From: a virus
Length of the DNA stretch: 64,000 bases
Strand: one strand, 5' to 3'
Virus record (IMG/VR): IMGVR_UViG_3300009508_000001
Span: 37,616-101,615 of that record
Shown here: one piece after another, positions 1 through 64,000 of the stretch
Position numbering within the stretch: position 1 is the first letter of the stretch
Layout: every line of letters begins with the position of its first letter
Position numbers and translations under genes: made by a program
Notes under the pieces: model-generated
The model's database searches: none
The model's input: only the letters and a program-made list of their open reading frames with translations
What the model was told of the DNA's origin: nothing

Positions 1-25
1 CCCGCTATATATTTAGTGGGCTTTT
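1..25 (+). terminator. Intrinsic terminator of an upstream gene
   Basis: The window opens with CCCGCTA, a short loop and TAGTGGG. These pair with one G-T wobble and are followed by CTTTTTG. This is a textbook rho-independent terminator for plus-strand transcription arriving from before the window. The next gene begins at 53. Confidence 0.7.
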
Positions 26-52
26 TGTTAGACTTTTCAAAAAAATGTAAAT

Positions 53-274
53 ATGAATTTAAAACACTTAAAATTAGATAATTCTAAAGAAATTTCTATT
101 TTAGAAAAAAAACAAAAAGTAATTCCTTTAAATGCTCATGTAGGAAGTGAAGATGATGATGCATTATATGATTATTATAATGAAGCATTTGGTTGTGGAT
201 ATTATCCAATGTCTCAACAATCATTTCCTCATTCTTTAGATAACGAGAATAATTCTAGACATCCTATTGACTAA
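53..274 (+). CDS. Hypothetical small acidic protein (73 aa)
   Basis: I do not recognise this protein. It starts with a lysine-rich stretch and continues into an acidic, tyrosine-rich middle (EDDDALYDYYNEAFG). The C-terminus is polar and rich in Ser, Asn and His. There are no membrane segments and no cysteine motif. It is the first gene after the terminator at 1-25 and lies 21 nt before PolB, so it probably heads the replication block. The ATG at 53 follows an A-rich leader, as is usual in hosts that do not use Shine-Dalgarno sequences. Confidence 0.6.
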   Translation: MNLKHLKLDNSKEISILEKKQKVIPLNAHVGSEDDDALYDYYNEAFGCGYYPMSQQSFPHSLDNENNSRHPID

Positions 275-293
275 TCTTCTAAAAAAAGAAGAT
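274..293 (+). promoter_or_regulatory. Hairpin directly before the PolB start codon
   Basis: ATCTTCT (274-280) and AGAAGAT (287-293) form a perfect 7-bp stem with a six-A loop. The stem ends 2 nt before the GTG start at 296 and contains the only purine-rich stretch that could act as a ribosome-binding site. It may reduce PolB translation (inference). Confidence 0.4.
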
Positions 294-295
294 AT

Positions 296-2437
296 GTGAA
301 TGAAATTAAAAAAACAAGAAATTTATATGTTTATGATTTAGAAACATATCCTAATTTCTTTTTAGCTACATTTAAGAATGTAGATAATAAAAACTTTTAT
401 AGATTTGAGATATCAGATAGGAAATCTGATATAACATCTTTATATGATTTTCTAAATCAAAAAGACCTATTATTAATAGGTTTTAATAACGTAAACTTTG
501 ATTATCCAGTATTACATAACACAATATTAAAATATAAGCGTAAATGGACTGCAAAAGCTATTTACAACGCTGTAGAAGAGATAATTCAAGCTGAGTATTC
601 ATCTATTCCTGATAAATGGACTAAAATACCTCAACTAGATTTATATCGTATATGGCATTATGATAATAAAAACAAAAGAACTAGTCTTAAATGGTTAGAA
701 TTTGCTATGAGATTAGAGAATGTTGAAGATTTACCTTATGAACCAGGTACTATACTTACATATTCTCAAATGGATCATATTATTGAATATTGTGATAATG
801 ATATTAATGCAACAGAAAAGTTTTATGAATTAAGTACTAAGCACATAGAAATTAGAAAATTTTATACTAAACTAGAAGGTATAAATCTTATTAATGCTTC
901 AGAGACAAAAATAGCTAAAGAAATATTTGCTAAATATCTATCTAAAGATATGAATGTAAGTGTATGGGATTTAAAACAAATGAGAACTAAACGTTCTTAT
1001 ATCCCTATCAAAGATATTATATTTCCTTATATTAAGTTTAAACATAAACAAAATATTAAAATGTTAGATTATTTTAAATCTATACATTGGAGATCTACTG
1101 AAGAAGGTTTTAGTACTAAAATAAGCCATTCTAATGAGTATTTAAATGTTAAACGTGAATATGGTGAAGGAGGTTTACATTCATTTGGTAAAGCTGGTAT
1201 ATATGAATCTAATGATGAATATATTGTATATGATGTAGATTTTGCATCATACTACCCTCATCTATCATTTGTTAATGGTTTACATCCTGAACATATTCCT
1301 GAAAAAATATTTAGTACAAAATATAAAGGTTTTTATACTGAAAGACAAAACTATCCTAAAAGTAATCCTATTAATTATGTATTAAAAATTATATTGAATA
1401 GTGCTTATGGTCTTAGTAAAGATAAATATGCTTATTTATATGATCCTAAATGGCAACTTGCTATTACTATTAATGGTCAGTTACTTTTAACAATGCTTAC
1501 AGAATGGATTGTAGATGCTACATCTTACTGTAAAATATGTTTTGAAAATACTGATGGTGCTTCTTATATTATTAAAAAGTCTGAAAAACATTTAGTTGAT
1601 AAAGTTCTTAAAGAAATGGAACAATTATCAGGTATAGGTTTAGAAGCTCAAACATATAAGAAACTTATAATGAGAGATGTAAATAATTATATGTCTATTG
1701 ATTTGCAAAATAAAGTTAAATTTAAAGGTGCTTTTGAAATAGATAGAGATTTTCATAAAAATCATTCTAAAAGAATAGTAGCTATTGCAGTAGCTAATTA
1801 TTTTATTAACAATATTAGTCCTGAAATGACAATTAAGAATCATCTTAAAGGTTGGGATTATGATTTTGCTAAGAACTATGGTATCTATGATTTTTGTATA
1901 GGCGCTAAAATGACTGGTAAAAATAAACTTTATAAAAGAAACTGGATAAAAAAAATACCACATTATAATGATGATTTTAAAATAAATTATATTATAAATA
2001 AAGGTTATTCCAGATATTATAATAATACGTATTTACCTCCTAATAGAGAAGGTATGTATGCGATGAGTTTAAATCAAGCTTTCAATAGAGAGTTTAGATT
2101 TAAACCATATATAAAAGATATTAAACTTTATAAAGTTACAAGATATTATGTATCTAATAATGGTTCAGAGTTGATTAAAAAGCTCCCACCGCTGGAAAAG
2201 AATTATCTTACTAATACAGAAAAGATAAAACAATCAACTCCTAATCAAACAGATATATTTGATATTATAGAAGATATTAAAGTAGATCCTAAACATAGAG
2301 AAACTAATATTGAAGCAGGATGGTTATGTACAGTATTTAACAAATACGTTGCAAAAAAAGAAGAATCTTATGATATTAATTATAAATATTATATAAAAGA
2401 AGTTTATAAAATTATTAATAAAATACAATATGAGTAA
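296..2437 (+). CDS. DNA polymerase, family B, with 3'-5' exonuclease
   Basis: This is the replicative DNA polymerase. The N-terminal proofreading exonuclease shows YDLET (D14, E16), an FNNVNFD Exo II-like segment and YCDNDI (Exo III). The polymerase domain has motif A DFASYYP (315-321), motif B KIILNSAYG (from K364) and motif C ENTDG (417-421). Motif C reads NTDG where most family B enzymes have DTDS. The second Asp (D420), the one normally needed for catalysis, is kept. At 713 aa it is compact, in the range of crAss-like PolB. No in-frame ATG lies before the exonuclease motif, and an in-frame TAA stands at 272, so GTG at 296 is the only sensible start. It overlaps the zinc-ribbon gene by 8 nt. 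Confidence 0.93.
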   Translation: MNEIKKTRNLYVYDLETYPNFFLATFKNVDNKNFYRFEISDRKSDITSLYDFLNQKDLLLIGFNNVNFDYPVLHNTILKYKRKWTAKAIYNAVEEIIQAEYSSIPDKWTKIPQLDLYRIWHYDNKNKRTSLKWLEFAMRLENVEDLPYEPGTILTYSQMDHIIEYCDNDINATEKFYELSTKHIEIRKFYTKLEGINLINASETKIAKEIFAKYLSKDMNVSVWDLKQMRTKRSYIPIKDIIFPYIKFKHKQNIKMLDYFKSIHWRSTEEGFSTKISHSNEYLNVKREYGEGGLHSFGKAGIYESNDEYIVYDVDFASYYPHLSFVNGLHPEHIPEKIFSTKYKGFYTERQNYPKSNPINYVLKIILNSAYGLSKDKYAYLYDPKWQLAITINGQLLLTMLTEWIVDATSYCKICFENTDGASYIIKKSEKHLVDKVLKEMEQLSGIGLEAQTYKKLIMRDVNNYMSIDLQNKVKFKGAFEIDRDFHKNHSKRIVAIAVANYFINNISPEMTIKNHLKGWDYDFAKNYGIYDFCIGAKMTGKNKLYKRNWIKKIPHYNDDFKINYIINKGYSRYYNNTYLPPNREGMYAMSLNQAFNREFRFKPYIKDIKLYKVTRYYVSNNGSELIKKLPPLEKNYLTNTEKIKQSTPNQTDIFDIIEDIKVDPKHRETNIEAGWLCTVFNKYVAKKEESYDINYKYYIKEVYKIINKIQYE

Positions 2438-2585
2438 ATCACACTGTCCTATTTGCCTTGGTGCAAAAACTGAAATGAAAGAAGTTAAAGGACGTTTAAA
2501 ATATGTAGAGTGTAATGTATGTGATGAAAATGGAGAAGTAGAAGACTCTATGTTTGAACATTATGATGATGAAGAATTAGTATAA
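2430..2585 (+). CDS. Small zinc-ribbon protein (51 aa)
   Basis: The 51 codons encode two CxxC knuckles, CPIC near residue 6 and CNVC near residue 28, which is the classic four-cysteine zinc ribbon. The tail is acidic (EHYDDEELV). The ATG overlaps the last codons of PolB, indicating translational coupling. The two genes may act together, for example as a polymerase or helicase accessory protein, but that role is inferred from position only. Confidence 0.75.
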   Translation: MSKSHCPICLGAKTEMKEVKGRLKYVECNVCDENGEVEDSMFEHYDDEELV

Positions 2586-2595
2586 AAAATTAAAT

Positions 2596-3234
2596 ATGAT
2601 AATTAAGAAGAGTATAATTATAGACATTAAATGTTTAACTATTACTCCACTAAATTTAAATCATATATTAACTCTATTAAAAGTACAATTTTATTTAGAT
2701 AAAGATTTGTTAAACTACGAAGTTAGACAAGAAGATCTAGATTATTTAACATTAAATAAATATATATTATTATTTGATGAGAAAATTAAAGGACAAAAAT
2801 ATTATTTACGTGAAAAAGGAAAAGTTACACTAAATAAAATTGTACAAATAGAGAGTAAAGATTACGATGAAAATAAGTTAGTTCTTAAAGATAAATCTAA
2901 TAAAGATAAGATAGAAGATTATGAAGCATTTGTAAATAAATTTAGAAGTTTATTTAAAGACTTAAGAATAGGTTCTATGGGTAATTTAAAAGCTGTAAAA
3001 GATAAGCTTAAAAGATGGATGAAAGATAATCCTGAGATTACTAAAAAAGAAATACTTAATGCTACAAATAGTTATATCGAATCTTTAAAAGGAGATTATA
3101 GATTTCTTCAAAGAGCAGATTACTTCATATATAAACAAAATCAAAGAAAAGAAGAGAGTTCTAGATTAAGTTTATTTATAGAAGAAGAACAAAAAGAAGT
3201 TGTTAATTCAGATTGGACAACTTCATTAACATAA
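2596..3234 (+). CDS. Possible replication initiator or helicase loader (212 aa)
   Basis: This protein lies between PolB and the DnaB-type helicase. The first ~80 residues look like a winged-helix fold, with alternating helices and a YYLREKGK hairpin. The second half (about 110-190) is helical and basic, with patterns such as FRSLFKDLR, LKRWMKDNPEITKKEI and a DYF-IYKQ segment near the end. That layout resembles two-domain phage replisome organisers or DnaD-like loaders, which usually sit just before the helicase gene. I cannot name the family. The loader role rests on position and general architecture. Confidence 0.6.
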   Translation: MIIKKSIIIDIKCLTITPLNLNHILTLLKVQFYLDKDLLNYEVRQEDLDYLTLNKYILLFDEKIKGQKYYLREKGKVTLNKIVQIESKDYDENKLVLKDKSNKDKIEDYEAFVNKFRSLFKDLRIGSMGNLKAVKDKLKRWMKDNPEITKKEILNATNSYIESLKGDYRFLQRADYFIYKQNQRKEESSRLSLFIEEEQKEVVNSDWTTSLT

Positions 3235-3248
3235 AAAAATAAAAATAA

Positions 3249-3422
3249 ATGAGTAACGATAATTTATTTGATAGAGTACGTAGAGACTTATTAAAAAGAA
3301 GAGAGAGATCCCTTTCAGGTAAATTAAATTGTATACCATTCAAATTACCAAGATTCAGTAATGAACTTCCTGGTATTGAACAGGGTACATATAGTATAGT
3401 TACAGCAAACAGTAAAGTTGGT
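3249..3422 (+). CDS. DnaB-type replicative helicase, exon 1
   Basis: Exon 1 encodes 58 residues ending ...TANSKVG, the first half of the Walker A P-loop. The reading frame then hits TGA after GGTAAA. The missing part of the P-loop (KS...) and the rest of the RecA-like domain resume at 5369, and joining 3422 to 5369 restores ANSKVGKSQACDW. The spliced product is 375 aa. The short N-terminus means the DnaB N-terminal domain is absent, so this is a helicase-core version. It is probably the phage replicative helicase, moving on ssDNA with ATP hydrolysis. Confidence 0.85.
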
Positions 3423-3491
3423 AAATGATTTGCCCCTCTATATAGTAATATATAGTTGAATTCCGAATTATTTAGTTTAAAAATAAAGTTG

Positions 3492-4265
3492 ATGAGAATA
3501 TATAGATACCAATTATCAAAAGATGGTAAAAAAAGCAATAGTGAAAGTTATAATGTAAATAAAAGAACATTAGATTGTGCAGATTATTTTACACAATATA
3601 CTAATAATAGTATTAAATTTAATACATTAGAAGTTGATGATACAGAATTTTTTATTAAAAATCCTAAGTTAAAAGATATAATAGAAAAATTACAAGGTAC
3701 TTTTATAAATGATTATATAGTACAATTTGATGCTAAATATAAAGCAATATTTGCTTTTAGAATAATTAGACTTTCAAATAGTAATTTAAAAAAAAGATTA
3801 GAATTATTATATGACATAATTGAAAGATCTAATTTAGGTATATTTCAAGCTATTCAGTTATCTGAAGTTCTTAGTAAAATTAGAAGATTTAATTGTAATT
3901 ATTCATTAATGAGTAATTATTCAAAATTAATTAATGTAAGTAATAATATATATGATGCTACTAAAAGAAGAACTATTCAAAATATAAAAGATTATAATAG
4001 ACCTTATCAACAAGCAAATTATAAAGCTATATTTTCTTCTGAAAAAGAATATTTGGATAAATATAATAAAGGTTTTATATATTGTAATAGTTCTGGTTCA
4101 AATAGCCTTTATTCATTAAAACTAAAAACTTCAAAATTAAAAAATGAACAAGAAGTTAATGAATATTTTGATAATAAAATTTTAAGAGCTAAAAAACAAT
4201 TAAAAATATCTAAATTTAAGAGATATGGTACAATGTATAATGCTCTAGCAAAATTAGAAGAATAA
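3492..4265 (+). CDS. Intron-encoded protein of unknown family (258 aa)
   Basis: This ORF sits in the 5' part of the helicase intron, before P4, where homing endonucleases or maturases are often carried. It is lysine-rich and mostly helical. I find no GIY-YIG, HNH, LAGLIDADG, His-Cys or PD-(D/E)XK signature. Features visible are KKRLELLYDIIERSN, an NYKAIFSSEKEYLDKYNKG segment and a basic C-terminus (RAKKQLKISKFKRYG). ATG at 3492 is preferred over TTG at 3456, because the earlier codons would run into the 5' intron structure. It may be an unrecognised homing or splicing factor (inference). Confidence 0.6.
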   Translation: MRIYRYQLSKDGKKSNSESYNVNKRTLDCADYFTQYTNNSIKFNTLEVDDTEFFIKNPKLKDIIEKLQGTFINDYIVQFDAKYKAIFAFRIIRLSNSNLKKRLELLYDIIERSNLGIFQAIQLSEVLSKIRRFNCNYSLMSNYSKLINVSNNIYDATKRRTIQNIKDYNRPYQQANYKAIFSSEKEYLDKYNKGFIYCNSSGSNSLYSLKLKTSKLKNEQEVNEYFDNKILRAKKQLKISKFKRYGTMYNALAKLEE

Positions 4266-4618
4266 TAACTAAAATAAACTAAATATGATAATATACATAA
4301 AAAATAATAGTATATTATTAAACGGGGAAACCCATTAAAATAAGAATTATGTGTAAATGTAATAATGGCAATCCCGTGCCGTCACTTGATAGTATTAAAA
4401 ATGAATCTATAAATTATATAAAAAATAAGAATCTTGAAAGAAAAGACGCTTTAATAATTACAGATTTTATTAAACATATATTACAAAACGGTGTAGAGAC
4501 TAACAAGGAATATCCTGAACTAACTGTGTCTGGAAAAAGACGTGAATTAGTAGGATAATGAGATAGTCCGAACTATAAAAATAAAATAATTAAAAATTAA
4601 ATTAAAACTAAATTAAAG

Positions 4619-5293
4619 ATGAAACAAGTAGTATGTATTAATCCAAAGAGATATAGACTAACACAAGGTGGTGAATACACAGTTGCTAATAACCCTGTAA
4701 GAGGTTTTTACAACGTAGAAAATGATAATGGTAGTATAAGACGTTATTCAGCAGAACTATTCAGAGATGTACCTAATGAAGATACAGCAGATGTAGCTTT
4801 AAATACATTAAGAATAACTAGAACTGAAGCTGGAGTTATATCAATTAGCATTACAGTTGACAATCAAAATTATTCAACACAAACTTCAGAAACATTAGGT
4901 AGAATTACTTGTAGTTGTGGTATTCATAGTATAAATGCTATAACAACAATGTTAAATTTCGTACAAACTTTACCTGATAGACAAGATCTTAGGGTTAGAG
5001 TATTAGCTAGATTTATTCAATATTGTACTCAAGTAAGAGATATTGGAGCTATGTTAATTAGTACAAATATTAATTGTGCTAACTATGCTTATTTACCTCA
5101 AGCTGTTGCTCATTTAAGACAAAATGGTTTTATTATAAATGAAACTTTTGTAGATAATCCTAATTCAGGTAATACAATAGTAATTTATACAGTAGTTGTA
5201 ACACCTGTAGAAGGTGTAGATTATGATGAGTTAGAAGAAGAAGACGATGTTGAAGATATTGTTGATTTAGCTCAATTGGAAGAAGACCACTAA
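4619..5293 (+). CDS. Intron cargo gene: SH3-like N-terminus plus conserved phage domain (224 aa)
   Basis: This gene lies inside the helicase intron, after the P7 3' strand (4568) and before the 3' splice site. The first ~50 residues (MKQVVCINPKRYRLTQGGEY, then NDNGSIRRYSAELF) resemble the small SH3-like barrels common in Bacteroidota phages. The rest is an alpha/beta domain with CSCGIHS near residue 100, and the C-terminus is strongly acidic. It shows no endonuclease motif and looks like an ordinary phage gene rather than an intron gene. Its function is unknown. Confidence 0.65.
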   Translation: MKQVVCINPKRYRLTQGGEYTVANNPVRGFYNVENDNGSIRRYSAELFRDVPNEDTADVALNTLRITRTEAGVISISITVDNQNYSTQTSETLGRITCSCGIHSINAITTMLNFVQTLPDRQDLRVRVLARFIQYCTQVRDIGAMLISTNINCANYAYLPQAVAHLRQNGFIINETFVDNPNSGNTIVIYTVVVTPVEGVDYDELEEEDDVEDIVDLAQLEEDH

Positions 5294-5368
5294 TTTTTTA
5301 ATTATATTAAATTATAGAGTATAGCAGAAATGACTATACCGCCAGATAAAACTGGTAGTAACAAATAG

Positions 5369-6322
5369 AAATCACAAGCTTGCGATTGGTTGTATATGTA
5401 CAATCCAATTGACTATATTATAAACAATAAAACTAATATTAAACTTAAAATATTTTATTTCTCATTAGAGATGTCTAAAGAACAAAAACTTAGACAATCT
5501 ATATGTAATTATTTATATGTAAAATCTAAAGGTAAATATAAAATAGATCCAAAAAATCTAAGGAGTGTAAAAAATCCTGTAAGTGAAGAAATACTAAATG
5601 AAGTAGAAGGTTCTAAAGAACATTTTGATAAGTTTCAAGAAGTGGTAACATTTATTGATAATATTAAAAATCCTACTGGTATTTACAAATTTATGCGTAA
5701 CTACGCTAGAGCAAATGGTACTATTCATATGACCACTAAGACTTTTAAAGATAATAAGACTGGTGAAAAATATGAAAATGAAATATTTAATTATTATGAA
5801 CCTAATGACCCTGATGAATATGTTATAATGATCATTGATCACGTATCATTATTGCATCAGGAACAAGGTATGACATTACATCAAACTATAACTAAGTTAT
5901 CTTCTAATTATTTAGTAGAACTTAGAAATAGATATAATTTTATACCTGTAGTAATACAACAACAATCAGCAGCTCAAGAATCAGTTGAAAATATGAAAGC
6001 TAATCGTCTTAAACCTAGTTTAGATGGTCTTGCAGATAATAAATTAACTGCTAGAGATGCTGATGTTGTATTAGGTTTATTTAGCCCTTATAGACATAAA
6101 ATAAAAACATATCCTGAAAAGGATGGCTATAACATAATGTATTTTAAAGATAATATTAGGTTTTTAGAAGTATTAGCTTCACGTGAAGGAGGAGGAAATA
6201 GTATATGTCCATTATATTTTGATGGCGCTGTAAACTTTTTTAAAGAACTTCCTTTACCTACTAATATTCCTGAAATGAATAAGATTAAAAATTTTATAAA
6301 AAATGAAAGAGAAAGAACCTAA
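5369..6322 (+). CDS. DnaB-type replicative helicase, exon 2
   Basis: Exon 2 begins AAATCACAAGC, encoding KSQACDWLYMYNPIDY, and completes the Walker A motif started at 3249-3422. It carries IFYFSLEMSKEQ (the DnaB FSLEM-type motif), Walker B IMIIDHVSLL, the VVIQQQS sensor segment, and ARDADVVLGLFSP near the end, all expected of a DnaB C-terminal RecA domain. It contributes 317 residues. A TTG at 5390 could be mistaken for a start, but the P-loop would then be missing. It overlaps the next gene by 20 nt. Confidence 0.9.
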   Translation, partial: KSQACDWLYMYNPIDYIINNKTNIKLKIFYFSLEMSKEQKLRQSICNYLYVKSKGKYKIDPKNLRSVKNPVSEEILNEVEGSKEHFDKFQEVVTFIDNIKNPTGIYKFMRNYARANGTIHMTTKTFKDNKTGEKYENEIFNYYEPNDPDEYVIMIIDHVSLLHQEQGMTLHQTITKLSSNYLVELRNRYNFIPVVIQQQSAAQESVENMKANRLKPSLDGLADNKLTARDADVVLGLFSPYRHKIKTYPEKDGYNIMYFKDNIRFLEVLASREGGGNSICPLYFDGAVNFFKELPLPTNIPEMNKIKNFIKNERERT

Positions 6323-7064
6323 AAATATAGGCAATTTAAAAGATATTTTAAATAAAAATATCAATAAAGAACTTTTTGAAAGAGAAGATCATGATGAATT
6401 AATTAATGATTATAATGATGAAGGTACAGATGGTGTATATTCACCAATTTTAGAAATTATAAATAATGTTTTTGAAAATTTTGTAAAAAAATCTAGAGAA
6501 CAAAAGTATTTTTTTAAAATGAATAGAAATTCAAATGGTCATAATGTAGCTGGTCATATGTTTTCTATAGATAAACTAGACAAAAGAGATAGATGGACTT
6601 TTGAAGTGTTTATTAACGATTCTGGTAAATTAGAAATAGCACTTATGTCTAATAGTGATTATAACACTGTTAATTTCACATATAGTAGACTTCAAGTAGA
6701 TAATAAATCAGGTTTGTATTCTAGAATGTTAATGACAGCTAGAAAAAGTAATTCTGTTAGAATTGATGATATTAGCTTATATAAAGTAATAGGTGAAAAT
6801 ATTATCGAAATAGAAGTGCTTTCTGAAAAAAAGAAAGAATTAGATCAAATTTTGAAAGATCAACTTGAGGAATTAAATAACATAAAAGAATTAATTGGAA
6901 ATGTAGTTTATATGATTGATTTTATGGAAAAATCTAAAACTACTATTGATACATTATCTAATATTAAAAGTAATATGATCCTTGAATCAATGAATGAATC
7001 TAAAGAAGATTCTACAGTAGATTTGAAAACTACAATTAATGAAATAATTAACTTAGAACTATAA
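6303..7064 (+). CDS. Hypothetical protein (253 aa) with C-terminal coiled coil
   Basis: I do not recognise this protein. After an acidic N-terminus there is a beta-rich middle (residues ~65-170, with RWTFEVFINDSGKLEIALM). A helical segment from ~175 to 215 (EKKKELDQILKDQLEELNNI) looks like a coiled coil. The start lies inside the last codons of the helicase, so the two are co-translated. The next gene begins 3 nt after its stop. Confidence 0.6.
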   Translation: MKEKEPKNIGNLKDILNKNINKELFEREDHDELINDYNDEGTDGVYSPILEIINNVFENFVKKSREQKYFFKMNRNSNGHNVAGHMFSIDKLDKRDRWTFEVFINDSGKLEIALMSNSDYNTVNFTYSRLQVDNKSGLYSRMLMTARKSNSVRIDDISLYKVIGENIIEIEVLSEKKKELDQILKDQLEELNNIKELIGNVVYMIDFMEKSKTTIDTLSNIKSNMILESMNESKEDSTVDLKTTINEIINLEL

Positions 7065-7066
7065 TT

Positions 7067-7462
7067 ATGTTTAAGAATCTCTTAAAAGAATTAAAACCTG
7101 TTATACCAAGATTAGAAAGTAATCTTTTTGACAAAGATACTGTTTTTAATAATGAAGAAATACTTAATAGAGGTATATATAAAGAATCTTTACAGGAAGA
7201 TTTAGATGGTATTGTATTAACAAAAGAATTTATATCTTCAGATAAAACTTTTAGTAAAATTCAAATTACTAAAATGGATAAATCTTCTTTTTTTATTCAA
7301 GTAAATCATGATTTAATTAATTTACCTGAAGCTAGGAAAGAAATTGCATGTATTAAATCTAAAATAAATGATTTAGTAGAAGAAAATAAATTTGAAGAAT
7401 GTACTATTTTAAGAGATAAAATGTATATTTTAAATAAAATAGTAGAAATAAAAACAACATAA
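7067..7462 (+). CDS. Small protein with a C-terminal UVR-like motif (131 aa)
   Basis: The last 45 residues, EARKEIACIKSKINDLVEEN followed by KFEECTILRDKM, fit the UVR helical hairpin (an F-E-x-A/C-x-x-LRD pattern) that mediates protein contacts in UvrB, UvrC and Clp-associated proteins. The N-terminal 80 residues are unassigned. It directly abuts thyA (TAA then ATG) and is probably in the same operon. The UVR call is by pattern only. Confidence 0.6.
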   Translation: MFKNLLKELKPVIPRLESNLFDKDTVFNNEEILNRGIYKESLQEDLDGIVLTKEFISSDKTFSKIQITKMDKSSFFIQVNHDLINLPEARKEIACIKSKINDLVEENKFEECTILRDKMYILNKIVEIKTT

Positions 7463-8290
7463 ATGGCAAAAATAGATTATGAATATAAAAAATTATTACA
7501 ACACATCTTAGATGAAGGATATAGATATGAAGATCCTAATCGTAAAGGTGTATATAGGCGTCAAATATCAGATTATAAGATTGTACACGATTTTAGAGAT
7601 GGTTTTCCTGCGCTAACTACTAAAAAGTTAGCGTGGAAATCTGTTGTAGGAGAGTTATTGTGGATTTTAAGAGGAGATACTAATATTAAATATCTTGTAG
7701 ATAATGATATTAATATTTGGAATAAAGATACTTATAATTATTATTTAAGTAAAGGTGAAGGTAAATTTGGAATTAAACCTTATGATGAGTTTATTAAAAA
7801 AATAGGTGTAGAAAGAAATATTTCAAATAATAAAAACTATAATTTTGGAGATATAGGTAGAGGTTATGGTGCTCAATTGAGAAATTGGAGAGGTTCTAGT
7901 GAAGTAGATAATGGTCCAGAGTTTAATACTATAGACCAATTTGCAGAACTTATAAACATTCTTAAAACTAATCCAATGGCTACTAAGAAGACAGTAACAT
8001 TCTGGAATCCAGCAGAGAAAGATCAATGTGCTTTAACACCTTGTCATTGGAGTTTTGAAGTATTGGTTGAACCTATTGAATTTGATTATGTTGCTGATTA
8101 TACAGGACTTAAAGAAAATGATTGGTTTGAAAAAGCTTGTAAAAATTTAGAACATAAAGATGTTATAAAATGTGAAAATAAATATTATCAAATATTTTTT
8201 GGACCAGAACATGATTCTTGTGAAGAGTTTATACCTAAATATCAATTCACTTTAAAATGGCATCAACATAGTGTGGATACATTCCTCGGT
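7463..8290 (+). CDS. thyA: Thymidylate synthase ThyA, exon 1
   Basis: ThyA converts dUMP to dTMP using methylene-tetrahydrofolate. Exon 1 encodes 276 residues: the dUMP/folate N-terminal signature (YRRQISDYKIVHDFRDGFP, LTTKKLAWKSVVGELLW), FGDIGRGYGAQLRNW, the catalytic cysteine C194 in LTPCHW, and a ~65-residue insertion before WHQHSVDTFLG. The frame stops two codons after GGT. The conserved continuation LPFNIASYGLL resumes at 9549, so the gene is split by a group I intron. The joined product is 389 aa. Confidence 0.95.
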
Positions 8291-8410
8291 AGGTAGTAAG
8301 CTGAGGTTAAAACTAGTTAAACGGGGAAACTCCTAATATTAAGTTAAGGACAATCCCGTGCTAAATTTTTTTATATAATAAATATTATTATAAAATAATG
8401 AGTAAATAAC

Positions 8411-8441
8411 TTGCAATATAGGTAACTATTTTGTATATTTG
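8411..8441 (+). promoter_or_regulatory. Bacteroidota-type promoter inside the thyA intron
   Basis: TTG (8411-8413), a 20-nt spacer and TATATTTG (8434-8441) match the Bacteroidota -33/-7 consensus. The start codon of the homing-endonuclease gene lies 15 nt further on, so it can be transcribed independently of thyA. Confidence 0.65.
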
Positions 8442-8456
8442 TAGAAATACAAATTT

Positions 8457-9140
8457 ATGAAAGGTTATATTTACAAAATTACAAATTTAAATACCAATAA
8501 ATATTATATTGGTAGTACAGTTGATTTTAAAACAAGAAAAAAACAACATTTATGGCATTTAAGAGCTAATAAACATGTAAATAAACATTTACAGAGTTCT
8601 TATAATAAACATGGTGAAGAATTTTTTGAATTTAAAATAATAGCTGAAGTTAATAATATTAAAGAAACTGAACAAGAGTTTCTAGATAATTTAGATTTTA
8701 CAAAATCTTATAATATATCACCAAATTCTGTTGGTGGAGATATAATAAAAACATTTCCATTAAAAAGACAAAAAGAAGTTTATAAAAAAATATCAGAAAG
8801 TAGAAAAGGTAGTTTACCTGGAAATGCTATTTCTGTTAATATAAATGGTGAAATATTTAATTCTTTTAATAAAGCCTCAATTGCTTTAAATTTACCAGTT
8901 ACAACTATTAGATATAGATGTAAATCATTAAATAGTAAATTTAGAAATTGGAACATTATAGGAGAAGAAAAAGATGAAAATAAACTGTATAAAGAAGGTA
9001 TTAATCAAGGTCATATAATTATATGTGAACAAAAAGAATTTCCTTCTTATGCAGAAGCAGCAAGATATTATAATATGTCTATAACTGCTATTCAAAATAG
9101 AGTAAAATCCAAAAATTATCCACAATTTTATAAAAAATAA
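8457..9140 (+). CDS. GIY-YIG homing endonuclease with NUMOD-type repeats (227 aa)
   Basis: The catalytic domain spans residues 1-90: GYIYKITN, then KYYIGSTVDFKTRKKQH with the catalytic Arg, and a NKHG segment followed by the E of the ETEQEFL helix. The C-terminal half holds NUMOD3-like and two NUMOD1/IENR1-like DNA-binding repeats (INGEIFNSFNKASIALNL, then KEFPSYAEAARYYNM). This is the I-TevI architecture. The protein should cleave intron-less thyA alleles and spread the intron. It sits in the P6 extension and starts 15 nt after its own promoter. Confidence 0.9.
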   Translation: MKGYIYKITNLNTNKYYIGSTVDFKTRKKQHLWHLRANKHVNKHLQSSYNKHGEEFFEFKIIAEVNNIKETEQEFLDNLDFTKSYNISPNSVGGDIIKTFPLKRQKEVYKKISESRKGSLPGNAISVNINGEIFNSFNKASIALNLPVTTIRYRCKSLNSKFRNWNIIGEEKDENKLYKEGINQGHIIICEQKEFPSYAEAARYYNMSITAIQNRVKSKNYPQFYKK

Positions 9141-9270
9141 ATGCCGAACGACTATCCCTTATGGGAGTACAATCAAGTGATTGGAAACGCTAGTCCTCAG
9201 AAATGAGTGAAGATATAGTCTAATCTGCATAGTAATATGCAGCAGTTTAATTAATAAAAAATAAAAAATT

Positions 9271-9507
9271 ATGCAAAATTTATATTATGTAGTAGAAAAA
9301 CATCTACAGCAAATTGATTTAGAAGAAAATATAGAAGAAACTACAGGTTGGAAAACAATAACAGTTTATGATATAGATACTCAAGCTATGAATTTAATAG
9401 AAGTGTGTCAAATAGAAGCTAAAACTGAAACTAATTCTGAAGAGGAAATTTATATTTATTTAGAAAACAACAATGATGAAAATGAGTATAATTTAATAGA
9501 ATTATAA
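9271..9507 (+). CDS. Intron cargo gene: small acidic phage protein (78 aa)
   Basis: This ORF lies in the thyA intron, between the P7 3' strand and the terminal hairpin before the 3' splice site. Its sequence (YYVVEKHL, ETTGWKTITVYDID, then an acidic NSEEEIYIYLENNN tail) has the look of the short phage proteins normally found as free genes. It carries no nuclease motif. It is the second cargo ORF at the same position in an intron of this window. Its function is unknown. Confidence 0.6.
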   Translation: MQNLYYVVEKHLQQIDLEENIEETTGWKTITVYDIDTQAMNLIEVCQIEAKTETNSEEEIYIYLENNNDENEYNLIEL

Positions 9508-9548
9508 TTAAACGCATAAAGTAGTTACGCACTTTATGGAATAAAATG

Positions 9549-9890
9549 TTACCCTTTAACATTGCTTCTTATGGACTTTTAGCACAGATTATAGGTAAGA
9601 TGACTAATATGATACCAAAAGGTATTATAGGTGATTTAAGCAACGTACATATTTATGAACCTCATTTAGATGCTGTTAAAGAGCAGTTAAGTAGGGATGT
9701 TGATAAGTATGGTGATAGTGAATTAATGATTAGTACATTAACTCAAACTAATTTAAATAATGATAATTTTAAAAATAATGATATTATGAGGCATATTGAT
9801 AATGGTAATATTGATATTAAAGATTTTACATTATTTGATTATAAATCATACCCAAGAATACCAGCAGAAATGTTGGCTTATAGTAATTAA
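9549..9890 (+). CDS. thyA: Thymidylate synthase ThyA, exon 2
   Basis: Exon 2 starts TTACCCTTTAAC (LPFNIASYGLLAQIIGKM), the conserved dUMP-binding segment that follows FLG in ThyA. It includes a VHIYEPHLDAVKEQL helix pair, where HIY is the usual substrate-contact motif. It ends FDYKSYPRIPAEML, close to the family's C-terminus, and adds 113 residues. An upstream in-frame ATG at 9546 is really the last three intron bases, not a start codon. Confidence 0.93.
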   Translation, partial: LPFNIASYGLLAQIIGKMTNMIPKGIIGDLSNVHIYEPHLDAVKEQLSRDVDKYGDSELMISTLTQTNLNNDNFKNNDIMRHIDNGNIDIKDFTLFDYKSYPRIPAEMLAYSN

Positions 9891-9903
9891 AAACTAATTA
9901 AAA

Positions 9904-10506
9904 ATGAGAAATAATTATTCTTGTTATTATGGTATAAAAATAGAAGATAAAATATATGATAATATAAGTTCTTCAAGTAAAGTTAAATTTGAACATTTTC
10001 ATTTAGGAACTGCTTGTTGGTCAGGTTTACAAAGATTACCTTTAAAAACTAAATATATTTATATTTATAAATTTAATAATACTAAAGATTTACCACGATT
10101 AGTTCAATTAATAAATAATATAACGTCTTGTAAAATTGTTAAAATAAATAACAAGAAATATATTAGATATAAATTAATTGATTGGGATAAAGATAGAGTA
10201 AAAAATAGAGCTTGTTTTTTTTATTCTAAAAATCTTTTATTATTAAATATTATTAGATTAAATTGGTATAGAGCTAGTCAGTTTAATATTGATCAATTTA
10301 AAAAAGATATATTTAATAATTGTAGAGGAACTGATTCTTTATATTTTTTACTTAAATGTATAAAAGATAATGTAATAGATAAATCTCAAGGAAGAGGTAT
10401 TAATTTTGGAGATCATAGTCCTATATATAAAAATATAATCCTTAAAAAGAAAAAAGATTTATTTAAATATAAAGGTAATAGTATGCAAATATTTTTAACA
10501 AAATAA
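9904..10506 (+). CDS. Hypothetical protein (200 aa)
   Basis: I do not recognise this basic protein. It is rich in Lys, Tyr, Asn and Ile and has isolated cysteines (SCYYGIK, TACWSGL, SCKIVK, NRACFFY). The KYIYIYKFNNTKDLPRLVQL segment suggests an alpha/beta fold. It lies between thyA exon 2 and the structured leader of the Sak4-like gene. Its composition is like the intron ORF at 3492-4265, but I see no convincing alignment between them. Confidence 0.55.
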   Translation: MRNNYSCYYGIKIEDKIYDNISSSSKVKFEHFHLGTACWSGLQRLPLKTKYIYIYKFNNTKDLPRLVQLINNITSCKIVKINNKKYIRYKLIDWDKDRVKNRACFFYSKNLLLLNIIRLNWYRASQFNIDQFKKDIFNNCRGTDSLYFLLKCIKDNVIDKSQGRGINFGDHSPIYKNIILKKKKDLFKYKGNSMQIFLTK

Positions 10507-10524
10507 CAGCTCATTTTTTATTTA

Positions 10525-10563
10525 TATAGTTGATGAAAATAATCTAAACAATTATTAACTATA
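10525..10563 (+). promoter_or_regulatory. Bulged hairpin 10 nt before the Sak4-like gene
   Basis: Outer stem: TATAGTT (10525-10531) with AACTATA (10557-10563). Bulge on the 5' side: GATGAA. Inner stem: AATAAT (10538-10543) with ATTATT (10551-10556). Loop: CTAAACA. The 3' strand is continuous, and exactly 10 nt separate it from the ATG at 10574. A structurally matching element lies at 12317-12363. Confidence 0.6.
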
Positions 10564-10573
10564 AAATAAATTA

Positions 10574-11032
10574 ATGGGACAATTAGTATTTATTGTTGGG
10601 AAATCAGGAATGGGTAAATCAACTAGTGCAAGAAATTTAGATCCAGATAAAACTGTGATTATAAATTCTGATCAAAAAGATTTACCATTTCCTAAATTTC
10701 GTAGCAAATACAGTGAAGAAAAAGGAAATTACTTACAAACAAGTAATGTAGATGAAGTAATAACAAAATTAAAAGAAGTACAAAGTAATGATAATGTAAA
10801 TACAGTTATAATTGATACTTGGAGTAGGATGATGACTGATGGAGTAATGGCGCCTAGCTTTGTAAAAAATAAAGGTTTTGAAAAATGGGGTAATTTCTCA
10901 TTTAGTCATTATAAACTTATTAATATTATCAACGAAAAGTTGAGAGATGATTTAGTAGTATATTTATTTTGTCATCCTGAAATAGTATATGATGAATCAG
11001 GCTTTCCTAGAATGGAAATAGCTGTGCAGGGT
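10574..11032 (+). CDS. Sak4-like RecA-fold ATPase, exon 1
   Basis: The spliced product is 223 aa. Exon 1 (153 aa) shows Walker A GKSGMGKS (residues 9-16), a NSDQKD segment and Walker B TVIIDTW (D81). YLFCHPEIV follows, similar to the sensor strand of single-domain RecA-like proteins. This fits the Sak4-type ATP-binding proteins that many phages place next to an SSB gene and use in single-strand annealing or recombination. The frame ends one codon after CAGGGT, where an intron interrupts it. Confidence 0.85.
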
Positions 11033-11246
11033 TGATTAATGTTTGCCCTGATTAAACCTATTTAATTGCTGGAACGTCTTTAAGCTTATATAACTACAAC
11101 GTAATCATAAATGATAAGCGTGAATGTTTAAAAATATATAAGATTAGATAATCAGCAGCGAAGCTCTTTTAAAATAGAGAACGTTCACAGACTATCCCGT
11201 GAGGGAGTAAGTATAAATTATTAGTATAAAATTTATATTGAAAAAG

Positions 11247-11277
11247 TAGGTATTCACGAATTTTTGTTGTATCTTTG
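11247..11277 (+). promoter_or_regulatory. Bacteroidota-type promoter inside the Sak4 intron
   Basis: TATCTTTG (11270-11277) is a perfect -7 element. Twenty bases upstream is TAG rather than TTG, so the -33 element is weak. The ATG of the endonuclease gene follows only 4 nt after the -7 box, so the transcript would be leaderless or nearly so. Confidence 0.5.
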
Positions 11278-11281
11278 TATT

Positions 11282-12055
11282 ATGAAGAAACAACTATTAA
11301 AATTTGTAAATATAGAAGAACTTAGTTCTACTGGTATTTACAACATAACTTTTAAAGGAACTAATAAAATATATATTGGTTCTACTATAGCAGGTTTAAA
11401 GTCTAATAAAATTTCTGATAAAGGATTTTATTGTAGATGGTCTAAACATTTAAGATTATTAAAACAAAATATTCATCCTAATAATTATTTGCAAAATGCA
11501 TTTAATAAATATGGTAATGATAATATTGAATTTAATATAATTAAAATATGTATAGATAAAAATAAAATAATAGAATTAGAACAATATTATTTAGATAAAT
11601 TAAAACCTTATAATAGAAAAAATGGATATAATATTCAAAAAAAAGCAGATAGAGTTGAACTATATAATTTAAATTTAAATAAAAAGAAAATAGTTCAGTA
11701 TGATATTAATGGTAACTTTGAAAAAATACATAATAGTTCTTTAGAAGCCTCTAAAGAATTAAATGTAACTTCAAGTTCTATATATCATTGTTTGCAATCT
11801 GATAATAGAATATGTAAAAATAAACAATTTGTATATTTTACTAAAAATTATCCTAAAAAAATAAAACCTTATATTAAAAAAGTTAAAACTAGAAAAAAAG
11901 TATATCAATATACTAAAGATAAAAAATACATTACTAATTATAATTCTGTTAAAAAAGCAGCAGAATCTGTAAATGGAAGTAGTGGTACATTATCTTATTA
12001 TATACGTAAAACTGGTTTTTTCAAAGGTTATTATTGGAGTTATGAACGTGAATAA
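11282..12055 (+). CDS. GIY-YIG homing endonuclease with two NUMOD1-like repeats (257 aa)
   Basis: The catalytic domain includes STGIYNITF, then NKIYIGSTIAG and a FYCRWSKHLRLL segment carrying the conserved Arg. NAFNKYGNDNIEF and a catalytic Glu in IIELEQYYL follow. The C-terminal part has two NUMOD1/IENR1-like repeats (KIVQYDINGNFEKIHNSSLE at ~140, KVYQYTKDKKYITNYNSVKK at ~210). ATG at 11282 is chosen over TTG at 11264 because the earlier codons overlap the promoter. It should cleave intron-less copies of the Sak4-like gene. Its stop lies 5 nt before the P7 3' strand. Confidence 0.88.
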   Translation: MKKQLLKFVNIEELSSTGIYNITFKGTNKIYIGSTIAGLKSNKISDKGFYCRWSKHLRLLKQNIHPNNYLQNAFNKYGNDNIEFNIIKICIDKNKIIELEQYYLDKLKPYNRKNGYNIQKKADRVELYNLNLNKKKIVQYDINGNFEKIHNSSLEASKELNVTSSSIYHCLQSDNRICKNKQFVYFTKNYPKKIKPYIKKVKTRKKVYQYTKDKKYITNYNSVKKAAESVNGSSGTLSYYIRKTGFFKGYYWSYERE

Positions 12056-12097
12056 AGATATAGTCGGTATATATATGAAAATGTATATGTAAAAATG

Positions 12098-12310
12098 AAA
12101 CAAATTAAGAAATTCTTCCCAGAAAGTTTTTCAAGTATAGTACTTTATGCAGAAGCTGTTAAAAGTCCAGGAAATCCTGTTCAATACGTATTTAGAACAG
12201 TTACAGGAGGAGATGACACATGTAAGACACCAATGGGTATGTTTGAAGAAGAAAACATAGACAATGATCTTATAATAGTCAATAACGCTATAACAGAATA
12301 TTATTCTTAA
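12098..12310 (+). CDS. Sak4-like RecA-fold ATPase, exon 2
   Basis: Exon 2 encodes KQIKKFFPESFSSIVLYAEA and onward (70 residues), continuing the RecA fold after ...EIAVQG. It includes the VQYVFRTVTGGDDTCKTPMG strand-turn typical of these small ATPases and ends in a short acidic tail. The in-frame ATG at 12095 is the end of the intron, so it should not be read as a separate gene. A structured leader and the SSB gene follow. Confidence 0.85.
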   Translation, partial: KQIKKFFPESFSSIVLYAEAVKSPGNPVQYVFRTVTGGDDTCKTPMGMFEEENIDNDLIIVNNAITEYYS

Positions 12311-12316
12311 AATTTA

Positions 12317-12363
12317 TATAAGTCGATGAAATATAGTCAATAATTATTAACTATAAACTTATA
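12317..12363 (+). promoter_or_regulatory. Bulged hairpin 10 nt before the SSB-like gene
   Basis: Outer stem: TATAAGT (12317-12323) with ACTTATA (12357-12363). Bulge on the 5' side: CGATGAAA. Inner stem: TATAGT (12332-12337) with ACTATA (12350-12355). Exactly 10 nt lie between the structure and the ATG at 12374, as in the element at 10525-10563. The stems differ in sequence, but the layout and the GATGAA bulge are kept. Confidence 0.6.
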
Positions 12364-12373
12364 ATAAAATTTT

Positions 12374-12985
12374 ATGATAAATTTAAATGAAATTTCACAA
12401 CAAAATAATAACAATGATGAAGATAGAAAACCTATCTTTAATGAAGGAATTGCTGGTAGAGTAAAAGACGTAAGAGTACGTGTTGCTAAAAGAACAGCAG
12501 AAGAGAAAGAAAATGCACCACCATATAAAATATTCTATGTAGATAATAATGGAGGTGAAGTAAATGATGGTATTTACTATCCAGATGATAGTGGAAAAGG
12601 TAATCCTAAATTTGCATTGTCAAGATTAGTAAATTTACTACATGCTATTAACCCTTCTTTAATAGGTAAAGAACTTCCTGAATTTGAAGATTATAAACCA
12701 GCTGTTGATTTCTTAATGAAACAAATTGCTGAAGCTTCTAAAACAGGTAAAGTAAATGTATTTGTTAATTATGGTACAAAAGGTTATCCTAGTCAGTATC
12801 TTAATGTTAGAAAAATTAATTTTGTTGAAGCTGTAGATTCTTCAGATGAATTTACAAAACTTAAAGTTGCTGTAAATTCAAACTCTGATAAATCTCAGTA
12901 TGATGACTTAATGTCAAGAGTGGAAGAAACTTCTTTTGAAGAGACTTCAGCTGATCTACCATCAAGTGATGAAATAGATTGGTAA
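12374..12985 (+). CDS. Probable single-stranded DNA-binding protein (203 aa)
   Basis: After a polar N-terminus the protein has a beta-rich core, from AGRVKDVRVRVAKRTAEEK (residue ~28) to VNVFVNYGTKGYPSQYLNVR, fitting an OB-fold-type domain. A long acidic tail ends DEIDW. Acidic tails ending in a hydrophobic residue are typical of SSBs and recruit partner proteins. It follows the Sak4-like gene, a usual SSB neighbour, and is followed by a terminator. I rate it probable because no diagnostic motif is visible. Confidence 0.65.
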   Translation: MINLNEISQQNNNNDEDRKPIFNEGIAGRVKDVRVRVAKRTAEEKENAPPYKIFYVDNNGGEVNDGIYYPDDSGKGNPKFALSRLVNLLHAINPSLIGKELPEFEDYKPAVDFLMKQIAEASKTGKVNVFVNYGTKGYPSQYLNVRKINFVEAVDSSDEFTKLKVAVNSNSDKSQYDDLMSRVEETSFEETSADLPSSDEIDW

Positions 12986-12993
12986 TATAATAG

Positions 12994-13019
12994 AAGGGAG
13001 TGTAAAAGCTCCCTTTTTT
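12994..13019 (+). terminator. Intrinsic terminator after the SSB-like gene
   Basis: AAGGGAG (12994-13000) and CTCCCTT (13009-13015) form a 7-bp stem with an 8-nt loop, followed by a T run to 13019. It separates the first replication module from the primase gene starting at 13033. Confidence 0.85.
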
Positions 13020-13032
13020 ACTTTAACTAAAA

Positions 13033-14115
13033 ATGAAAATAAACTTGAATAAATTACCTTATGTAAATAAACCAATTATAAGTAGAGAAGTAATATTAAA
13101 AAATATAACTGAATGGGATATATTCAAAAAATATATTAACAATGATATTAAATTAAAAGAACCTTTTTCATCTCCTTTTAGAAAAGATAATACACCTAGT
13201 TTTGCATTATTTAGAAATTCTACTGGAGATATATTATATAATGATTTTGTATTGGGAGGAGGAGATGCTTTTCAATTTGTAAAATATTATTTTGGATATA
13301 ATAGTTGGTTTGATGTATATAGTAGAATAGCTGTAGATTTTTGGCTAGATAATATATATCATTGTAAAAATTCTATTAAAAATGAATATAAAAAGTATAA
13401 GCCTGAAACAGGTGCTAAACCTGTAAAAATAAATGATAAAGTAAAAATAGGTGTTACAGTAAGACCTTGGAAAGATTATGATATAAAATATTGGAATTCT
13501 TTTGGTATAGACCATATTACACTTTTAAAATATAATGTTTTTCCAGTTGACTATATTATATTTAAATCTAATAGTAAAGAAAAAACAGTAAAAGCTGATA
13601 AATATTCTTATGCTTATTATGAATTCAAAGATGGTGAAGCCACTTTTAAAATATATCAACCTTTTAGTAAATATAAATGGTTTAGTGATGTAAATACTTC
13701 TATATGGCAAGGATGGAGAGAATTACCTGTGTCTGATGAAATATTAATTTGGACCAAATCTCTTAAAGATGTAATGTCTATAAATGAAACTTGTAGATTA
13801 GCATCGGTATCTTTACAAAATGAAAAAATAAAACCTAAAATAAATGTAGTTAATGAATTAAAAAGAAGATTTGAAACTATATTTATATTATATGATAATG
13901 ATTTTGATAAAGAGTCTAATTATGGTCAGATATTTGCATCAGAATTATGTGATGAATTTAATATTATAAATATTAAAATACCTGATAAATATAAAACTAA
14001 AGACTTTAGTGATTTAGTAAAAAATTTTGGGAAAGAAAAAGCAAAAAAGATATTAACTGATTTAATTTCAGAAAAATTAAAAAAATTAAAAATTAACGAC
14101 AATTTACCTTATTAA
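13033..14115 (+). CDS. DnaG-type DNA primase (360 aa)
   Basis: This enzyme makes RNA primers for replication. The N-terminal region has the CHC2-like remnant SPFRKDNTPSFALF and a GGGDAFQFVKYYFG segment, but no zinc-binding cysteines in the usual pattern. The Toprim domain follows with LIWTKSLKDVMS (~240) and IFILYDNDFD (~285), the metal-binding DxD strand. In the first motif, TKSLKDV takes the place of the usual EGxxDV, a variant common in small phage primases. The C-terminus is lysine-rich. The next gene begins 2 nt later. Confidence 0.85.
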   Translation: MKINLNKLPYVNKPIISREVILKNITEWDIFKKYINNDIKLKEPFSSPFRKDNTPSFALFRNSTGDILYNDFVLGGGDAFQFVKYYFGYNSWFDVYSRIAVDFWLDNIYHCKNSIKNEYKKYKPETGAKPVKINDKVKIGVTVRPWKDYDIKYWNSFGIDHITLLKYNVFPVDYIIFKSNSKEKTVKADKYSYAYYEFKDGEATFKIYQPFSKYKWFSDVNTSIWQGWRELPVSDEILIWTKSLKDVMSINETCRLASVSLQNEKIKPKINVVNELKRRFETIFILYDNDFDKESNYGQIFASELCDEFNIINIKIPDKYKTKDFSDLVKNFGKEKAKKILTDLISEKLKKLKINDNLPY

Positions 14116-14117
14116 AT

Positions 14118-14513
14118 ATGAATAAAAATATAAAAATAGCAGTTTACGGAACATTAAGAGAAGGTTATGGAAATCACGGAGTATTAGGTAATTCAAAACT
14201 TATTGATTCTGGATGGACTAAAGATAAATATAAATTAACAGCAAGTGGGATACCTTTTGTAAATTCAAAAGAACCTATTAGCAAGATTAAAGTTGAAGTG
14301 TATGATGTTACTCCTGAACAATTACCTATAGTAGATGGTCTTGAAGGTTATAGACCTGGAGATACCTCTAAAACAGGTTACTATAGAGAACCTGTACCTG
14401 TAGAACTTGATGGTGGTGAAGAAATAGAAGCTTCATTATATTTTCACGATGGAGCTAGTAATGCAACTTTAATTGAATCAGGTGATTATACTGATTATAG
14501 AAACAAATATTAA
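14118..14513 (+). CDS. Gamma-glutamylcyclotransferase-like protein (131 aa)
   Basis: This is a GGCT/AIG2-fold protein. YGTLREG (Y10-R14) is the substrate-binding loop and the general acid/base Glu is E76 in GLEGY. Known members release 5-oxoproline from gamma-glutamyl amino acids or gamma-glutamyl amines. The length is typical. It opens a tight series of amide-bond genes (14118-20741), so it may process a gamma-glutamyl conjugate made there (inference). Confidence 0.85.
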   Translation: MNKNIKIAVYGTLREGYGNHGVLGNSKLIDSGWTKDKYKLTASGIPFVNSKEPISKIKVEVYDVTPEQLPIVDGLEGYRPGDTSKTGYYREPVPVELDGGEEIEASLYFHDGASNATLIESGDYTDYRNKY

Positions 14514-14518
14514 AATAA

Positions 14519-14965
14519 ATGAAATTATATGTAAAAATAGAAAAAAAACCTAGATATATAAAAGATTTTATAAAATGGTTTTTTGAAAGTAGAAGATATG
14601 GATGTCAATATACTTATAAAAATTATGAGTGTAATCAACCTCATTGTATTTCTCTTCAAAGATCTATAATTGATTTATATAATGTTTGTAAAACTTATTA
14701 TTCTTCATTAACTAAAAAAAGATTTTTTACTATTCTTAAAAAATATCTTTTAAGTTCTAATGTAACAGGTAGATATTGTGGAGATAGACAAGGTTTTGTT
14801 TTTTATAATTCTGTTATAAGATTGGAATCACACGGTAGAGATATTAAATATCCTTTTTTAATAAAATTAAATTCTGTACCTCATAATAATTTAAATAAAA
14901 TGAAGGTAAAAGGTTTTAGAGAACCAGAATATAATTTAGAAAACTTAACAAAATTATTAAAATGA
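14519..14965 (+). CDS. Hypothetical protein of the amidoligase cluster (148 aa)
   Basis: I do not recognise this protein. It is basic and has scattered cysteines (YGCQYTYKNYECNQPHC, then VCKTYY, GRYCGDRQGF) that could bind a metal. It ends with a SHGRDIKYPFLIKLNSVPHN stretch. Its stop codon overlaps the ATP-grasp start by 4 nt, so it is likely co-translated and may be a substrate or partner of that ligase. Phage ATP-grasp genes are often preceded by short uncharacterised genes of this kind. Confidence 0.6.
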   Translation: MKLYVKIEKKPRYIKDFIKWFFESRRYGCQYTYKNYECNQPHCISLQRSIIDLYNVCKTYYSSLTKKRFFTILKKYLLSSNVTGRYCGDRQGFVFYNSVIRLESHGRDIKYPFLIKLNSVPHNNLNKMKVKGFREPEYNLENLTKLLK

Positions 14966-15864
14966 CTATAATTAAAAAGAAAAATTACACTAAGTTTAGA
15001 CCTATGGTTAGATCTAGACATCCTTCTCATTCAATATTAAGGTTAAAAAATAGAACTCTACCACTTTTACCATTTAAATCTATTATTAGATTAGGATCTA
15101 CTACAGATCAATCTGATACAGTATCTAATGGAGGTGATAGAATTGAACTTAATACTATTGATGCTATTAGAAATAGTAGTAGTAAGTTAAGAATGAAACG
15201 TTGTTTTGTTAAAGGAAAAGTTAAGACAGCTGTAGGTTACCTATGGTCTGAAAAACTTAACTTTATATTAATGGATTCAAATGAAGATTTAATATTATCT
15301 ATTAATGATCTTCAATATCCTATTATTTCTAAATCATTATTTGGTAGTAGAGGTAAAGGTAATACAAAACATAATACTCCTGAAGAATTGCAAGCTTGGA
15401 TGAAAGGTAAGAATTGTAAATCTTATATTTTTGAAAAGTATTATAATTACTCTAGAGAATATAGACTTCATGTAAATAGTGAAGGTTGCTTCTATACTTG
15501 TAGAAAAATGCTTAAAAGAGAAACTGAAGATGAAAAAAAATGGTATAGAAACGATGATAACTGCGTTTGGATTATGGAAAACTCAGAAACTGGGTTGTTT
15601 GATAAACCAGTTAATTGGGACGATGTTGTATTACATAGTGTTAAAGCCCTTAATGCTGTTGGACTCGATTTTGGAGCTGTAGATTTAAGAATTCAATCTT
15701 CTACTGATTCTAAAAATAGAAAAAGAGATTATTCTGAATTTATAGTTGTTGAAATAAACTCTGCACCTAGTTTTGGAGATAATCAAGAAGAATTAACTTT
15801 TGTTACTAAACAGTATATAGAAGAAATTCCTAAAATGTTAAAACTTAAATATGACAGAGCCTAA
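14962..15864 (+). CDS. ATP-grasp ligase (300 aa)
   Basis: ATP-grasp enzymes activate a carboxylate as acyl-phosphate and join it to an amine or thiol. Visible here are an N-terminal domain with a RLGSTT segment, the flexible Gly-rich loop SLFGSRGKGN (~128-137), IFEKYYNYSREYRLHV for nucleotide contact, and GLDFGAVDLRI. VVEINSAPSF with the metal-binding Glu and Asn comes near the C-terminus. It overlaps the next gene by 14 nt. The substrate is unknown; the neighbours suggest an amino acid or peptide. Confidence 0.88.
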   Translation: MTIIKKKNYTKFRPMVRSRHPSHSILRLKNRTLPLLPFKSIIRLGSTTDQSDTVSNGGDRIELNTIDAIRNSSSKLRMKRCFVKGKVKTAVGYLWSEKLNFILMDSNEDLILSINDLQYPIISKSLFGSRGKGNTKHNTPEELQAWMKGKNCKSYIFEKYYNYSREYRLHVNSEGCFYTCRKMLKRETEDEKKWYRNDDNCVWIMENSETGLFDKPVNWDDVVLHSVKALNAVGLDFGAVDLRIQSSTDSKNRKRDYSEFIVVEINSAPSFGDNQEELTFVTKQYIEEIPKMLKLKYDRA

Positions 15865-16531
15865 AAAAAATTTAGTAATACTAACAAATAAAAAATATTT
15901 ATCAATAGATGTTCAAAGATTTTTTCAAGATAAATATAATTGTACATTTTTAGATAGACCTAATAAAAAATATCCTTTGGCTAGAATTGATTTAATATTA
16001 TTTACTGGAGGTAAAGATGTGAATCCTTATATCTATAAAGAAGATAAGATTCATCATATGACTAGAGTTAATAATAGAAGAGATATTACTGAATCAGTAA
16101 TGTTTAATAAATATCCTGTTACAATACCTAAAATGGGTATTTGTAGGGGTGCTCAATTATTAACAGCTCTATCAGGAGGTAAAGTTATACAACATGTAAC
16201 AAATCATCTTTCAAGTCATAATATTATTACATCTGAAGGTAAAACTATTAATGTAATATCTACTCATCATCAAATGATGTATCCTAATAATATAGATTCT
16301 AAACATTACAAATTATTAGGAACTACATTAAAAAAGATATCTACTAGATATGAATCAGGTGAAGGAAAAGATTTCCCAGTGCCTAAAGATTTTAAAGAGC
16401 CAGAAATAGTATATTACAAAAATACTAGATCTTTAGCTATTCAAGGTCATCCTGAAAGAAGTTATTCAAGTAAAGGTTTTAAAGAATATAGTTATGAATT
16501 ATTAAACAAATTATTATTAAATGAGTTATAG
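15851..16531 (+). CDS. Class I glutamine amidotransferase, PuuD-like (226 aa)
   Basis: The catalytic triad is visible: C98 in the nucleophile elbow GICRGAQLL, and H200 and E202 in QGHPERS. FTGGKDVNP near residue 51 and the STHHQMM strand are typical of the peptidase C26 branch, which includes gamma-glutamyl-GABA hydrolase PuuD. It either hydrolyses a gamma-glutamyl amide or supplies ammonia to a ligase partner. It overlaps the ATP-grasp gene upstream and the COOH-NH2 ligase downstream. Confidence 0.88.
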   Translation: MTEPKKNLVILTNKKYLSIDVQRFFQDKYNCTFLDRPNKKYPLARIDLILFTGGKDVNPYIYKEDKIHHMTRVNNRRDITESVMFNKYPVTIPKMGICRGAQLLTALSGGKVIQHVTNHLSSHNIITSEGKTINVISTHHQMMYPNNIDSKHYKLLGTTLKKISTRYESGEGKDFPVPKDFKEPEIVYYKNTRSLAIQGHPERSYSSKGFKEYSYELLNKLLLNEL

Positions 16532-17339
16532 TATAAAAAATGTACTTATAGGATCAGATCCTGAAATTTTTATTAAAGACAAATCAGGTGAATTATCATC
16601 TGCAATTAATCTTTTTAAAGGTACGAAAGATAATCCTATAGATATAGGTAAAGGTTGTTTTGTTCAAGAAGATAATATTCTTGTTGAATTTAATACTCCA
16701 CCTACTAACAATTTAGAAGTGTTCTTAAAATCAGTAGACCATTCTAAAAATTATATAGAAACAATTTTAGCTCCTTTAGATAAGGAATTATATTATTCTA
16801 GTAGTGAAATAGCTACTAAAAAGATATTAGAAGATGAGAAAGCAAATATATTTGGTTGCTCACCATCTTATAATGTTTTAGATGAACAATCAGTTGAACT
16901 CAACATTGAATTATTATCAGAAGAAGATAGAAATTTAAGATCTGCTGGGATGCATATTCATATAGGTTATGAATATCCTGAGGAAGAAACTAACGATAGA
17001 TTAGTACTTTGTTTTGAACTGTTTGTTACTTTACCTTTAATTAATCAAGATTTAGATGTGCATAATCGTAGATTATTGTATGGAAAAATTGGTGATTCTA
17101 GAGATAAAGATTATGGAGTAGAATGTAGATCTCTAGGAGGTTATTTTCTACGTAATGAAGAATCTATTACTGATGTATGGAATAGAACCTTAAAAGCAAT
17201 TGAATTTGCAAATAATAGTAAGAAAACTAATAAAGAATTAAAAGAATTAGTAGAATCATGTTTAAACAGTGACAAAACTGTTAACTTAAAGAACTTAGAT
17301 AAAGTTCTTAATAACTTAAATGATAAACAATTAGCTTAA
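16521..17339 (+). CDS. Phage COOH-NH2 ligase, type 2 (272 aa)
   Basis: The start GSDPEIFIKD, then QEDNILVEFNTPP, SAGMHIHIGYE and VECRSLGGYF are the strand motifs of the COOH-NH2 ligase type-2 family, known from phiEco32-like phages. The fold is related to glutamine synthetase and carries Glu and His metal and ATP ligands. These enzymes are predicted to join a carboxylate to an amine with ATP. Its 11-nt overlap with the GATase gene argues for joint function. Confidence 0.85.
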   Translation: MSYSIKNVLIGSDPEIFIKDKSGELSSAINLFKGTKDNPIDIGKGCFVQEDNILVEFNTPPTNNLEVFLKSVDHSKNYIETILAPLDKELYYSSSEIATKKILEDEKANIFGCSPSYNVLDEQSVELNIELLSEEDRNLRSAGMHIHIGYEYPEEETNDRLVLCFELFVTLPLINQDLDVHNRRLLYGKIGDSRDKDYGVECRSLGGYFLRNEESITDVWNRTLKAIEFANNSKKTNKELKELVESCLNSDKTVNLKNLDKVLNNLNDKQLA

Positions 17340-17349
17340 AATAAATTAA

Positions 17350-19188
17350 ATGAAAACAATCTTAATATTAATATTAATACATTATGTATTATTACTCGTA
17401 AGAAAGAATAAAAATTCATCAGTTTTATCTTGTGGTTTATTTGGATGGGTAGGAAGTAGCTCAGATAAATTTTCTAAAGATAAATTTGATAAATTAGGTA
17501 TGTATAATGTAGAGAGAGGTAAACACTCTTGTGGAGTTGCTGTAAATGGTGAGTTATACAAAGGTATTGGAGTGATATCTGAATATCAAGATTATATAAT
17601 CAAAAATACAACTCCTCATCCAAAAGAATCTACAGTAGTTATAGGTCATACTAGACATGCTACAGTAGGTAAACATACTATTTCTGCTGCTCACCCTTTT
17701 AAATTTGATTATGGTGAAGAAGGTTATTTTATAGGTGCTCATAATGGAACACTTAAAAATTATCATCAAATAGCTAGAGAATATGGAATTGATGCTACTG
17801 GTAAAATTGATAGTCAAATATTATTAGAAATTATATCCAAAGATGATGCTAATATTAAAGTTTTAGAACAGTATTATGGTGCTGCTGCATTATTAATGCA
17901 TAGTTCTGAAAACCCTGATACTATGTATTTATTTAGAGGTAAATCTAAACAAGATACTTTTACTAATACTTATGAAAGGGACGAAAGACCTTTATATTAT
18001 TGGCAAGAGAATGATGGTAGCATGTATATTTCATCTTTAAAAGATTCATTATTAGCAATAATTAATGTTGAAGAGGATAAAAAAAATATATTTGAAGTTG
18101 CTCCTAATAGAATCTATGAGATAAAAGCTGGTAAAATAGTTAAAAAATGTGTTATAGATAGAAGTAATGTTATTGACTATTATGAAACTAAAAAGAAAGA
18201 GTTTGCTAATACTACTAAACCAAAATCTACTACAAATAGTAGAATAGGTTATAATAGAACATTAGATTCAAATTCTAATGATGATATGAATACTAATGAT
18301 CACGCTATAAATAATTTATTTTATGAAAAGAAATATATTAAAAATACGTATCAAGAAATCAACTTTAACAAACTAAGATGGTTTGATTCTGAAAATAAAA
18401 GAGTTAGTGGTATTCACATATTTATAGATCAAATTGGTTATGTTAAAATTGGAGATGATATTAATAAACTTAAAAGTAAATTATCAGATTTTAGTTTTTT
18501 AGATTCTTCTTTAACCCAGCCTGAAAATATCAATTTTGGAAATATCGAAGATGCAGATTTATTTTATTTTCATAATGGAGTTCTTTTAGAAACAGAAGAA
18601 GACTATATGTTTTGTCTTAATCCTTCATTAGCTAGAAAAAAAGAACCTACATTTGAAGATTATTCTGACATGTCTGTTCATCCTATTATTGATTTAGATA
18701 GGATAAAAAAAGAGGATGTTATAACAAGAGCTAAACAAGCTATTACTAAAGATAGTAAAATGTTTAGTGGTCAAATAATAATGGCTGGAAGTTATGTTGT
18801 TTATACTGTCCATAATGGTATATTAACCAAAGCATCCTTAAAAGATGAAATGATAGAATATGACAGTGCTAATTTTAATACTCTTGATATTTTTGAAAAC
18901 GCCTCTATAACTTCTTCTAAACTTGAAGATGAAGAAGAGGATGATGTAGAAGATTCTACTTTTGAAGAAGAAATTAATTCTATGATGGAATTAGGTAGTA
19001 TAGATGAAATAGATACTGTATTTGAAGTAATGTCTAATTTTGACGCAGCTATAGAAAGCGTACAAGAATTAAAAGAGTATAAGTCAAATAGTAAATTAAC
19101 TAATATGATTATAGAGTTTACAGAAACTTTAGAAAATGGCTTAAAACCAATTTCAGAAGCAGTAAATTCTATTAATCAAAATGTGTAA
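17350..19188 (+). CDS. Class II (Ntn) glutamine amidotransferase with long C-terminal extension (612 aa)
   Basis: The Ntn-hydrolase domain includes CGLFGWVG, RGKHSCGVAVNG, GHTRHATVG (Gln-binding Arg) and HNGTLKNYHQ, as in GlmS and PurF. The nucleophile is C28, not residue 2: 27 residues precede it, starting with a hydrophobic stretch (ILILILIHYVLLLV). There is no closer in-frame start, so a propeptide must be removed to expose the cysteine. From ~300 on the protein is unassigned, and it has a very acidic segment near 520-545. It may supply ammonia to the ligases on both sides. Confidence 0.82.
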   Translation: MKTILILILIHYVLLLVRKNKNSSVLSCGLFGWVGSSSDKFSKDKFDKLGMYNVERGKHSCGVAVNGELYKGIGVISEYQDYIIKNTTPHPKESTVVIGHTRHATVGKHTISAAHPFKFDYGEEGYFIGAHNGTLKNYHQIAREYGIDATGKIDSQILLEIISKDDANIKVLEQYYGAAALLMHSSENPDTMYLFRGKSKQDTFTNTYERDERPLYYWQENDGSMYISSLKDSLLAIINVEEDKKNIFEVAPNRIYEIKAGKIVKKCVIDRSNVIDYYETKKKEFANTTKPKSTTNSRIGYNRTLDSNSNDDMNTNDHAINNLFYEKKYIKNTYQEINFNKLRWFDSENKRVSGIHIFIDQIGYVKIGDDINKLKSKLSDFSFLDSSLTQPENINFGNIEDADLFYFHNGVLLETEEDYMFCLNPSLARKKEPTFEDYSDMSVHPIIDLDRIKKEDVITRAKQAITKDSKMFSGQIIMAGSYVVYTVHNGILTKASLKDEMIEYDSANFNTLDIFENASITSSKLEDEEEDDVEDSTFEEEINSMMELGSIDEIDTVFEVMSNFDAAIESVQELKEYKSNSKLTNMIIEFTETLENGLKPISEAVNSINQNV

Positions 19189-19196
19189 TAATAACA

Positions 19197-20741
19197 ATGG
19201 ATAAAAACAGAATTATTAAAACTTTTACAGGTAAAAAAGCAAAAAGATCAGACTGTAAAAGAATAAGAGGTCAATATTATTTAGTTGGTGATGTTTCAAT
19301 AAAAGATAGTGGTGAATGCTATAAAATTGAAGATCAATATCATAGATTTAATAATGGTCTTATAGAATATGATCATAATGTAAAAAAATATGTTTTAATT
19401 CATAAAAATCATTTAAAATCAGGTATTGTAGATATTAATAATGAAGAACCTATTATAGGTTTTTATACACCTAATTTAGTTGAAAATGTTGTTCTACGTG
19501 ATGATCCTAATAAAGTATCTAAAGATTTACATTGTATATCTGAAGAAATAGCTTTAAAATTAGGATATAAAGAACGTTTAGGAGATGGTATTTTTTATAG
19601 TACTAAACATTCATCTATTACAGCAAAGTTTCTTAATGAAATTAGTAATAAAATTATTAATAAATCAAGATTACCTTATGATAGTAGATTTTCTCAAGGG
19701 ATAACTAAAAATATATTTAATTCTCATTTTAAACCAGATTACTCTAATAATCAGTTAAATGTTTTAGGTGATTGGTTAGAAGATAATGGAATTACTTTTG
19801 GTGTAGAATTTGAAACTTCTACAGGTTATGTTGCTGAAAGATTATGTTATAAATATGGTGTTTTAGCTTTAAGAGATGGTAGTATTGACGGTTTAGAATA
19901 TGTTACTATACCTTTATCTGGTAAAAAAGGTTTATATGCTTTAAAAGGTATTTGTGAAGAACTTAAAAAGCGTACTAAATTTGATATAAAATGTGCATTG
20001 CATATTCACGTAGGAGGTCTTAAAAGAGAAGAAAATTCTATATTAGCTTCTTATAATTTAGGATATCTTTTACAAGATGAATTATTTGAAATGCAACCTT
20101 TTTACAAAAGAGGTAATACAGGTTATCATAATAATCCTAGAGAAAAAGATTATTCTAAAAAAATTGCTAAATCTGTTCATGATAATATTAATGAACCTAA
20201 AACTTTAAAAGAAAAGTTTGCTAGATTATTTTATATGGCTTCTGACAGTAGAAGTTATGATAATTATAATAATGATCTTAAAAAAGTTAAAAAGCATCCT
20301 AGTGATCCTAAAGGTACATCTAAATGGAATATTCATTCTAGATATACTTGGTTAAATTTAGTACCTATAATTTTTGGTAATAAGAAAACTTTAGAATTTA
20401 GACAACATTCACCAACGTTTGAATTTGAAAAAGTAGTTAATTTTTTAATATTCTGTTCTACATTTGTTAAATTTGTAAATATTAATTCTGATAAACTAGC
20501 TGATAATACTTCAGATTTGTATAAAGAATTAAAATCTTCAAGTAATAAATTAGAATATGTTATTAAGAAATCATTACCTCTTCTTAAATTTAAGGATATT
20601 ATTGAAAGATATGTATCTTATAATTCTTTAAGAACTAAAATAATGGAAACTCTTAAAGCTAAAAAAGATTATTTAGGTAAAAATGAAGCTAAATTTGATT
20701 CTATGTATGGAGCTTTAACTAAAGATAATTTTTGGAATTAA
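19197..20741 (+). CDS. Amidoligase-family enzyme (514 aa)
   Basis: The central domain has the amidoligase signature order: FGVEFETSTG (~200), ALRDGSIDGLEYVTIPLSG, CALHIHVGG (~265) and KTLEFRQHSPTFEFEK (~395). These Glu and His residues form the GS-like ATP/metal site. The N-terminal ~190 residues are a separate region (GQYYLVGDVSIKDSGECY) of unknown role. With the type-2 ligase and the two GATases it completes an amide-forming set. The stop codon shares one base with the uracil-DNA glycosylase start (TAATG). Confidence 0.85.
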   Translation: MDKNRIIKTFTGKKAKRSDCKRIRGQYYLVGDVSIKDSGECYKIEDQYHRFNNGLIEYDHNVKKYVLIHKNHLKSGIVDINNEEPIIGFYTPNLVENVVLRDDPNKVSKDLHCISEEIALKLGYKERLGDGIFYSTKHSSITAKFLNEISNKIINKSRLPYDSRFSQGITKNIFNSHFKPDYSNNQLNVLGDWLEDNGITFGVEFETSTGYVAERLCYKYGVLALRDGSIDGLEYVTIPLSGKKGLYALKGICEELKKRTKFDIKCALHIHVGGLKREENSILASYNLGYLLQDELFEMQPFYKRGNTGYHNNPREKDYSKKIAKSVHDNINEPKTLKEKFARLFYMASDSRSYDNYNNDLKKVKKHPSDPKGTSKWNIHSRYTWLNLVPIIFGNKKTLEFRQHSPTFEFEKVVNFLIFCSTFVKFVNINSDKLADNTSDLYKELKSSSNKLEYVIKKSLPLLKFKDIIERYVSYNSLRTKIMETLKAKKDYLGKNEAKFDSMYGALTKDNFWN

Positions 20742-21430
20742 TGAATTGGACTAAACACTTAGGTGAATGGTATAAGATCCCTGAAGTAAGGGATCTTGTA
20801 TCTTCTCCTTATATGAAAAAAGTATTACAATATCTACAGAATGAATATGATAAAAAGATAATATACCCTGATAAAAAAGATGTATTTAAAGCTTTTAAAT
20901 TATGTAATCCTAAGAAGATAAAAGTTGTAATATTAGGACAAGATCCTTACTTTGATGGTAATGCTACAGGTTTAGCTTTTGCTAATAAAGACTATATATT
21001 AAAAACAAGTCCTTCATTAACAAAAATTATTGAATCTGTAGAAAGAGAAGTATATAAGGAATTTAATCTTGATTTTGACCCAACATTAGAAGATTGGGCA
21101 GATCAAGGTGTTTTATTACTTAATACAGCTTTAACTGTAACTCGTAATAAACCTACTTCTCATTTTAAAGTATGGGATAGATTTACTAAACAAATTTTAA
21201 AAATTATTAGTGAAAATAATCCAGGTTTAATAGTTATGCTATGGGGTAATAATGCTCAAAAATATGAAACTACTGATGTTTATGATTTAAGTAAACAATG
21301 TTATGTATTAAAAGCAATACATCCAGCAGCTTCAGCTCATAATAAAACAGATTGGAAATGTGATAACTTTGTAAAAGCTAATGATATAATAAGAGAAAAT
21401 AATGGAGAAGAATTTTGTATTAAATGGTAA
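20741..21430 (+). CDS. ung: Uracil-DNA glycosylase, family 1 (229 aa)
   Basis: The enzyme removes uracil from DNA. The water-activating loop is GQDPYF (66-71, with D68 catalytic) and the Leu-loop motif reads HPAASAHN (from H194). LLLNTALTV and VMLWGNNAQ are further family 1 landmarks. ATG at 20741 is preferred over TTG at 20732 because TAATG coupling to the amidoligase is exact. It may keep uracil out of phage DNA alongside thyA and the MazG-like enzymes. Confidence 0.95.
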   Translation: MNWTKHLGEWYKIPEVRDLVSSPYMKKVLQYLQNEYDKKIIYPDKKDVFKAFKLCNPKKIKVVILGQDPYFDGNATGLAFANKDYILKTSPSLTKIIESVEREVYKEFNLDFDPTLEDWADQGVLLLNTALTVTRNKPTSHFKVWDRFTKQILKIISENNPGLIVMLWGNNAQKYETTDVYDLSKQCYVLKAIHPAASAHNKTDWKCDNFVKANDIIRENNGEEFCIKW

Positions 21431-21773
21431 TAAACTTATTAGAAAGTTTGAATTAAAAATTGATGATAATAAGTTTTTTATTGATAAATATGATTTAAAA
21501 TATCATAAATCATGGGATTGGTTAATGCAAATTGTTGAAAAGATTGAATATTTATATGAAGATGAATCAACTTTACCTAAAATAAATATAAATTCTCATT
21601 ATTGTGAATTTAGTTTATATTTAGAACAAAAAGATACTTTTAGAGCTATAGCAGGATGCATTCCTGAAAGTCCTGAAAAAGTAATTATGAAATCTAAATT
21701 AGAAGCAGTTTATTATGTAGTAATTAAATTTATAGAATGGTATAATGAAAACAACAAAAGTAACAAGAGTTGA
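21402..21773 (+). CDS. Hypothetical protein (123 aa)
   Basis: I do not recognise it. It begins inside the end of the ung gene (29-nt overlap) and looks like the small alpha/beta phage proteins with a WDWLMQIVEKIEYL helix, a CEFSLYLEQ strand and a C-terminal AVYYVVIKFIEWYNE helix. No catalytic motif is evident. The following small gene starts within its last codons. Confidence 0.65.
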   Translation: MEKNFVLNGNKLIRKFELKIDDNKFFIDKYDLKYHKSWDWLMQIVEKIEYLYEDESTLPKININSHYCEFSLYLEQKDTFRAIAGCIPESPEKVIMKSKLEAVYYVVIKFIEWYNENNKSNKS

Positions 21774-21897
21774 AATTATTAAAGAAGGTATAGGAAGACA
21801 ATTTGTAGATATGAATTGTGAAATTGATGAAATTCAATTACAAGATGATAATAAAACTATGAAAATATTTCTTAAAAATGGTAAAAAAAAGAAATAA
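21745..21897 (+). CDS. Small hypothetical protein (50 aa)
   Basis: Fifty codons start at ATG 21745, overlapping the previous gene by 29 nt. It reads MKTTKVTRVEIIKEGIGRQF, then DMNCEIDEIQL and a KNGKKKK tail. It has a beta-strand-rich pattern with a basic end. The overlapping chain of starts and stops supports a real, co-translated gene. Function unknown. Confidence 0.55.
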   Translation: MKTTKVTRVEIIKEGIGRQFVDMNCEIDEIQLQDDNKTMKIFLKNGKKKK

Positions 21898-22018
21898 AGC
21901 TTATATGATTGAATTGTGTACCCAAATGATTGAATTATATAGGAATGGTAAATCTAGATGGGCAGAACCTAATAAAAAAATATGGGAGAAAAAATTAGAA
22001 ATATGGAAAAACAAATAA
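21878..22018 (+). CDS. Small basic hypothetical protein (46 aa)
   Basis: Forty-six codons start inside the end of the preceding small gene (20-nt overlap). The protein is helical and basic, with MIELYRNGKSRW and NKKIWEKKLEIWKN. No motif is recognised. It precedes the RusA-like gene by 18 nt. Confidence 0.5.
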   Translation: MVKKRNKAYMIELCTQMIELYRNGKSRWAEPNKKIWEKKLEIWKNK

Positions 22019-22036
22019 AAAAAGAATAAAAAATAT

Positions 22037-22414
22037 ATGACATTATTTTGTGAGGGCAACGTCCCTTCTTCTAAAAATGGTCGTCGTTGGACTGGTAAAC
22101 ATTTTATACCTTCTAAGGCGACTGTTAAATGGAGAAAGAATACAAAATGGTGGTGGGAGAAAAATAAAGATTTATTTAAAGAGTTAATTAATAACAAAGA
22201 AAAACCACTTAAAATTGGATTTCACTTTGTTAGAGGTACTCGTCACAAATATGATTGGGTTAATCCTTTACAAACTATACAAGATGAAATGACTGAGATG
22301 GGATGGATAGATGATGATAATGTAGAAGAAATAGTTCCATTTCCTTTTAAAGTTAAAAAATCTTATACTAGTTATAATAAAGAAAAACCAGGATTTTATA
22401 TAAAAGTGTATTAA
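22037..22414 (+). CDS. RusA-like Holliday-junction resolvase (125 aa)
   Basis: RusA enzymes cut four-way DNA junctions. The protein opens with the family's GNVPSSKNGRR loop. KYDWVNP (D73) stands for the KxDxDN motif, here with Val before Asn, and GWIDDDNVEEI (D92-D94) supplies the second set of metal-binding Asp residues. The length is normal for RusA. It abuts the PD-(D/E)XK nuclease gene with no gap, so the two recombination nucleases are probably co-expressed. Confidence 0.85.
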   Translation: MTLFCEGNVPSSKNGRRWTGKHFIPSKATVKWRKNTKWWWEKNKDLFKELINNKEKPLKIGFHFVRGTRHKYDWVNPLQTIQDEMTEMGWIDDDNVEEIVPFPFKVKKSYTSYNKEKPGFYIKVY

Positions 22415-23695
22415 ATGAGTATGACAGAAAAAGAATACAGGCAATTACCTTATAGTGAATATTTTAGTGCTAGTTTTATTAAAATGTTTGATAAAGAAGG
22501 TCCTAAATGCCTTATAGAAAAAATTGTTTATGATAACAAAGAATTATTAAAAGGTTCAATTATTGATTCTTTAGCATTTGATAAAAACAATTTTGAAAAT
22601 ATATACTATGTTTCAAGTAGTATAAAAGAACCTACAGTAACTGAAAAAACATTATTAGATAGTTTTAAAGCTACTATAGAATTAAAAGATATTGAGTCTC
22701 CACTTTATATTAAAGAGGGTTTAAATCTTATCAAAAATTTAAAATTGTGGAAAAACATAAAAAAAGAAGATATCTTAATTGAAAAATTAAATAACCCCGA
22801 ATTTAAAAAACATTTAAAAGATTTATTTCTTTCTGAAGGTAAAATTGTTATATCAGGTAATGATTATATGAATTCTTTAGATACAGTTAAAAATCTTAAA
22901 AATAATAAATTTACTAAAGAGTATTTTGAATCTAAAGATATTAAAAAAAAACAAGCATTATTTCAAATTCCTATAATATTTAATATTCAAGATGATAAAT
23001 TTAAATGTTTACTTGATATATTATTAATAGATCATACAAATAAACAGATTAGAGCTGTAGATTTAAAAACAGGTTTTGATACTAATTCATCATTTAAATA
23101 TTCTATTTTAAAATGGAGATATGATATACAAGCTGCTTTATATACTAAAGCTCTTGAGAATTATATTATAGAAAATGATTTAAAAGATTATAGTATAGAA
23201 AATCCTATATTTATTTATACTCAAGTTTCTCAACCAGATAGACCATTATGTTTTGAATTTAATCATCAAGTAGTTAAAGCAGCTTTTAGAGGTTTTAAAT
23301 TATCTAATGGTTATAAGTATAAAGGTATATTTGAATTAGTAGAAGAAATTAATTGGCATAGAGAAAATGAAATATATAATTATTCTAAAGAAGAATATGA
23401 AAATAATGGTAAAGTAGATTTAACATTATCTTCTATGAATATAGATGATTATACGAATGATATGCCAAACAATTTTTTTAATAATTATAATAGACAAGAA
23501 CCTTTACCTTTTTACACAGGAACAGAAGGAGGTATATCTGCTAGTCAAAGAATTATTTTAGAAAGAGAACTGCGTGGTTTAAGAAATGGTACTTTTGGAC
23601 TTGGAAGAACTGTAGACCCTAATGAAATACCAAGACCAGAAAGAGTAGTAATACGTGATGAAGTAAGAGATAATAATGAAGAACAAGGATGGTAA
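22415..23695 (+). CDS. PD-(D/E)XK exonuclease (426 aa)
   Basis: The nuclease core includes a GSIIDSLAF helix (~47-55), D201 in CLLDILLID, the catalytic DLK (216-218) in RAVDLKTG, and RYDIQAALYTKAL with the QxxxY motif of motif IV. This is the RecE/DUF3799-type 5'-3' exonuclease layout used with annealing proteins in phage recombination. The last ~100 residues are Asn-, Gln- and Arg-rich and probably flexible. It shares 7 nt with the next gene (ATGGTAA). Confidence 0.88.
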   Translation: MSMTEKEYRQLPYSEYFSASFIKMFDKEGPKCLIEKIVYDNKELLKGSIIDSLAFDKNNFENIYYVSSSIKEPTVTEKTLLDSFKATIELKDIESPLYIKEGLNLIKNLKLWKNIKKEDILIEKLNNPEFKKHLKDLFLSEGKIVISGNDYMNSLDTVKNLKNNKFTKEYFESKDIKKKQALFQIPIIFNIQDDKFKCLLDILLIDHTNKQIRAVDLKTGFDTNSSFKYSILKWRYDIQAALYTKALENYIIENDLKDYSIENPIFIYTQVSQPDRPLCFEFNHQVVKAAFRGFKLSNGYKYKGIFELVEEINWHRENEIYNYSKEEYENNGKVDLTLSSMNIDDYTNDMPNNFFNNYNRQEPLPFYTGTEGGISASQRIILERELRGLRNGTFGLGRTVDPNEIPRPERVVIRDEVRDNNEEQGW

Positions 23696-24279
23696 AAAAT
23701 TATAGTTATACATATCTTTTACCTTTATTATCAGAATTAGTTTATTTAAATAAAGAAATACATAAATGTATAAGAAATACTTATGTTTTTAGTAATAAAA
23801 ATGGAGAAATAGGTAAATTCTATATATTATGTTCTTATAATTATAAAGATCCTAAATATTCTATTTATGAAGAAAAATTAACAAGTAATGAATTATATGT
23901 AACATCATATGATATTAAAGAAATGGTGTTATATGAATTTAACTTTCCTAAAGTTTATACTTTTGAACAAGTAAAATTTATAAATGGGGAATATTCATTA
24001 TTTAAAAAAGATGCTAAAAAATTAATATTAACTTTTTGGACTGAATTATATGGTCATATACCAAGTTTTGTAACAGGTAGTCTGTTAAAGATAAAACAAA
24101 TATTATATAAGGAAGAAAAATTAAAATTAAAATTAGAAGAAGAATTAGGAGAAACTATTGAAGATCATCAAGAACTTGGTCAAAAAATAGAAGTAAAAGA
24201 TGAAACATTTATATTTGATGAAAAAAATGAAAAAATAAAATTAACAGATTTAAAAAAATTATTTAAAAAAGATGAGTAG
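23689..24279 (+). CDS. Hypothetical protein (196 aa)
   Basis: I do not recognise it. The N-terminal ~115 residues mix beta strands and helices (SYTYLLPLLSELVYLNKEIH, GKFYILCSYNYK). The C-terminal third is a charged helix, probably a coiled coil (EEKLKLKLEEELGETIEDHQ). It sits between the exonuclease and a MazG-like gene, overlapping both, and ends with TAG inside the next start (ATGAGTAG). Confidence 0.65.
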   Translation: MVKNYSYTYLLPLLSELVYLNKEIHKCIRNTYVFSNKNGEIGKFYILCSYNYKDPKYSIYEEKLTSNELYVTSYDIKEMVLYEFNFPKVYTFEQVKFINGEYSLFKKDAKKLILTFWTELYGHIPSFVTGSLLKIKQILYKEEKLKLKLEEELGETIEDHQELGQKIEVKDETFIFDEKNEKIKLTDLKKLFKKDE

Positions 24280-24580
24280 AGACATTGGAAAAATAATAAA
24301 TAATATTACAGATTGGGGTAGAGATAAAGGTCTACTCGAAAATGATAAAAAATTAGCTCAATTAGGTAAACTTTTTGAAGAAGGAGGAGAACTTGCAGGA
24401 GCTATATTAAAAGATAATAAGGAAATTCAAAAAGATTCAATTGGTGATTGTGTAGTAGTGCTTACATTATTAGCAGAACAACTAGGTTTTACAATTGGAG
24501 AGTGTACTGAATATGCTTACAACGAAATTAAAGACAGAACTGGTAAAGTTAGTTCTGACGGAAGTTTTATAAAAGATTAA
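24272..24580 (+). CDS. MazG-like NTP pyrophosphohydrolase (102 aa)
   Basis: The all-alpha NTP-pyrophosphatase signature is present: EEGGELAGAI followed by KDSIGDCVVVL, the E-ExxE and DxxGD motifs that hold the metal ions. These enzymes hydrolyse (d)NTPs to (d)NMPs, often clearing dUTP or modified nucleotides. Its start (MSRDI) reappears as a short copy before nrdA. It lies 3 nt before nrdB and belongs to the nucleotide-metabolism block. Confidence 0.85.
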   Translation: MSRDIGKIINNITDWGRDKGLLENDKKLAQLGKLFEEGGELAGAILKDNKEIQKDSIGDCVVVLTLLAEQLGFTIGECTEYAYNEIKDRTGKVSSDGSFIKD

Positions 24581-24583
24581 TAT

Positions 24584-25558
24584 ATGGATATATTTGAAAA
24601 GAGAGCAAATGTACTTCCATATGAATATCCACAATTGATGAAATATAAGGATGCTATTAGACATTCTTATTGGATTCACACAGAGTACAATTTTACACAA
24701 GATATAAGTGATTTTAAAACTAAGTTAACAGATGTTGAACGAGACATAATAACTAAAACAATGCTTGCTATTGCACAAATAGAAGTAAATGTTAAGAGTT
24801 TTTGGGGAGACTTATATAAAAGATTACCAAAATATGAAATTCAAGCTGTAGGTTCTACCTTTTCTGAAAGTGAAACAAGGCATTTTGATGCTTATCAGTT
24901 TCTTTTAGAGAAATTAGGGTTGCAAAAACAATTTGAAACAATAGTAGAAGTACCAGCTATTAAAGATAGAATTTCATATCTTACCAAATATTTGGATGGA
25001 ACACGTAGTAAGAGCGATAAGATGTATACTAAATCAGTATTACTCTTTAGCTTGTTTATTGAACATGTCTCTTTATTTAGTCAGTTCTTAATAATGATGT
25101 CTTTTAACAAGGAGAAAAATCTATTTAAAGGAATAGATAACGTAGTACAGGCAACAAGTAAAGAAGAAGATATACATGGTAATTTTGGTAGTGAGTTAAT
25201 CAATATAATAAAACAAGAAAACCCTGAATGGTTTGATGAAGAATTTGAAAAGTTAATATATTCTGCATGCGCTAAAGCGTATGAAGCAGAATGTAAAATT
25301 CTTGACTGGGTATTTGAAAAGGGGGAATTGACATTCCTTCCTAAGAATGTTATTAAAGAATTCATTAAGAAACGATTTAATGACTCTTTGCAGAGAATTG
25401 GTATGGACGCATACTTTAAAACTGATTCAGCTTTATTAGAGCCTACAATGTGGTTTGATGTAGAAATTAAATCTACTAAAGAAGGGGATTTCTTTTATAA
25501 GAAACAAATTGATTATAACAAAAAGAGTGAAAGTGTAACAAGTGATGACTTATTTTAA
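24584..25558 (+). CDS. nrdB: Class I ribonucleotide reductase, beta subunit (324 aa)
   Basis: NrdB generates the tyrosyl radical for the alpha subunit. The di-metal ligands can be read in ESETRHFDAYQF (E, H and the radical Tyr), IEHVSLF (E) and SKEEDIHGNF (E, H), on helices typical of the family. The C-terminus ends SVTSDDLF, an acidic-hydrophobic tail as used for docking to NrdA. nrdB precedes nrdA here. Its codon use is slightly less AT-extreme than the neighbouring small genes. Confidence 0.95.
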   Translation: MDIFEKRANVLPYEYPQLMKYKDAIRHSYWIHTEYNFTQDISDFKTKLTDVERDIITKTMLAIAQIEVNVKSFWGDLYKRLPKYEIQAVGSTFSESETRHFDAYQFLLEKLGLQKQFETIVEVPAIKDRISYLTKYLDGTRSKSDKMYTKSVLLFSLFIEHVSLFSQFLIMMSFNKEKNLFKGIDNVVQATSKEEDIHGNFGSELINIIKQENPEWFDEEFEKLIYSACAKAYEAECKILDWVFEKGELTFLPKNVIKEFIKKRFNDSLQRIGMDAYFKTDSALLEPTMWFDVEIKSTKEGDFFYKKQIDYNKKSESVTSDDLF

Positions 25559-25563
25559 ATTAT

Positions 25564-25608
25564 AATACCTATTGGTATTGTAGTTTATTTAAGTTAGAAT
25601 ACCAATAG
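25564..25608 (+). promoter_or_regulatory. Nested inverted repeats between nrdB and nrdA
   Basis: CTATTGGTATT (25569-25579) and AATACCAATAG (25598-25608) are perfect 11-bp inverted repeats. The left arm can instead fold with AATACC at 25564-25569, giving two mutually exclusive hairpins. No T run follows, so it is not a simple terminator. It could be an operator, an RNA switch or an RNase site (inference). Confidence 0.55.
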
Positions 25609-25645
25609 TATATGATTTATTTATGAGTAGAGACATAAATAAAAT

Positions 25646-27289
25646 ATGAAAGAAGAGAAATACAAGAAATATTATTGGTTAAATGAAGAAAGCCGCAAGT
25701 TTTTATCTAGAGGATATCTAGCAGAAGGAATATCACCTGAGCAGAGAATCAAAGATATAGCTAATTATGCGGAGAAAATACTTGGTGTAAAAGATTTTGC
25801 ACACAAGTTCGAGACATATATGAGTAAAGGGTATTATTCCCTTTCAACACCTGTATGGGTTAATTTTGGTAAAGAAAAAGCTTTACCTATCAGCTGTTAC
25901 GGATCATATGTAGATGATACTATGGATAGCATTTTAAATGGTGCTAGAGAGATTGGAATGATGTCTAAATATGGAGGAGGTACTTCAATGTACTTAGGAA
26001 ATATTAGACCAAGAGGAACTAGTATATCATCTGGCGGTATGGCTGATGGTCCTGTTCATTATGCTAAGATTTATGATAGTGTAATTGACAGATGTAAACA
26101 AGCAGAAGCACGAAGAGGTGCATGTGCATTATATTTACCAGTTGAACATGCAGATATTATGGAATTTTTGGATATTGGTAGTGAAGGAAATGATATTCAA
26201 AACTTACAATTTGGAGTTACTGTAGGAGATGACTGGATGAAGGAGATGATTAGCAATGCTGAATCACCAAATAGAAAAATTTGGGCTAAAATCATAGAAA
26301 AGAGACGTGATTTTGGATTCCCCTATTTGATGTTTAAAGATAACTCTAATAAAAACACACCATACAAAGAACTTGGATTAGACATTGTAGCTAGTAATTT
26401 ATGTAGTGAAATACAATTGCCTTCAGATTCTTATAATTCATTTGTATGTTGTTTAGGTAGTATTAACTTATTACATTGGGAAGAAATTCAAGAAACTGAT
26501 GCTGTAGAAATATATACAATGTTTCTAAATGCTGTGATGGAAGACTTCATAAAAAAATCTGAACACCTTCCTGGTATGAAGCGTGCTTGGAGATTTGCAA
26601 AAGATCACAGAGCAATTGGTTTAGGTGTATTAGGTTATCATTCATTCTTACAATCTAAGCTATTAGAAGTCGATAGTTTAAAGGCTAAGTATTGGAATAG
26701 TACAATATTTAAAACGATCAGAGAACGAGCTGATAAAGCAAGTAAATATTGTAATGAATTTTTAGGGTATAAATGCATCCGCGAAGGATATGCTAATACA
26801 ACGGTAATGGCAGTAGCACCTACTAAAAGTTCAAGCTATATATTAGGACAAGTATCAATGGGAATTGAACCTATTAAGTCAAATTACTTTATCAAGGATT
26901 TGGCTAAAACAAAGGAAGTGTATAAAAATGAAATGCTAGCCATTGAGCTAGAAAAATATGATATGAACACTGCGGAAGTATGGCAATCAATACTTGATAA
27001 TGATGGTTCATGTCAACACTTAGATTTTCCAACTAAAGAGGTATTTAAATCTTATATAGAAATAAGTCCAAAAGAATTAATACTACAAGCTGCACAAAGA
27101 CAAGAATTTATTGATCAGAGTCAAAGTTTAAATCTTATGATTCACCCCAGTATTCCTATTAAGGAAATAAATAAGTTATATATTTATGCGTGGGAAGAAG
27201 GTGTAAAAACCCTCTATTATCAATTTAGTCAAAGTGCTGCCCAATCATTTTCTCGCGATATTAACTCGTGCAGTTCATGTGAAGGATAA
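25646..27289 (+). CDS. nrdA: Class I ribonucleotide reductase, alpha subunit, short form (547 aa)
   Basis: NrdA reduces ribonucleotides. The active-site residues are C84 (ISCYGS) and C268 or C269 (FVCCLGS) as the redox pair, and N251, C253 and E255 in NLCSEI for radical chemistry. TLYYQF provides the radical-transfer Tyr pair. The C-terminal reductant site is SCSSCEG. The protein starts almost directly at the barrel and lacks the ATP-cone, so dATP feedback inhibition is probably absent. A stem-loop region and an 8-codon mini-ORF (MSRDINKI) precede the start. Confidence 0.95.
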   Translation: MKEEKYKKYYWLNEESRKFLSRGYLAEGISPEQRIKDIANYAEKILGVKDFAHKFETYMSKGYYSLSTPVWVNFGKEKALPISCYGSYVDDTMDSILNGAREIGMMSKYGGGTSMYLGNIRPRGTSISSGGMADGPVHYAKIYDSVIDRCKQAEARRGACALYLPVEHADIMEFLDIGSEGNDIQNLQFGVTVGDDWMKEMISNAESPNRKIWAKIIEKRRDFGFPYLMFKDNSNKNTPYKELGLDIVASNLCSEIQLPSDSYNSFVCCLGSINLLHWEEIQETDAVEIYTMFLNAVMEDFIKKSEHLPGMKRAWRFAKDHRAIGLGVLGYHSFLQSKLLEVDSLKAKYWNSTIFKTIRERADKASKYCNEFLGYKCIREGYANTTVMAVAPTKSSSYILGQVSMGIEPIKSNYFIKDLAKTKEVYKNEMLAIELEKYDMNTAEVWQSILDNDGSCQHLDFPTKEVFKSYIEISPKELILQAAQRQEFIDQSQSLNLMIHPSIPIKEINKLYIYAWEEGVKTLYYQFSQSAAQSFSRDINSCSSCEG

Positions 27290-27298
27290 ATAAAAGTT

Positions 27299-27328
27299 GG
27301 GCGGGAGGGAGGATCATTATATATGATC
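27299..27328 (+). promoter_or_regulatory. G-rich run and start-codon hairpin before the SF2 helicase
   Basis: GGGCGGGAGGGAGG (27299-27312) stands out in a very AT-rich genome and could form a G-quadruplex with one-base loops. It also supplies a Shine-Dalgarno-like GGAGG. GATCAT (27312-27317) pairs with ATGATC (27323-27328), burying the AUG in a 6-bp stem. Confidence 0.55.
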
Positions 27329-28540
27329 AATAATAATAAACGAAATGAAATACAAAATGAAGCTTTACAACACTGGATAAAAGCAGGAAAGATAGGTACA
27401 GTTGAAATTGCAACAGGCGTGGGGAAGACATTTGTTTTTCTTCACGCTTTGCATACTATGCCTAAAAATAAAGAAAAAATACATCTTTATTTAGCAGAAA
27501 CAAATCAAAGAGAAAGAGATCTTGAAAAGACTATAACTTTATTTGATAAAATATTTAAAAAACAAACTAAAAAGGATTATATAATCCAATTTAATTGTTA
27601 TCAGAGTGCTTATAAATGGGAAAATAAAAGATTTGGTTTAGTGTGTGGAGATGAAATACATGATTCTTTAACACCTACATATTCTTTATTTTATCAAAAT
27701 AATGAGTATGAAGCTTTAATAGGTTTAAGTGCTAAAATAGATGTTAAAACAAGATATGATGTAACAAGAGGTCTTATAACAACCACATTGACAAAAGGAT
27801 TTTATCTTAATAAATATTGTCCTGTAATTTATAAATACTCTTTAGATGATGCTAGAGATGACAATCTTAACAGAGATTTAGATATACACGTTATATTTAA
27901 TAAGCTTGATGATAAAATTAAAAACGTTGCAGCTGGTAGTGCAAAAAAAAGATTTTATCAAACAGAACAACAAGCTTATGATTTTTGGAGTAAAAGATTA
28001 GCTCAAGCATTAGATGAAGAATCTGGTAAAAGTAATAAGCTGTTTGCTAGAATATCTGCATTAAGAAGGTCTGTAATATTATATAGTCTGCCTTCTAAAA
28101 TAGAAGCTACTAAAAAATTAGTAAAACATTTAAAAAGAACTTTAATTTTTGGTAATCATATTGATTCATTACTAAAAATTACTCCAAATGTAATATCATC
28201 TAAAAATAAAGATGATAAAAATGAAAAAATTAGAAATGATTTTGAATCTAATAAAATAGATTTAATAGGATCATTTAAGATGTTAAAACAAGGTGCTAAT
28301 ATTAAAGGATTAGATAACTTAGTTATAATGTCTTATTATAGTTCTGAAAAAGATGTAATACAAAGATTAGGTAGAGCTAGAAAAGATGGTAATAGAAAAG
28401 GTAAAGTTTTTATATTTGTAACAGAAAATACTCAAGAAGAAAAATGGTATTTAAGAATGTTTGAAAATATAAATGCTTATAATGTTATAAGCCATAAAAA
28501 TGTAGATGAATGTATAACTTATATTAATGAGAAGGCATAA
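27323..28540 (+). CDS. SF2 helicase (405 aa)
   Basis: Helicase motifs appear in order: Walker A ATGVGKT (K35), DEIH box (110-113), GLSAK as motif III, and QRLGRARKDG (motif VI, ~350) with arginine fingers. This is a superfamily 2 DEAD/H-like helicase resembling UvsW or RapA-type phage helicases, probably remodelling recombination or replication intermediates. Its leader contains the G-rich and hairpin element. It overlaps the following gene by 14 nt. Confidence 0.88.
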   Translation: MINNNKRNEIQNEALQHWIKAGKIGTVEIATGVGKTFVFLHALHTMPKNKEKIHLYLAETNQRERDLEKTITLFDKIFKKQTKKDYIIQFNCYQSAYKWENKRFGLVCGDEIHDSLTPTYSLFYQNNEYEALIGLSAKIDVKTRYDVTRGLITTTLTKGFYLNKYCPVIYKYSLDDARDDNLNRDLDIHVIFNKLDDKIKNVAAGSAKKRFYQTEQQAYDFWSKRLAQALDEESGKSNKLFARISALRRSVILYSLPSKIEATKKLVKHLKRTLIFGNHIDSLLKITPNVISSKNKDDKNEKIRNDFESNKIDLIGSFKMLKQGANIKGLDNLVIMSYYSSEKDVIQRLGRARKDGNRKGKVFIFVTENTQEEKWYLRMFENINAYNVISHKNVDECITYINEKA

Positions 28541-28847
28541 AAAAATAAGAGAAGAGTTTACTTGGGGTCAAAATTATGATAAAAATAATGAAAGATTGCC
28601 AAAAACTATTCGTAGAAAATTAAAAGATATATCTAATTCTCATTTAGAAGGAATTATTAAATATTTTCAAATAAAGATTTATAATTTAGAATGTAATAGA
28701 CCTACAATATTAGGATTTATTACAAGACTAATGAATCGTACTATTGATAATAAAATAATTAATTCTAGAAAAATGATTAAATTATTTAAAACAGAATCTA
28801 GATATAGAATTATTAATAATATAACTGTTAACGATTATGGCAACTAG
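28527..28847 (+). CDS. Hypothetical basic protein (106 aa)
   Basis: I do not recognise it. It is strongly basic (RRHKKIREEFTWGQNY at the start, TIRRKLKDISNSHLEGIIKY after) and helical, suggesting nucleic-acid contact. It starts within the last codons of the SF2 helicase gene and ends in TAG, so it is likely a co-translated small accessory. No domain assignment is possible. Confidence 0.6.
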   Translation: MRRHKKIREEFTWGQNYDKNNERLPKTIRRKLKDISNSHLEGIIKYFQIKIYNLECNRPTILGFITRLMNRTIDNKIINSRKMIKLFKTESRYRIINNITVNDYGN

Positions 28848-28941
28848 AAGACAACATTACTTACATCAAAATGATGAAAAAAGAGTAAATGAGAGAAGAA
28901 AAAGTAAAAGAAGATTTAATAGTAAAAGAAGTAAGAAATGA
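28837..28941 (+). CDS. Very small Arg/Lys-rich peptide (34 aa)
   Basis: ATG 28837 overlaps the preceding stop and opens 34 codons dominated by Arg and Lys (MATRRQHYLHQ, then RRKSKRRFNSKRSKK), ending in TGA. It overlaps the next gene by 53 nt in another frame. The overlap and coupled start are in its favour. The extreme composition could also be chance in an A-rich sequence. Confidence 0.35.
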   Translation: MATRRQHYLHQNDEKRVNERRKSKRRFNSKRSKK

Positions 28942-29101
28942 TCTTTTAAGACGTTCTAAGGTAGGTATAAAAAAATATGGAGTCACATTAGATGAAGCTG
29001 ATTTAAAGCTTTCTGAGTGGCTCCAACATGCCTATGAAGAATGTTTAGATCAAGCAAACTATCTTAAATCAGCAATATTAAAGTTAAATGATAAAAACTA
29101 A
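28889..29101 (+). CDS. Small conserved-looking phage protein (70 aa), possible nucleotide enzyme
   Basis: The pattern RRSKVGIKKYGVTLDEADLK followed by LQHAYEECLDQANYLKSAI is one I associate with short phage proteins of nucleotide metabolism, placed near MazG-like genes. It forms two helices with conserved E and D residues in the AYEECLDQA segment, similar to half of an all-alpha pyrophosphatase. Function inferred only. The next gene, itself MazG-like, starts within its end. Confidence 0.6.
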   Translation: MREEKVKEDLIVKEVRNDLLRRSKVGIKKYGVTLDEADLKLSEWLQHAYEECLDQANYLKSAILKLNDKN

Positions 29102-29384
29102 CGAATTATTGTCTAAAACATTATCAGAACAAAATAATGGTAAATATAATCATAATAAATGTGCTGAAGAATTATTAGAATTAGCTACTAATTTAGTGCA
29201 ACGTGTTAATAAACCTTCTAAAGTATCTAATAAAAAGATAATTGAAGAAATTGGTGATGTAAGAGTAAGATTAGCAATACTTGAAGAAGTCTATAGTAAA
29301 AAAAAGATACAAAAACGTGTTGATAAAAAATCTAATCAATTATTGAAATATCTTAAATTAAAAAAGTATAAAAATAAAGTATAA
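29088..29384 (+). CDS. MazG-like pyrophosphohydrolase, second copy (98 aa)
   Basis: CAEELLELATNLVQ and IIEEIGDVRVRLAILEEVY give the EExxE and E-ExxD metal-binding helices of the MazG/all-alpha NTP-PPase superfamily. The C-terminus is a lysine-rich helix. It differs clearly from the gene at 24272 and is not a recent duplicate. It probably limits unwanted (d)NTPs. Its stop codon shares a base with the next start (TAATG). Confidence 0.75.
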   Translation: MIKTNELLSKTLSEQNNGKYNHNKCAEELLELATNLVQRVNKPSKVSNKKIIEEIGDVRVRLAILEEVYSKKKIQKRVDKKSNQLLKYLKLKKYKNKV

Positions 29385-29506
29385 TGGGATATATAATATT
29401 CCTAATAGTTTGTATAATATCTAGTATATGGATATCATACGATTATTTTAAAGAAAAAATAAAAAATAATGACAAAAAGAATAGCAAGAACAACAGCAGT
29501 AAATAA
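29384..29506 (+). CDS. Single-span membrane microprotein (40 aa)
   Basis: The first 19 residues are hydrophobic (GYIIFLIVCIISSIWIS), forming one membrane helix, followed by a basic, Asn-rich tail. The start is translationally coupled to the MazG-like gene by TAATG. The tail runs 38 nt into the next gene in another frame. I infer a small inner-membrane protein of unknown role. Confidence 0.5.
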   Translation: MGYIIFLIVCIISSIWISYDYFKEKIKNNDKKNSKNNSSK

Positions 29507-29720
29507 AATTAGAGAGAGTAAAGGTAAATTCTTTACAGCAACTTGGGAAACTAAAGCTGGTAATGAACGTACAATGAATTGCAATGTAAAATCTGATTGT
29601 ATTACACGATTAGGTTATATTAGAGCATATTCTCCTAAAGATAAAGGTTATAGAAGCATCGATCCTAGAACTCTTAGAGAGATTAAAATGGAAGGTGTAA
29701 CTTATAGAATTAGAAGTTAA
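29469..29720 (+). CDS. SH3-like small phage protein (83 aa)
   Basis: ESKGKFFTATWETKAGNERTMNC is followed by a KGYRSIDPRTLREI ending, which matches the pattern I recall for the DUF2693 family of phage SH3-barrel proteins. It is short, basic and all-beta in appearance. Such proteins are common in Bacteroidota phages, but no function is established. The ATG lies within the preceding membrane microprotein gene. Confidence 0.65.
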   Translation: MTKRIARTTAVNKIRESKGKFFTATWETKAGNERTMNCNVKSDCITRLGYIRAYSPKDKGYRSIDPRTLREIKMEGVTYRIRS

Positions 29721-29734
29721 TTAAATTAAATTAA

Positions 29735-30037
29735 ATGACAAAAACTTTAACAAAGAAACGTAATATAGCAGATGCTAAAGATGTATCTTGGTTAGAGATA
29801 ATGAAGCACTCACTAGTAAATTTCACTTTTGGATTTACTAGTAGTGTTGTCATTATATCTTTAACTTTAGGTTATTGGTATATAATACTAGTAGCTTATT
29901 TTATACACAAAAAATTTGAAAGTACTATATTAAATAGAAATAAATATATAAGTAAATTAGGTAAAAATATAATTTTTCCTATACCAAGTACTATAGGTTT
30001 CTTTTTAGGATGGTGGCTTTCTCAATTAATAAATTAA
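29735..30037 (+). CDS. Two-span membrane protein (100 aa)
   Basis: After ~22 polar residues there is one hydrophobic segment (FGFTSSVVIISLTLGYWYII), a short basic loop, then a second (IGFFLGWWLSQLI) close to the C-terminus. There are no further motifs. It is probably an inner-membrane protein of the phage's early phase. Superinfection exclusion or transport are possible but unsupported. Confidence 0.65.
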   Translation: MTKTLTKKRNIADAKDVSWLEIMKHSLVNFTFGFTSSVVIISLTLGYWYIILVAYFIHKKFESTILNRNKYISKLGKNIIFPIPSTIGFFLGWWLSQLIN

Positions 30038-30043
30038 ACAAAT

Positions 30044-30550
30044 ATGCCTAAATTAATAGAACATAAAGGACTTAGTGAAACACATTCTAGTAACCCTAAT
30101 TTTGATATTAGAAATTTAAGTACTAGAAGAGGTATGATATGGGTATGTAATTATCCCACATTAAATTGTCAAATGTTTTCTATAGGGAATGCTCAGTTTT
30201 TAGTAAATTTACCAGAAAATTCTACTGTAAAACTTGAAGATTTACTTTTAACTTTTAAAAGAATTGTAGGTGGTAAATCACTTATGTTTGTTGATATAAA
30301 ACAGAATATTTTAGATGATTTTAAAGAAAGTATTAAAGAATATACTGAGAAAACTATAGATACACCTTATATTAGTACTAATAATAGTAAAATGGTTACA
30401 GTATTAGTTTATTTTAATGAAAAATATAAACTTTTAGAAGAAACTAAAGAAATTAATAAAACTAAAGTAACTTCAAGAAAAAATCCATTGGAATTAACAA
30501 CTCCTGGTGCTAGAATGAGAGGTATATTAGATAATGATAGAAGTTGGTAA
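30044..30550 (+). CDS. Hypothetical protein, paralogue of 31250-31744 (168 aa)
   Basis: I do not recognise the family, but the core aligns with the protein at 31250-31744. YPTLNCQMFSIGNAQFLVNL matches SPTGNCQMYTIKKFDRLLHL, SLMFVDIKQN matches ILFLDINYYN, and STNNSKMVTVLVYF matches STNLSSMVLVLLKY. It looks like an alpha/beta fold with a conserved NCQM segment. The two copies surround a membrane gene and a phosphoesterase gene. The C-terminal ~35 residues are unrelated and basic. Confidence 0.65.
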   Translation: MPKLIEHKGLSETHSSNPNFDIRNLSTRRGMIWVCNYPTLNCQMFSIGNAQFLVNLPENSTVKLEDLLLTFKRIVGGKSLMFVDIKQNILDDFKESIKEYTEKTIDTPYISTNNSKMVTVLVYFNEKYKLLEETKEINKTKVTSRKNPLELTTPGARMRGILDNDRSW

Positions 30551-30571
30551 TATTATTTTAAAATAAAAAAT

Positions 30572-30775
30572 ATGGAAATATATAAAGATTTATTAGATAT
30601 ATTTATGAAATTAACCTTTTGGATAGGTACTTCAATAATAATATTAAAAATGTTAATTTTAATAATTCAATTAGTAAGTAAAACTTATGAATACAAAGAA
30701 TCCAAGTATGATTCATTTATATCGAATATAATATATTATACATCTATATATTATATGTTTAGTTATATATTTTAA
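30572..30775 (+). CDS. Small membrane protein (67 aa)
   Basis: Residues ~12-34 form a hydrophobic helix (LTFWIGTSIIILKMLILIIQ). A shorter hydrophobic, Tyr-rich stretch ends the protein (IIYYTSIYYMFSYIF). It ends 2 nt before the phosphoesterase gene and is likely co-transcribed with it. Function unknown. Confidence 0.6.
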   Translation: MEIYKDLLDIFMKLTFWIGTSIIILKMLILIIQLVSKTYEYKESKYDSFISNIIYYTSIYYMFSYIF

Positions 30776-30777
30776 TT

Positions 30778-31278
30778 ATGAGTGGTATAATAAGATTTTG
30801 TAGTGATCCTCATTTTGGTCATAGAAATATGGCTCTTAAAAGAAATTTTAATGATGAGTATCATATGAATGAACATATAATAGATCACTGGAATAGAATT
30901 GTTAGAAAAGGTGATACTACTTGGATTCTAGGTGATATTACTATGGAAAAAAGAGATTATGAAATACTTAATAGACTTAATGGTTTTAAAAGAGTAATAT
31001 TAGGTAATCATGATATGGGTAATCATTCTAAAACATTATCAGAATATGTTAATAGTATTCATGGTATGGTTAAAATAAGACATAAAAAATATGGTACTAT
31101 ATTTTTAACACATTGTCCTGTTCACCCTAGTGAATTTGATTATAGAATACATTATAATATACATGGTCATGTTCATGAAAATACTTTAGATGATAAAAGA
31201 TATATAAATGTATGTATGGAAAATATTAATTATAAACCTAAAACATTAGATGAGTTATTTCAAGAAAAAAATACATAA
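30778..31278 (+). CDS. Calcineurin-like metallophosphoesterase (166 aa)
   Basis: The five family motifs are clear: SDPHFGHRN (D10, H12), ILGDIT, ILGNHD, TH in FLTHCPVH, and GHVH. The protein is compact, in the size range of phage and bacterial YfcE-like single-domain enzymes that hydrolyse phosphodiesters or phosphomonoesters with two metal ions. The substrate is not predictable. It overlaps the next gene by 29 nt. Confidence 0.9.
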   Translation: MSGIIRFCSDPHFGHRNMALKRNFNDEYHMNEHIIDHWNRIVRKGDTTWILGDITMEKRDYEILNRLNGFKRVILGNHDMGNHSKTLSEYVNSIHGMVKIRHKKYGTIFLTHCPVHPSEFDYRIHYNIHGHVHENTLDDKRYINVCMENINYKPKTLDELFQEKNT

Positions 31279-31744
31279 AATAATAAAATGGTTAATTAAA
31301 AAATCAGATTATCAATTTAAAATAAAACACTTAGAATTTAATACAAGATCTGGATGTGCTACCGTAATAAATAGCCCTACTGGTAATTGTCAAATGTATA
31401 CTATTAAAAAGTTTGATAGGTTATTACATTTACCAGATATTAAATTTAAGAACTATATAGAAGAATCTTTATATTTTACAGGTAAAAAAATTCTATTTCT
31501 AGATATAAACTATTATAATTTAAAAACTACTTTAGATAAACTTAATTATTGTTTTGATGTAATTGAAAAAGTTAATTATAAAAGTACTAATTTGAGTTCT
31601 ATGGTTTTAGTTTTATTAAAATATAATCCTACTAAAAAAATTAAAGATTTAGAAAAACAAATTGATGATTATAATTCTATATTAACTAGAGAACCTGGTG
31701 AATCAAGAATAACTTTTTTTCATAGACATTCAAGACATCTTTGA
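31250..31744 (+). CDS. Hypothetical protein, paralogue of 30044-30550 (164 aa)
   Basis: This is the second copy of the NCQM-containing protein. Its N-terminus is basic and longer (KKKIHKIIKWLIKKSDYQFK) and the C-terminus is His/Arg-rich. ATG 31250 lies inside the end of the phosphoesterase gene. It ends in TGA. The divergence from its paralogue is large, so the duplication is old. Function unknown. Confidence 0.65.
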   Translation: MSYFKKKIHKIIKWLIKKSDYQFKIKHLEFNTRSGCATVINSPTGNCQMYTIKKFDRLLHLPDIKFKNYIEESLYFTGKKILFLDINYYNLKTTLDKLNYCFDVIEKVNYKSTNLSSMVLVLLKYNPTKKIKDLEKQIDDYNSILTREPGESRITFFHRHSRHL

Positions 31745-31746
31745 TT

Positions 31747-31944
31747 ATGATAACAGCTGATGGACATTACTATAAATCAGGAGATAGATTATTTGAAGTA
31801 GGTCAGTATTCTAATAAAGAATGGTATATAATACCTCATATAGTAAATAAAAATAATCATATGTTTTCTTCTAGTAAATATTTTGCAATGCATCATAAAG
31901 GAAGACAATATATTAAAAATAAAAAAGCCTCTACAATTAAGTAA
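31747..31944 (+). CDS. Hypothetical protein (65 aa), last gene of the plus-strand block
   Basis: It begins MITADGHYYKSGDRLFEVGQ, a beta-rich pattern like small SH3/WYL-type phage proteins, and ends in a lysine-rich tail. ATG at 31747 is chosen over TTG at 31741, which would overlap the previous stop. The last 22 bases, including the stop codon, form the 5' arm and loop of the terminator. Confidence 0.6.
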   Translation: MITADGHYYKSGDRLFEVGQYSNKEWYIIPHIVNKNNHMFSSSKYFAMHHKGRQYIKNKKASTIK

Positions 31945-31957
31945 AGGCTTTTTTTTA
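31923..31957. terminator. Bidirectional terminator between the two gene blocks
   Basis: AAAGCCTCTAC and GTAAAGGCTTT form a stem with one unpaired base around the AATTAA loop. A run of eight T follows on the plus strand and six T on the minus strand. It lies between the convergent last genes ending at 31944 (+) and 31971 (-). Confidence 0.85.
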
Positions 31958-31970
31958 GACTCTTCAACTA

Positions 31971-34900
31971 TTAGTTTGACAAAGTTTTTAAGAAATTTAG
32001 AGATTGTTCTGCACTTCTTTCTCCTTGTGCTACATAAGGTACTAGTTTTTTAAACTTAACCCATGATTTTAATTCTCCTTTTCTATCACCAGTTTTATAT
32101 TCTTCAATAGGATCACCTACTAATTGATACAATAATTTACCAGTTTTTTCTAAAGTATTCATAGCTGCAAATGGAGATCTCATTGTTCTCATAAGTTCTA
32201 AAGGATTTGCATACTGACTTAATTCAGATACTTGTCTTCTAAAATTAAAAGCTAATAAATAATATAATTCTTCATTTTCTTCATCATCTTCAGCTAAACC
32301 TTGCATAAGTGCATACCCTGCATACATTAAAGCTATCATTGCTGCTTCTCTTGTAGTTTTATAAATATTAGCACGTTCTTTATCATTAAGATTTTCCCAA
32401 TTAGTTGTCATTATTTCCATATTAAAATTCTTAATTGACTCATAAACTCCTAATTTCATAAATCTTAAGAAACTTGTATATGTACCTTCATCATATTCTT
32501 GTAAAGAATAATCATATTGTTTTTGTTCTTCTGTAAGATTTTCATAATCTTTTTTCCAATGAGCTACACCTTTAAATCTACGTGAGTAAGATGATAACAT
32601 CCATTTTCTAAACATAAATAATAATTTACCATACCAATGTCTTTGTATATGGGATTGTATTTTATTATCATATTGACCATGAAGATCTATAACTTTCTTT
32701 TTAATTAAGTTTTGATGTTGTATCATACCCAAGTCATTAAACTCTGACTCACTAAAACTACTTTTTTTAGCTTTAGAATTAAGTTCTAGTGTAGCTGTAC
32801 TAGTTTTATCATTAGTTTTAACATCAAAAGCTTCATACATAGTCATAGCTTCTTCTTTAGCTACTACTTTACCTTCAGAATTAATATATTGACCTTTAGC
32901 ATTCTTAATTTTAACACTATTAAGTATAGCAAGCATAAGAGTTGATTGAGCATAATGCTCAGACATACTATTCAAACTATGCATAGTACCTTTTTTCATT
33001 AAGGCTCTAAATTTAGTGTTATCTTCTATAAGATTTTTAACTACATTGAAATCACCCATTAAATCAAAATGTTCAATAAGTAAATTAATCTTATTAGTAT
33101 TTTTTAATGCACCAATATCATTTAAACCACCATTAGCAGTCATTTGCTTCCAATACTCTTTTTCAGCAAATCTAAGATCAGCTCTAGTATATGTACCTAT
33201 ACCAACACCTTCTATAAAGTTTTGAACTTTAGCTTGTGTTAAGTTAGGTATTGCAGATAAATAGTTAAGACCAAGAGTTAAATCAGCTGTATAACCTGAT
33301 ATAGAGCTTGATATTGCATTTAAATCCATACCTGCTATCTTATTAGCTGATACTTCTGTAATACCATATAATCTATTCTCAATTATAGATTTAAGTTTCT
33401 TATAAACATTACTTTGATCTCCAGGTGCTATAATTTGATCATGGTCTTTTTTATTAAAACCTGCCCAAGCAGATATTTTTTTAATACCCGATACAATATC
33501 ATATTGTTTTACATCAGCTTCACCTACTACTTCTTGTAACATTATTAAATCAGCTTCTAATTTAGATTTAACTTCAAAATTAGTAGCCATAGTTTCATTC
33601 AATAAAAATATAGTACCTAAATCAAGAGATTGATCTTTAGGTTGAAGAGGAGATCTGTAATGAACAGGTAAAGTATTTTTAGTTTCACCATCCATACTAG
33701 ACATTACTTTAATACCATTATTTAAATCTTGCTCAGTAAGTTGACCATATTCAGTATCATCTTCACGTTTTTTACCTAAATCACCTGTTTTATCTTTAAC
33801 TAATTGTTTAATATTACCAGATAATATCATATCTATATCTGTACGTCTTACAGATGGTAATTTAATAATAACTAAATCATCATTATTTTTTAAAGGTCTA
33901 TTAATTATTGAGTTGATACCTTTAGTTTTTTCATCAGCTCTTATTGCAGATTCTTCTAAAGTTTTTAAATAAGATTTATCTTTGTCATTAAGTTGTTTAT
34001 ATTTAGGATTCAACCATTTACTAATAGGTTTTTGACCTATAATAACTCCAGGAAAACCATTTACTTCACCTTTTATAACAGTTATATTATCAGCTTTCCA
34101 AGTTTTATATTTATTTCTAGCTGCATTATGTTCATCACTATTTTCACCAAATTCTCTAGAAGCTTCATTTATAGCTTTTTTAACTTTATCAAATTCTTCT
34201 ATAAATTCAGGTTTATATTCAGATATTAAATAATAATTACCAGCTTTATCTTGTGATAATAATTTAGAATACCTTGCTTTATTAGTACTACCAGAAGCAT
34301 CATATTCTTTAGTAGCATTAACTATAGTATTTCTAAGATTAATAGAAGCATTTCTAATCTCTGCATCAGCTTTATCTAAAGACAATGAAGATAAATGGAT
34401 AAGTAAATTTGAGATATTTTTCTCATTATCTAGCATAAATTTATAACTAGATATATCTTGAGGTATAATTTCAAGTTGTTCTCTAACTTGATCATATTGT
34501 TGTTGATTAATAATATCAATTTCCTCATCTAATCGTTCTTGAGTATACTGATCTAAAGTTTTATTTACTGGTCTATCTTTCTTATATTCTTTTTTATATT
34601 TATTTTTAGCTTGAGTAATTGGATTAGTATTATAACTAGCAAACTTTTGAGCTAACAAATCTTTACTTAAGTTAGAACTATCATTAATATATCTTTTATA
34701 TCTACCATTTACTTTATCTAATGAATCAGTTATAACATTATATTCATCTCTAGTTAAATTACCTGATTGTTTCATTCTAGATACTATTTTACCAATATCA
34801 TCTACATAATTAAACACAGAAGCATATTGTCTAGATCTGTTTATATAATCATTAGTAAGAGTTTCAGCTTTTAAAGACTCATCTAAACCAAATATAAGAC

Positions 34901-37811
34901 TATCTAATTCTTGTTCTGCAAAGTTTAAATATTCAAGTACAGCATCTTTAGCTTGTTCTTTTTGTAATTTATCTAAAAGTTTCTGTATTTTTTGGTATTT
35001 AGTTTGAGTTTTCTTATCATAACCTTTACTAGATATAGATTTCTTTTTAACAGCTTCTATAGATGAAAGTATTTTATTAATAACATCTTTAACATCTAAT
35101 AATTTATCTTGTAATTCTTTACTAGGTTTATTTTTTTTAGACTTTTCAACTCTTTTTTCTAATATAATACCTTTTTGTAAAGGTGATGTATATCCATTAG
35201 ATTCTTGTTCTATAACTTCTGTGATAGACTCAATAATATCTGTAATATTAGGTGTAGTATTTAAACCTAACATTGATTTAATAAAGTTAATTATTTTAGT
35301 AAAGAAATTACCATTATCTATATTTTTAAGTTCTTCTCTAAATTCATTATTAGTCATTATTTCAGCTATAAATTCAGCTTCATTAGTAAAACCATATAAA
35401 TCACTATCGGTTTTACTTCTATAATAACGTAATGTACTAATGATATTCTCTCTAAATTGACGTTGATTATCATTTTTAGGAGCTTCTAATGCACGAACAG
35501 TCATATCATGAGTTATCTCATGTAATATAGATTCTAATGCATAGTAAACGTTACCTGTACTTAATATATCTTCATTTACACTAATAACTTTAGTATCACT
35601 ATCATATTGAGCATAAGTATCTTCACCAGACTTTAATTTATCTTTAGATACAAACTTAATAGTAGACCTAGTAGTTAATAATGACTTCATAAAAGCTTTA
35701 CCTTCATCATTAATGTCAAGATTAGGGTTATTATAAGCATTTCTTAAAAATAAATTAGATTTTACAGTATCTATAGTACCATTAAATAATATATTTATAA
35801 TATCATCATTATCTTGAGTTGTTTCTTCAATACTTTTATTAATATCTCTTTTAGATATTTTCTTAGGGTTAAATAAAAAACTTTTAACTTCTGGTTTGGA
35901 ATCTTGTCTATTTTGTAATTGAAGTATAAAATTAGTGTTAGCGTCTTCAAGTTTTAATTCAACTTCATTCCATTTATTACCATGTTCATCAGTTACTTCT
36001 TTAACTCTACCTTTATACTTTTTATTTAATATATTAGTGACATTATTTTCATAAAAACCAGCAATACTACTTAATTGAGTTTGACCAGATTCTACATCAG
36101 CAAGTTCTTGTTTAAGAGTTTTAATTTCATTGTTAACTTTTTCTAGTTTATCTTTACCAGAAGTTTGTTCATCATTAGTAACTTGTCTAATAGGTTCAGA
36201 CCAAGTATCTGGATATTCATCTTTGTTTATGTAATCTAAAGCTTCTTGAGATGAGCCAAAAATAAGTTTTTCTTCGCTAGGAGCATAAGGATCTATATTT
36301 TTTATAACCCATTGTTCATTAGTATTACTTATTTTTTCTTTTTGAGATTCTAAATTAGAAATTCTACTTAACTTTTCTCTTTTAAATTCTTCTAAAGTTT
36401 GATGTCCTTCAATCTTAGCAGCAGTATCTCCTTTAGGAAATAATACTTTTTCATAACCTTTTTTAGCGCTATCTTGTATAATAGATTCTATAAAGAAATT
36501 AACCCAGTTATTCTTTTTGTTTAAAAGTTGTAAAAATTTATTATCGTTTTGATTTATATTTAAAGAATCTTTACTATATTCAGGATAACCATCTTCATTT
36601 TGAGTATTTGTTCTAGTATAACCTTGATTCAGTAAGTCAGTTTCTTCATCTTGATCTTCTGCTATTTTTATGGTATATCCTTTTTCAGATGTTAAGCTTT
36701 TTTTATCCCTACCTTTCTGAAATAAATCAGATTGTACTTCTAGTATTCTTCTAGTTTTAGAAGTATCTAAATTTAATCCTTTTTTTCTAACAGCATTAGA
36801 AAATTCATCTAAAGAGGATTCTACACTTTCAGATTGTTTGTTTTTTGGAAATTTTGTAAATTTATTACTAACAGGATTATAAAAATATGTAATATCATCA
36901 ACTGTTATATAACTATGTTGACCTGCTCTATATTCTTTAGGTAGACTAATATCTTTATCATCACTTCTAAACCAACCTATACCATTATCTGTACTAAATT
37001 GAGCGTGTCCTTTAATATTAGGTATGATATCAGGTGTGGTTATTTCATTTTCTGTATAATTAATACCTCCTGGAACTGTTAATCCTTTATAATATTGAGA
37101 TGGGTTTCTTTTAGATTCTTTAAAACTGCTTAAAAAATAATCTTTTGAAATAAAATTACCATTTTTAAAATAATCTTCACTATAATCAGCATTTAATTTT
37201 CTAATATAAATATCATTATTTAATTTAAATTCAAAATGATTATTAGTTGGTATTTGGTCTTTAATATCTACAAAATTTTGAGAAGCAGTATTAACCTCAA
37301 CAACAAAACTATTTTCAGCTAATAAAGATGTAATAATTTCTTCTCTATCCGTAATATTCTTATCTAATATAATTTGCTTTTGAGCTTTAGGTACTTGAAG
37401 TTCTGTTAGAATTTTATTTAAATCCCAATTATTCTTTTTACCTTTAGTAAATACTTGTTTAGCTTTATCACTATTAAGTATATCTACAGCTTTTAATTGA
37501 TAACCTATATTCTTTTCTAAAATATTAGGATTGTTATCATTAAATTCCTGAATAGCTTGAAAAGCTTTTGTATTAGGTATAGCTCTATTAATAAATTGAG
37601 TAGATCGTTTACCTTTTCTTTCTTTAGTATTATCTTCTACATTAAAAAGTGGACCCATATCAACACCTTTAGAATCCTTTGCGTATTTAGTCAAGGATTC
37701 ATTTTCAGTGTTAAAAGCTTCTAATTTTTCAGTAGGTATATTTCTATTTTCTACTATAAGACCTTTCTTTTTGAAATGATCTAATGTTTTCTTTTGTATA
37801 TTACAACTCAT
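31971..37811 (-). CDS. Giant virion/cargo protein with zincin and IQSD-like domains (1946 aa)
   Basis: This giant protein lies directly after the RNA polymerase gene in the usual crAss-like cargo block. A domain around 260-480 (GHAQFSTDNG, then EVQSDLFQKGRD at ~358) resembles the (E)IQSD domain of phage polyvalent proteins. HEITH (764-768) in SILHEITHDM is a zinc-metalloprotease motif. Long helical and coiled-coil stretches fill ~850-1200, and the C-terminal ~500 residues are a helical region (FRKWMLSSYSRRFKG). It is probably packaged and ejected with the polymerase, and the protease may act on virion or host proteins (inference). Confidence 0.75.
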   Translation of the reverse strand: MSCNIQKKTLDHFKKKGLIVENRNIPTEKLEAFNTENESLTKYAKDSKGVDMGPLFNVEDNTKERKGKRSTQFINRAIPNTKAFQAIQEFNDNNPNILEKNIGYQLKAVDILNSDKAKQVFTKGKKNNWDLNKILTELQVPKAQKQIILDKNITDREEIITSLLAENSFVVEVNTASQNFVDIKDQIPTNNHFEFKLNNDIYIRKLNADYSEDYFKNGNFISKDYFLSSFKESKRNPSQYYKGLTVPGGINYTENEITTPDIIPNIKGHAQFSTDNGIGWFRSDDKDISLPKEYRAGQHSYITVDDITYFYNPVSNKFTKFPKNKQSESVESSLDEFSNAVRKKGLNLDTSKTRRILEVQSDLFQKGRDKKSLTSEKGYTIKIAEDQDEETDLLNQGYTRTNTQNEDGYPEYSKDSLNINQNDNKFLQLLNKKNNWVNFFIESIIQDSAKKGYEKVLFPKGDTAAKIEGHQTLEEFKREKLSRISNLESQKEKISNTNEQWVIKNIDPYAPSEEKLIFGSSQEALDYINKDEYPDTWSEPIRQVTNDEQTSGKDKLEKVNNEIKTLKQELADVESGQTQLSSIAGFYENNVTNILNKKYKGRVKEVTDEHGNKWNEVELKLEDANTNFILQLQNRQDSKPEVKSFLFNPKKISKRDINKSIEETTQDNDDIINILFNGTIDTVKSNLFLRNAYNNPNLDINDEGKAFMKSLLTTRSTIKFVSKDKLKSGEDTYAQYDSDTKVISVNEDILSTGNVYYALESILHEITHDMTVRALEAPKNDNQRQFRENIISTLRYYRSKTDSDLYGFTNEAEFIAEIMTNNEFREELKNIDNGNFFTKIINFIKSMLGLNTTPNITDIIESITEVIEQESNGYTSPLQKGIILEKRVEKSKKNKPSKELQDKLLDVKDVINKILSSIEAVKKKSISSKGYDKKTQTKYQKIQKLLDKLQKEQAKDAVLEYLNFAEQELDSLIFGLDESLKAETLTNDYINRSRQYASVFNYVDDIGKIVSRMKQSGNLTRDEYNVITDSLDKVNGRYKRYINDSSNLSKDLLAQKFASYNTNPITQAKNKYKKEYKKDRPVNKTLDQYTQERLDEEIDIINQQQYDQVREQLEIIPQDISSYKFMLDNEKNISNLLIHLSSLSLDKADAEIRNASINLRNTIVNATKEYDASGSTNKARYSKLLSQDKAGNYYLISEYKPEFIEEFDKVKKAINEASREFGENSDEHNAARNKYKTWKADNITVIKGEVNGFPGVIIGQKPISKWLNPKYKQLNDKDKSYLKTLEESAIRADEKTKGINSIINRPLKNNDDLVIIKLPSVRRTDIDMILSGNIKQLVKDKTGDLGKKREDDTEYGQLTEQDLNNGIKVMSSMDGETKNTLPVHYRSPLQPKDQSLDLGTIFLLNETMATNFEVKSKLEADLIMLQEVVGEADVKQYDIVSGIKKISAWAGFNKKDHDQIIAPGDQSNVYKKLKSIIENRLYGITEVSANKIAGMDLNAISSSISGYTADLTLGLNYLSAIPNLTQAKVQNFIEGVGIGTYTRADLRFAEKEYWKQMTANGGLNDIGALKNTNKINLLIEHFDLMGDFNVVKNLIEDNTKFRALMKKGTMHSLNSMSEHYAQSTLMLAILNSVKIKNAKGQYINSEGKVVAKEEAMTMYEAFDVKTNDKTSTATLELNSKAKKSSFSESEFNDLGMIQHQNLIKKKVIDLHGQYDNKIQSHIQRHWYGKLLFMFRKWMLSSYSRRFKGVAHWKKDYENLTEEQKQYDYSLQEYDEGTYTSFLRFMKLGVYESIKNFNMEIMTTNWENLNDKERANIYKTTREAAMIALMYAGYALMQGLAEDDEENEELYYLLAFNFRRQVSELSQYANPLELMRTMRSPFAAMNTLEKTGKLLYQLVGDPIEEYKTGDRKGELKSWVKFKKLVPYVAQGERSAEQSLNFLKTLSN

Positions 37812-37812
37812 A

Positions 37813-40800
37813 TTATTTACAGTCTAATGGTGATTCTTCGTTATTATTATTTACTTCAAGTTCTTTTATATATGTATCTGTACCTATTCTTGGAAATTCA
37901 CTCTTTCCATAAAATAATTCTACGTTACCATCTATAACAGATATTTCAACATCATAAATTTTACCAGATTTTATATTTTCTAATTTTAAAGAATAATCAA
38001 AATTAGCATCTTTACTAACTTCTAAAATTTTAACTTTTGAATCTACAATATCATTCTTTATAGTAAATGATAATGTTACTTCATTACCTACTTTTAAAAT
38101 AGTTTTAGCTTTTTCAACCTGTTTATTTAATAAATCATTATTATCTTCTTGCAAAGATACAACATTTTCTTGAGGTAACAAAATATCTTCAAGATTTTTT
38201 ATATAAATTTTTGGTATTTGATGTTGGTTAAATAAATCTTTATTTATAAATTGTGGTGATTTACTTAAACCATTATATCTTTTATTAGCTAATTTAATAG
38301 CTTGTGGTATATCATTTTGAAATTCACTATTATTTACATCATATTCTCTAATATTTAAGTGAGATTTTTTATTCTTATAACCTGACTTTTCTATAAGTTT
38401 ATATTGAGGATCATTATTAATGTATCCTTGTAACTCATATAACATATTATTTTGACTCTTAAGAAAATTAGGAAACATTGTTTCTTCGTTATTATTATTA
38501 CCTATACCATAAGATCTTACATTAAGTTCATCTTTAGAATTTATTGAAAAACCTGTAACAACACTTAAATTATTTATTACTTCTCTTTGTGGTTTAATTC
38601 TTTTACTAGAAATAACAGGAACTATTTTATTATTCTCATAATTGTTTTTAATAAACTTTGATATAAAATCATCTGAATATTCACCATTTCTAAGTCTAGT
38701 ACTTTGTTCTTTTAAGAAGTTTCTAAAATCATTTTTAATAAAAAACTCATGAGGTATAAAATCTCTAAAATCAATTAAGTTACTATTAAATCCATTCATG
38801 TGATAAGCAGATTTTATAATTTTATTACCTAAAGTTTGGTTTTCCATATATAAGTCTCTAAAAGATCTATATAATTGATCTTTAATATCTTTAGACATAT
38901 TACCAAAGTTAATACCAAAAGACTCTTCATAAAATACTAATGAATCTATAAAGAAATTTCTTTCATCTACATCTTCACTTTGATTAGATTTATAATCAAT
39001 TACATCATTTAGTGTATTAGTAATATATTCTAACTTAGATCCTTCTACTTGTAAAGCAGGAAACCTAGATAGCATATATGTATACATTTCATTTGATACT
39101 AATTTACCTATCTCTTCATCTTTAATAAGACCCATAGAACCTCCAGAAGATGCTGAAGTATTCATAGTAATCTCATTCATTATATCAATTACAGGCTCTG
39201 AAGATAATAAAAATAAATCATCATTATTATCTATAATACCTTTAGAATAACCTAATGTATTTAATAATTGAGTACCTAAAGATGTTAATTTACCATCTCT
39301 AACATATTTACGTAAATGATTATTAATTTCACCATCTTCATTTTCTTTATTAAGAAGTTCTTTAATTTTATTAATAGTTATATTCATATCAATAAAATTC
39401 TTTCCAGCTCCTTCTGTATCAAATCTAGATAAAGATACTGAATCATTTAATTTCTTAGCTTGATCTGAATATTCATCAAATTTAGTTAAAATTCTTAGTT
39501 GATCTATTAAGAAGTCACCATCTCTATCCACTTCAGGATTTAAGATATTACTTTCTAATTGATCATAACTAAATACAGTACCTGTTTTAAATCTAGCTAA
39601 AAATTGACTTACTTCTTTATCTGTAGCATTGTCATTTAATATTCTTCTAGCATAAGATTCTTTAAATACTCTTTTAGATGATTTCCAAGCTTCTTCTTTA
39701 GTAGTAGATTTAGATTCATAATCTTTTACAAACTGAGCTAATTCTTTAATTATAGGTTGCCCTACAAAAGAATTAATATAATAAGGATGTACACCAGCTC
39801 TTACCATCATAAATGCAACACCTGATGTATAAGTATTAAAGTTACCATCATTAATATAAGGATCTTTAGCATTATCTACAAAGGCATTAAGAAATGCTGA
39901 TATAGTATCAGATATTTTAAATTGAGTACCATTAAACTTTTTATTAACAGACTTTAAAGGTTCTGATAAGTTATCACCATTCATAGTATCAAATACTGTC
40001 TCTCCATTAACAATATAACCTACTCCTAAATTATAATTATTAAATTTAAGATTAACTACATGTTTAGATCTGTTATGATCTACTAATTGAGTTGCAGTAA
40101 TACCTACACCAGACTTACCTCCAGCATATATATGTTTAAGTTTAAGTTGAAATATAGGGTTATAAAACTTTAAATTTTCACCACTTTGTTGTGACTTATC
40201 ACCATGTAAATATTTTACATGATTTTTAAGATAATCAAAGTCAATTGGTGTTATTAAATCAGCATAAGTTTTTTCATTTGTTAATACTGACCAATATAAT
40301 TCAAATAGTTCATTTTCTATACCTGCTTGTGTATCATCAGAAGGTTGTACATATTCTAATTTACCATCAACTTCTTTAGAGTTAGGTATCATTACATACA
40401 TCTTATCAATATCAAAGTCACTACCTGTCTTAGTAGGTATTTCAGTGTAACCTACAATAGTATCTCCCATTGTTGGAGGTAATATACCTACTACTTGTAA
40501 AGGATCGTTAGAACTCATCCCTTGATTAGGTATTCTATATCCAATAACTTGTAATAATTTAGGATCTATTCTATCATTAATTTCCTGCATTGTCATTTTT
40601 TCATAACCAGGAATAGCTTTTGCTATAACAGAATGACTTATAAATATTTGACCAGGTTGTACTATACTCTTATTTTCAGCATCTTTGTAAATAAAAGGTG
40701 GTTTTAATGTATCAGGTTCTACTAACCATTTTACACCAACTTCATCAGCAACTATTTGATCTAATCCAAAGTTAGACATTTGTATAAATGATCCACCTGG

Positions 40801-43800
40801 AGATTTAACTTTAACAGCAGCTTTTCTTACTTTAGAAAAGAACATATTATTAAGTTTATCTTTAAGACCAGGTAAAGCTTCTAAAGGCATACCTTTTTGT
40901 ACAGCTTTAATAGTATTTATACTATAATTACCATCTAATACTTCATCTTCAAGAATAGCATAAAATTTATCTTTATCTATAGTATTATTATCATCAAGAC
41001 CTAATTCTATACTTAATTTTTCAATACCTTTATTAGACATTTTAGATAAACTATCATTAAGCCTATCTATCATTTCTAAACCATTTATAACTTCATCTCC
41101 TATAGTATAAGCCCCATTAGGATCTATACTAGAGAATATATTCTTTTGTATCTGAGAACCTATTAATGTAGGTTTCATAAGTTTAGTAGGTAAATCTTGT
41201 TGTAACTTCCATTCATTATTATTTAAAGTAATAGCTTCAAGTTTAGTTTTAACAAGTTTACCATCGTCATTAGTAACTTTATTAGGTGTTTTAGCACCTA
41301 CTTTAATTCCATCAAGTGTAATTGATTCTTGTATGTTTGAACTAATCATAGAATCATACATATTCTGTAAATCACTACCTTTTACTAAAGATGGAAAAAT
41401 AACAGCTTGTGAGTATTTAAGATATGTAGGTGTACCATTTACTACACCAAAATATACACCTTTAAGTGGTTGTGCAGCATATTTAAAATCTTCATAAGAC
41501 AAAGCTTCTTTAGATTTACCTATCATTTTATTATATACACGTTCTCTATTATCATTCCATTTACCAGTACGTTCCATTATAAATTTCCAACGATCTGGAG
41601 TAATCCAAGCTTGAGCATCTGTAGAATTAACATCACCATTATAAAGATTAGTTATTTCAGATATTTCCTTATCAGTTTTACCCACTAATTTAAGAGAACT
41701 CTTAATCTTATCTAAATAAGGTGAAGTAACAACTTGATTTTCAATTACAGCTATATTAAAATGCTTATCACCAGGAGTCATACCTAATCTTAAAGGTAAA
41801 CCATCTGTATATGTAGCGGGAACCCTTTTAAAGAAGTCTACCATATTTTTATACATAGCAGGATCTCCTGTAAATAATTTAGTGTATTCTACATTAGCTA
41901 CAGCTGAATTAAGAGTGTAACTAGAAACTAAGTTGATTACACCTGATTGAGTAAGAGTTCCATCTTTATAAACTCCATATTCATTTAGTACTCTACTATC
42001 AATTCCTGATGGAGCATAAAATACTTGACCTTGTTCATTAATACCTTTTACTAATATTCTTTTAGATACTAATTCATTTATGTTATCTCTAAGCATATTG
42101 TTAAATATCTTAGATATTTCTCTTTTAATTATTTCCTCTTGAGCTTTACTAAAAGAATTAGAATCTAATAGTCTAGGTAATCCTTCATTGTTGTATAAGT
42201 TTAATTCTTTATTTAATTCAGCAGTTATAGTATCTGATGATAATTCTGGAAATAACTGAGATTTAAAAGCATTACCTAAATATTTACCTTCATCATTTGT
42301 AAGTTTACCTTTAGATGTATGATAATGAACAATATAATCTTTTTCTTCTAAAGATTGTAGTTTATTAGCTTCATTACGCATTCTATTATATTCATCTAAA
42401 AAGTAGTTTTTATAAGTAGTTAATACTTCGTCACTATAAATAGCTTCTATTTTACCTTGATTATTAGAACTAACTACTACATCATCCATATACATATTAG
42501 TGGATATTTCATGTCTTGTAGGTTTATCAGCAGGAGTAGAAGTTGAATAAACAGCTTGATAACCTATTTTATTACCTTGCTTATTCTTAATACCTGCTTT
42601 TTCAACTTTATTAATTTCATCAATAAGTTGATCTGTTTCTGATATATCTTTATTAGAAACACCTTCACCAGCTTTACCTTCTTCTTGAAAAGATGTAAAT
42701 AATTGTAATTCAAAAGCTTCTAAGTTTTTATTAGACTCAATAGCTCTTTGATTTTCATCATATTTATAATCACCATTTAAATCTTTTTCTTCACCTAATA
42801 AATGATCTATCCATTTACTATTAGCATTTATAACTTGCTTACGTAAGTTTCTTAAATTATCAGTATTTTGTTTATACTTATTTACAGTATTAGATATATA
42901 AGATGGATTAGAAAAAGCCCAATACATTTTATTATTAGCTAATACATTAGTATCAGTTAAATCTTCGTTATAAAAAGCTTCAGCTTTAGCTAACTCACCA
43001 AAAATAGCACTTTTGTAATTAGTTATTAAATTAAATTTTTTAGTATTAAATCTACTAGTTTTAAGTTTATTTACAGCTAATCTAAGAGAGTTAATAGTAC
43101 TAATTACTGTTTCTATATACTCTGTTTTATTACCATCTAAAGATTGATTATTAAGATTAGATATATAGTACCTAAAAGCATTTTCACTAATATTAACTCC
43201 TATACTATCTAAAATGTTTTCTAAAATTATAGATGTATCAGTAAATTTCTCTGCAAATTCTTCTATTGTTATATTGTTAATATCAAAACTTTTATTTGAT
43301 TTATAAAATTCATCTGCTAATTTCTTTATATCAGTGTCTAGTTTGTCAATAAGATTTTTATCAAAAGCTTTTCTAGTAGTTTCTACTATTTTATTAGCAA
43401 TATTGTTATTCTCATCTAAATATGTAGAATTAACCTCACTAGTTTCTTCAGTTATAAATTTATTATAAAAAGCTTTAGACCAATTATTAAGTATTTGAGT
43501 ATCTACAGTATTTTGATTAGATGAATTAATTACCTTATAAGTTTTAGTACTACTATCCCAAGAACTAACAATAAAGTTATTAAATTTATGAGAAAATGCC
43601 ACTACAAATTCATTAATTTTTGATTCATCTAAACCTTCTAGTAGTTCTAGTAAATCATTATAATAAGGTTTAGATACAGCTAGTTTAACTAACTTATTTT
43701 TCATTAAATCATAAATATCTTCAATACCTGTTAAAGTTTCTTCAGGTACTAAATCAGTAAATTCTTTAAGAAGTTCTTGATGAATAGAATCCATATTCAT

Positions 43801-44616
43801 AAAAGATTGCTCTCCTAATAAACTTCCGTATTTAAAATCATAATCACCTTCTTCTATGTTATATTCATATTTAGGTAAAAATGATAATAATAGTTTAGTA
43901 TTAGCAGTAGCTTTATCTTTAGTATTATTTTCAAATGACTGCTTTATATCACCACCAGTTAAACCTTCTTCTAGAGCTTCTTGTGTTTCATCATCTACTA
44001 TTTCATCATTAATAAGAAGATTCTTACTCTTAAAATAATTAGTAAGTTCTACTACAAATTCATCTGAATGAGTTTTAACATTATTAAGTTGAGAAGTTAT
44101 TAAATCTAAACCTTCAATATCTTCTTGATCTTCAGCTACAGATTTAAGTTCTTCATTTTCTTTAATTTTCTCATCTACAAAATTAAGTATTTCTTGTTCA
44201 AGATTAATACCACCTAATGCTGATAAATCATTAAAGTTTTCTTTTATATGTTTATTAAATACATAATTACCTAGTTGTTGAGTAATCTCACCAATAACAT
44301 TAGTTAAATTATGTGTAGCAAATGATGAGAATTCATTAGTTATTAAATCTAGTTTATTTTCATATTTATCTAAAAAGAAATAATTTTTAGCATTATTTCT
44401 ACCTACTCTTTCAATAAGTAAAGGTTCTCCTAAAGCATTAGTTCTACCTTCAATATCTTCATTTCTCCAATCACCAAATTTTTCAATAAAAGATGAGTGT
44501 GATAATTTAGAATAAACATCAGATGCTTTATCTATATCTTTATATATTTCAATAAGTTTTTTACCTAAAGGAGATTCAACACCTTCAGCTCTTTTACTTT
44601 CTATAATACAACTCAT
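37813..44616 (-). CDS. Virion RNA polymerase of crAss-like type (2267 aa)
   Basis: SDFDIDKMY (residues ~1399-1407) is the DxDxD metal-binding signature of the two-barrel RNA polymerases packaged by crAss-like phages. The segment before it, GYRIPNQGMSS, then VVGILPPTMGD, also fits the family. Such enzymes are injected and transcribe early genes. ATG at 44616 is preferred because it forms TAATG with the upstream stop; the alternative ATG at 44622 adds two residues. The chosen N-terminus MSCII resembles MSCNI of the next giant protein. It is followed by that protein's gene with a 1-nt gap. Confidence 0.88.
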   Translation of the reverse strand: MSCIIESKRAEGVESPLGKKLIEIYKDIDKASDVYSKLSHSSFIEKFGDWRNEDIEGRTNALGEPLLIERVGRNNAKNYFFLDKYENKLDLITNEFSSFATHNLTNVIGEITQQLGNYVFNKHIKENFNDLSALGGINLEQEILNFVDEKIKENEELKSVAEDQEDIEGLDLITSQLNNVKTHSDEFVVELTNYFKSKNLLINDEIVDDETQEALEEGLTGGDIKQSFENNTKDKATANTKLLLSFLPKYEYNIEEGDYDFKYGSLLGEQSFMNMDSIHQELLKEFTDLVPEETLTGIEDIYDLMKNKLVKLAVSKPYYNDLLELLEGLDESKINEFVVAFSHKFNNFIVSSWDSSTKTYKVINSSNQNTVDTQILNNWSKAFYNKFITEETSEVNSTYLDENNNIANKIVETTRKAFDKNLIDKLDTDIKKLADEFYKSNKSFDINNITIEEFAEKFTDTSIILENILDSIGVNISENAFRYYISNLNNQSLDGNKTEYIETVISTINSLRLAVNKLKTSRFNTKKFNLITNYKSAIFGELAKAEAFYNEDLTDTNVLANNKMYWAFSNPSYISNTVNKYKQNTDNLRNLRKQVINANSKWIDHLLGEEKDLNGDYKYDENQRAIESNKNLEAFELQLFTSFQEEGKAGEGVSNKDISETDQLIDEINKVEKAGIKNKQGNKIGYQAVYSTSTPADKPTRHEISTNMYMDDVVVSSNNQGKIEAIYSDEVLTTYKNYFLDEYNRMRNEANKLQSLEEKDYIVHYHTSKGKLTNDEGKYLGNAFKSQLFPELSSDTITAELNKELNLYNNEGLPRLLDSNSFSKAQEEIIKREISKIFNNMLRDNINELVSKRILVKGINEQGQVFYAPSGIDSRVLNEYGVYKDGTLTQSGVINLVSSYTLNSAVANVEYTKLFTGDPAMYKNMVDFFKRVPATYTDGLPLRLGMTPGDKHFNIAVIENQVVTSPYLDKIKSSLKLVGKTDKEISEITNLYNGDVNSTDAQAWITPDRWKFIMERTGKWNDNRERVYNKMIGKSKEALSYEDFKYAAQPLKGVYFGVVNGTPTYLKYSQAVIFPSLVKGSDLQNMYDSMISSNIQESITLDGIKVGAKTPNKVTNDDGKLVKTKLEAITLNNNEWKLQQDLPTKLMKPTLIGSQIQKNIFSSIDPNGAYTIGDEVINGLEMIDRLNDSLSKMSNKGIEKLSIELGLDDNNTIDKDKFYAILEDEVLDGNYSINTIKAVQKGMPLEALPGLKDKLNNMFFSKVRKAAVKVKSPGGSFIQMSNFGLDQIVADEVGVKWLVEPDTLKPPFIYKDAENKSIVQPGQIFISHSVIAKAIPGYEKMTMQEINDRIDPKLLQVIGYRIPNQGMSSNDPLQVVGILPPTMGDTIVGYTEIPTKTGSDFDIDKMYVMIPNSKEVDGKLEYVQPSDDTQAGIENELFELYWSVLTNEKTYADLITPIDFDYLKNHVKYLHGDKSQQSGENLKFYNPIFQLKLKHIYAGGKSGVGITATQLVDHNRSKHVVNLKFNNYNLGVGYIVNGETVFDTMNGDNLSEPLKSVNKKFNGTQFKISDTISAFLNAFVDNAKDPYINDGNFNTYTSGVAFMMVRAGVHPYYINSFVGQPIIKELAQFVKDYESKSTTKEEAWKSSKRVFKESYARRILNDNATDKEVSQFLARFKTGTVFSYDQLESNILNPEVDRDGDFLIDQLRILTKFDEYSDQAKKLNDSVSLSRFDTEGAGKNFIDMNITINKIKELLNKENEDGEINNHLRKYVRDGKLTSLGTQLLNTLGYSKGIIDNNDDLFLLSSEPVIDIMNEITMNTSASSGGSMGLIKDEEIGKLVSNEMYTYMLSRFPALQVEGSKLEYITNTLNDVIDYKSNQSEDVDERNFFIDSLVFYEESFGINFGNMSKDIKDQLYRSFRDLYMENQTLGNKIIKSAYHMNGFNSNLIDFRDFIPHEFFIKNDFRNFLKEQSTRLRNGEYSDDFISKFIKNNYENNKIVPVISSKRIKPQREVINNLSVVTGFSINSKDELNVRSYGIGNNNNEETMFPNFLKSQNNMLYELQGYINNDPQYKLIEKSGYKNKKSHLNIREYDVNNSEFQNDIPQAIKLANKRYNGLSKSPQFINKDLFNQHQIPKIYIKNLEDILLPQENVVSLQEDNNDLLNKQVEKAKTILKVGNEVTLSFTIKNDIVDSKVKILEVSKDANFDYSLKLENIKSGKIYDVEISVIDGNVELFYGKSEFPRIGTDTYIKELEVNNNNEESPLDCK

Positions 44617-47600
44617 TAACATTTTTTATTTTTATCATCTGTAGATGGTATGTCATTTACATTTGAATTATTATTATTCTTTTTAGCTCTTAATTTAGCT
44701 TTTAATCCACCTTTAATTTTACCTTTAGCTTTTTTTCTAGCTACAGGATTAGGTATTGATTCTATACTTTTTGGTTTAGGAATACTTTTTGTAGGGGTTA
44801 CAGAATCATCTACAGGAGTACTAGCTAATAAATTATCAAAGTCTGAAGCTTTACCACTAGCTATACCTTTATCATCATCTATTATAATTTCTGAAGTGAT
44901 AGGTAAATCATTATTTTTATTTTCAGTATTATCAACTTTAGTATCAATATAAATTTTAGTATTACCACCAAATATATGTTCTCCTAACTTAGCATCAGTA
45001 CTTAATACATTTTTAGTAATATATTCTTTATAAGCTTTTTCTTTAAGATTAGCTTTTTTAACATTTCTATTCTTATTATTAATTAACCAATTCTTAATTA
45101 TACCTTTAGAACTTTCAAAATCTTGAAAACTAATAATGTTATTACCATAAGTTAAATTAACACCAGATATTTTAAATTTATTTTTATCTGAAGTACCTTC
45201 ATAAACTAAAGAACTTATTAAATCAATGATAGTTAAATTTTTCACTGATTTACCTAATATTTTAGCTTCTTGTTTAAGTAATTCTAATTGTTCTTCACTA
45301 AGAACTATTTCATCTTGTTTATTACCTATTACATCTTTAAATTTAAGCTTCTTAGAAGGGTTTAATAAAGCTTCTGTTAGAACTAATAGTAAATCACTTT
45401 CTAGTTCATTAACACGTCTTATATTAACTTTTAAAGGGAAGTCTTTACCATTTGCAGTTTTAACTTTTACGAATATATTTCCTGGAAAGCTAGACCTTCC
45501 AAAACTAGCATTAGGTTTATTATCTAATGATAAAATATTACCATTACTATCTGATATAAAATATTCTACATTAGATATATTATTATTTATAAATTCTAAA
45601 TCTAATATATTATTACTTGCTGGTTTACCATCTACAACATCTTGTTTAACTATACCAGGATATTGAAATTTAACTTTAGATGTAATACCATCAAAAGATT
45701 GATTTAATAATATTTGAGTTATAAGATTAGTTTTAACTTCTAGTTCTGCATCAGTTAATGACGTACTAGACATTTCTGATTCAAAAGGTAAATGTGTAAA
45801 AGTATCTTCATTAAAATTAACTTTAATAGGTATTTGTCTAATAAGTTTTTTTAAATCTTTATCAGATATTTTTATACTACCTTCCATTAAAGATTGTAAT
45901 AAAGATAAAGCATCTTTAGCTGTAACGCTATTTTCAGGATAACCTAAACTAAATTTAACTTCTTCTCCTACTTTATTTCTAGGATTTTCAGAAAACTCTT
46001 TATAATTAGATGAAGAAAATTGTGGATCTTGAGACACTACTAAACTAGCATCTTTAGCTTTATTTAATTTTACTTCTTCTTGTTCACTAAATGTTTTAGA
46101 TATAATAGGATTATCTGATAAATCTAATTGATTATCATTATTGTTAGCATATTCTTGACTATCTACAACATCATTACTAGAAGTGTCTTCTTCTACTATA
46201 TTATACTCTTCAACTATAAAGTTTTGAGTAGTTCCATCAGAATTTTGTATAGATACTTCCAAACCTTCTCTAGTTTGTTGTATAATAATAGGTGTGTTAG
46301 CATCTACATTTTCAAAACCTTTTATATTACTTAATAATTCCAAATGTAAATCAGAACCACCTTTAAATATTACTCCAGGTGAATTAGGTATAGGTTCAAA
46401 ATTATATGTATCTGAATCATCTATTAAGTTATTTAATGCTGTAAAAGCATTATTAGATTCTCTTTTAGCTGCTTTAACATCATCAGCTTCTTCTTTTTCA
46501 TTCTTAATAGCTTCCTTAGTTACTTCAGTAGCTTCTTCATTAGCAATATCATCTTGCTCTTTATTATAAGCTTCTTCTACATTATCTGAAACCTCATCTA
46601 ATTCTTCTTCAACTTCTTGAGCATTAGATTCTTCTTGTTTTTGTTTATAATTTTTCTTATATTTAGAAGAATTTATTACTTTATATTGTTCATTAAGAAA
46701 ACTTATTATTTCTGAATCATTATCTATACTTTCTTGTATATCTCTAATTTCACTACGTAGTGGATTAATACTACGCATATAAAGTCTATGCTTCTTTCTA
46801 GTATCTTCATCAGTAGTATAATCTTCAAGTCTAGATTCTTGCTTAGCAAGTTCTGCTTTTTTATTATTAAGAATAACTACTTTTCTATCCATTTCATTTT
46901 CATAATTATCTACTAGAGATCTATTATGATATAACTGGTTAGAGTTTACTTCATTTGATACTTGATTATATATGTTTTCTAAAGATTCTATTCTTTCCAC
47001 AGCTTTTCTAGCTGTTTGAGCATAGTCTTTATCCATACCTTTCTTTTGAGGACCATTTGCAAGGTCTTCATAAAGTTTTATTAAAGGTTCTGTAGTACCT
47101 GATTTAAAAGCATTTAAAGCTTGAGTATCTAATGATAATTTTTGTAATACTTTTACTTTATCATCATTACCATCTTTTATAGCTTTTTCTAATTCTTGAT
47201 TAATAATAGCTTGCTTTTCTACAGAGTTATATATATCTGTAAAACTTTTTACATCTTCACTATTAGCAGCTTGTTCTAATTCATCAAGTTGTTCTTTTTG
47301 TCTTTTATATGCAAGTTTATTATAAGCTCTTACTGATATTTTATCACCAGTTTCAGGGTCTACTGTTTTATTAATTCTATTAACACCTTCTTTGGTTATT
47401 ATAGTTTGACCTAAACCTCCCATAAAACCTAAGAGAGCTGCTTCTTTAGATTGATCAGATATAATATCAAAGTATATATCTTTCATTCCATATTCCTTGT
47501 CATTACCAAAAGCTTTACCTCTCTGACTAGCAATATAGTTTATAACTTCTTCAGCTGATTCTTGACCACCTTCTAATAAACCATAACCTAAGTTCTTAGC

Positions 47601-48515
47601 AGTAGTTTGTCTTTTAAGTAAATTTCTTGTTAATCTAGGTGCAGCTGTAAATAAACTAGCTGATGTTATGTTAAGTAATATATTAAGCCTATTTGTTTCT
47701 ACAGTAATAGACGCTGCATCAGCAGCTTTTTGTCTAGCTTTAGCTTCTGCTTCTTCTTTAGATAATGAACCATCAATTTGAAACTCAGTTAATTTTTTCT
47801 CATATATTTCTTTATATACTTCACTAGCTTCTAATATAGCCTCTGCTTGATTTAAACCTACTGCTGTACCTAATGTCTGAGCTACTTGCCCTGCTTTATT
47901 AGTAACATTAGCTCCAGCCATAGCTGTACCAATCTTTTGTAATTTAGCTAATTTACTAAGTCCTTGTAACCCTTTAGCTACAGCTCCTCCTGTAATAGCA
48001 AATCCACCAATAGATTGAACTAAAGATGAACCATTTTCAAACCACCATCCAGAATCACCAAAATCCATTGGTTTATCTCTATCAGTTCTATATATAGGTA
48101 AAGCTTCATTAGTAGATTCTTTCCATTCATTAGTAAGATCTGTTAACCAGTTACCTACTTCATCATTAGAATTAAAGTAATCTTCAAAGTCTAATACAGC
48201 AGCCATACCACCTATAGCTTCAGGTATAATGTTAGTAAGTCTTCCTAATGCATTACCAAACTTATCTATTTTAGGTTGTAATAAAGCTCTATTTTGTTCA
48301 AGAGACTTATTAAATAACTCATTAAGTTCTAATTGAGCATCAATTTTAATATCTTTATCATACTGAGAATCACCAAAACCTGGAAGGTTATAAGCTTTAC
48401 TAGCAGCAGATGAATCTAATACATCTCCAGAATTACTAAATAATTCATTTAATTCTTGTTGAGGATCAACTGCTTGAGGTGATTCTGCTTGAATTACTTC
48501 ATTTTCATCTTCCAT
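44616..48515 (-). CDS. Large virion/cargo protein (1299 aa)
   Basis: The N-terminal ~120 residues are acidic. A Gly/Ala-rich hydrophobic region follows (LVQSIGGFAITGGAVAKGLQ, GTAVGLNQAEAILEA), then ASLFTAAPRLTRNLLK and a second Gly-rich patch (ALLGFMGGLGQTI), all possibly membrane-active. The middle (~400-720) is charged, helical and coiled coil. The C-terminus is beta-rich and ends in a lysine-rich tail (RKKAKGKIKGGLKAKLRAKK). Position next to the polymerase suggests an ejected or cargo protein. No enzyme motif was seen. Confidence 0.7.
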   Translation of the reverse strand: MEDENEVIQAESPQAVDPQQELNELFSNSGDVLDSSAASKAYNLPGFGDSQYDKDIKIDAQLELNELFNKSLEQNRALLQPKIDKFGNALGRLTNIIPEAIGGMAAVLDFEDYFNSNDEVGNWLTDLTNEWKESTNEALPIYRTDRDKPMDFGDSGWWFENGSSLVQSIGGFAITGGAVAKGLQGLSKLAKLQKIGTAMAGANVTNKAGQVAQTLGTAVGLNQAEAILEASEVYKEIYEKKLTEFQIDGSLSKEEAEAKARQKAADAASITVETNRLNILLNITSASLFTAAPRLTRNLLKRQTTAKNLGYGLLEGGQESAEEVINYIASQRGKAFGNDKEYGMKDIYFDIISDQSKEAALLGFMGGLGQTIITKEGVNRINKTVDPETGDKISVRAYNKLAYKRQKEQLDELEQAANSEDVKSFTDIYNSVEKQAIINQELEKAIKDGNDDKVKVLQKLSLDTQALNAFKSGTTEPLIKLYEDLANGPQKKGMDKDYAQTARKAVERIESLENIYNQVSNEVNSNQLYHNRSLVDNYENEMDRKVVILNNKKAELAKQESRLEDYTTDEDTRKKHRLYMRSINPLRSEIRDIQESIDNDSEIISFLNEQYKVINSSKYKKNYKQKQEESNAQEVEEELDEVSDNVEEAYNKEQDDIANEEATEVTKEAIKNEKEEADDVKAAKRESNNAFTALNNLIDDSDTYNFEPIPNSPGVIFKGGSDLHLELLSNIKGFENVDANTPIIIQQTREGLEVSIQNSDGTTQNFIVEEYNIVEEDTSSNDVVDSQEYANNNDNQLDLSDNPIISKTFSEQEEVKLNKAKDASLVVSQDPQFSSSNYKEFSENPRNKVGEEVKFSLGYPENSVTAKDALSLLQSLMEGSIKISDKDLKKLIRQIPIKVNFNEDTFTHLPFESEMSSTSLTDAELEVKTNLITQILLNQSFDGITSKVKFQYPGIVKQDVVDGKPASNNILDLEFINNNISNVEYFISDSNGNILSLDNKPNASFGRSSFPGNIFVKVKTANGKDFPLKVNIRRVNELESDLLLVLTEALLNPSKKLKFKDVIGNKQDEIVLSEEQLELLKQEAKILGKSVKNLTIIDLISSLVYEGTSDKNKFKISGVNLTYGNNIISFQDFESSKGIIKNWLINNKNRNVKKANLKEKAYKEYITKNVLSTDAKLGEHIFGGNTKIYIDTKVDNTENKNNDLPITSEIIIDDDKGIASGKASDFDNLLASTPVDDSVTPTKSIPKPKSIESIPNPVARKKAKGKIKGGLKAKLRAKKNNNNSNVNDIPSTDDKNKKC

Positions 48516-48517
48516 AC

Positions 48518-50413
48518 TTAATCATTATTTTTGTTTATACCATACATTTTGTATATAAATTCCTGTAATTTAGAACTTGTTGTAGTTGATATAGAACCAT
48601 CTTTATTTTTTGGAGTAATAGTTTCTATTGAACCATCTGGTAATATTTTATCCATTGATATAGTATATAAAGAAGTGTCTGGATCAAACATATAATTTAT
48701 ATTCTTATAAGCTCTAGTATTTTGTAATTCTCTAGGTAATTCTAAAGTATTTTGTAAACCTAAATTTTCTACCATTCCTACTTTAATATTTTTTATTAGT
48801 TTAGCAGCTTGAAATTCAGGTGTGTCCATATCTGAAGTAGGTCTTGATACATAATATTGTCCTACTTTTTTACCATCTTTATAAGCTAATATTTCTCCAG
48901 GAGAAGTCATAGTAGCTTCATTAGCACCTTTTAAACCAGATATTAAATTATCAGGAGAATAATAACCTGTAAATTTAATTTTATCAAATTTATTTATATC
49001 ATTTTCATCTAATAAGTCACCACTTTCTTGATCATAAACTTTAATACCTCCTGCATCTATTTCAGTTTTAATATATTCATTACTTTGACTTAACAAAGTA
49101 GAATTAGTTTTAGGTAAAGAATTTAATTCACCAGGAGAACTATTAGCATTTATAACATTTTGTGTAAATTGTAATTGTTGAAATTTAGATATATAATTAG
49201 AAACTTTTTTAATTGTAACTGGATCATTTAAATCATTATTAGTTAAACCTAATTTTTGCTTAATAGCTTCATTATTAAACATTTTATCTGTATAAGATTG
49301 AAGTTTAGTTATTTCTTCTGGTCTTAAACCTACATTATTAATAGTTCTTAATTTTTTTTCACCAGAACCATACATTGATCTTAAACCATCTGATAATTTA
49401 GAATTTTTATCTTCATATTGAGATCCTTTTATAGCTGAATCAGATACTTCACCAGCTAAACTTGATGTAGTACCTATTTTAGATAAAGATTTTAATGTAC
49501 TATCTTTAAATACATTAGGGCTTACATTAGTTCTAGAATTATATACTACATTTTTAGATTTGTTTTTATTATCAGCAGAATAACCTTTATTACCTGTTAT
49601 TTTAGGATCTAGTGAATTACTATTTATAGAAAGATCTCTTTCCATAGTTAAAGCTAAATCTGCAAGAATATCTTTTCTAGTTCTACCTCCAAATAAACCT
49701 AGTTCTGCTCTTTGTTCAAGATCAGCCATTATATTTGAATTATTACCTAATCCTCTCATTACTATATCTGCAATAGCACCAGGTTTTGTAAATTTTTGAC
49801 CTGAAGTACCATGCACCCAAGTAGATCCATCAGGACTTAATTGATATCCATTCTCCATTAAGTAATTTTCTCTTTCTTGAGTAGGTACAGATTTTGCAAG
49901 TTCTAAAGCTTCTGCTATATAATCTGTATCTGCTGTAGCATTAAAAGAATCATATCTATCATTTTCAGCAACACCTTTATAATTATTTAAAGCTTGTTGC
50001 AAACCTAATTGATGTTTATCAGCTGATATAGTTCCTTTCTCAAACATTTTATCTAGTTGAGTTTTATTAGCTACATAAGCATCATAATTAGCTTTAATAT
50101 CCTTACCTTGACCTTGAGTCATCCATTTCTGCCTATCTCTTGCTAGAGACTTAATACGACCTAATGATTGATTAGTTATACCACTCTGGTTTATAGAATC
50201 AACTTCACCATCTATTTTAGATGTATAATCATTAATATATCCTTCAGCTAAGTCATTATCTTTTTGTAGTCTTTGTAAATCAAACAAACCTAATTCATCT
50301 AAAGCTGCTTGTGCTTGGTCATGTTTTGCTTGTTTAGCTAAAGGTACAGTAAATACCTCTTCCATTGTAAAAGGATTAAACTGACTTTGACTAAAATTAC
50401 TATATCTGTTCAT
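48518..50413 (-). CDS. Putative virion/cargo protein (631 aa)
   Basis: It starts MNRYSNFSQSQFNPFTMEEV, a short tail followed by a helical domain (AKQAKHDQAQAALDELGLFD, KIDGEVDSINQSG) that looks like extended coiled coil over ~30-160. The rest is polar and Ser/Asn-rich. Only a few bases separate it from both neighbours, so it belongs to the same late operon. I infer a structural or ejected protein from context; no motif names it. Confidence 0.65.
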   Translation of the reverse strand: MNRYSNFSQSQFNPFTMEEVFTVPLAKQAKHDQAQAALDELGLFDLQRLQKDNDLAEGYINDYTSKIDGEVDSINQSGITNQSLGRIKSLARDRQKWMTQGQGKDIKANYDAYVANKTQLDKMFEKGTISADKHQLGLQQALNNYKGVAENDRYDSFNATADTDYIAEALELAKSVPTQERENYLMENGYQLSPDGSTWVHGTSGQKFTKPGAIADIVMRGLGNNSNIMADLEQRAELGLFGGRTRKDILADLALTMERDLSINSNSLDPKITGNKGYSADNKNKSKNVVYNSRTNVSPNVFKDSTLKSLSKIGTTSSLAGEVSDSAIKGSQYEDKNSKLSDGLRSMYGSGEKKLRTINNVGLRPEEITKLQSYTDKMFNNEAIKQKLGLTNNDLNDPVTIKKVSNYISKFQQLQFTQNVINANSSPGELNSLPKTNSTLLSQSNEYIKTEIDAGGIKVYDQESGDLLDENDINKFDKIKFTGYYSPDNLISGLKGANEATMTSPGEILAYKDGKKVGQYYVSRPTSDMDTPEFQAAKLIKNIKVGMVENLGLQNTLELPRELQNTRAYKNINYMFDPDTSLYTISMDKILPDGSIETITPKNKDGSISTTTSSKLQEFIYKMYGINKNND

Positions 50414-50414
50414 A

Positions 50415-52247
50415 TTATTTATTTTTTAAGTAATCTAAATAAGATGTAAACATTGAATTAGAATTTATCATTCCACCTTTAGCATTCTCATTAGTTTCTG
50501 ATTTAACTTCTTTTACTTGCTCTTCAGTAAGTCTTTGACTACTACCACAAATATAAGCTCCTGATGTGTCATAACATAATCCAGAATCTTTAACCATTTG
50601 CTTAAAAGATTGTTCTCTACCTATATTACCTAAATCATTACCTATTTGACTTATCATTTTAGATTTTTGAGTATCATAGTTACCTTCATTTCTAGCATTA
50701 ATATCATTTTCTTGATTAGCTTGATTTAAGTTTTGTCTATCAACTCCTAAATTAAATTGTTGAGCTGTAGTATTTTCTTGTCTATTTACTTGTTCACCTC
50801 TTTGAAAACCTTCTGAGACAGCTCTAGTTTTATTTAATTCAGCAGCAGCACTATTAGCTGCAAAAGATCCTAAAGATCCACCAGAACTCTCTTTAACATA
50901 GTTTTTGTTATAATTAGAGTTAACATTATTAATTAAAGATTGCTCATCAAACATATCTTTTTGATATCTATTATCCAATCTATCTAATCTTTCATAATCA
51001 GGTTTATCTAAATTAGCTAATTGTAAAGCATTACCTATTAATGGAGCATATCTTAAAGCTTCTACTCCAGCTCCTTGAGGAAAAGAAGTTTTATTATTTG
51101 ATGAATTATTACCTGTATTATTATCTCTATTTGTATTATTAATTAATTCTTGACTACCTTTTAATGCACTTTCTTGTAATCCTGGCATCATGGGTTCAAA
51201 ACCTTTTCTTTCTAATCCAGAATTAGCTAGTATAGTTGATTGTGGTATTCTTTGAGTATTAGGTGGAGCACCAATACTATAATCTATTTCATCATTGCCT
51301 TGAGGATTATTCTTTATATATTCAGCTAAATTAGTAAAATCTGGAAATCCTCCACCAGCATAATCATTACTCATTTTACCACCTTTAGCATAAGTATTTC
51401 TACTTGGTGCTATATTAGCATTAGGATTTCTTTCTTGTAAATATTTCATATTCTCCTTATGCTTAACATAATTATAAGGATTTTTATCTGTACGATTTAC
51501 ATTATATTCATTACCATTCATTTTAACATCATAAAATCCTAAATCAGCATACTTACCTAAATCTAATTGTGGTGGTGCTGGATTAGCTGCAAAATCATTT
51601 AAAGGATTAATACCTGTAAATTGTATATCTTGAGCATTATTTAAAGATTTTACATCTTTCTTTTCTTTATCTGTTAAAGTAGGCTCTGTAGGGTCTGTAT
51701 AACCACCCATTGCAAATACTGAATTAAATTGAGCATTTTGCATTAAAGCATTATTCATATTAGCTTCTGCTAAATCTTTCTTTTTCTTTCCACCACCTAT
51801 TAAACCAGCAGCTCCTCCTACAACACCACCTACAGCTACACCCCAAGGTCCAAATTGCATACCAGCTTGTGCTCCTTGTAGAGCTCCTGTTGCTGCCATA
51901 CCACCTTGATTAGCTTTCACACCAGTCATATCAGTGTTGCCTGAAGTGTCTACACTAGAATTACCAAAAGCCATTTGACCTAGATTCATTGCTGTTCCAG
52001 CTGCTTCTAAAGGATTACCTCCCATTTTCATTTCATTAGTTTCTGAAGAAGGATTTAATTCTTGCTCTTGCATTTTAGTATACTCTTGAGCTTCAGAAAG
52101 TCTTTTCATGAAAGTCTCTTTAGTATCATTAGAAAATTTATCTGATTTACCTTCAAATTTCTTTTCTATAGCTTTAGAAGCTTCTGCGAATGATTTACCT
52201 TTTATATAAGAAGGTAAATTAAACATTTTTATTATATTATTTTTCAT
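50415..52247 (-). CDS. Putative ejected protein with glycine-zipper segment (610 aa)
   Basis: Residues ~115-155 carry a glycine zipper (GPWGVAVGGVVGGAAGLIGG) ending in KKKK, a form seen in membrane-inserting phage ejection proteins. Repeated FAMGG, YAKGG and NAKGG motifs mark the rest, and the next upstream gene shares them (FALGG, FNTGG). The C-terminal half is Asn- and Gln-rich. ATG 52247 is used; a second in-frame ATG seven codons on (MFNLPSYIKGKSF) is also possible. It probably helps form the DNA-ejection channel (inference). Confidence 0.65.
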   Translation of the reverse strand: MKNNIIKMFNLPSYIKGKSFAEASKAIEKKFEGKSDKFSNDTKETFMKRLSEAQEYTKMQEQELNPSSETNEMKMGGNPLEAAGTAMNLGQMAFGNSSVDTSGNTDMTGVKANQGGMAATGALQGAQAGMQFGPWGVAVGGVVGGAAGLIGGGKKKKDLAEANMNNALMQNAQFNSVFAMGGYTDPTEPTLTDKEKKDVKSLNNAQDIQFTGINPLNDFAANPAPPQLDLGKYADLGFYDVKMNGNEYNVNRTDKNPYNYVKHKENMKYLQERNPNANIAPSRNTYAKGGKMSNDYAGGGFPDFTNLAEYIKNNPQGNDEIDYSIGAPPNTQRIPQSTILANSGLERKGFEPMMPGLQESALKGSQELINNTNRDNNTGNNSSNNKTSFPQGAGVEALRYAPLIGNALQLANLDKPDYERLDRLDNRYQKDMFDEQSLINNVNSNYNKNYVKESSGGSLGSFAANSAAAELNKTRAVSEGFQRGEQVNRQENTTAQQFNLGVDRQNLNQANQENDINARNEGNYDTQKSKMISQIGNDLGNIGREQSFKQMVKDSGLCYDTSGAYICGSSQRLTEEQVKEVKSETNENAKGGMINSNSMFTSYLDYLKNK

Positions 52248-52257
52248 CTTTAGTATA

Positions 52258-53805
52258 TTATATTTTACTACCTTTTACAAAGCCACTTATTCTTTTAATT
52301 TTATCTTTTTGTTTTTTAATCTTTTTTAATTTTTCTAATTTTACTTTTTCAGAATAAGTAGACCAATCTTTTTCATATATTCTATCATAGAAAGGAATCT
52401 TGTTATCAGTATTAAATCCATTCCAGTCATAAGTGTCTACAAATGATATATATCTACCTTTTTCATCTTCACCTGCATCTGTTCTATATCTCCCTAAGTT
52501 AAATTCTCCTTTAAAGCTACCATGACCTTTATTGTACTGTCCTTTATATCCTGCTTTATTTTTAGGAAAAGCTTGATCTGCGTTGTGCTTTCTATCTTCA
52601 CCATTACTTTTTAGACCTTTAAATATATCATTAAAACTTCCATCATGATTGTAGTCTTTTTTAACTCTATCCGAAGTTAAATCATTATAAACATCTTCTC
52701 TCATGCCAGGTCTAGTATAATATTTAGGTTCTTTGTCTCCAGGATTTACATATGATTTTATAGTAGGTTTATAAGGACTTTCTTTTAAGTCTTCATCTTT
52801 CATACCAAAAAAATATTGACCTACATTTCCAAACATATTACCCCATGTATTTGCAGTTTTTCCAGTTTCCATTAGTCTTTCTTTACAAGGAGGTTGACCT
52901 TCTCCACCACAGTTAGGATTTAAATTACCACCTAAAGCAAATTCATTGTTTTTAGTTGGTTTTAATTTAGTATCTTTTTGATTTATAAATACTCTATCTG
53001 AGAATATAAATTTACCTTCTGGAAAGTCATAACTAGATTCTCCTTGTTCTACAGTATTAGGTTTACCATTACCACCCATACCTTGTGGAATACCTCCTAG
53101 AGGATTTTGTTCATGTCTACCACCTGTATTAAATGAATTAAGTTTACTATCCTCTTGGTTAATAAACTTTCTATTCATATATTTAGATAAATCTAAATTA
53201 TCTTGTTTAGGTGCAGCCATCATTCTTTCATCAGGTACTTTCATACCTGAAACATTTATTTTAACAGGTTCTTGTGGTGTATTAAACTTTTTTTTAAATT
53301 TATTAAGTGAATTATTAAAAGATTTAATATGCCCAGCTCTTTTCTCTTTACTTCCAGCCCACCAATGATCTGCCCATAAATCTTGAATAGATAAATCACC
53401 AGTAACATAATCTTTTAAATCAACACCACCTTTCATTCTTAGATCACCTAAAAATAATACATCTTGTTGAGCACTAGTTAAAGTACTAGCATCACCAGTA
53501 CCATTCTTTATAATTTTACTTATATAGTCTGGTACAGCATGACCTTTACTTCTTAAATATTTTTTAGTTCTATTAGCAGCACTAAGTATTCTATTACTAC
53601 CACCTTGACCTTCAAATTGATATTTACCTCTACCAGGACCTCCACCATACTGATGTATAGTAGGATCTAATGTTCCAGCAGATTCATGGTAAGCTATACC
53701 ATTCATAAGTCTTTTATAATCAGCTTCGGTACCACCTTTATCTTCAATGATATCTTTTAATATCTTATCAAAGTAAGGATCTTTGTTGTTTAAATTATCA
53801 TTCAT
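52258..53805 (-). CDS. Lysozyme-like virion protein with HEQNP/GG domain (515 aa)
   Basis: The N-terminal ~180 residues look like a lysozyme/transglycosylase: GIAYHESAG puts the catalytic Glu at E41, followed by GRGKYQFEG and ADHWWAG. After a linker comes NTGGRHEQNPLGGIPQG with NTVEQGE and FIFSDRVF. I recall this as a recurring uncharacterised domain in gut Bacteroidota phages. The C-terminus is lysine-rich. ATG 53805 is taken because TTG at 53814 lies inside the promoter. It probably cuts peptidoglycan during DNA entry. Confidence 0.75.
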   Translation of the reverse strand: MNDNLNNKDPYFDKILKDIIEDKGGTEADYKRLMNGIAYHESAGTLDPTIHQYGGGPGRGKYQFEGQGGSNRILSAANRTKKYLRSKGHAVPDYISKIIKNGTGDASTLTSAQQDVLFLGDLRMKGGVDLKDYVTGDLSIQDLWADHWWAGSKEKRAGHIKSFNNSLNKFKKKFNTPQEPVKINVSGMKVPDERMMAAPKQDNLDLSKYMNRKFINQEDSKLNSFNTGGRHEQNPLGGIPQGMGGNGKPNTVEQGESSYDFPEGKFIFSDRVFINQKDTKLKPTKNNEFALGGNLNPNCGGEGQPPCKERLMETGKTANTWGNMFGNVGQYFFGMKDEDLKESPYKPTIKSYVNPGDKEPKYYTRPGMREDVYNDLTSDRVKKDYNHDGSFNDIFKGLKSNGEDRKHNADQAFPKNKAGYKGQYNKGHGSFKGEFNLGRYRTDAGEDEKGRYISFVDTYDWNGFNTDNKIPFYDRIYEKDWSTYSEKVKLEKLKKIKKQKDKIKRISGFVKGSKI

Positions 53806-53811
53806 AATATG

Positions 53812-53842
53812 CAAAGATAAGAAAAATAAATTATAAAAGCAA
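53812..53842 (-). promoter_or_regulatory. Bacteroidota-type promoter before the lysozyme-like gene
   Basis: On the minus strand, TTG (53842-53840), exactly 20 nt, then TATCTTTG (53819-53812). The ATG at 53805 is 6 nt downstream, so the leader is very short or absent. The -33 element lies in the flank of a hairpin that may end transcription of the upstream gene. Confidence 0.7.
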
Positions 53843-53879
53843 GTAAAAACACATATATTTTATATATGTAATTACCTGC
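53839..53879 (-). terminator. Hairpin after the muzzle gene, possible terminator
   Basis: The 5' arm on the minus strand (GCAGGTAA) pairs with TTACTTGC with one mismatch. Inside it ACATATA pairs with TATATGT. A moderately T-rich sequence follows on the minus strand. It overlaps the -33 box of the promoter at 53812-53842. Confidence 0.45.
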
Positions 53880-53893
53880 TTATATATAAATTG

Positions 53894-56800
53894 TTAATAT
53901 GTTGAGTAAAATACTATAATATCATGTAGTATCATTTTATAGTTATCTTCATTGTCTAGTTCTAATTTAAGAAACATCCAAGGATTTCTAATTCTATCTC
54001 TACCATCTTTAGGTATATTAGCTTTCCAATCTCTAAACTTACGTCTTAAATTTAAGTTTCTAGATAATTTAAGAGGTATTAAACCAGTATCTTGATATTC
54101 ATTATAAGCTTGTATACCTGTAAGAGTCTTTTTAGGTTGATCTACGTTTCTTAAATATAACTCTGATTTATACATTATATTATTAAATACACAATCTTTA
54201 TTAGCTTCTGGGTTAACCATTAAAGTTATATAACTAGGCTCATATTTATCAAAGAATTTATTATATTCACCTTTATATTGTTCATATAATTTATTATTAT
54301 CTGGATTAGTTAATATAAGTTTCTCTCCTTGATTAATATAATGTGATGGTATATAACCAGGTTTTAAATCTATAAACTCTTCTTTAAGCTCATTATAACA
54401 CCAAGTAAATGATTTATCATCTTTTCTAATGCCATCATTATTATTTAAATGTAAAGTAAAATAAACATCATTATTATAGTTATCATAACCAAATACAACA
54501 CCTTTTTTAATTAAAGGATTATCAGTTTTTAACAAATTATAATTATAATTATTATTAAAGAATGAATGTTGACCTTTTATATCAGATAAAAAAGTATTAG
54601 TTGCATCAGGTATTCTACCAATTGCTTTATTTAGTAAATCATAGTAATATATTCCTTTCTTAGTTTCTAATATAGACCATTTATTAATACTACCTGATTG
54701 AGTAGTAATATAATCATAATCATATAATACAGAACCTCTACCTAATTCTATTGCTACACCATCATTAGCTTGCACTTGTATTCTAGGATTTACAGATATA
54801 TTAGAGATAGCTTTATCTTGAAATGATATAAGCCTATCTTTAAATACTTTAATGTTGTTAATAGGTCCATATACACCTTCTAAATCAATAACTTCATTTA
54901 CTAATATATCAGTCCAACTATCTATAGTTTCATTAGGAATTTTAAGCTTAGTAGCTTGTATTCTAGTATCAAAACTTTCTACTTTTCTAAAGTTATCAGG
55001 TTTAGCTGTAGATTTAATTAATGTAGGTTGTTGAGAATATACTCTATTATATTTATGATATTCTTCATCTTTAGGTTGAAATCTATTATCCCAATTAAAT
55101 AAAGATAAATCATTTCTATTTTTTAAGTCTACTGTAGTTTCTACAGGAAATGATACTATCTCACTTATTTGAGGTATTCTAGTATTAAGAACTTCTGTAT
55201 CAGTTTTACCTATTCTAAGAAATTGATAATTCTGAACATAAGTATCACCTGGAGATAATATAGTTATTTCATTACTAGTTATAGTTTTATATTCTCCAAT
55301 ATCAATATATACAGATCTTGTTTTAGCTTCATAAGTATTACCTCCATATATATTATTAAGATAAACATTATTAGCAGGTATTTTAATATCTACAGATAAT
55401 ATACCATTAGTAGGTAAATCTCCTGCATCATTAAATATATCTTCTATTCCAGATCTATTACCAGTAGGTATAGATTCATCTCCTAACATTAGTGTTATAT
55501 TTTTAGTAGACCAAGAGTTCATACTAACTAAAGCTGGACAATCATTACAATTATCTTCTCCATCAGATATAAAACTTTCTAAACTATTAGCATAAGCATA
55601 TTTAGCATTACCATTATAATTCTTTCTACCTTGACCTCTTTCTGCTATTTCAGGAGAACCATATATATCATATACTCTATCCGTAGAAGAACTTACATAA
55701 TCATTATAAGCCCTATACAATTGATAAAAATCTGTAGTATCAATATCTCCAGAAGGTCCTATATATCTTGGATTAGAGGTGCTATTAGGAGTGTCAAAAG
55801 TATCTTTCATATTATTATTCTCAAGAAATTGTCTTGTAGGAAAAAATTGAAATTTACCACCAAATTTTTCTAATGAACTATTTAATATAACTTCTTTTGA
55901 TTGTATATATTCTTCAGTCATTTGAGCTAATCCATTAACTTTCAATTGTAAATCACTTCTAATAGAAGTAAATTCAAATTGAACATCTGGACTATGTAAT
56001 TGCATCATTTTACTAAATTGAAATGTTTGAGATACTTTACCTGAGTTTTGCTCATTAGAATGTATTTCAACAGCATTTAATCTACTACCATGTAAACTTC
56101 TTACTATTTCTCCTCTACCTGAATTTACAGGTATTTGGTATAATTCTGGAAATAACTTACCACTATTTTCAAAATTTCTAATAAAATAACTAGGTATTTT
56201 TAACTCTTGATCTTGAATATCAGTTATATCAATTGGAAAATTATCTGTTTTAGCTTCTTCACCTTTTAATTGAAAAATCATTGATGATAATACACCTTGA
56301 TACATTATAGTTCTGTCACTTAATGTTCTATCAGCTCTTATAATTTTATATCCTATAGGCTTATCATCTTCTGATTCAAAGTTAGAAGAAGTATTTAACC
56401 ACACATAAAATTCAGGTTTTAAAGTTACTTTAAGTATATTATATAAACCATTAAGATTTGCTTTAGGTGCTTTAATATCAGCTATCCATTTAGGAAAAGA
56501 TGATTGACCCAATCTATTATAAAACTTAATACCTGTTCTATATATTTCTTCTGACTTAAAAAATGTATTTTCTTCAGCTTGAGAATCTGTTAATTCAGTA
56601 GGTGTAAGTTCATATTTTAAAAATCTACCTTCTCCTCCTAATATAGTAGTACCAGGTTGATACTTATTAATTTCATAATCAATATTTACAGAATCATGTT
56701 TTTCAGGTACATTACTATAAGTAATTATACTAACAGGATATCTATCTCCAGTTATATTACCATTAACTTCTTTTACATTATCATAAACTTCTGTAATATT

Positions 56801-57916
56801 ACTAATTGATGGAAAACTATAAGCTCTAGTATCAATATCTACATCAAAATTAATTTCTTTAATGTTAGATAATAATAACCTATTATCTTTAGCTTCTATA
56901 TGTTTAGGTATAATAGGTGATCCTCCCAAGAATAAAAATTCTTCTAATGATAAATTATTTATAACAGTTCCATCATCATAATATGTAATAGAATTATTAT
57001 CTATATTAGTTTCTAGTATTAAAGATATTTGTGGTATTTCATTAAAAGATGTATATTTTATAGCATATAATTTAAGATTAGTATATGTTGTATCTATATC
57101 GTCTATTTGTACAACAGGTATGCTACCTACTATTTCATTAACTTCTCCTCCACCTTGATTGTTACCTTTATCTAAAGATATTAGTTCACTTAATGGTGAA
57201 ATTACTGTTTGGGAAGAATTAAGTTTAAATAAATTATAAGCATATTGTATTTTACCTGATGTATGAATACCTCCTGAATTAATATCAGTAATTATAGGTT
57301 GGTTTAAATTAAAATTACCTACAAAATTAATAGTAGTTAATGGAAGATTTATTAACTCTTCTTTATCTCCATTATCAATAGAATGTTGAGTATTTATAAA
57401 CCTTACTTGTTTGCTACCATCTACCCAATATACTTTTTGTATGTTATCATTCTCATAGTTAAATAAAGCTTGTATAGGTTTATTTATATTAAAATCTAAA
57501 TTTCTAACATATAATAATTTAAGTTCATAAGAATTATTTAATACATTATCAACTAACCAAATACAATCAAAACCTTTATTATTAGTAGTAAATAAAATAA
57601 TACCTTCTCTAGTTTCAGAATGACCTATTATAACTTGATCTTCAGACACTAAATCTTCTATATTTTCTATTTCAGTATTAATATAAGGTAATTGTTTATC
57701 ATTATAATAAATTATTTTATTTACTTTATTTATAGTTACTTTAGGGATAGATAATACTAATTCATTACCTTTCTCATTAGTAAGAGAAGATGTAGATTGA
57801 CTATCAGTAGCTAGTAATTTTATATGACCAGCTTCAAAATAATATTGAGGTAAATGTTTACTTTTACTTAAATCTTGATTAGCTCCACCAAAAGTATAGA
57901 TTGCATTCTTAATCAT
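53894..57916 (-). CDS. Muzzle-type (stabilization) tail protein (1340 aa)
   Basis: The protein starts MIKNAIYTFGGANQDLSKSK and HIKLLATDSQ, with a NEKGNELVL segment, the pattern of the large tail muzzle or stabilization proteins of crAss-like phages, which have similar length. It is beta-rich throughout, with repeated propeller-like or tail-hub-like strands (TYTNLKLYAIKYTSF, IEAKDNRLLLSNIKE). NCDDC-like cysteines (NCNDCPAL, ~790) occur once. It follows the ring-protein genes, as expected for a tail protein at the distal end. Confidence 0.75.
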   Translation of the reverse strand: MIKNAIYTFGGANQDLSKSKHLPQYYFEAGHIKLLATDSQSTSSLTNEKGNELVLSIPKVTINKVNKIIYYNDKQLPYINTEIENIEDLVSEDQVIIGHSETREGIILFTTNNKGFDCIWLVDNVLNNSYELKLLYVRNLDFNINKPIQALFNYENDNIQKVYWVDGSKQVRFINTQHSIDNGDKEELINLPLTTINFVGNFNLNQPIITDINSGGIHTSGKIQYAYNLFKLNSSQTVISPLSELISLDKGNNQGGGEVNEIVGSIPVVQIDDIDTTYTNLKLYAIKYTSFNEIPQISLILETNIDNNSITYYDDGTVINNLSLEEFLFLGGSPIIPKHIEAKDNRLLLSNIKEINFDVDIDTRAYSFPSISNITEVYDNVKEVNGNITGDRYPVSIITYSNVPEKHDSVNIDYEINKYQPGTTILGGEGRFLKYELTPTELTDSQAEENTFFKSEEIYRTGIKFYNRLGQSSFPKWIADIKAPKANLNGLYNILKVTLKPEFYVWLNTSSNFESEDDKPIGYKIIRADRTLSDRTIMYQGVLSSMIFQLKGEEAKTDNFPIDITDIQDQELKIPSYFIRNFENSGKLFPELYQIPVNSGRGEIVRSLHGSRLNAVEIHSNEQNSGKVSQTFQFSKMMQLHSPDVQFEFTSIRSDLQLKVNGLAQMTEEYIQSKEVILNSSLEKFGGKFQFFPTRQFLENNNMKDTFDTPNSTSNPRYIGPSGDIDTTDFYQLYRAYNDYVSSSTDRVYDIYGSPEIAERGQGRKNYNGNAKYAYANSLESFISDGEDNCNDCPALVSMNSWSTKNITLMLGDESIPTGNRSGIEDIFNDAGDLPTNGILSVDIKIPANNVYLNNIYGGNTYEAKTRSVYIDIGEYKTITSNEITILSPGDTYVQNYQFLRIGKTDTEVLNTRIPQISEIVSFPVETTVDLKNRNDLSLFNWDNRFQPKDEEYHKYNRVYSQQPTLIKSTAKPDNFRKVESFDTRIQATKLKIPNETIDSWTDILVNEVIDLEGVYGPINNIKVFKDRLISFQDKAISNISVNPRIQVQANDGVAIELGRGSVLYDYDYITTQSGSINKWSILETKKGIYYYDLLNKAIGRIPDATNTFLSDIKGQHSFFNNNYNYNLLKTDNPLIKKGVVFGYDNYNNDVYFTLHLNNNDGIRKDDKSFTWCYNELKEEFIDLKPGYIPSHYINQGEKLILTNPDNNKLYEQYKGEYNKFFDKYEPSYITLMVNPEANKDCVFNNIMYKSELYLRNVDQPKKTLTGIQAYNEYQDTGLIPLKLSRNLNLRRKFRDWKANIPKDGRDRIRNPWMFLKLELDNEDNYKMILHDIIVFYSTY

Positions 57917-57918
57917 AA

Positions 57919-58716
57919 TTAATATTTTCTAATTTGTTCTTTAGTATGTAAATTTTTAAAACCATCATCAGCTTGATTATGATCATGTATTAATCTTCTA
58001 ATACCATTCATGGAAGATTCCCAATGATCCATACCAGCTAATTTAAGGTTGTTTTGAGCTTGTCCTACAGCCCAAGAGTATTCTTGTTCAAGTTTGTTAT
58101 AAAACCTCTCAGAAACCTTCCCTGTAGCTAATAGACCAAATAAATGTTCTTTAAGTATGTAATAATACAAAGCATCTTGAAAAGACTGATCATCTGGTAT
58201 CATAGGATAACCTTCTTCATCTGTTAATAAAGATCTATATGATATTTGAATAACACCTTCTTGTTCAGATAAATTAGCATAGTTGTTATTTAAAGTATAT
58301 GTTATATCACAAGCTTTATCATCAGGATAAGATTGACCATTACAATGATAATCTGAATTATATATATAACCAGTATATTTAGCTGGTAACCAATTTGGAT
58401 ACTGATTAAAATATCCTACTAAATTTTCATCTGTAATAAAACTAGGTGTTGTATCAAGTCTTAAATTATCAGGTATATCATTATTAGTTATAAATCTTAT
58501 ACCTCTAATAAATATTAAATCTTTAGGTAAAGAAGCTTTATAATTATTTACTGTAGAATATTCTACTGATTCTCCAAAAGAAAAACCTATTTGTAACCTT
58601 CTAATTAATTCTAAAGCATAATCAGCAGCTTGTTCTTCAGATAAATCTGATACAAACGTTTGATTCATAGCTCTCCATAGAACTGTTTTAAAAGATACGT
58701 GCTTACCATTATACAT
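57919..58716 (-). CDS. Tail ring/adaptor protein (265 aa)
   Basis: This resembles the ring or adaptor proteins of crAss-like tails: an initial helical region (LSEEQAADYALELIRRLQIG), then FIRGIRFITN and a CNGQSYPDDKAC loop. The C-terminus is helical (FQDALYYYILKEHLFGLL, RRLIHDHNQAD). It lies directly before the muzzle gene, in the conserved order of neck and tail genes. The assignment is by pattern and synteny. Confidence 0.65.
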   Translation of the reverse strand: MYNGKHVSFKTVLWRAMNQTFVSDLSEEQAADYALELIRRLQIGFSFGESVEYSTVNNYKASLPKDLIFIRGIRFITNNDIPDNLRLDTTPSFITDENLVGYFNQYPNWLPAKYTGYIYNSDYHCNGQSYPDDKACDITYTLNNNYANLSEQEGVIQISYRSLLTDEEGYPMIPDDQSFQDALYYYILKEHLFGLLATGKVSERFYNKLEQEYSWAVGQAQNNLKLAGMDHWESSMNGIRRLIHDHNQADDGFKNLHTKEQIRKY

Positions 58717-58722
58717 GTTATA

Positions 58723-59235
58723 TTATTTTTTTACGAAAGTGTCATACTTTCTTTTAGAATAATCTTTTATTCTTTTAGTTATATTTCTTTTTATTGTTCT
58801 TATGGGAGCAAATGAATAAACTGTTTTATTTTTATAATTTGCAATTTTTTTATTATAAAATATTTTAAATACATATCCATTAGTATGTTTATTTTCATGT
58901 CTAATCAATATTTTATTTTCTTTAGCTTTTTCATTGTTAGCCCAAAGATTATTAGTTGCTTTCCAGTCTATAGGTTTATTATTTATAATAACACCTTCAT
59001 CATTCATATAAACTTTTCTTTTCTCTTTTAATATTTCTAACACTCCCATTCTAACTGGTAGAGTTAAAGTAAGCTCGTCTATAAGAAGATCTCCCATAGC
59101 TTCATTATATTCACTTATTATTTTATTAAAAGTAACTTTATCTATATCTATATCTTTATATATAGTACAGAAAAATTTATAGTAATCATTCATACCATAA
59201 TGAGCAGGTATTTTTTTAGATTTTCTTTTAATCAT
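58723..59235 (-). CDS. Conserved structural-region protein (170 aa)
   Basis: The start HYGMNDYYKFFCTIYKDIDI is followed by a VTFNKIISEYNEAMGDLLID segment, a pattern I recognise from short proteins encoded between ring proteins in crAss-like phages. The C-terminal ~50 residues are very basic. No enzyme motif is seen. It overlaps the gene upstream by 8 nt. Its role is probably structural or in assembly (inference). Confidence 0.6.
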   Translation of the reverse strand: MIKRKSKKIPAHYGMNDYYKFFCTIYKDIDIDKVTFNKIISEYNEAMGDLLIDELTLTLPVRMGVLEILKEKRKVYMNDEGVIINNKPIDWKATNNLWANNEKAKENKILIRHENKHTNGYVFKIFYNKKIANYKNKTVYSFAPIRTIKRNITKRIKDYSKRKYDTFVKK

Positions 59236-59905
59236 TTGAATTATTTAGTTTATCTTCTGGTATTTGTTTAGTTCTTAAAAGATCTTTAATTATATCTTCT
59301 CTTATTATATCAATAAGTTCTATTTGAATAGGATATTCTATAGTATCAATATCTATACATTGAGTAGAATCTTCACAATTACAACAGTTTTTATATTCTT
59401 GTAAATCTAAAGGATTTTCAAACACTCCTGTTATACTCACACATTCTAAAAATATATCATCACCACCTATAAAATATAAATAACCATCATTGTGAAGATA
59501 TGTTTTTATTTTATTAGGATGATAAGAACTATTTAAGTAAGAAGCTTTTTCTCTAGGTATAACATTAAACTTTTTAGACAACCTATTAGAAGGTGATATT
59601 CTTTCAATAGCATCCTTATCAGAAAGTTGTAAAAACTGAGGTAATGTTTTATTAGTTCTTAATATAGTATCACATTCTAAATCTAATCCACATTCATTTA
59701 TAGATACTTCTTCAGTACCTAAACAAAATGTTTGAAGTATTCTAGTATTAAACTTTCTACCTAATTGATCTAAACGTTGTTTTAGATATTTAGCACGTTT
59801 AATATTTATTAAATAATGTATATATCTATCATCTATTTCTGAGTCATCTGTATACTCTTTAATAGCTTCTCTTATGTCATATGTAATTTCTGCTAATGTA
59901 GCCAT
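59228..59905 (-). CDS. Tail ring / connector-type protein (225 aa)
   Basis: The start MATLAEITYDIREAIKEYTD, then DDRYIHYLINIKRAKYLKQR, fits a connector or ring protein found at the head-tail junction of crAss-like phages. An unusual cysteine pair (NCCNCED) and a C at ~67 lie in loops. The C-terminus is helical (IELIDIIREDIIKDLL). It opens the ring-muzzle gene run. The host promoter for this run is not visible in the 89-nt gap before it. Confidence 0.65.
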   Translation of the reverse strand: MATLAEITYDIREAIKEYTDDSEIDDRYIHYLINIKRAKYLKQRLDQLGRKFNTRILQTFCLGTEEVSINECGLDLECDTILRTNKTLPQFLQLSDKDAIERISPSNRLSKKFNVIPREKASYLNSSYHPNKIKTYLHNDGYLYFIGGDDIFLECVSITGVFENPLDLQEYKNCCNCEDSTQCIDIDTIEYPIQIELIDIIREDIIKDLLRTKQIPEDKLNNSND

Positions 59906-59921
59906 ATTATTTTAAATTGAA

Positions 59922-59946
59922 AACCCCCTCTAATCTAGAGAGGGTT
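59922..59946 (-). terminator. Terminator-like hairpin after the exonuclease gene
   Basis: AACCCCCTCT (59922-59931) and AGAGAGGGTT (59937-59946) pair over 10 bp with one mismatch. On the minus strand a short T run (TTTTCAATTT) follows. The gap also contains an 8-bp inverted repeat (TTGATAAC / GTTATCAA, 59949-59989). Confidence 0.6.
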
Positions 59947-59994
59947 ATTTGATAACTTGTTCAGATCATCTAGTACATCCTGTTATCAATATTA

Positions 59995-60942
59995 TTAACT
60001 ATTATATTTTAAATGTTTCTTGTAGTTAGTATCTGACATTTCAAATAATCTATCAGTATCTAAATCTTTCATTATATGTTTAATTGTACCTCTATTTGTA
60101 GCTACAGTTTTAACATGTTCTATATTTGTTGTACCGCTTATAGGTGAAGTTAATTTATCTTTACCTTGCAATACTCCTAAGTGTGTCTTAGGTTTCTCCC
60201 AATTAACAAGTACATCATATACTTTCTCTAATTGTCTAACATCTTCATCACAATAATCTAACATTTCTTGCAATGCTTTAGGGCATTTATCTTGAATAAC
60301 TCTATCCCAAAGTTGATAATCTGTTGGTAATTTACCTTCTGCTCCTAAAAACTGAGATATATAATCTAGTTTATTAGAATTAAAGTAGAATTTTTTCTTA
60401 GCTACTTTAAGTGTATCAAATTGAGGATAATCTATAAGCATTGGTAATCTATGAAATAATGCTCTAGTTTTAATCCATTTAAGATCAAATCTATCTCCAT
60501 TATGAGCTACAAGTAAATCTGCTTCATTCATAACTTCAATAAATTGTTCAAGAAGAAATTTATCATCTTGATTTTTATCCCAAGTTAAATTATATACTTG
60601 ATCTTCTCCAGCCCATTTATAACTTACACAAATAATAGCTCTTTCTTTAATTACAGCATAATGAGGAATATTAATTTTAAATCCTGCACGCCATGTACTT
60701 ACTATATTATAAGATGTCTCTATATCGTATATAAGCACTTTTAAAGGTCTATTTTTTATTTCTTCTGGTGAAGATACAGTTAAAGCTTTAAGTTCATTCT
60801 TAACTTCTTTAATTGCAACTGTACATTCACCCTTACTTGCAATATAACCTTGACTAAGTAATATTCTACTTAAACTTCTACCTGATTTTTTTAAATAACC
60901 AGGTTTATTTCTTAAAAAATTCTTAATATCTAATAATTTCAT
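59995..60942 (-). CDS. DEDD-type 3'-5' exonuclease (315 aa)
   Basis: An RNase H-like exonuclease fold is visible: IYDIETS (Exo I DxE, ~70), VAHNGDRFDLKW (Exo II, ~145) and MLDYCDEDV (Exo III, ~227). A helical N-terminal ~40 residues (LRNKPGYLKKSGRSLSRILL) look like a helix-turn-helix, a combination often found in crAss-like phages beside structural genes. It has its own promoter and terminator, so it is an independent minus-strand unit. It may degrade host DNA or process phage DNA ends. Confidence 0.85.
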   Translation of the reverse strand: MKLLDIKNFLRNKPGYLKKSGRSLSRILLSQGYIASKGECTVAIKEVKNELKALTVSSPEEIKNRPLKVLIYDIETSYNIVSTWRAGFKINIPHYAVIKERAIICVSYKWAGEDQVYNLTWDKNQDDKFLLEQFIEVMNEADLLVAHNGDRFDLKWIKTRALFHRLPMLIDYPQFDTLKVAKKKFYFNSNKLDYISQFLGAEGKLPTDYQLWDRVIQDKCPKALQEMLDYCDEDVRQLEKVYDVLVNWEKPKTHLGVLQGKDKLTSPISGTTNIEHVKTVATNRGTIKHIMKDLDTDRLFEMSDTNYKKHLKYNS

Positions 60943-60967
60943 ATTTTAATTTTAGTTAATAATAATG

Positions 60968-60998
60968 CAAAGGTACAACTTATATATTTAATATACAA
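60968..60998 (-). promoter_or_regulatory. Bacteroidota-type promoter before the exonuclease gene
   Basis: On the minus strand, TTG (60998-60996), 20 nt, then TACCTTTG (60975-60968), the same geometry as the promoters at 8411-8441 and 53812-53842. The ATG of the exonuclease gene is at 60942, about 25 nt downstream of the -7 box. Confidence 0.72.
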
Positions 60999-61021
60999 GA
61001 CTTTTAACATTTATTTTATAA

Positions 61022-61663
61022 TTAAAATTTATATGCTATACCTACCCAAGCTCTTTTCTCAGTATCAAATGAACCTGAATATATAAACTTTTTAGTATCT
61101 ATAAAAAAATTAGCTTTAGCTACAAAATCTTGCTCTATAACTACAGAACCTTGAGGTGTGTTATAAATATCTTTAACTCCTTGTAAAGGTATTCCAAATT
61201 CACCTCCTAATGCAAATTTAGTTTTATAAGGTATCTTAATATCAGTTTCTATAACTGTATCTATAGCTATTGTACGAGGTTTAGTTTTATAAGATACTTG
61301 TTGCTTATTAAGAGTCCCTGTTACATTAGAATATACTTCTATAGTTTGTATAGAGTCATCAAATTTTTCTTTATACTCTCTTATAGTTAATGCATCTTTT
61401 ACTATTTTATTTTTAACAATAGAATCTTTTAAAGCTAAATATTTATTATAAATACTAGAATCTATTTCAGTTTCTTTAATAACTTTAATAGGTTGAGGTA
61501 GATATATAGTATCAAATTCAGTTTCTACAACTGGTACAGGTACATCTATTTTAACTGGTACTTCCACAGTGATAGTTTCTTTCTCATCACAAGCTTTAAA
61601 ACTTAATAATATTACAGCTATACTTAAAACTATAAGACTTATATTTTTTATTTTATTTACCAT
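61022..61663 (-). CDS. Membrane-anchored protein of the lysis module (213 aa)
   Basis: The N-terminal segment NISLIVLSIAVILLSFKAC is a membrane helix or lipoprotein signal. The cysteine at its end could be a loosely matching Bacteroidota lipobox. An extended, Pro-rich periplasmic stretch (VPVKIDVPVPVV, YLPQPIKVIKET) and a helical part follow. The C-terminal ~70 residues look like beta strands (GGEFGIPLQ, GIAYKF). Position after the amidase suggests a spanin-like or envelope-disrupting role (inference). Confidence 0.6.
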   Translation of the reverse strand: MVNKIKNISLIVLSIAVILLSFKACDEKETITVEVPVKIDVPVPVVETEFDTIYLPQPIKVIKETEIDSSIYNKYLALKDSIVKNKIVKDALTIREYKEKFDDSIQTIEVYSNVTGTLNKQQVSYKTKPRTIAIDTVIETDIKIPYKTKFALGGEFGIPLQGVKDIYNTPQGSVVIEQDFVAKANFFIDTKKFIYSGSFDTEKRAWVGIAYKF

Positions 61664-62279
61664 TTTCTTTGTTTATAAATTCTATTATTCCAGTATATAT
61701 AAATGATCCAAGATGTGCTTGGAATATAGGATCTTTTAATTTATCAAAGTCTTTTCTGCTATCAAAGAATCCACATTCTAAAAGAACTGCTGGACACTTA
61801 GTTTTTCTAAGTACATAAAAATCTACTTCTTTATCTTTATCAGAATCAGAGAAATCATATCTTAGTTTCATATCATACTGTTTAAAAGTATGTTCCATAT
61901 TATTAGCTAGACTTTCAGCTAAATCATCACTTTTAGTTTTACCTTTAGTTGTGTATAATTCAAAACCTTGACCTCCACCTGCATTATTATGTATAGATAT
62001 AAATATAGTTTCTTTAGGATTAAACTTATTGGCTACTCTAACTCTCCATCCTAATGATAAATCTCTAGGATCTGTTTCAGCTACTGTAGTAACCACATTT
62101 AAATCTAAATGACTTCTAAGACATGTAACTACATGACCACCTATTTGTCTGTTTAAAACACCCTCATAAGCTATCTCACCATTAGGAAATTTAAACATTT
62201 TAGCTGGAGCAGTAGTATAATTACCATTAGCATCTATACCACCATGTCCAAAATCTAATATTACATTTTTAATTTTCAT
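61653..62279 (-). CDS. N-acetylmuramoyl-L-alanine amidase endolysin (208 aa)
   Basis: This is an Amidase_3 zinc enzyme that cuts the bond between MurNAc and L-alanine in peptidoglycan. Zinc ligands and the catalytic Glu are visible: H12 in DFGHGG, E39 in AYEGVLN, H97 in SIHNNAGG, and E168 in LLECGFFD. There is no signal peptide, so export should depend on a holin, and a membrane coiled-coil protein precedes it. The genes on both sides overlap it by 11 nt. Confidence 0.92.
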   Translation of the reverse strand: MKIKNVILDFGHGGIDANGNYTTAPAKMFKFPNGEIAYEGVLNRQIGGHVVTCLRSHLDLNVVTTVAETDPRDLSLGWRVRVANKFNPKETIFISIHNNAGGGQGFELYTTKGKTKSDDLAESLANNMEHTFKQYDMKLRYDFSDSDKDKEVDFYVLRKTKCPAVLLECGFFDSRKDFDKLKDPIFQAHLGSFIYTGIIEFINKENGK

Positions 62280-62700
62280 TTTCGTATTCTTCTAATCTAC
62301 CTTTAAGGTTTATTATTTCATTTACAAATTTCTTAGTCTTAACTTCAAGCTCATAATTTAAATTTCTAGATTCAATTAAAGCTTGTTCTAACTCAGATAT
62401 TATTTGTTTTAATTCTTTTATTATTTGTTCTAATTCTTCTTTTTCTTTATCTGATTTAAATATTCTTTCTTCATATCTTTTTTCTATATCATCTAACATT
62501 CTTTGATATAACTCAAGATTTTTAGATACTATTTCTGACTGATTTGATTCTGTATTTACATCTCTATCTTTTAAATCTTTTTCTTGATAACGTTTTTTAC
62601 TAACAAACCAAATCACCACTCCAGATAAAGAAGGGTAAATTATCATTGCAAAAACATTACTTTCCAATATAGACCAAAGATCTATTATTGCTAATGTCAT
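62269..62700 (-). CDS. Holin/spanin-like protein: one membrane helix plus coiled coil (143 aa)
   Basis: Residues ~18-33 form one membrane helix (FAMIIYPSLSGVVIWFV). From ~60 to the end the protein is a long coiled coil (KEELEQIIKELKQIISELEQ). The layout fits either a class III-type holin or an inner-membrane spanin. It directly precedes and overlaps the amidase gene, so a lysis role is likely, but which one cannot be told from sequence. Confidence 0.65.
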   Translation of the reverse strand: MTLAIIDLWSILESNVFAMIIYPSLSGVVIWFVSKKRYQEKDLKDRDVNTESNQSEIVSKNLELYQRMLDDIEKRYEERIFKSDKEKEELEQIIKELKQIISELEQALIESRNLNYELEVKTKKFVNEIINLKGRLEEYENEN

Positions 62701-62702
62701 AT

Positions 62703-63077
62703 TTATTGGGGATTTTTAAATTCTACGTAAAATATGCTATCTTCTGTTGCATATATCTCATGTATTAACTTTGCACTCATTTCTAATATACCACCTCTTT
62801 TTATTGAAGTATTATTTAAATTACCTTGTAATGCTCCTTTCCATACTATTAATGTTTCAGTACAATCATGGTGGTGAGCTTCCCATTTAGTTCCTCTTTT
62901 CATTATTACTCTAAAACTTAATCCATCATCTCTGTCAGAAATTTTAGTACATAATATTGTTCCATCTTGATTGGGAGAATAATCTATTTCTTTATCAAGT
63001 GGAATCTCTTTTAATTCCACATACTTTATCATTACATTAGGTATTGATTTTAATTTTGTTATTGCGACTGTTTCCAT
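62703..63077 (-). CDS. Cupin-fold protein (124 aa)
   Basis: The cupin motif GTKWEAHHHDCTETLIVWKG (from ~80) has the His-x-His and Glu metal ligands, followed by LIHEIYATED for motif 2. The protein is a single small beta-barrel. Cupins cover many reactions and sugar- or metal-binding roles, so the substrate is unknown. Its place between the tail-fibre and lysis genes suggests a virion or envelope-linked function, or a regulator of lysis (inference). Confidence 0.7.
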   Translation of the reverse strand: METVAITKLKSIPNVMIKYVELKEIPLDKEIDYSPNQDGTILCTKISDRDDGLSFRVIMKRGTKWEAHHHDCTETLIVWKGALQGNLNNTSIKRGGILEMSAKLIHEIYATEDSIFYVEFKNPQ

Positions 63078-63087
63078 TAACTTATTA

Positions 63088-64000
63088 TTATGTAAAACTT
63101 ACTGTTCTCCAAGCGGTTCCATCATAGAACTTTAGTTTGTTAGTATCTGCACTATCAATTATCATCATTCCTACAGTAGGATTAGTAATACTAGCTTCTG
63201 TTACTGGATGTAATTGAACTGCACCGTTTTTATAGATAGTGAATGCATTTGATGAAGTACCATTCGGTATACCATTTCCTACATTAAATATTCTATCTGT
63301 AGCTACCCAAGAATCTGTAGAAGAAGGTGTATAATCTATTCCTTCTATACCGATTGAAAATTCACCAAAAGACCTAGAATTATTATCAAAACCTGATACA
63401 AAAGAGTATCTACCTTGAGCTATGTTATTAGCACCAAAAGCAGCTCCATAACTATTAGTCTGCACTGTGTTACTTCCTCCTGCTATAAATCCAAAATTTG
63501 CGCCAGGTTGTATAGAATTTCCTACACCACCAGCTATAAAAGAATTTTGAGCACTTATATTATTTTGACTTCCTCCTGCTATGAAACTACCATATCCATT
63601 AGCACTTAATGCTATAGTGTTTCTGTATCCAGATACAAAAGAGTTCCTACCCCCCGCTGAATTTTGAGCGTTTACAGCAAAGGAATCTTCTCCAACAGCA
63701 CCTCCGTTAGTAGTAAAAGCTTCACTATTAGAAAAATCAACCGCCCCTAATCCTATATTAGAAAACTTAGTATCATCTCTTCCTATAAGTCTCCACCCAA
63801 TACCGCTACCTTCATCAATAGCTTCTAAACCAGTAGATGCAGTTCCCCCTGAATTAGCATCAAGATATTGTTTAGTGATTAAAGATTGATTTCCTCCAGA
63901 ATCTATTAAAGCATTAGTCAAGGAAGGTGCTGTAATACTTCTATCTGAATTTAGTAGTAGAACATCATCTTGTTGGTTTAAATTAGGTGTAGCACTTTGA
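63088..64000 (-). CDS. Tail fibre-like protein with YadA-type repeats, 5' end outside window
   Basis: The frame is open to the window edge, so the N-terminus is missing. A possible TTG at 63921 is internal, not a start. The middle repeats the unit NSFxAGG-x-N-x-I (SGYRNTI, SFIAGGSQNNIS, SFIAGGVGNSIQ, GFIAGGSNTVQ, FVSGFDNNSRS), like the left-handed beta-roll of YadA-type heads and fibres. It ends NPTVGMMIIDSADTNKLKFY and a W-R-TV-S-F tail, as in fibre tips. It probably binds the host surface. Confidence 0.72.
   Translation of the reverse strand, partial: QSATPNLNQQDDVLLLNSDRSITAPSLTNALIDSGGNQSLITKQYLDANSGGTASTGLEAIDEGSGIGWRLIGRDDTKFSNIGLGAVDFSNSEAFTTNGGAVGEDSFAVNAQNSAGGRNSFVSGYRNTIALSANGYGSFIAGGSQNNISAQNSFIAGGVGNSIQPGANFGFIAGGSNTVQTNSYGAAFGANNIAQGRYSFVSGFDNNSRSFGEFSIGIEGIDYTPSSTDSWVATDRIFNVGNGIPNGTSSNAFTIYKNGAVQLHPVTEASITNPTVGMMIIDSADTNKLKFYDGTAWRTVSFT

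Follow-up and report, generated by a model that had tools for sequence, protein, structure and literature searches.

Amidoligase cassettes of the phiEco32/LUZ24 type are the closest described relatives of the locus reported here and are carried by LUZ24, PaP3, Kuravirus, Zobellviridae and other phages. The phiEco32-like set was predicted in 2009 (Iyer et al., as relayed in PMC10580990), which bears out the statement in our preliminary description of this DNA that related phage sets had been predicted earlier. The type is defined by a COOH-NH2 ligase type 2, an amidoligase_2, a class-II glutamine amidotransferase (GATase) and a RimK-like ATP-grasp enzyme encoded on one strand; its cassettes combine these four core enzymes with a gamma-glutamyl cyclotransferase (GGCT) on the same strand and lie beside replication genes.

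More distant systems offer partial parallels. Butirosin biosynthesis employs gamma-glutamyl protecting-group chemistry by the ATP-grasp enzyme BtrJ and the GGCT BtrG. An ATP-grasp enzyme and a GGCT also occur together in the phage cassette, often as neighbouring genes, but an acyl-carrier protein was not recognised there and the likeness is one of logic only. Putrescine utilisation relies on the PuuA/PuuD pair, to which a GS-fold ligase and a C26 hydrolase with a conserved catalytic triad could correspond in the phage cassette; however, the cassette showed no recognisable PuuB- or PuuC-type gene, and structurally the phage ligase comes nearest to YbdK and not to a glutamine synthetase. In the CmoX/CmoY 5-carboxymethylcytosine amide system (PMC12783734), the asparagine-synthetase-like CmoY acts after CmoA and CmoX, but no such enzymes were recognised among the recurring neighbours of the phage cassette. 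The LysW-type amino-group carrier pathway uses a small zinc-ribbon carrier with a conserved C-terminal Glu, which the cassette studied here lacks and for which it has no room.

Cassette layout and phage context

The stretch of DNA analysed, termed the window, comprises 64,000 nucleotides (37616-101615 in a virus record of 101,615 bp). We assign it to a crAss-like phage from the nearly full-length matches to head/packaging PHROGs of a major head protein, portal and large terminase encoded elsewhere in the record, from its very large ORFs and from its close similarity to Cellulophaga phage phi14:2 (Crassvirales, Steigviridae; Akihdevirus balticus), which is the sister of the window phage. A search of annotated phages revealed no near-identical DNA. 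As the preliminary description stated, seven ORFs occupy 14118-20741, all on the plus strand and head to tail with overlaps or gaps of about 10 nt at most. They are flanked by a DNA primase upstream and a uracil-DNA glycosylase downstream, as listed here with the supporting match of each.

13033-14115, plus strand: DNA primase, context outside the pathway (PHROG 12622, 1e-72)
14118-14513, plus strand: GGCT, gamma-glutamyl cyclotransferase (PF06094, 2.4e-18)
14519-14965, plus strand: 148-aa protein, W2 family of crAss-like phages, accessory (61 relatives sharing a motif)
14962-15864, plus strand: ATP-grasp ligase, RimK/alpha-L-glutamate-ligase-like (PHROG 2599, 3e-29)
15851-16531, plus strand: class-I GATase/peptidase C26, PuuD-like (PF07722, 2.6e-18)
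16521-17339, plus strand: COOH-NH2 ligase type 2, phiEco32-like, GS/GCS-type fold (PHROG 3815, 1.8e-59)
17350-17430, plus strand: hydrophobic leader of the class-II GATase, 27 aa, MKTILILILIHYVLLLVRKNKNSSVLS, ending directly before the catalytic Cys
17350-19188, plus strand: class-II (Ntn) glutamine amidotransferase with C-terminal region (PF13522, 1.7e-11)
19197-20741, plus strand: amidoligase with N-terminal extension of ~180 aa (PF12224, 1.7e-09; PHROG 2443, 1.5e-66)
20732-21430, plus strand: uracil-DNA glycosylase, context (PF03167, 8e-19)

No structured RNA was found within the cassette region, and promoter-like sites there were similar in number to those in shuffled sequences. The window has every component of the phiEco32/LUZ24-type definition on one strand, and its cassette is a crAss-like version of this known kind. 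Compared with that type, the crAss-like version lacks a protein of ~200 aa that we call X190, has an amidoligase ~160 aa longer (median 518 versus 356 aa), usually includes one or two class-I GATases and has a hydrophobic leader on the class-II GATase of 31 loci. Between its primase and uracil-DNA glycosylase genes, phage phi14:2 encodes GGCT, ATP-grasp, ligase, a leader-bearing class-II GATase and amidoligase, ordered as in the window, with protein identities to the window of 47-53% for ATP-grasp, ligase and amidoligase; it has neither a class-I GATase nor the 148-aa ORF at the cassette site.

Several other features of the record were observed. A GroEL chaperonin of 478 aa is encoded in its remaining part (L181, 418-1854, minus strand; PHROG 5725, 4e-121). 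Thymidylate synthase is encoded in two pieces (window 7463-8296 and 9549-9884), with the break between phi14:2-equivalent residues 252 and 253; the gap of ~1.26 kb contains a GIY-YIG ORF (8457-9140) and is probably an intron, with no Rfam match. A Sak4-like annealing protein is similarly divided (10574-11035 and 12062-12310) near residue 154 by a gap of ~1 kb that contains a second GIY-YIG ORF (11264-12055), again with no Rfam intron match.

Conservation across phages

Iterative profiles were applied to a first set of 23 loci. The COOH-NH2 ligase, class-II GATase and amidoligase were present in 23/23 and the ATP-grasp enzyme in 22/23; the sole locus without a visible ATP-grasp gene (L020) lies in a record that stops after the GATase. 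Viral contigs were then scanned with ligase and ATP-grasp alignments, which gave at least about 150 further loci, and a non-redundant set of 47 loci with at least 8.5 kb on each side of the ligase was compiled. This wider sample represents the closest 80 matches listed and is therefore biased towards relatives of the window. Among the matches listed, ATP-grasp accompanied the ligase in 41/47 loci, class-I GATase in 37/47 and GGCT in 27/47, and ATP-grasp-anchored loci contained both class-II GATase and amidoligase in 42/42. The scattered, independent occurrence in relatives that would speak against a single system was looked for and not found: the gene-neighbour search, again among the matches listed, placed class-II GATase (47/47) and amidoligase (47/47) with the ligase and linked the core genes on one strand in all 47 non-redundant loci. 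More than 10 gene orders were seen among lineages with strand constant, no cassette family gene lay on the opposite strand in any locus examined, and the core spanned a median of ~6 kb. The recurrence of the set across the first 23 loci and the wider sample argues for more than chance.

The ligase family is nearly restricted to phages: it was detected in 314 of 50,697 phage records and, in bacteria and archaea, in seven metagenome-assembled contigs among 84,980 species genomes, a count on which we rejected a host-derived origin. In the annotated phages examined the cassette adjoins primase, helicase or polymerase. Expression of PaP3 ORF32-48 is maximal at 10-30 min, together with replication genes (PMC4707531), and the PaP3 cassette genes are orf42-48, inside this block. 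Middle-phase timing and location among replication genes argue against a role in the virion. Taken with conserved active sites (below), co-occurrence and a shared strand make it well supported that the cassette is one amide-bond system.

Core and optional members

The invariant core consists of the ligase, amidoligase and class-II GATase, to which ATP-grasp is nearly always joined. GGCT was missing from 5/5 large phages that lack ATP-grasp, contigs of 167-353 kb in which whole-record searches revealed neither gene. Where GGCT is present, it adjoins ATP-grasp in 54/82 GGCT adjacencies, and its presence is associated with that of ATP-grasp (Fisher p 0.02, in a test that ignores relatedness and tallies as lacking ATP-grasp one locus, L084, that does carry it). 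Genome-wide searches of cr108_1, PA11 and Asterion revealed no GGCT; at the cr108_1 locus, the three core genes are joined by ATP-grasp and class-I GATase. LUZ24-, PaP3- and Kuravirus-like loci have no class-I GATase. Duplication was also observed: around the cassette, rhizobial phages L016 and L018 have both the class-II GATase and the GGCT in two copies, and L006 has two class-II GATases.

Of the seven genes grouped together in the preliminary description, the six enzymes recur as a set, and the 148-aa protein proved to be accessory. It had no family match in Pfam or PHROG. Its 61 relatives share the motif C..g.yRSi.Dly.i.KtYf and lie mostly elsewhere in the crAss-like early region, where they are scattered, and the phi14:2 homologue is ~15 kb away, for which reasons core membership was rejected. 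Four loci (L025, L101, L103 and the window) do have the gene between GGCT and ATP-grasp, and in L145 it shares a single reading frame with ATP-grasp.

X190 is encoded between ligase and amidoligase in nearly all non-crAss lineages and was not found in the window or its crAss-like relatives. To our knowledge it is not part of the published definition of the phiEco32/LUZ24-type cassette. Its predicted structure (pLDDT 90.6) showed local likeness to Tudor/SH3-like barrels only, with no E below 0.001, suggesting that X190 is probably a binding or scaffold protein. Two other identities were rejected: profile comparison showed no similarity either to class-I GATases, of which X190 might have been a degenerate form and which its model did not match, or to the N-terminus of the crAss-like amidoligase.

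Other proteins were noted beside the cassette. In many lineages, fast-evolving proteins of about 250-500 aa, often paired, are encoded immediately upstream of the ligase or class-I GATase (L012 5443-7380, L008 5439-7358, L015 47879-49390, L054, L062, L068, L072). Upstream proteins of ~300 aa (LUZ24 gp14/gp15, cr108_1 gp029/gp030, CW02 gp70) were considered as one family, an idea that was dropped when profiles united only some of them. A small CxxC...CxxC zinc-ribbon protein with an acidic tail directly follows ATP-grasp in 15 loci (for example L009 12635-12835, L032, L036, L071, L080, L174) and is possibly a cassette partner or a mere neighbour of primase. One such protein used as a query matched only its own phage. 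In the six whose tails were inspected, the last residue is Y, D, K or N, and a LysW-type carrier was rejected for want of the terminal Glu.

Enzyme families and active sites

Catalytic residues of the cassette enzymes were retained in 85-100% of 88-143 copies; loss from most copies, which would have spoken against a working system, was looked for and not found. GGCT scored 67 bits against PF06094 (cut-off 22.8) and has the YGTL motif (Y10-G11-L13) and a candidate catalytic E76, with Y10 in 100%, G11 in 97% and E76 in 94% of 88 copies. The ATP-grasp enzyme was sub-threshold against Pfam RimK (13.2 versus 21 bits), but its profile matched solved alpha-L-glutamate ligases at 4.5e-10, RimK-type glutamate ligases being nearest. 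The lysines and acidic metal ligands typical of ATP-grasp enzymes are present in the window copy, and K75, E166, R168, K182, D241 and E264 were found in 100% and N266 in 96% of 132 copies. The class-I GATase has the triad C98-H200-E202 and an SxHHQ motif, the triad residues being kept in 92-95% of 128 copies.

The COOH-NH2 ligase scored 24.9 bits against PF14395, just below the cut-off of 25.0, and D13, E15, D51, E56, H145, H147, R183, E201 and R203 were each kept in at least 90% of 137 copies. Its AlphaFold model (pLDDT 93.3) matched YbdK best among PDB entries (E 2.8e-5), followed by glutamine synthetases, gamma-glutamylcysteine ligase and gamma-glutamylmethylamide synthetase, with modest TM-scores of about 0.4-0.5. 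On this model, the ligase has a GS/GCS-like fold and catalytic residues. The amidoligase scored 38.4 bits against PF12224 (cut-off 22) and contains ExE and HxH motifs; E204, E206, D227, E234, H269, H271, E400 and R402 were conserved in 96-97% of 131 copies. In the class-II GATase the glutamine-site residues are present, with C28 in 96% and R102, N132, G133 and D154 in 97% of 143 copies.

Leader and start codons of the class-II GATase

Class-II GATases require a Cys at the N-terminus. A usual start codon (ATG, GTG or TTG) directly precedes the catalytic Cys codon in 92/141 copies; in the window this codon is TCT, which is not a start, and Cys28 sits behind the 27-aa leader. Leaders of 23-43 aa precede the Cys in 31 crAss-like copies including that of the window, and consist of a hydrophobic stretch, a segment of mostly net positive charge and then a junction with the consensus (V/I/T)-L-(S/N/G) directly before the catalytic Cys (Leu at -2 in 24/31; position -1 occupied by Ser, Asn, Gly or Ala in 25/31). 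Just 6% of the other long ORFs of the same loci begin with a comparably hydrophobic stretch. Loci with the leader include L007, L025, L101, L103, L121, L124 and L127, which have close relatives without it. In a quick tree, the leader was confined to one deep clade and was patchy within it, having changed at least 10 times on branches with good support. These features suggest that the leader may produce a membrane-bound or self-cleaving precursor. In six further loci (five automatic calls, L010, L024, L100, L168 and L170, together with L037) ATT lies directly before the Cys codon and is plausibly a rare non-canonical start of the class-II GATase.

Discussion

We propose, with about an even chance of being right, that the cassette encodes a phage-dedicated amide-bond pathway, which is produced during the middle (replication) phase and both adds and removes gamma-glutamyl groups. 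From family chemistry, the class-II GATase would split glutamine to give ammonia or a glutamyl group, and both GS/GCS-type ligases, together with the RimK-like ATP-grasp enzyme, would convert carboxylates to acyl phosphates for coupling to amines, with the ammonia from the GATase probably used by one of these enzymes. Gamma-glutamyl groups may be removed by GGCT as 5-oxoproline and by the PuuD-like class-I GATase through hydrolysis, so that gamma-glutamate might act as a temporary cap or carrier, by analogy with butirosin and putrescine metabolism. We would guess that the pathway ends in a small amide or peptide-like compound, or else in a precursor of the envelope, that acts on the host rather than forming part of the virion.

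The preliminary description had suggested one system that could build and recycle gamma-glutamyl conjugates. Co-occurrence, co-direction and active sites uphold the single system, and a gamma-glutamyl cycle is plausible given the adjacency of GGCT and ATP-grasp, their joint absence from the five large phages and a modelled ligase fold near YbdK, glutamine synthetase and gamma-glutamylcysteine ligase. Against a firmer reading, GGCT and class-I GATase are optional, and the absence of GGCT from cr108_1, PA11, Asterion and the five large contigs indicates that a gamma-glutamyl cap would not be universal. Peptide tagging, also raised in the preliminary description, would likewise be plausible.

Modification of the cell envelope, with the enzymes amidating or decorating either peptidoglycan precursors or some other envelope component and so, for instance, excluding superinfecting phages, is a possible though doubtful alternative. 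For phiEco32, cell-wall modification that prevents superinfection has been predicted in print (Iyer et al. 2009, as conveyed by PMC10580990), and MurT-GatD provides a precedent for class-I and class-II GATases amidating cell-wall precursors (PMC3267633). The positive charge after the hydrophobic stretch of the membrane-type leader in the 31 crAss-like class-II GATases would place the enzyme at the inner membrane face, yet the leader is patchy and missing outside one clade, with its 10 or more changes on the tree, and cleavage that freed Cys28 would leave the enzyme unanchored. Nor did the recurring neighbours include a recognisable gene for a Mur-ligase-like or lipid-II-binding partner. The location and middle-phase timing of the cassette with replication genes would also suit ligases that add amino-acid amides to bases or nucleotides during replication as a counter-defence. 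Such chemistry has a precedent in the phage amide ligase CmoY, which forms 5cxmC-glycine in DNA (PMC12783734), and the cassette-bearing Gordonclarkvirinae are restriction-resistant without known cause (PMC11990801), although deoxyuracil is the simplest cause of the resistance according to the BASEL authors. DNA of the LUZ24-like phage tf, from a cassette-bearing lineage, is cut by RsaI, HpaI, EcoRV, SmaI and HaeIII (PMC3517423), and that of the LUZ24-like phage Delta by BamHI (PMC8540360); a base-handle enzyme (methyl-, carboxymethyl- or hydroxymethyl-transferase, or kinase) was not recognised among the recurring neighbours. Given this normal cutting and the lack of a recognised handle enzyme, we no longer take DNA hypermodification as the leading model and consider it quite unlikely.

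We regard as very unlikely an auxiliary role in nitrogen or glutathione metabolism, in which the genes would aid host nitrogen assimilation into amino acids during infection. This reading was proposed for phage ZRK32, whose contig (L017) carries the same cassette and a preparation of which affected Pseudomonas growth with ammonium, but in the relevant passages the effect is that of the whole phage preparation and single genes are not assayed (PMC10945688). Moreover, the ligase family is nearly phage-confined, unlike host-derived metabolic genes, and two GS-like ligases, an ATP-grasp enzyme and two deglutamylating enzymes exceed the needs of assimilation. A chance neighbourhood of independently useful genes would accommodate the loss of GGCT, class-I GATase or ATP-grasp in some lineages; it is almost certainly wrong in view of class-II GATase and amidoligase beside the ligase in 47/47 loci, on one strand and across rearranged orders. 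An extension of the amide-bond pathway that we consider rather unlikely is that the product is an amide or gamma-glutamyl conjugate not described before that shields the phage from host defence at the level of DNA, nucleotides or envelope, which would explain the restriction resistance of Gordonclarkvirinae, with the crAss-like glutaminase being a membrane-anchored precursor cut between (V/I/T)-L-(S/N/G) and Cys.

To the known cassette our analysis adds a class-II GATase leader that was repeatedly gained or lost, probable ATT starts and the partner X190 with its Tudor/SH3-like-barrel likeness, which is missing from the window. Despite rearrangement, the cassette has been retained by very different phages whose host bacteria live in the gut, the sea and soil; among its carriers are crAss-like phages, which are related to the viruses most abundant in the human gut. 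The first prediction of the cassette dates back more than 15 years, and culturable carriers such as LUZ24, PaP3, Kuraviruses and phi14:2 make the question of its product testable. Its identification would account for a replication-phase pathway of wide occurrence, and perhaps for a chemistry of counter-defence.
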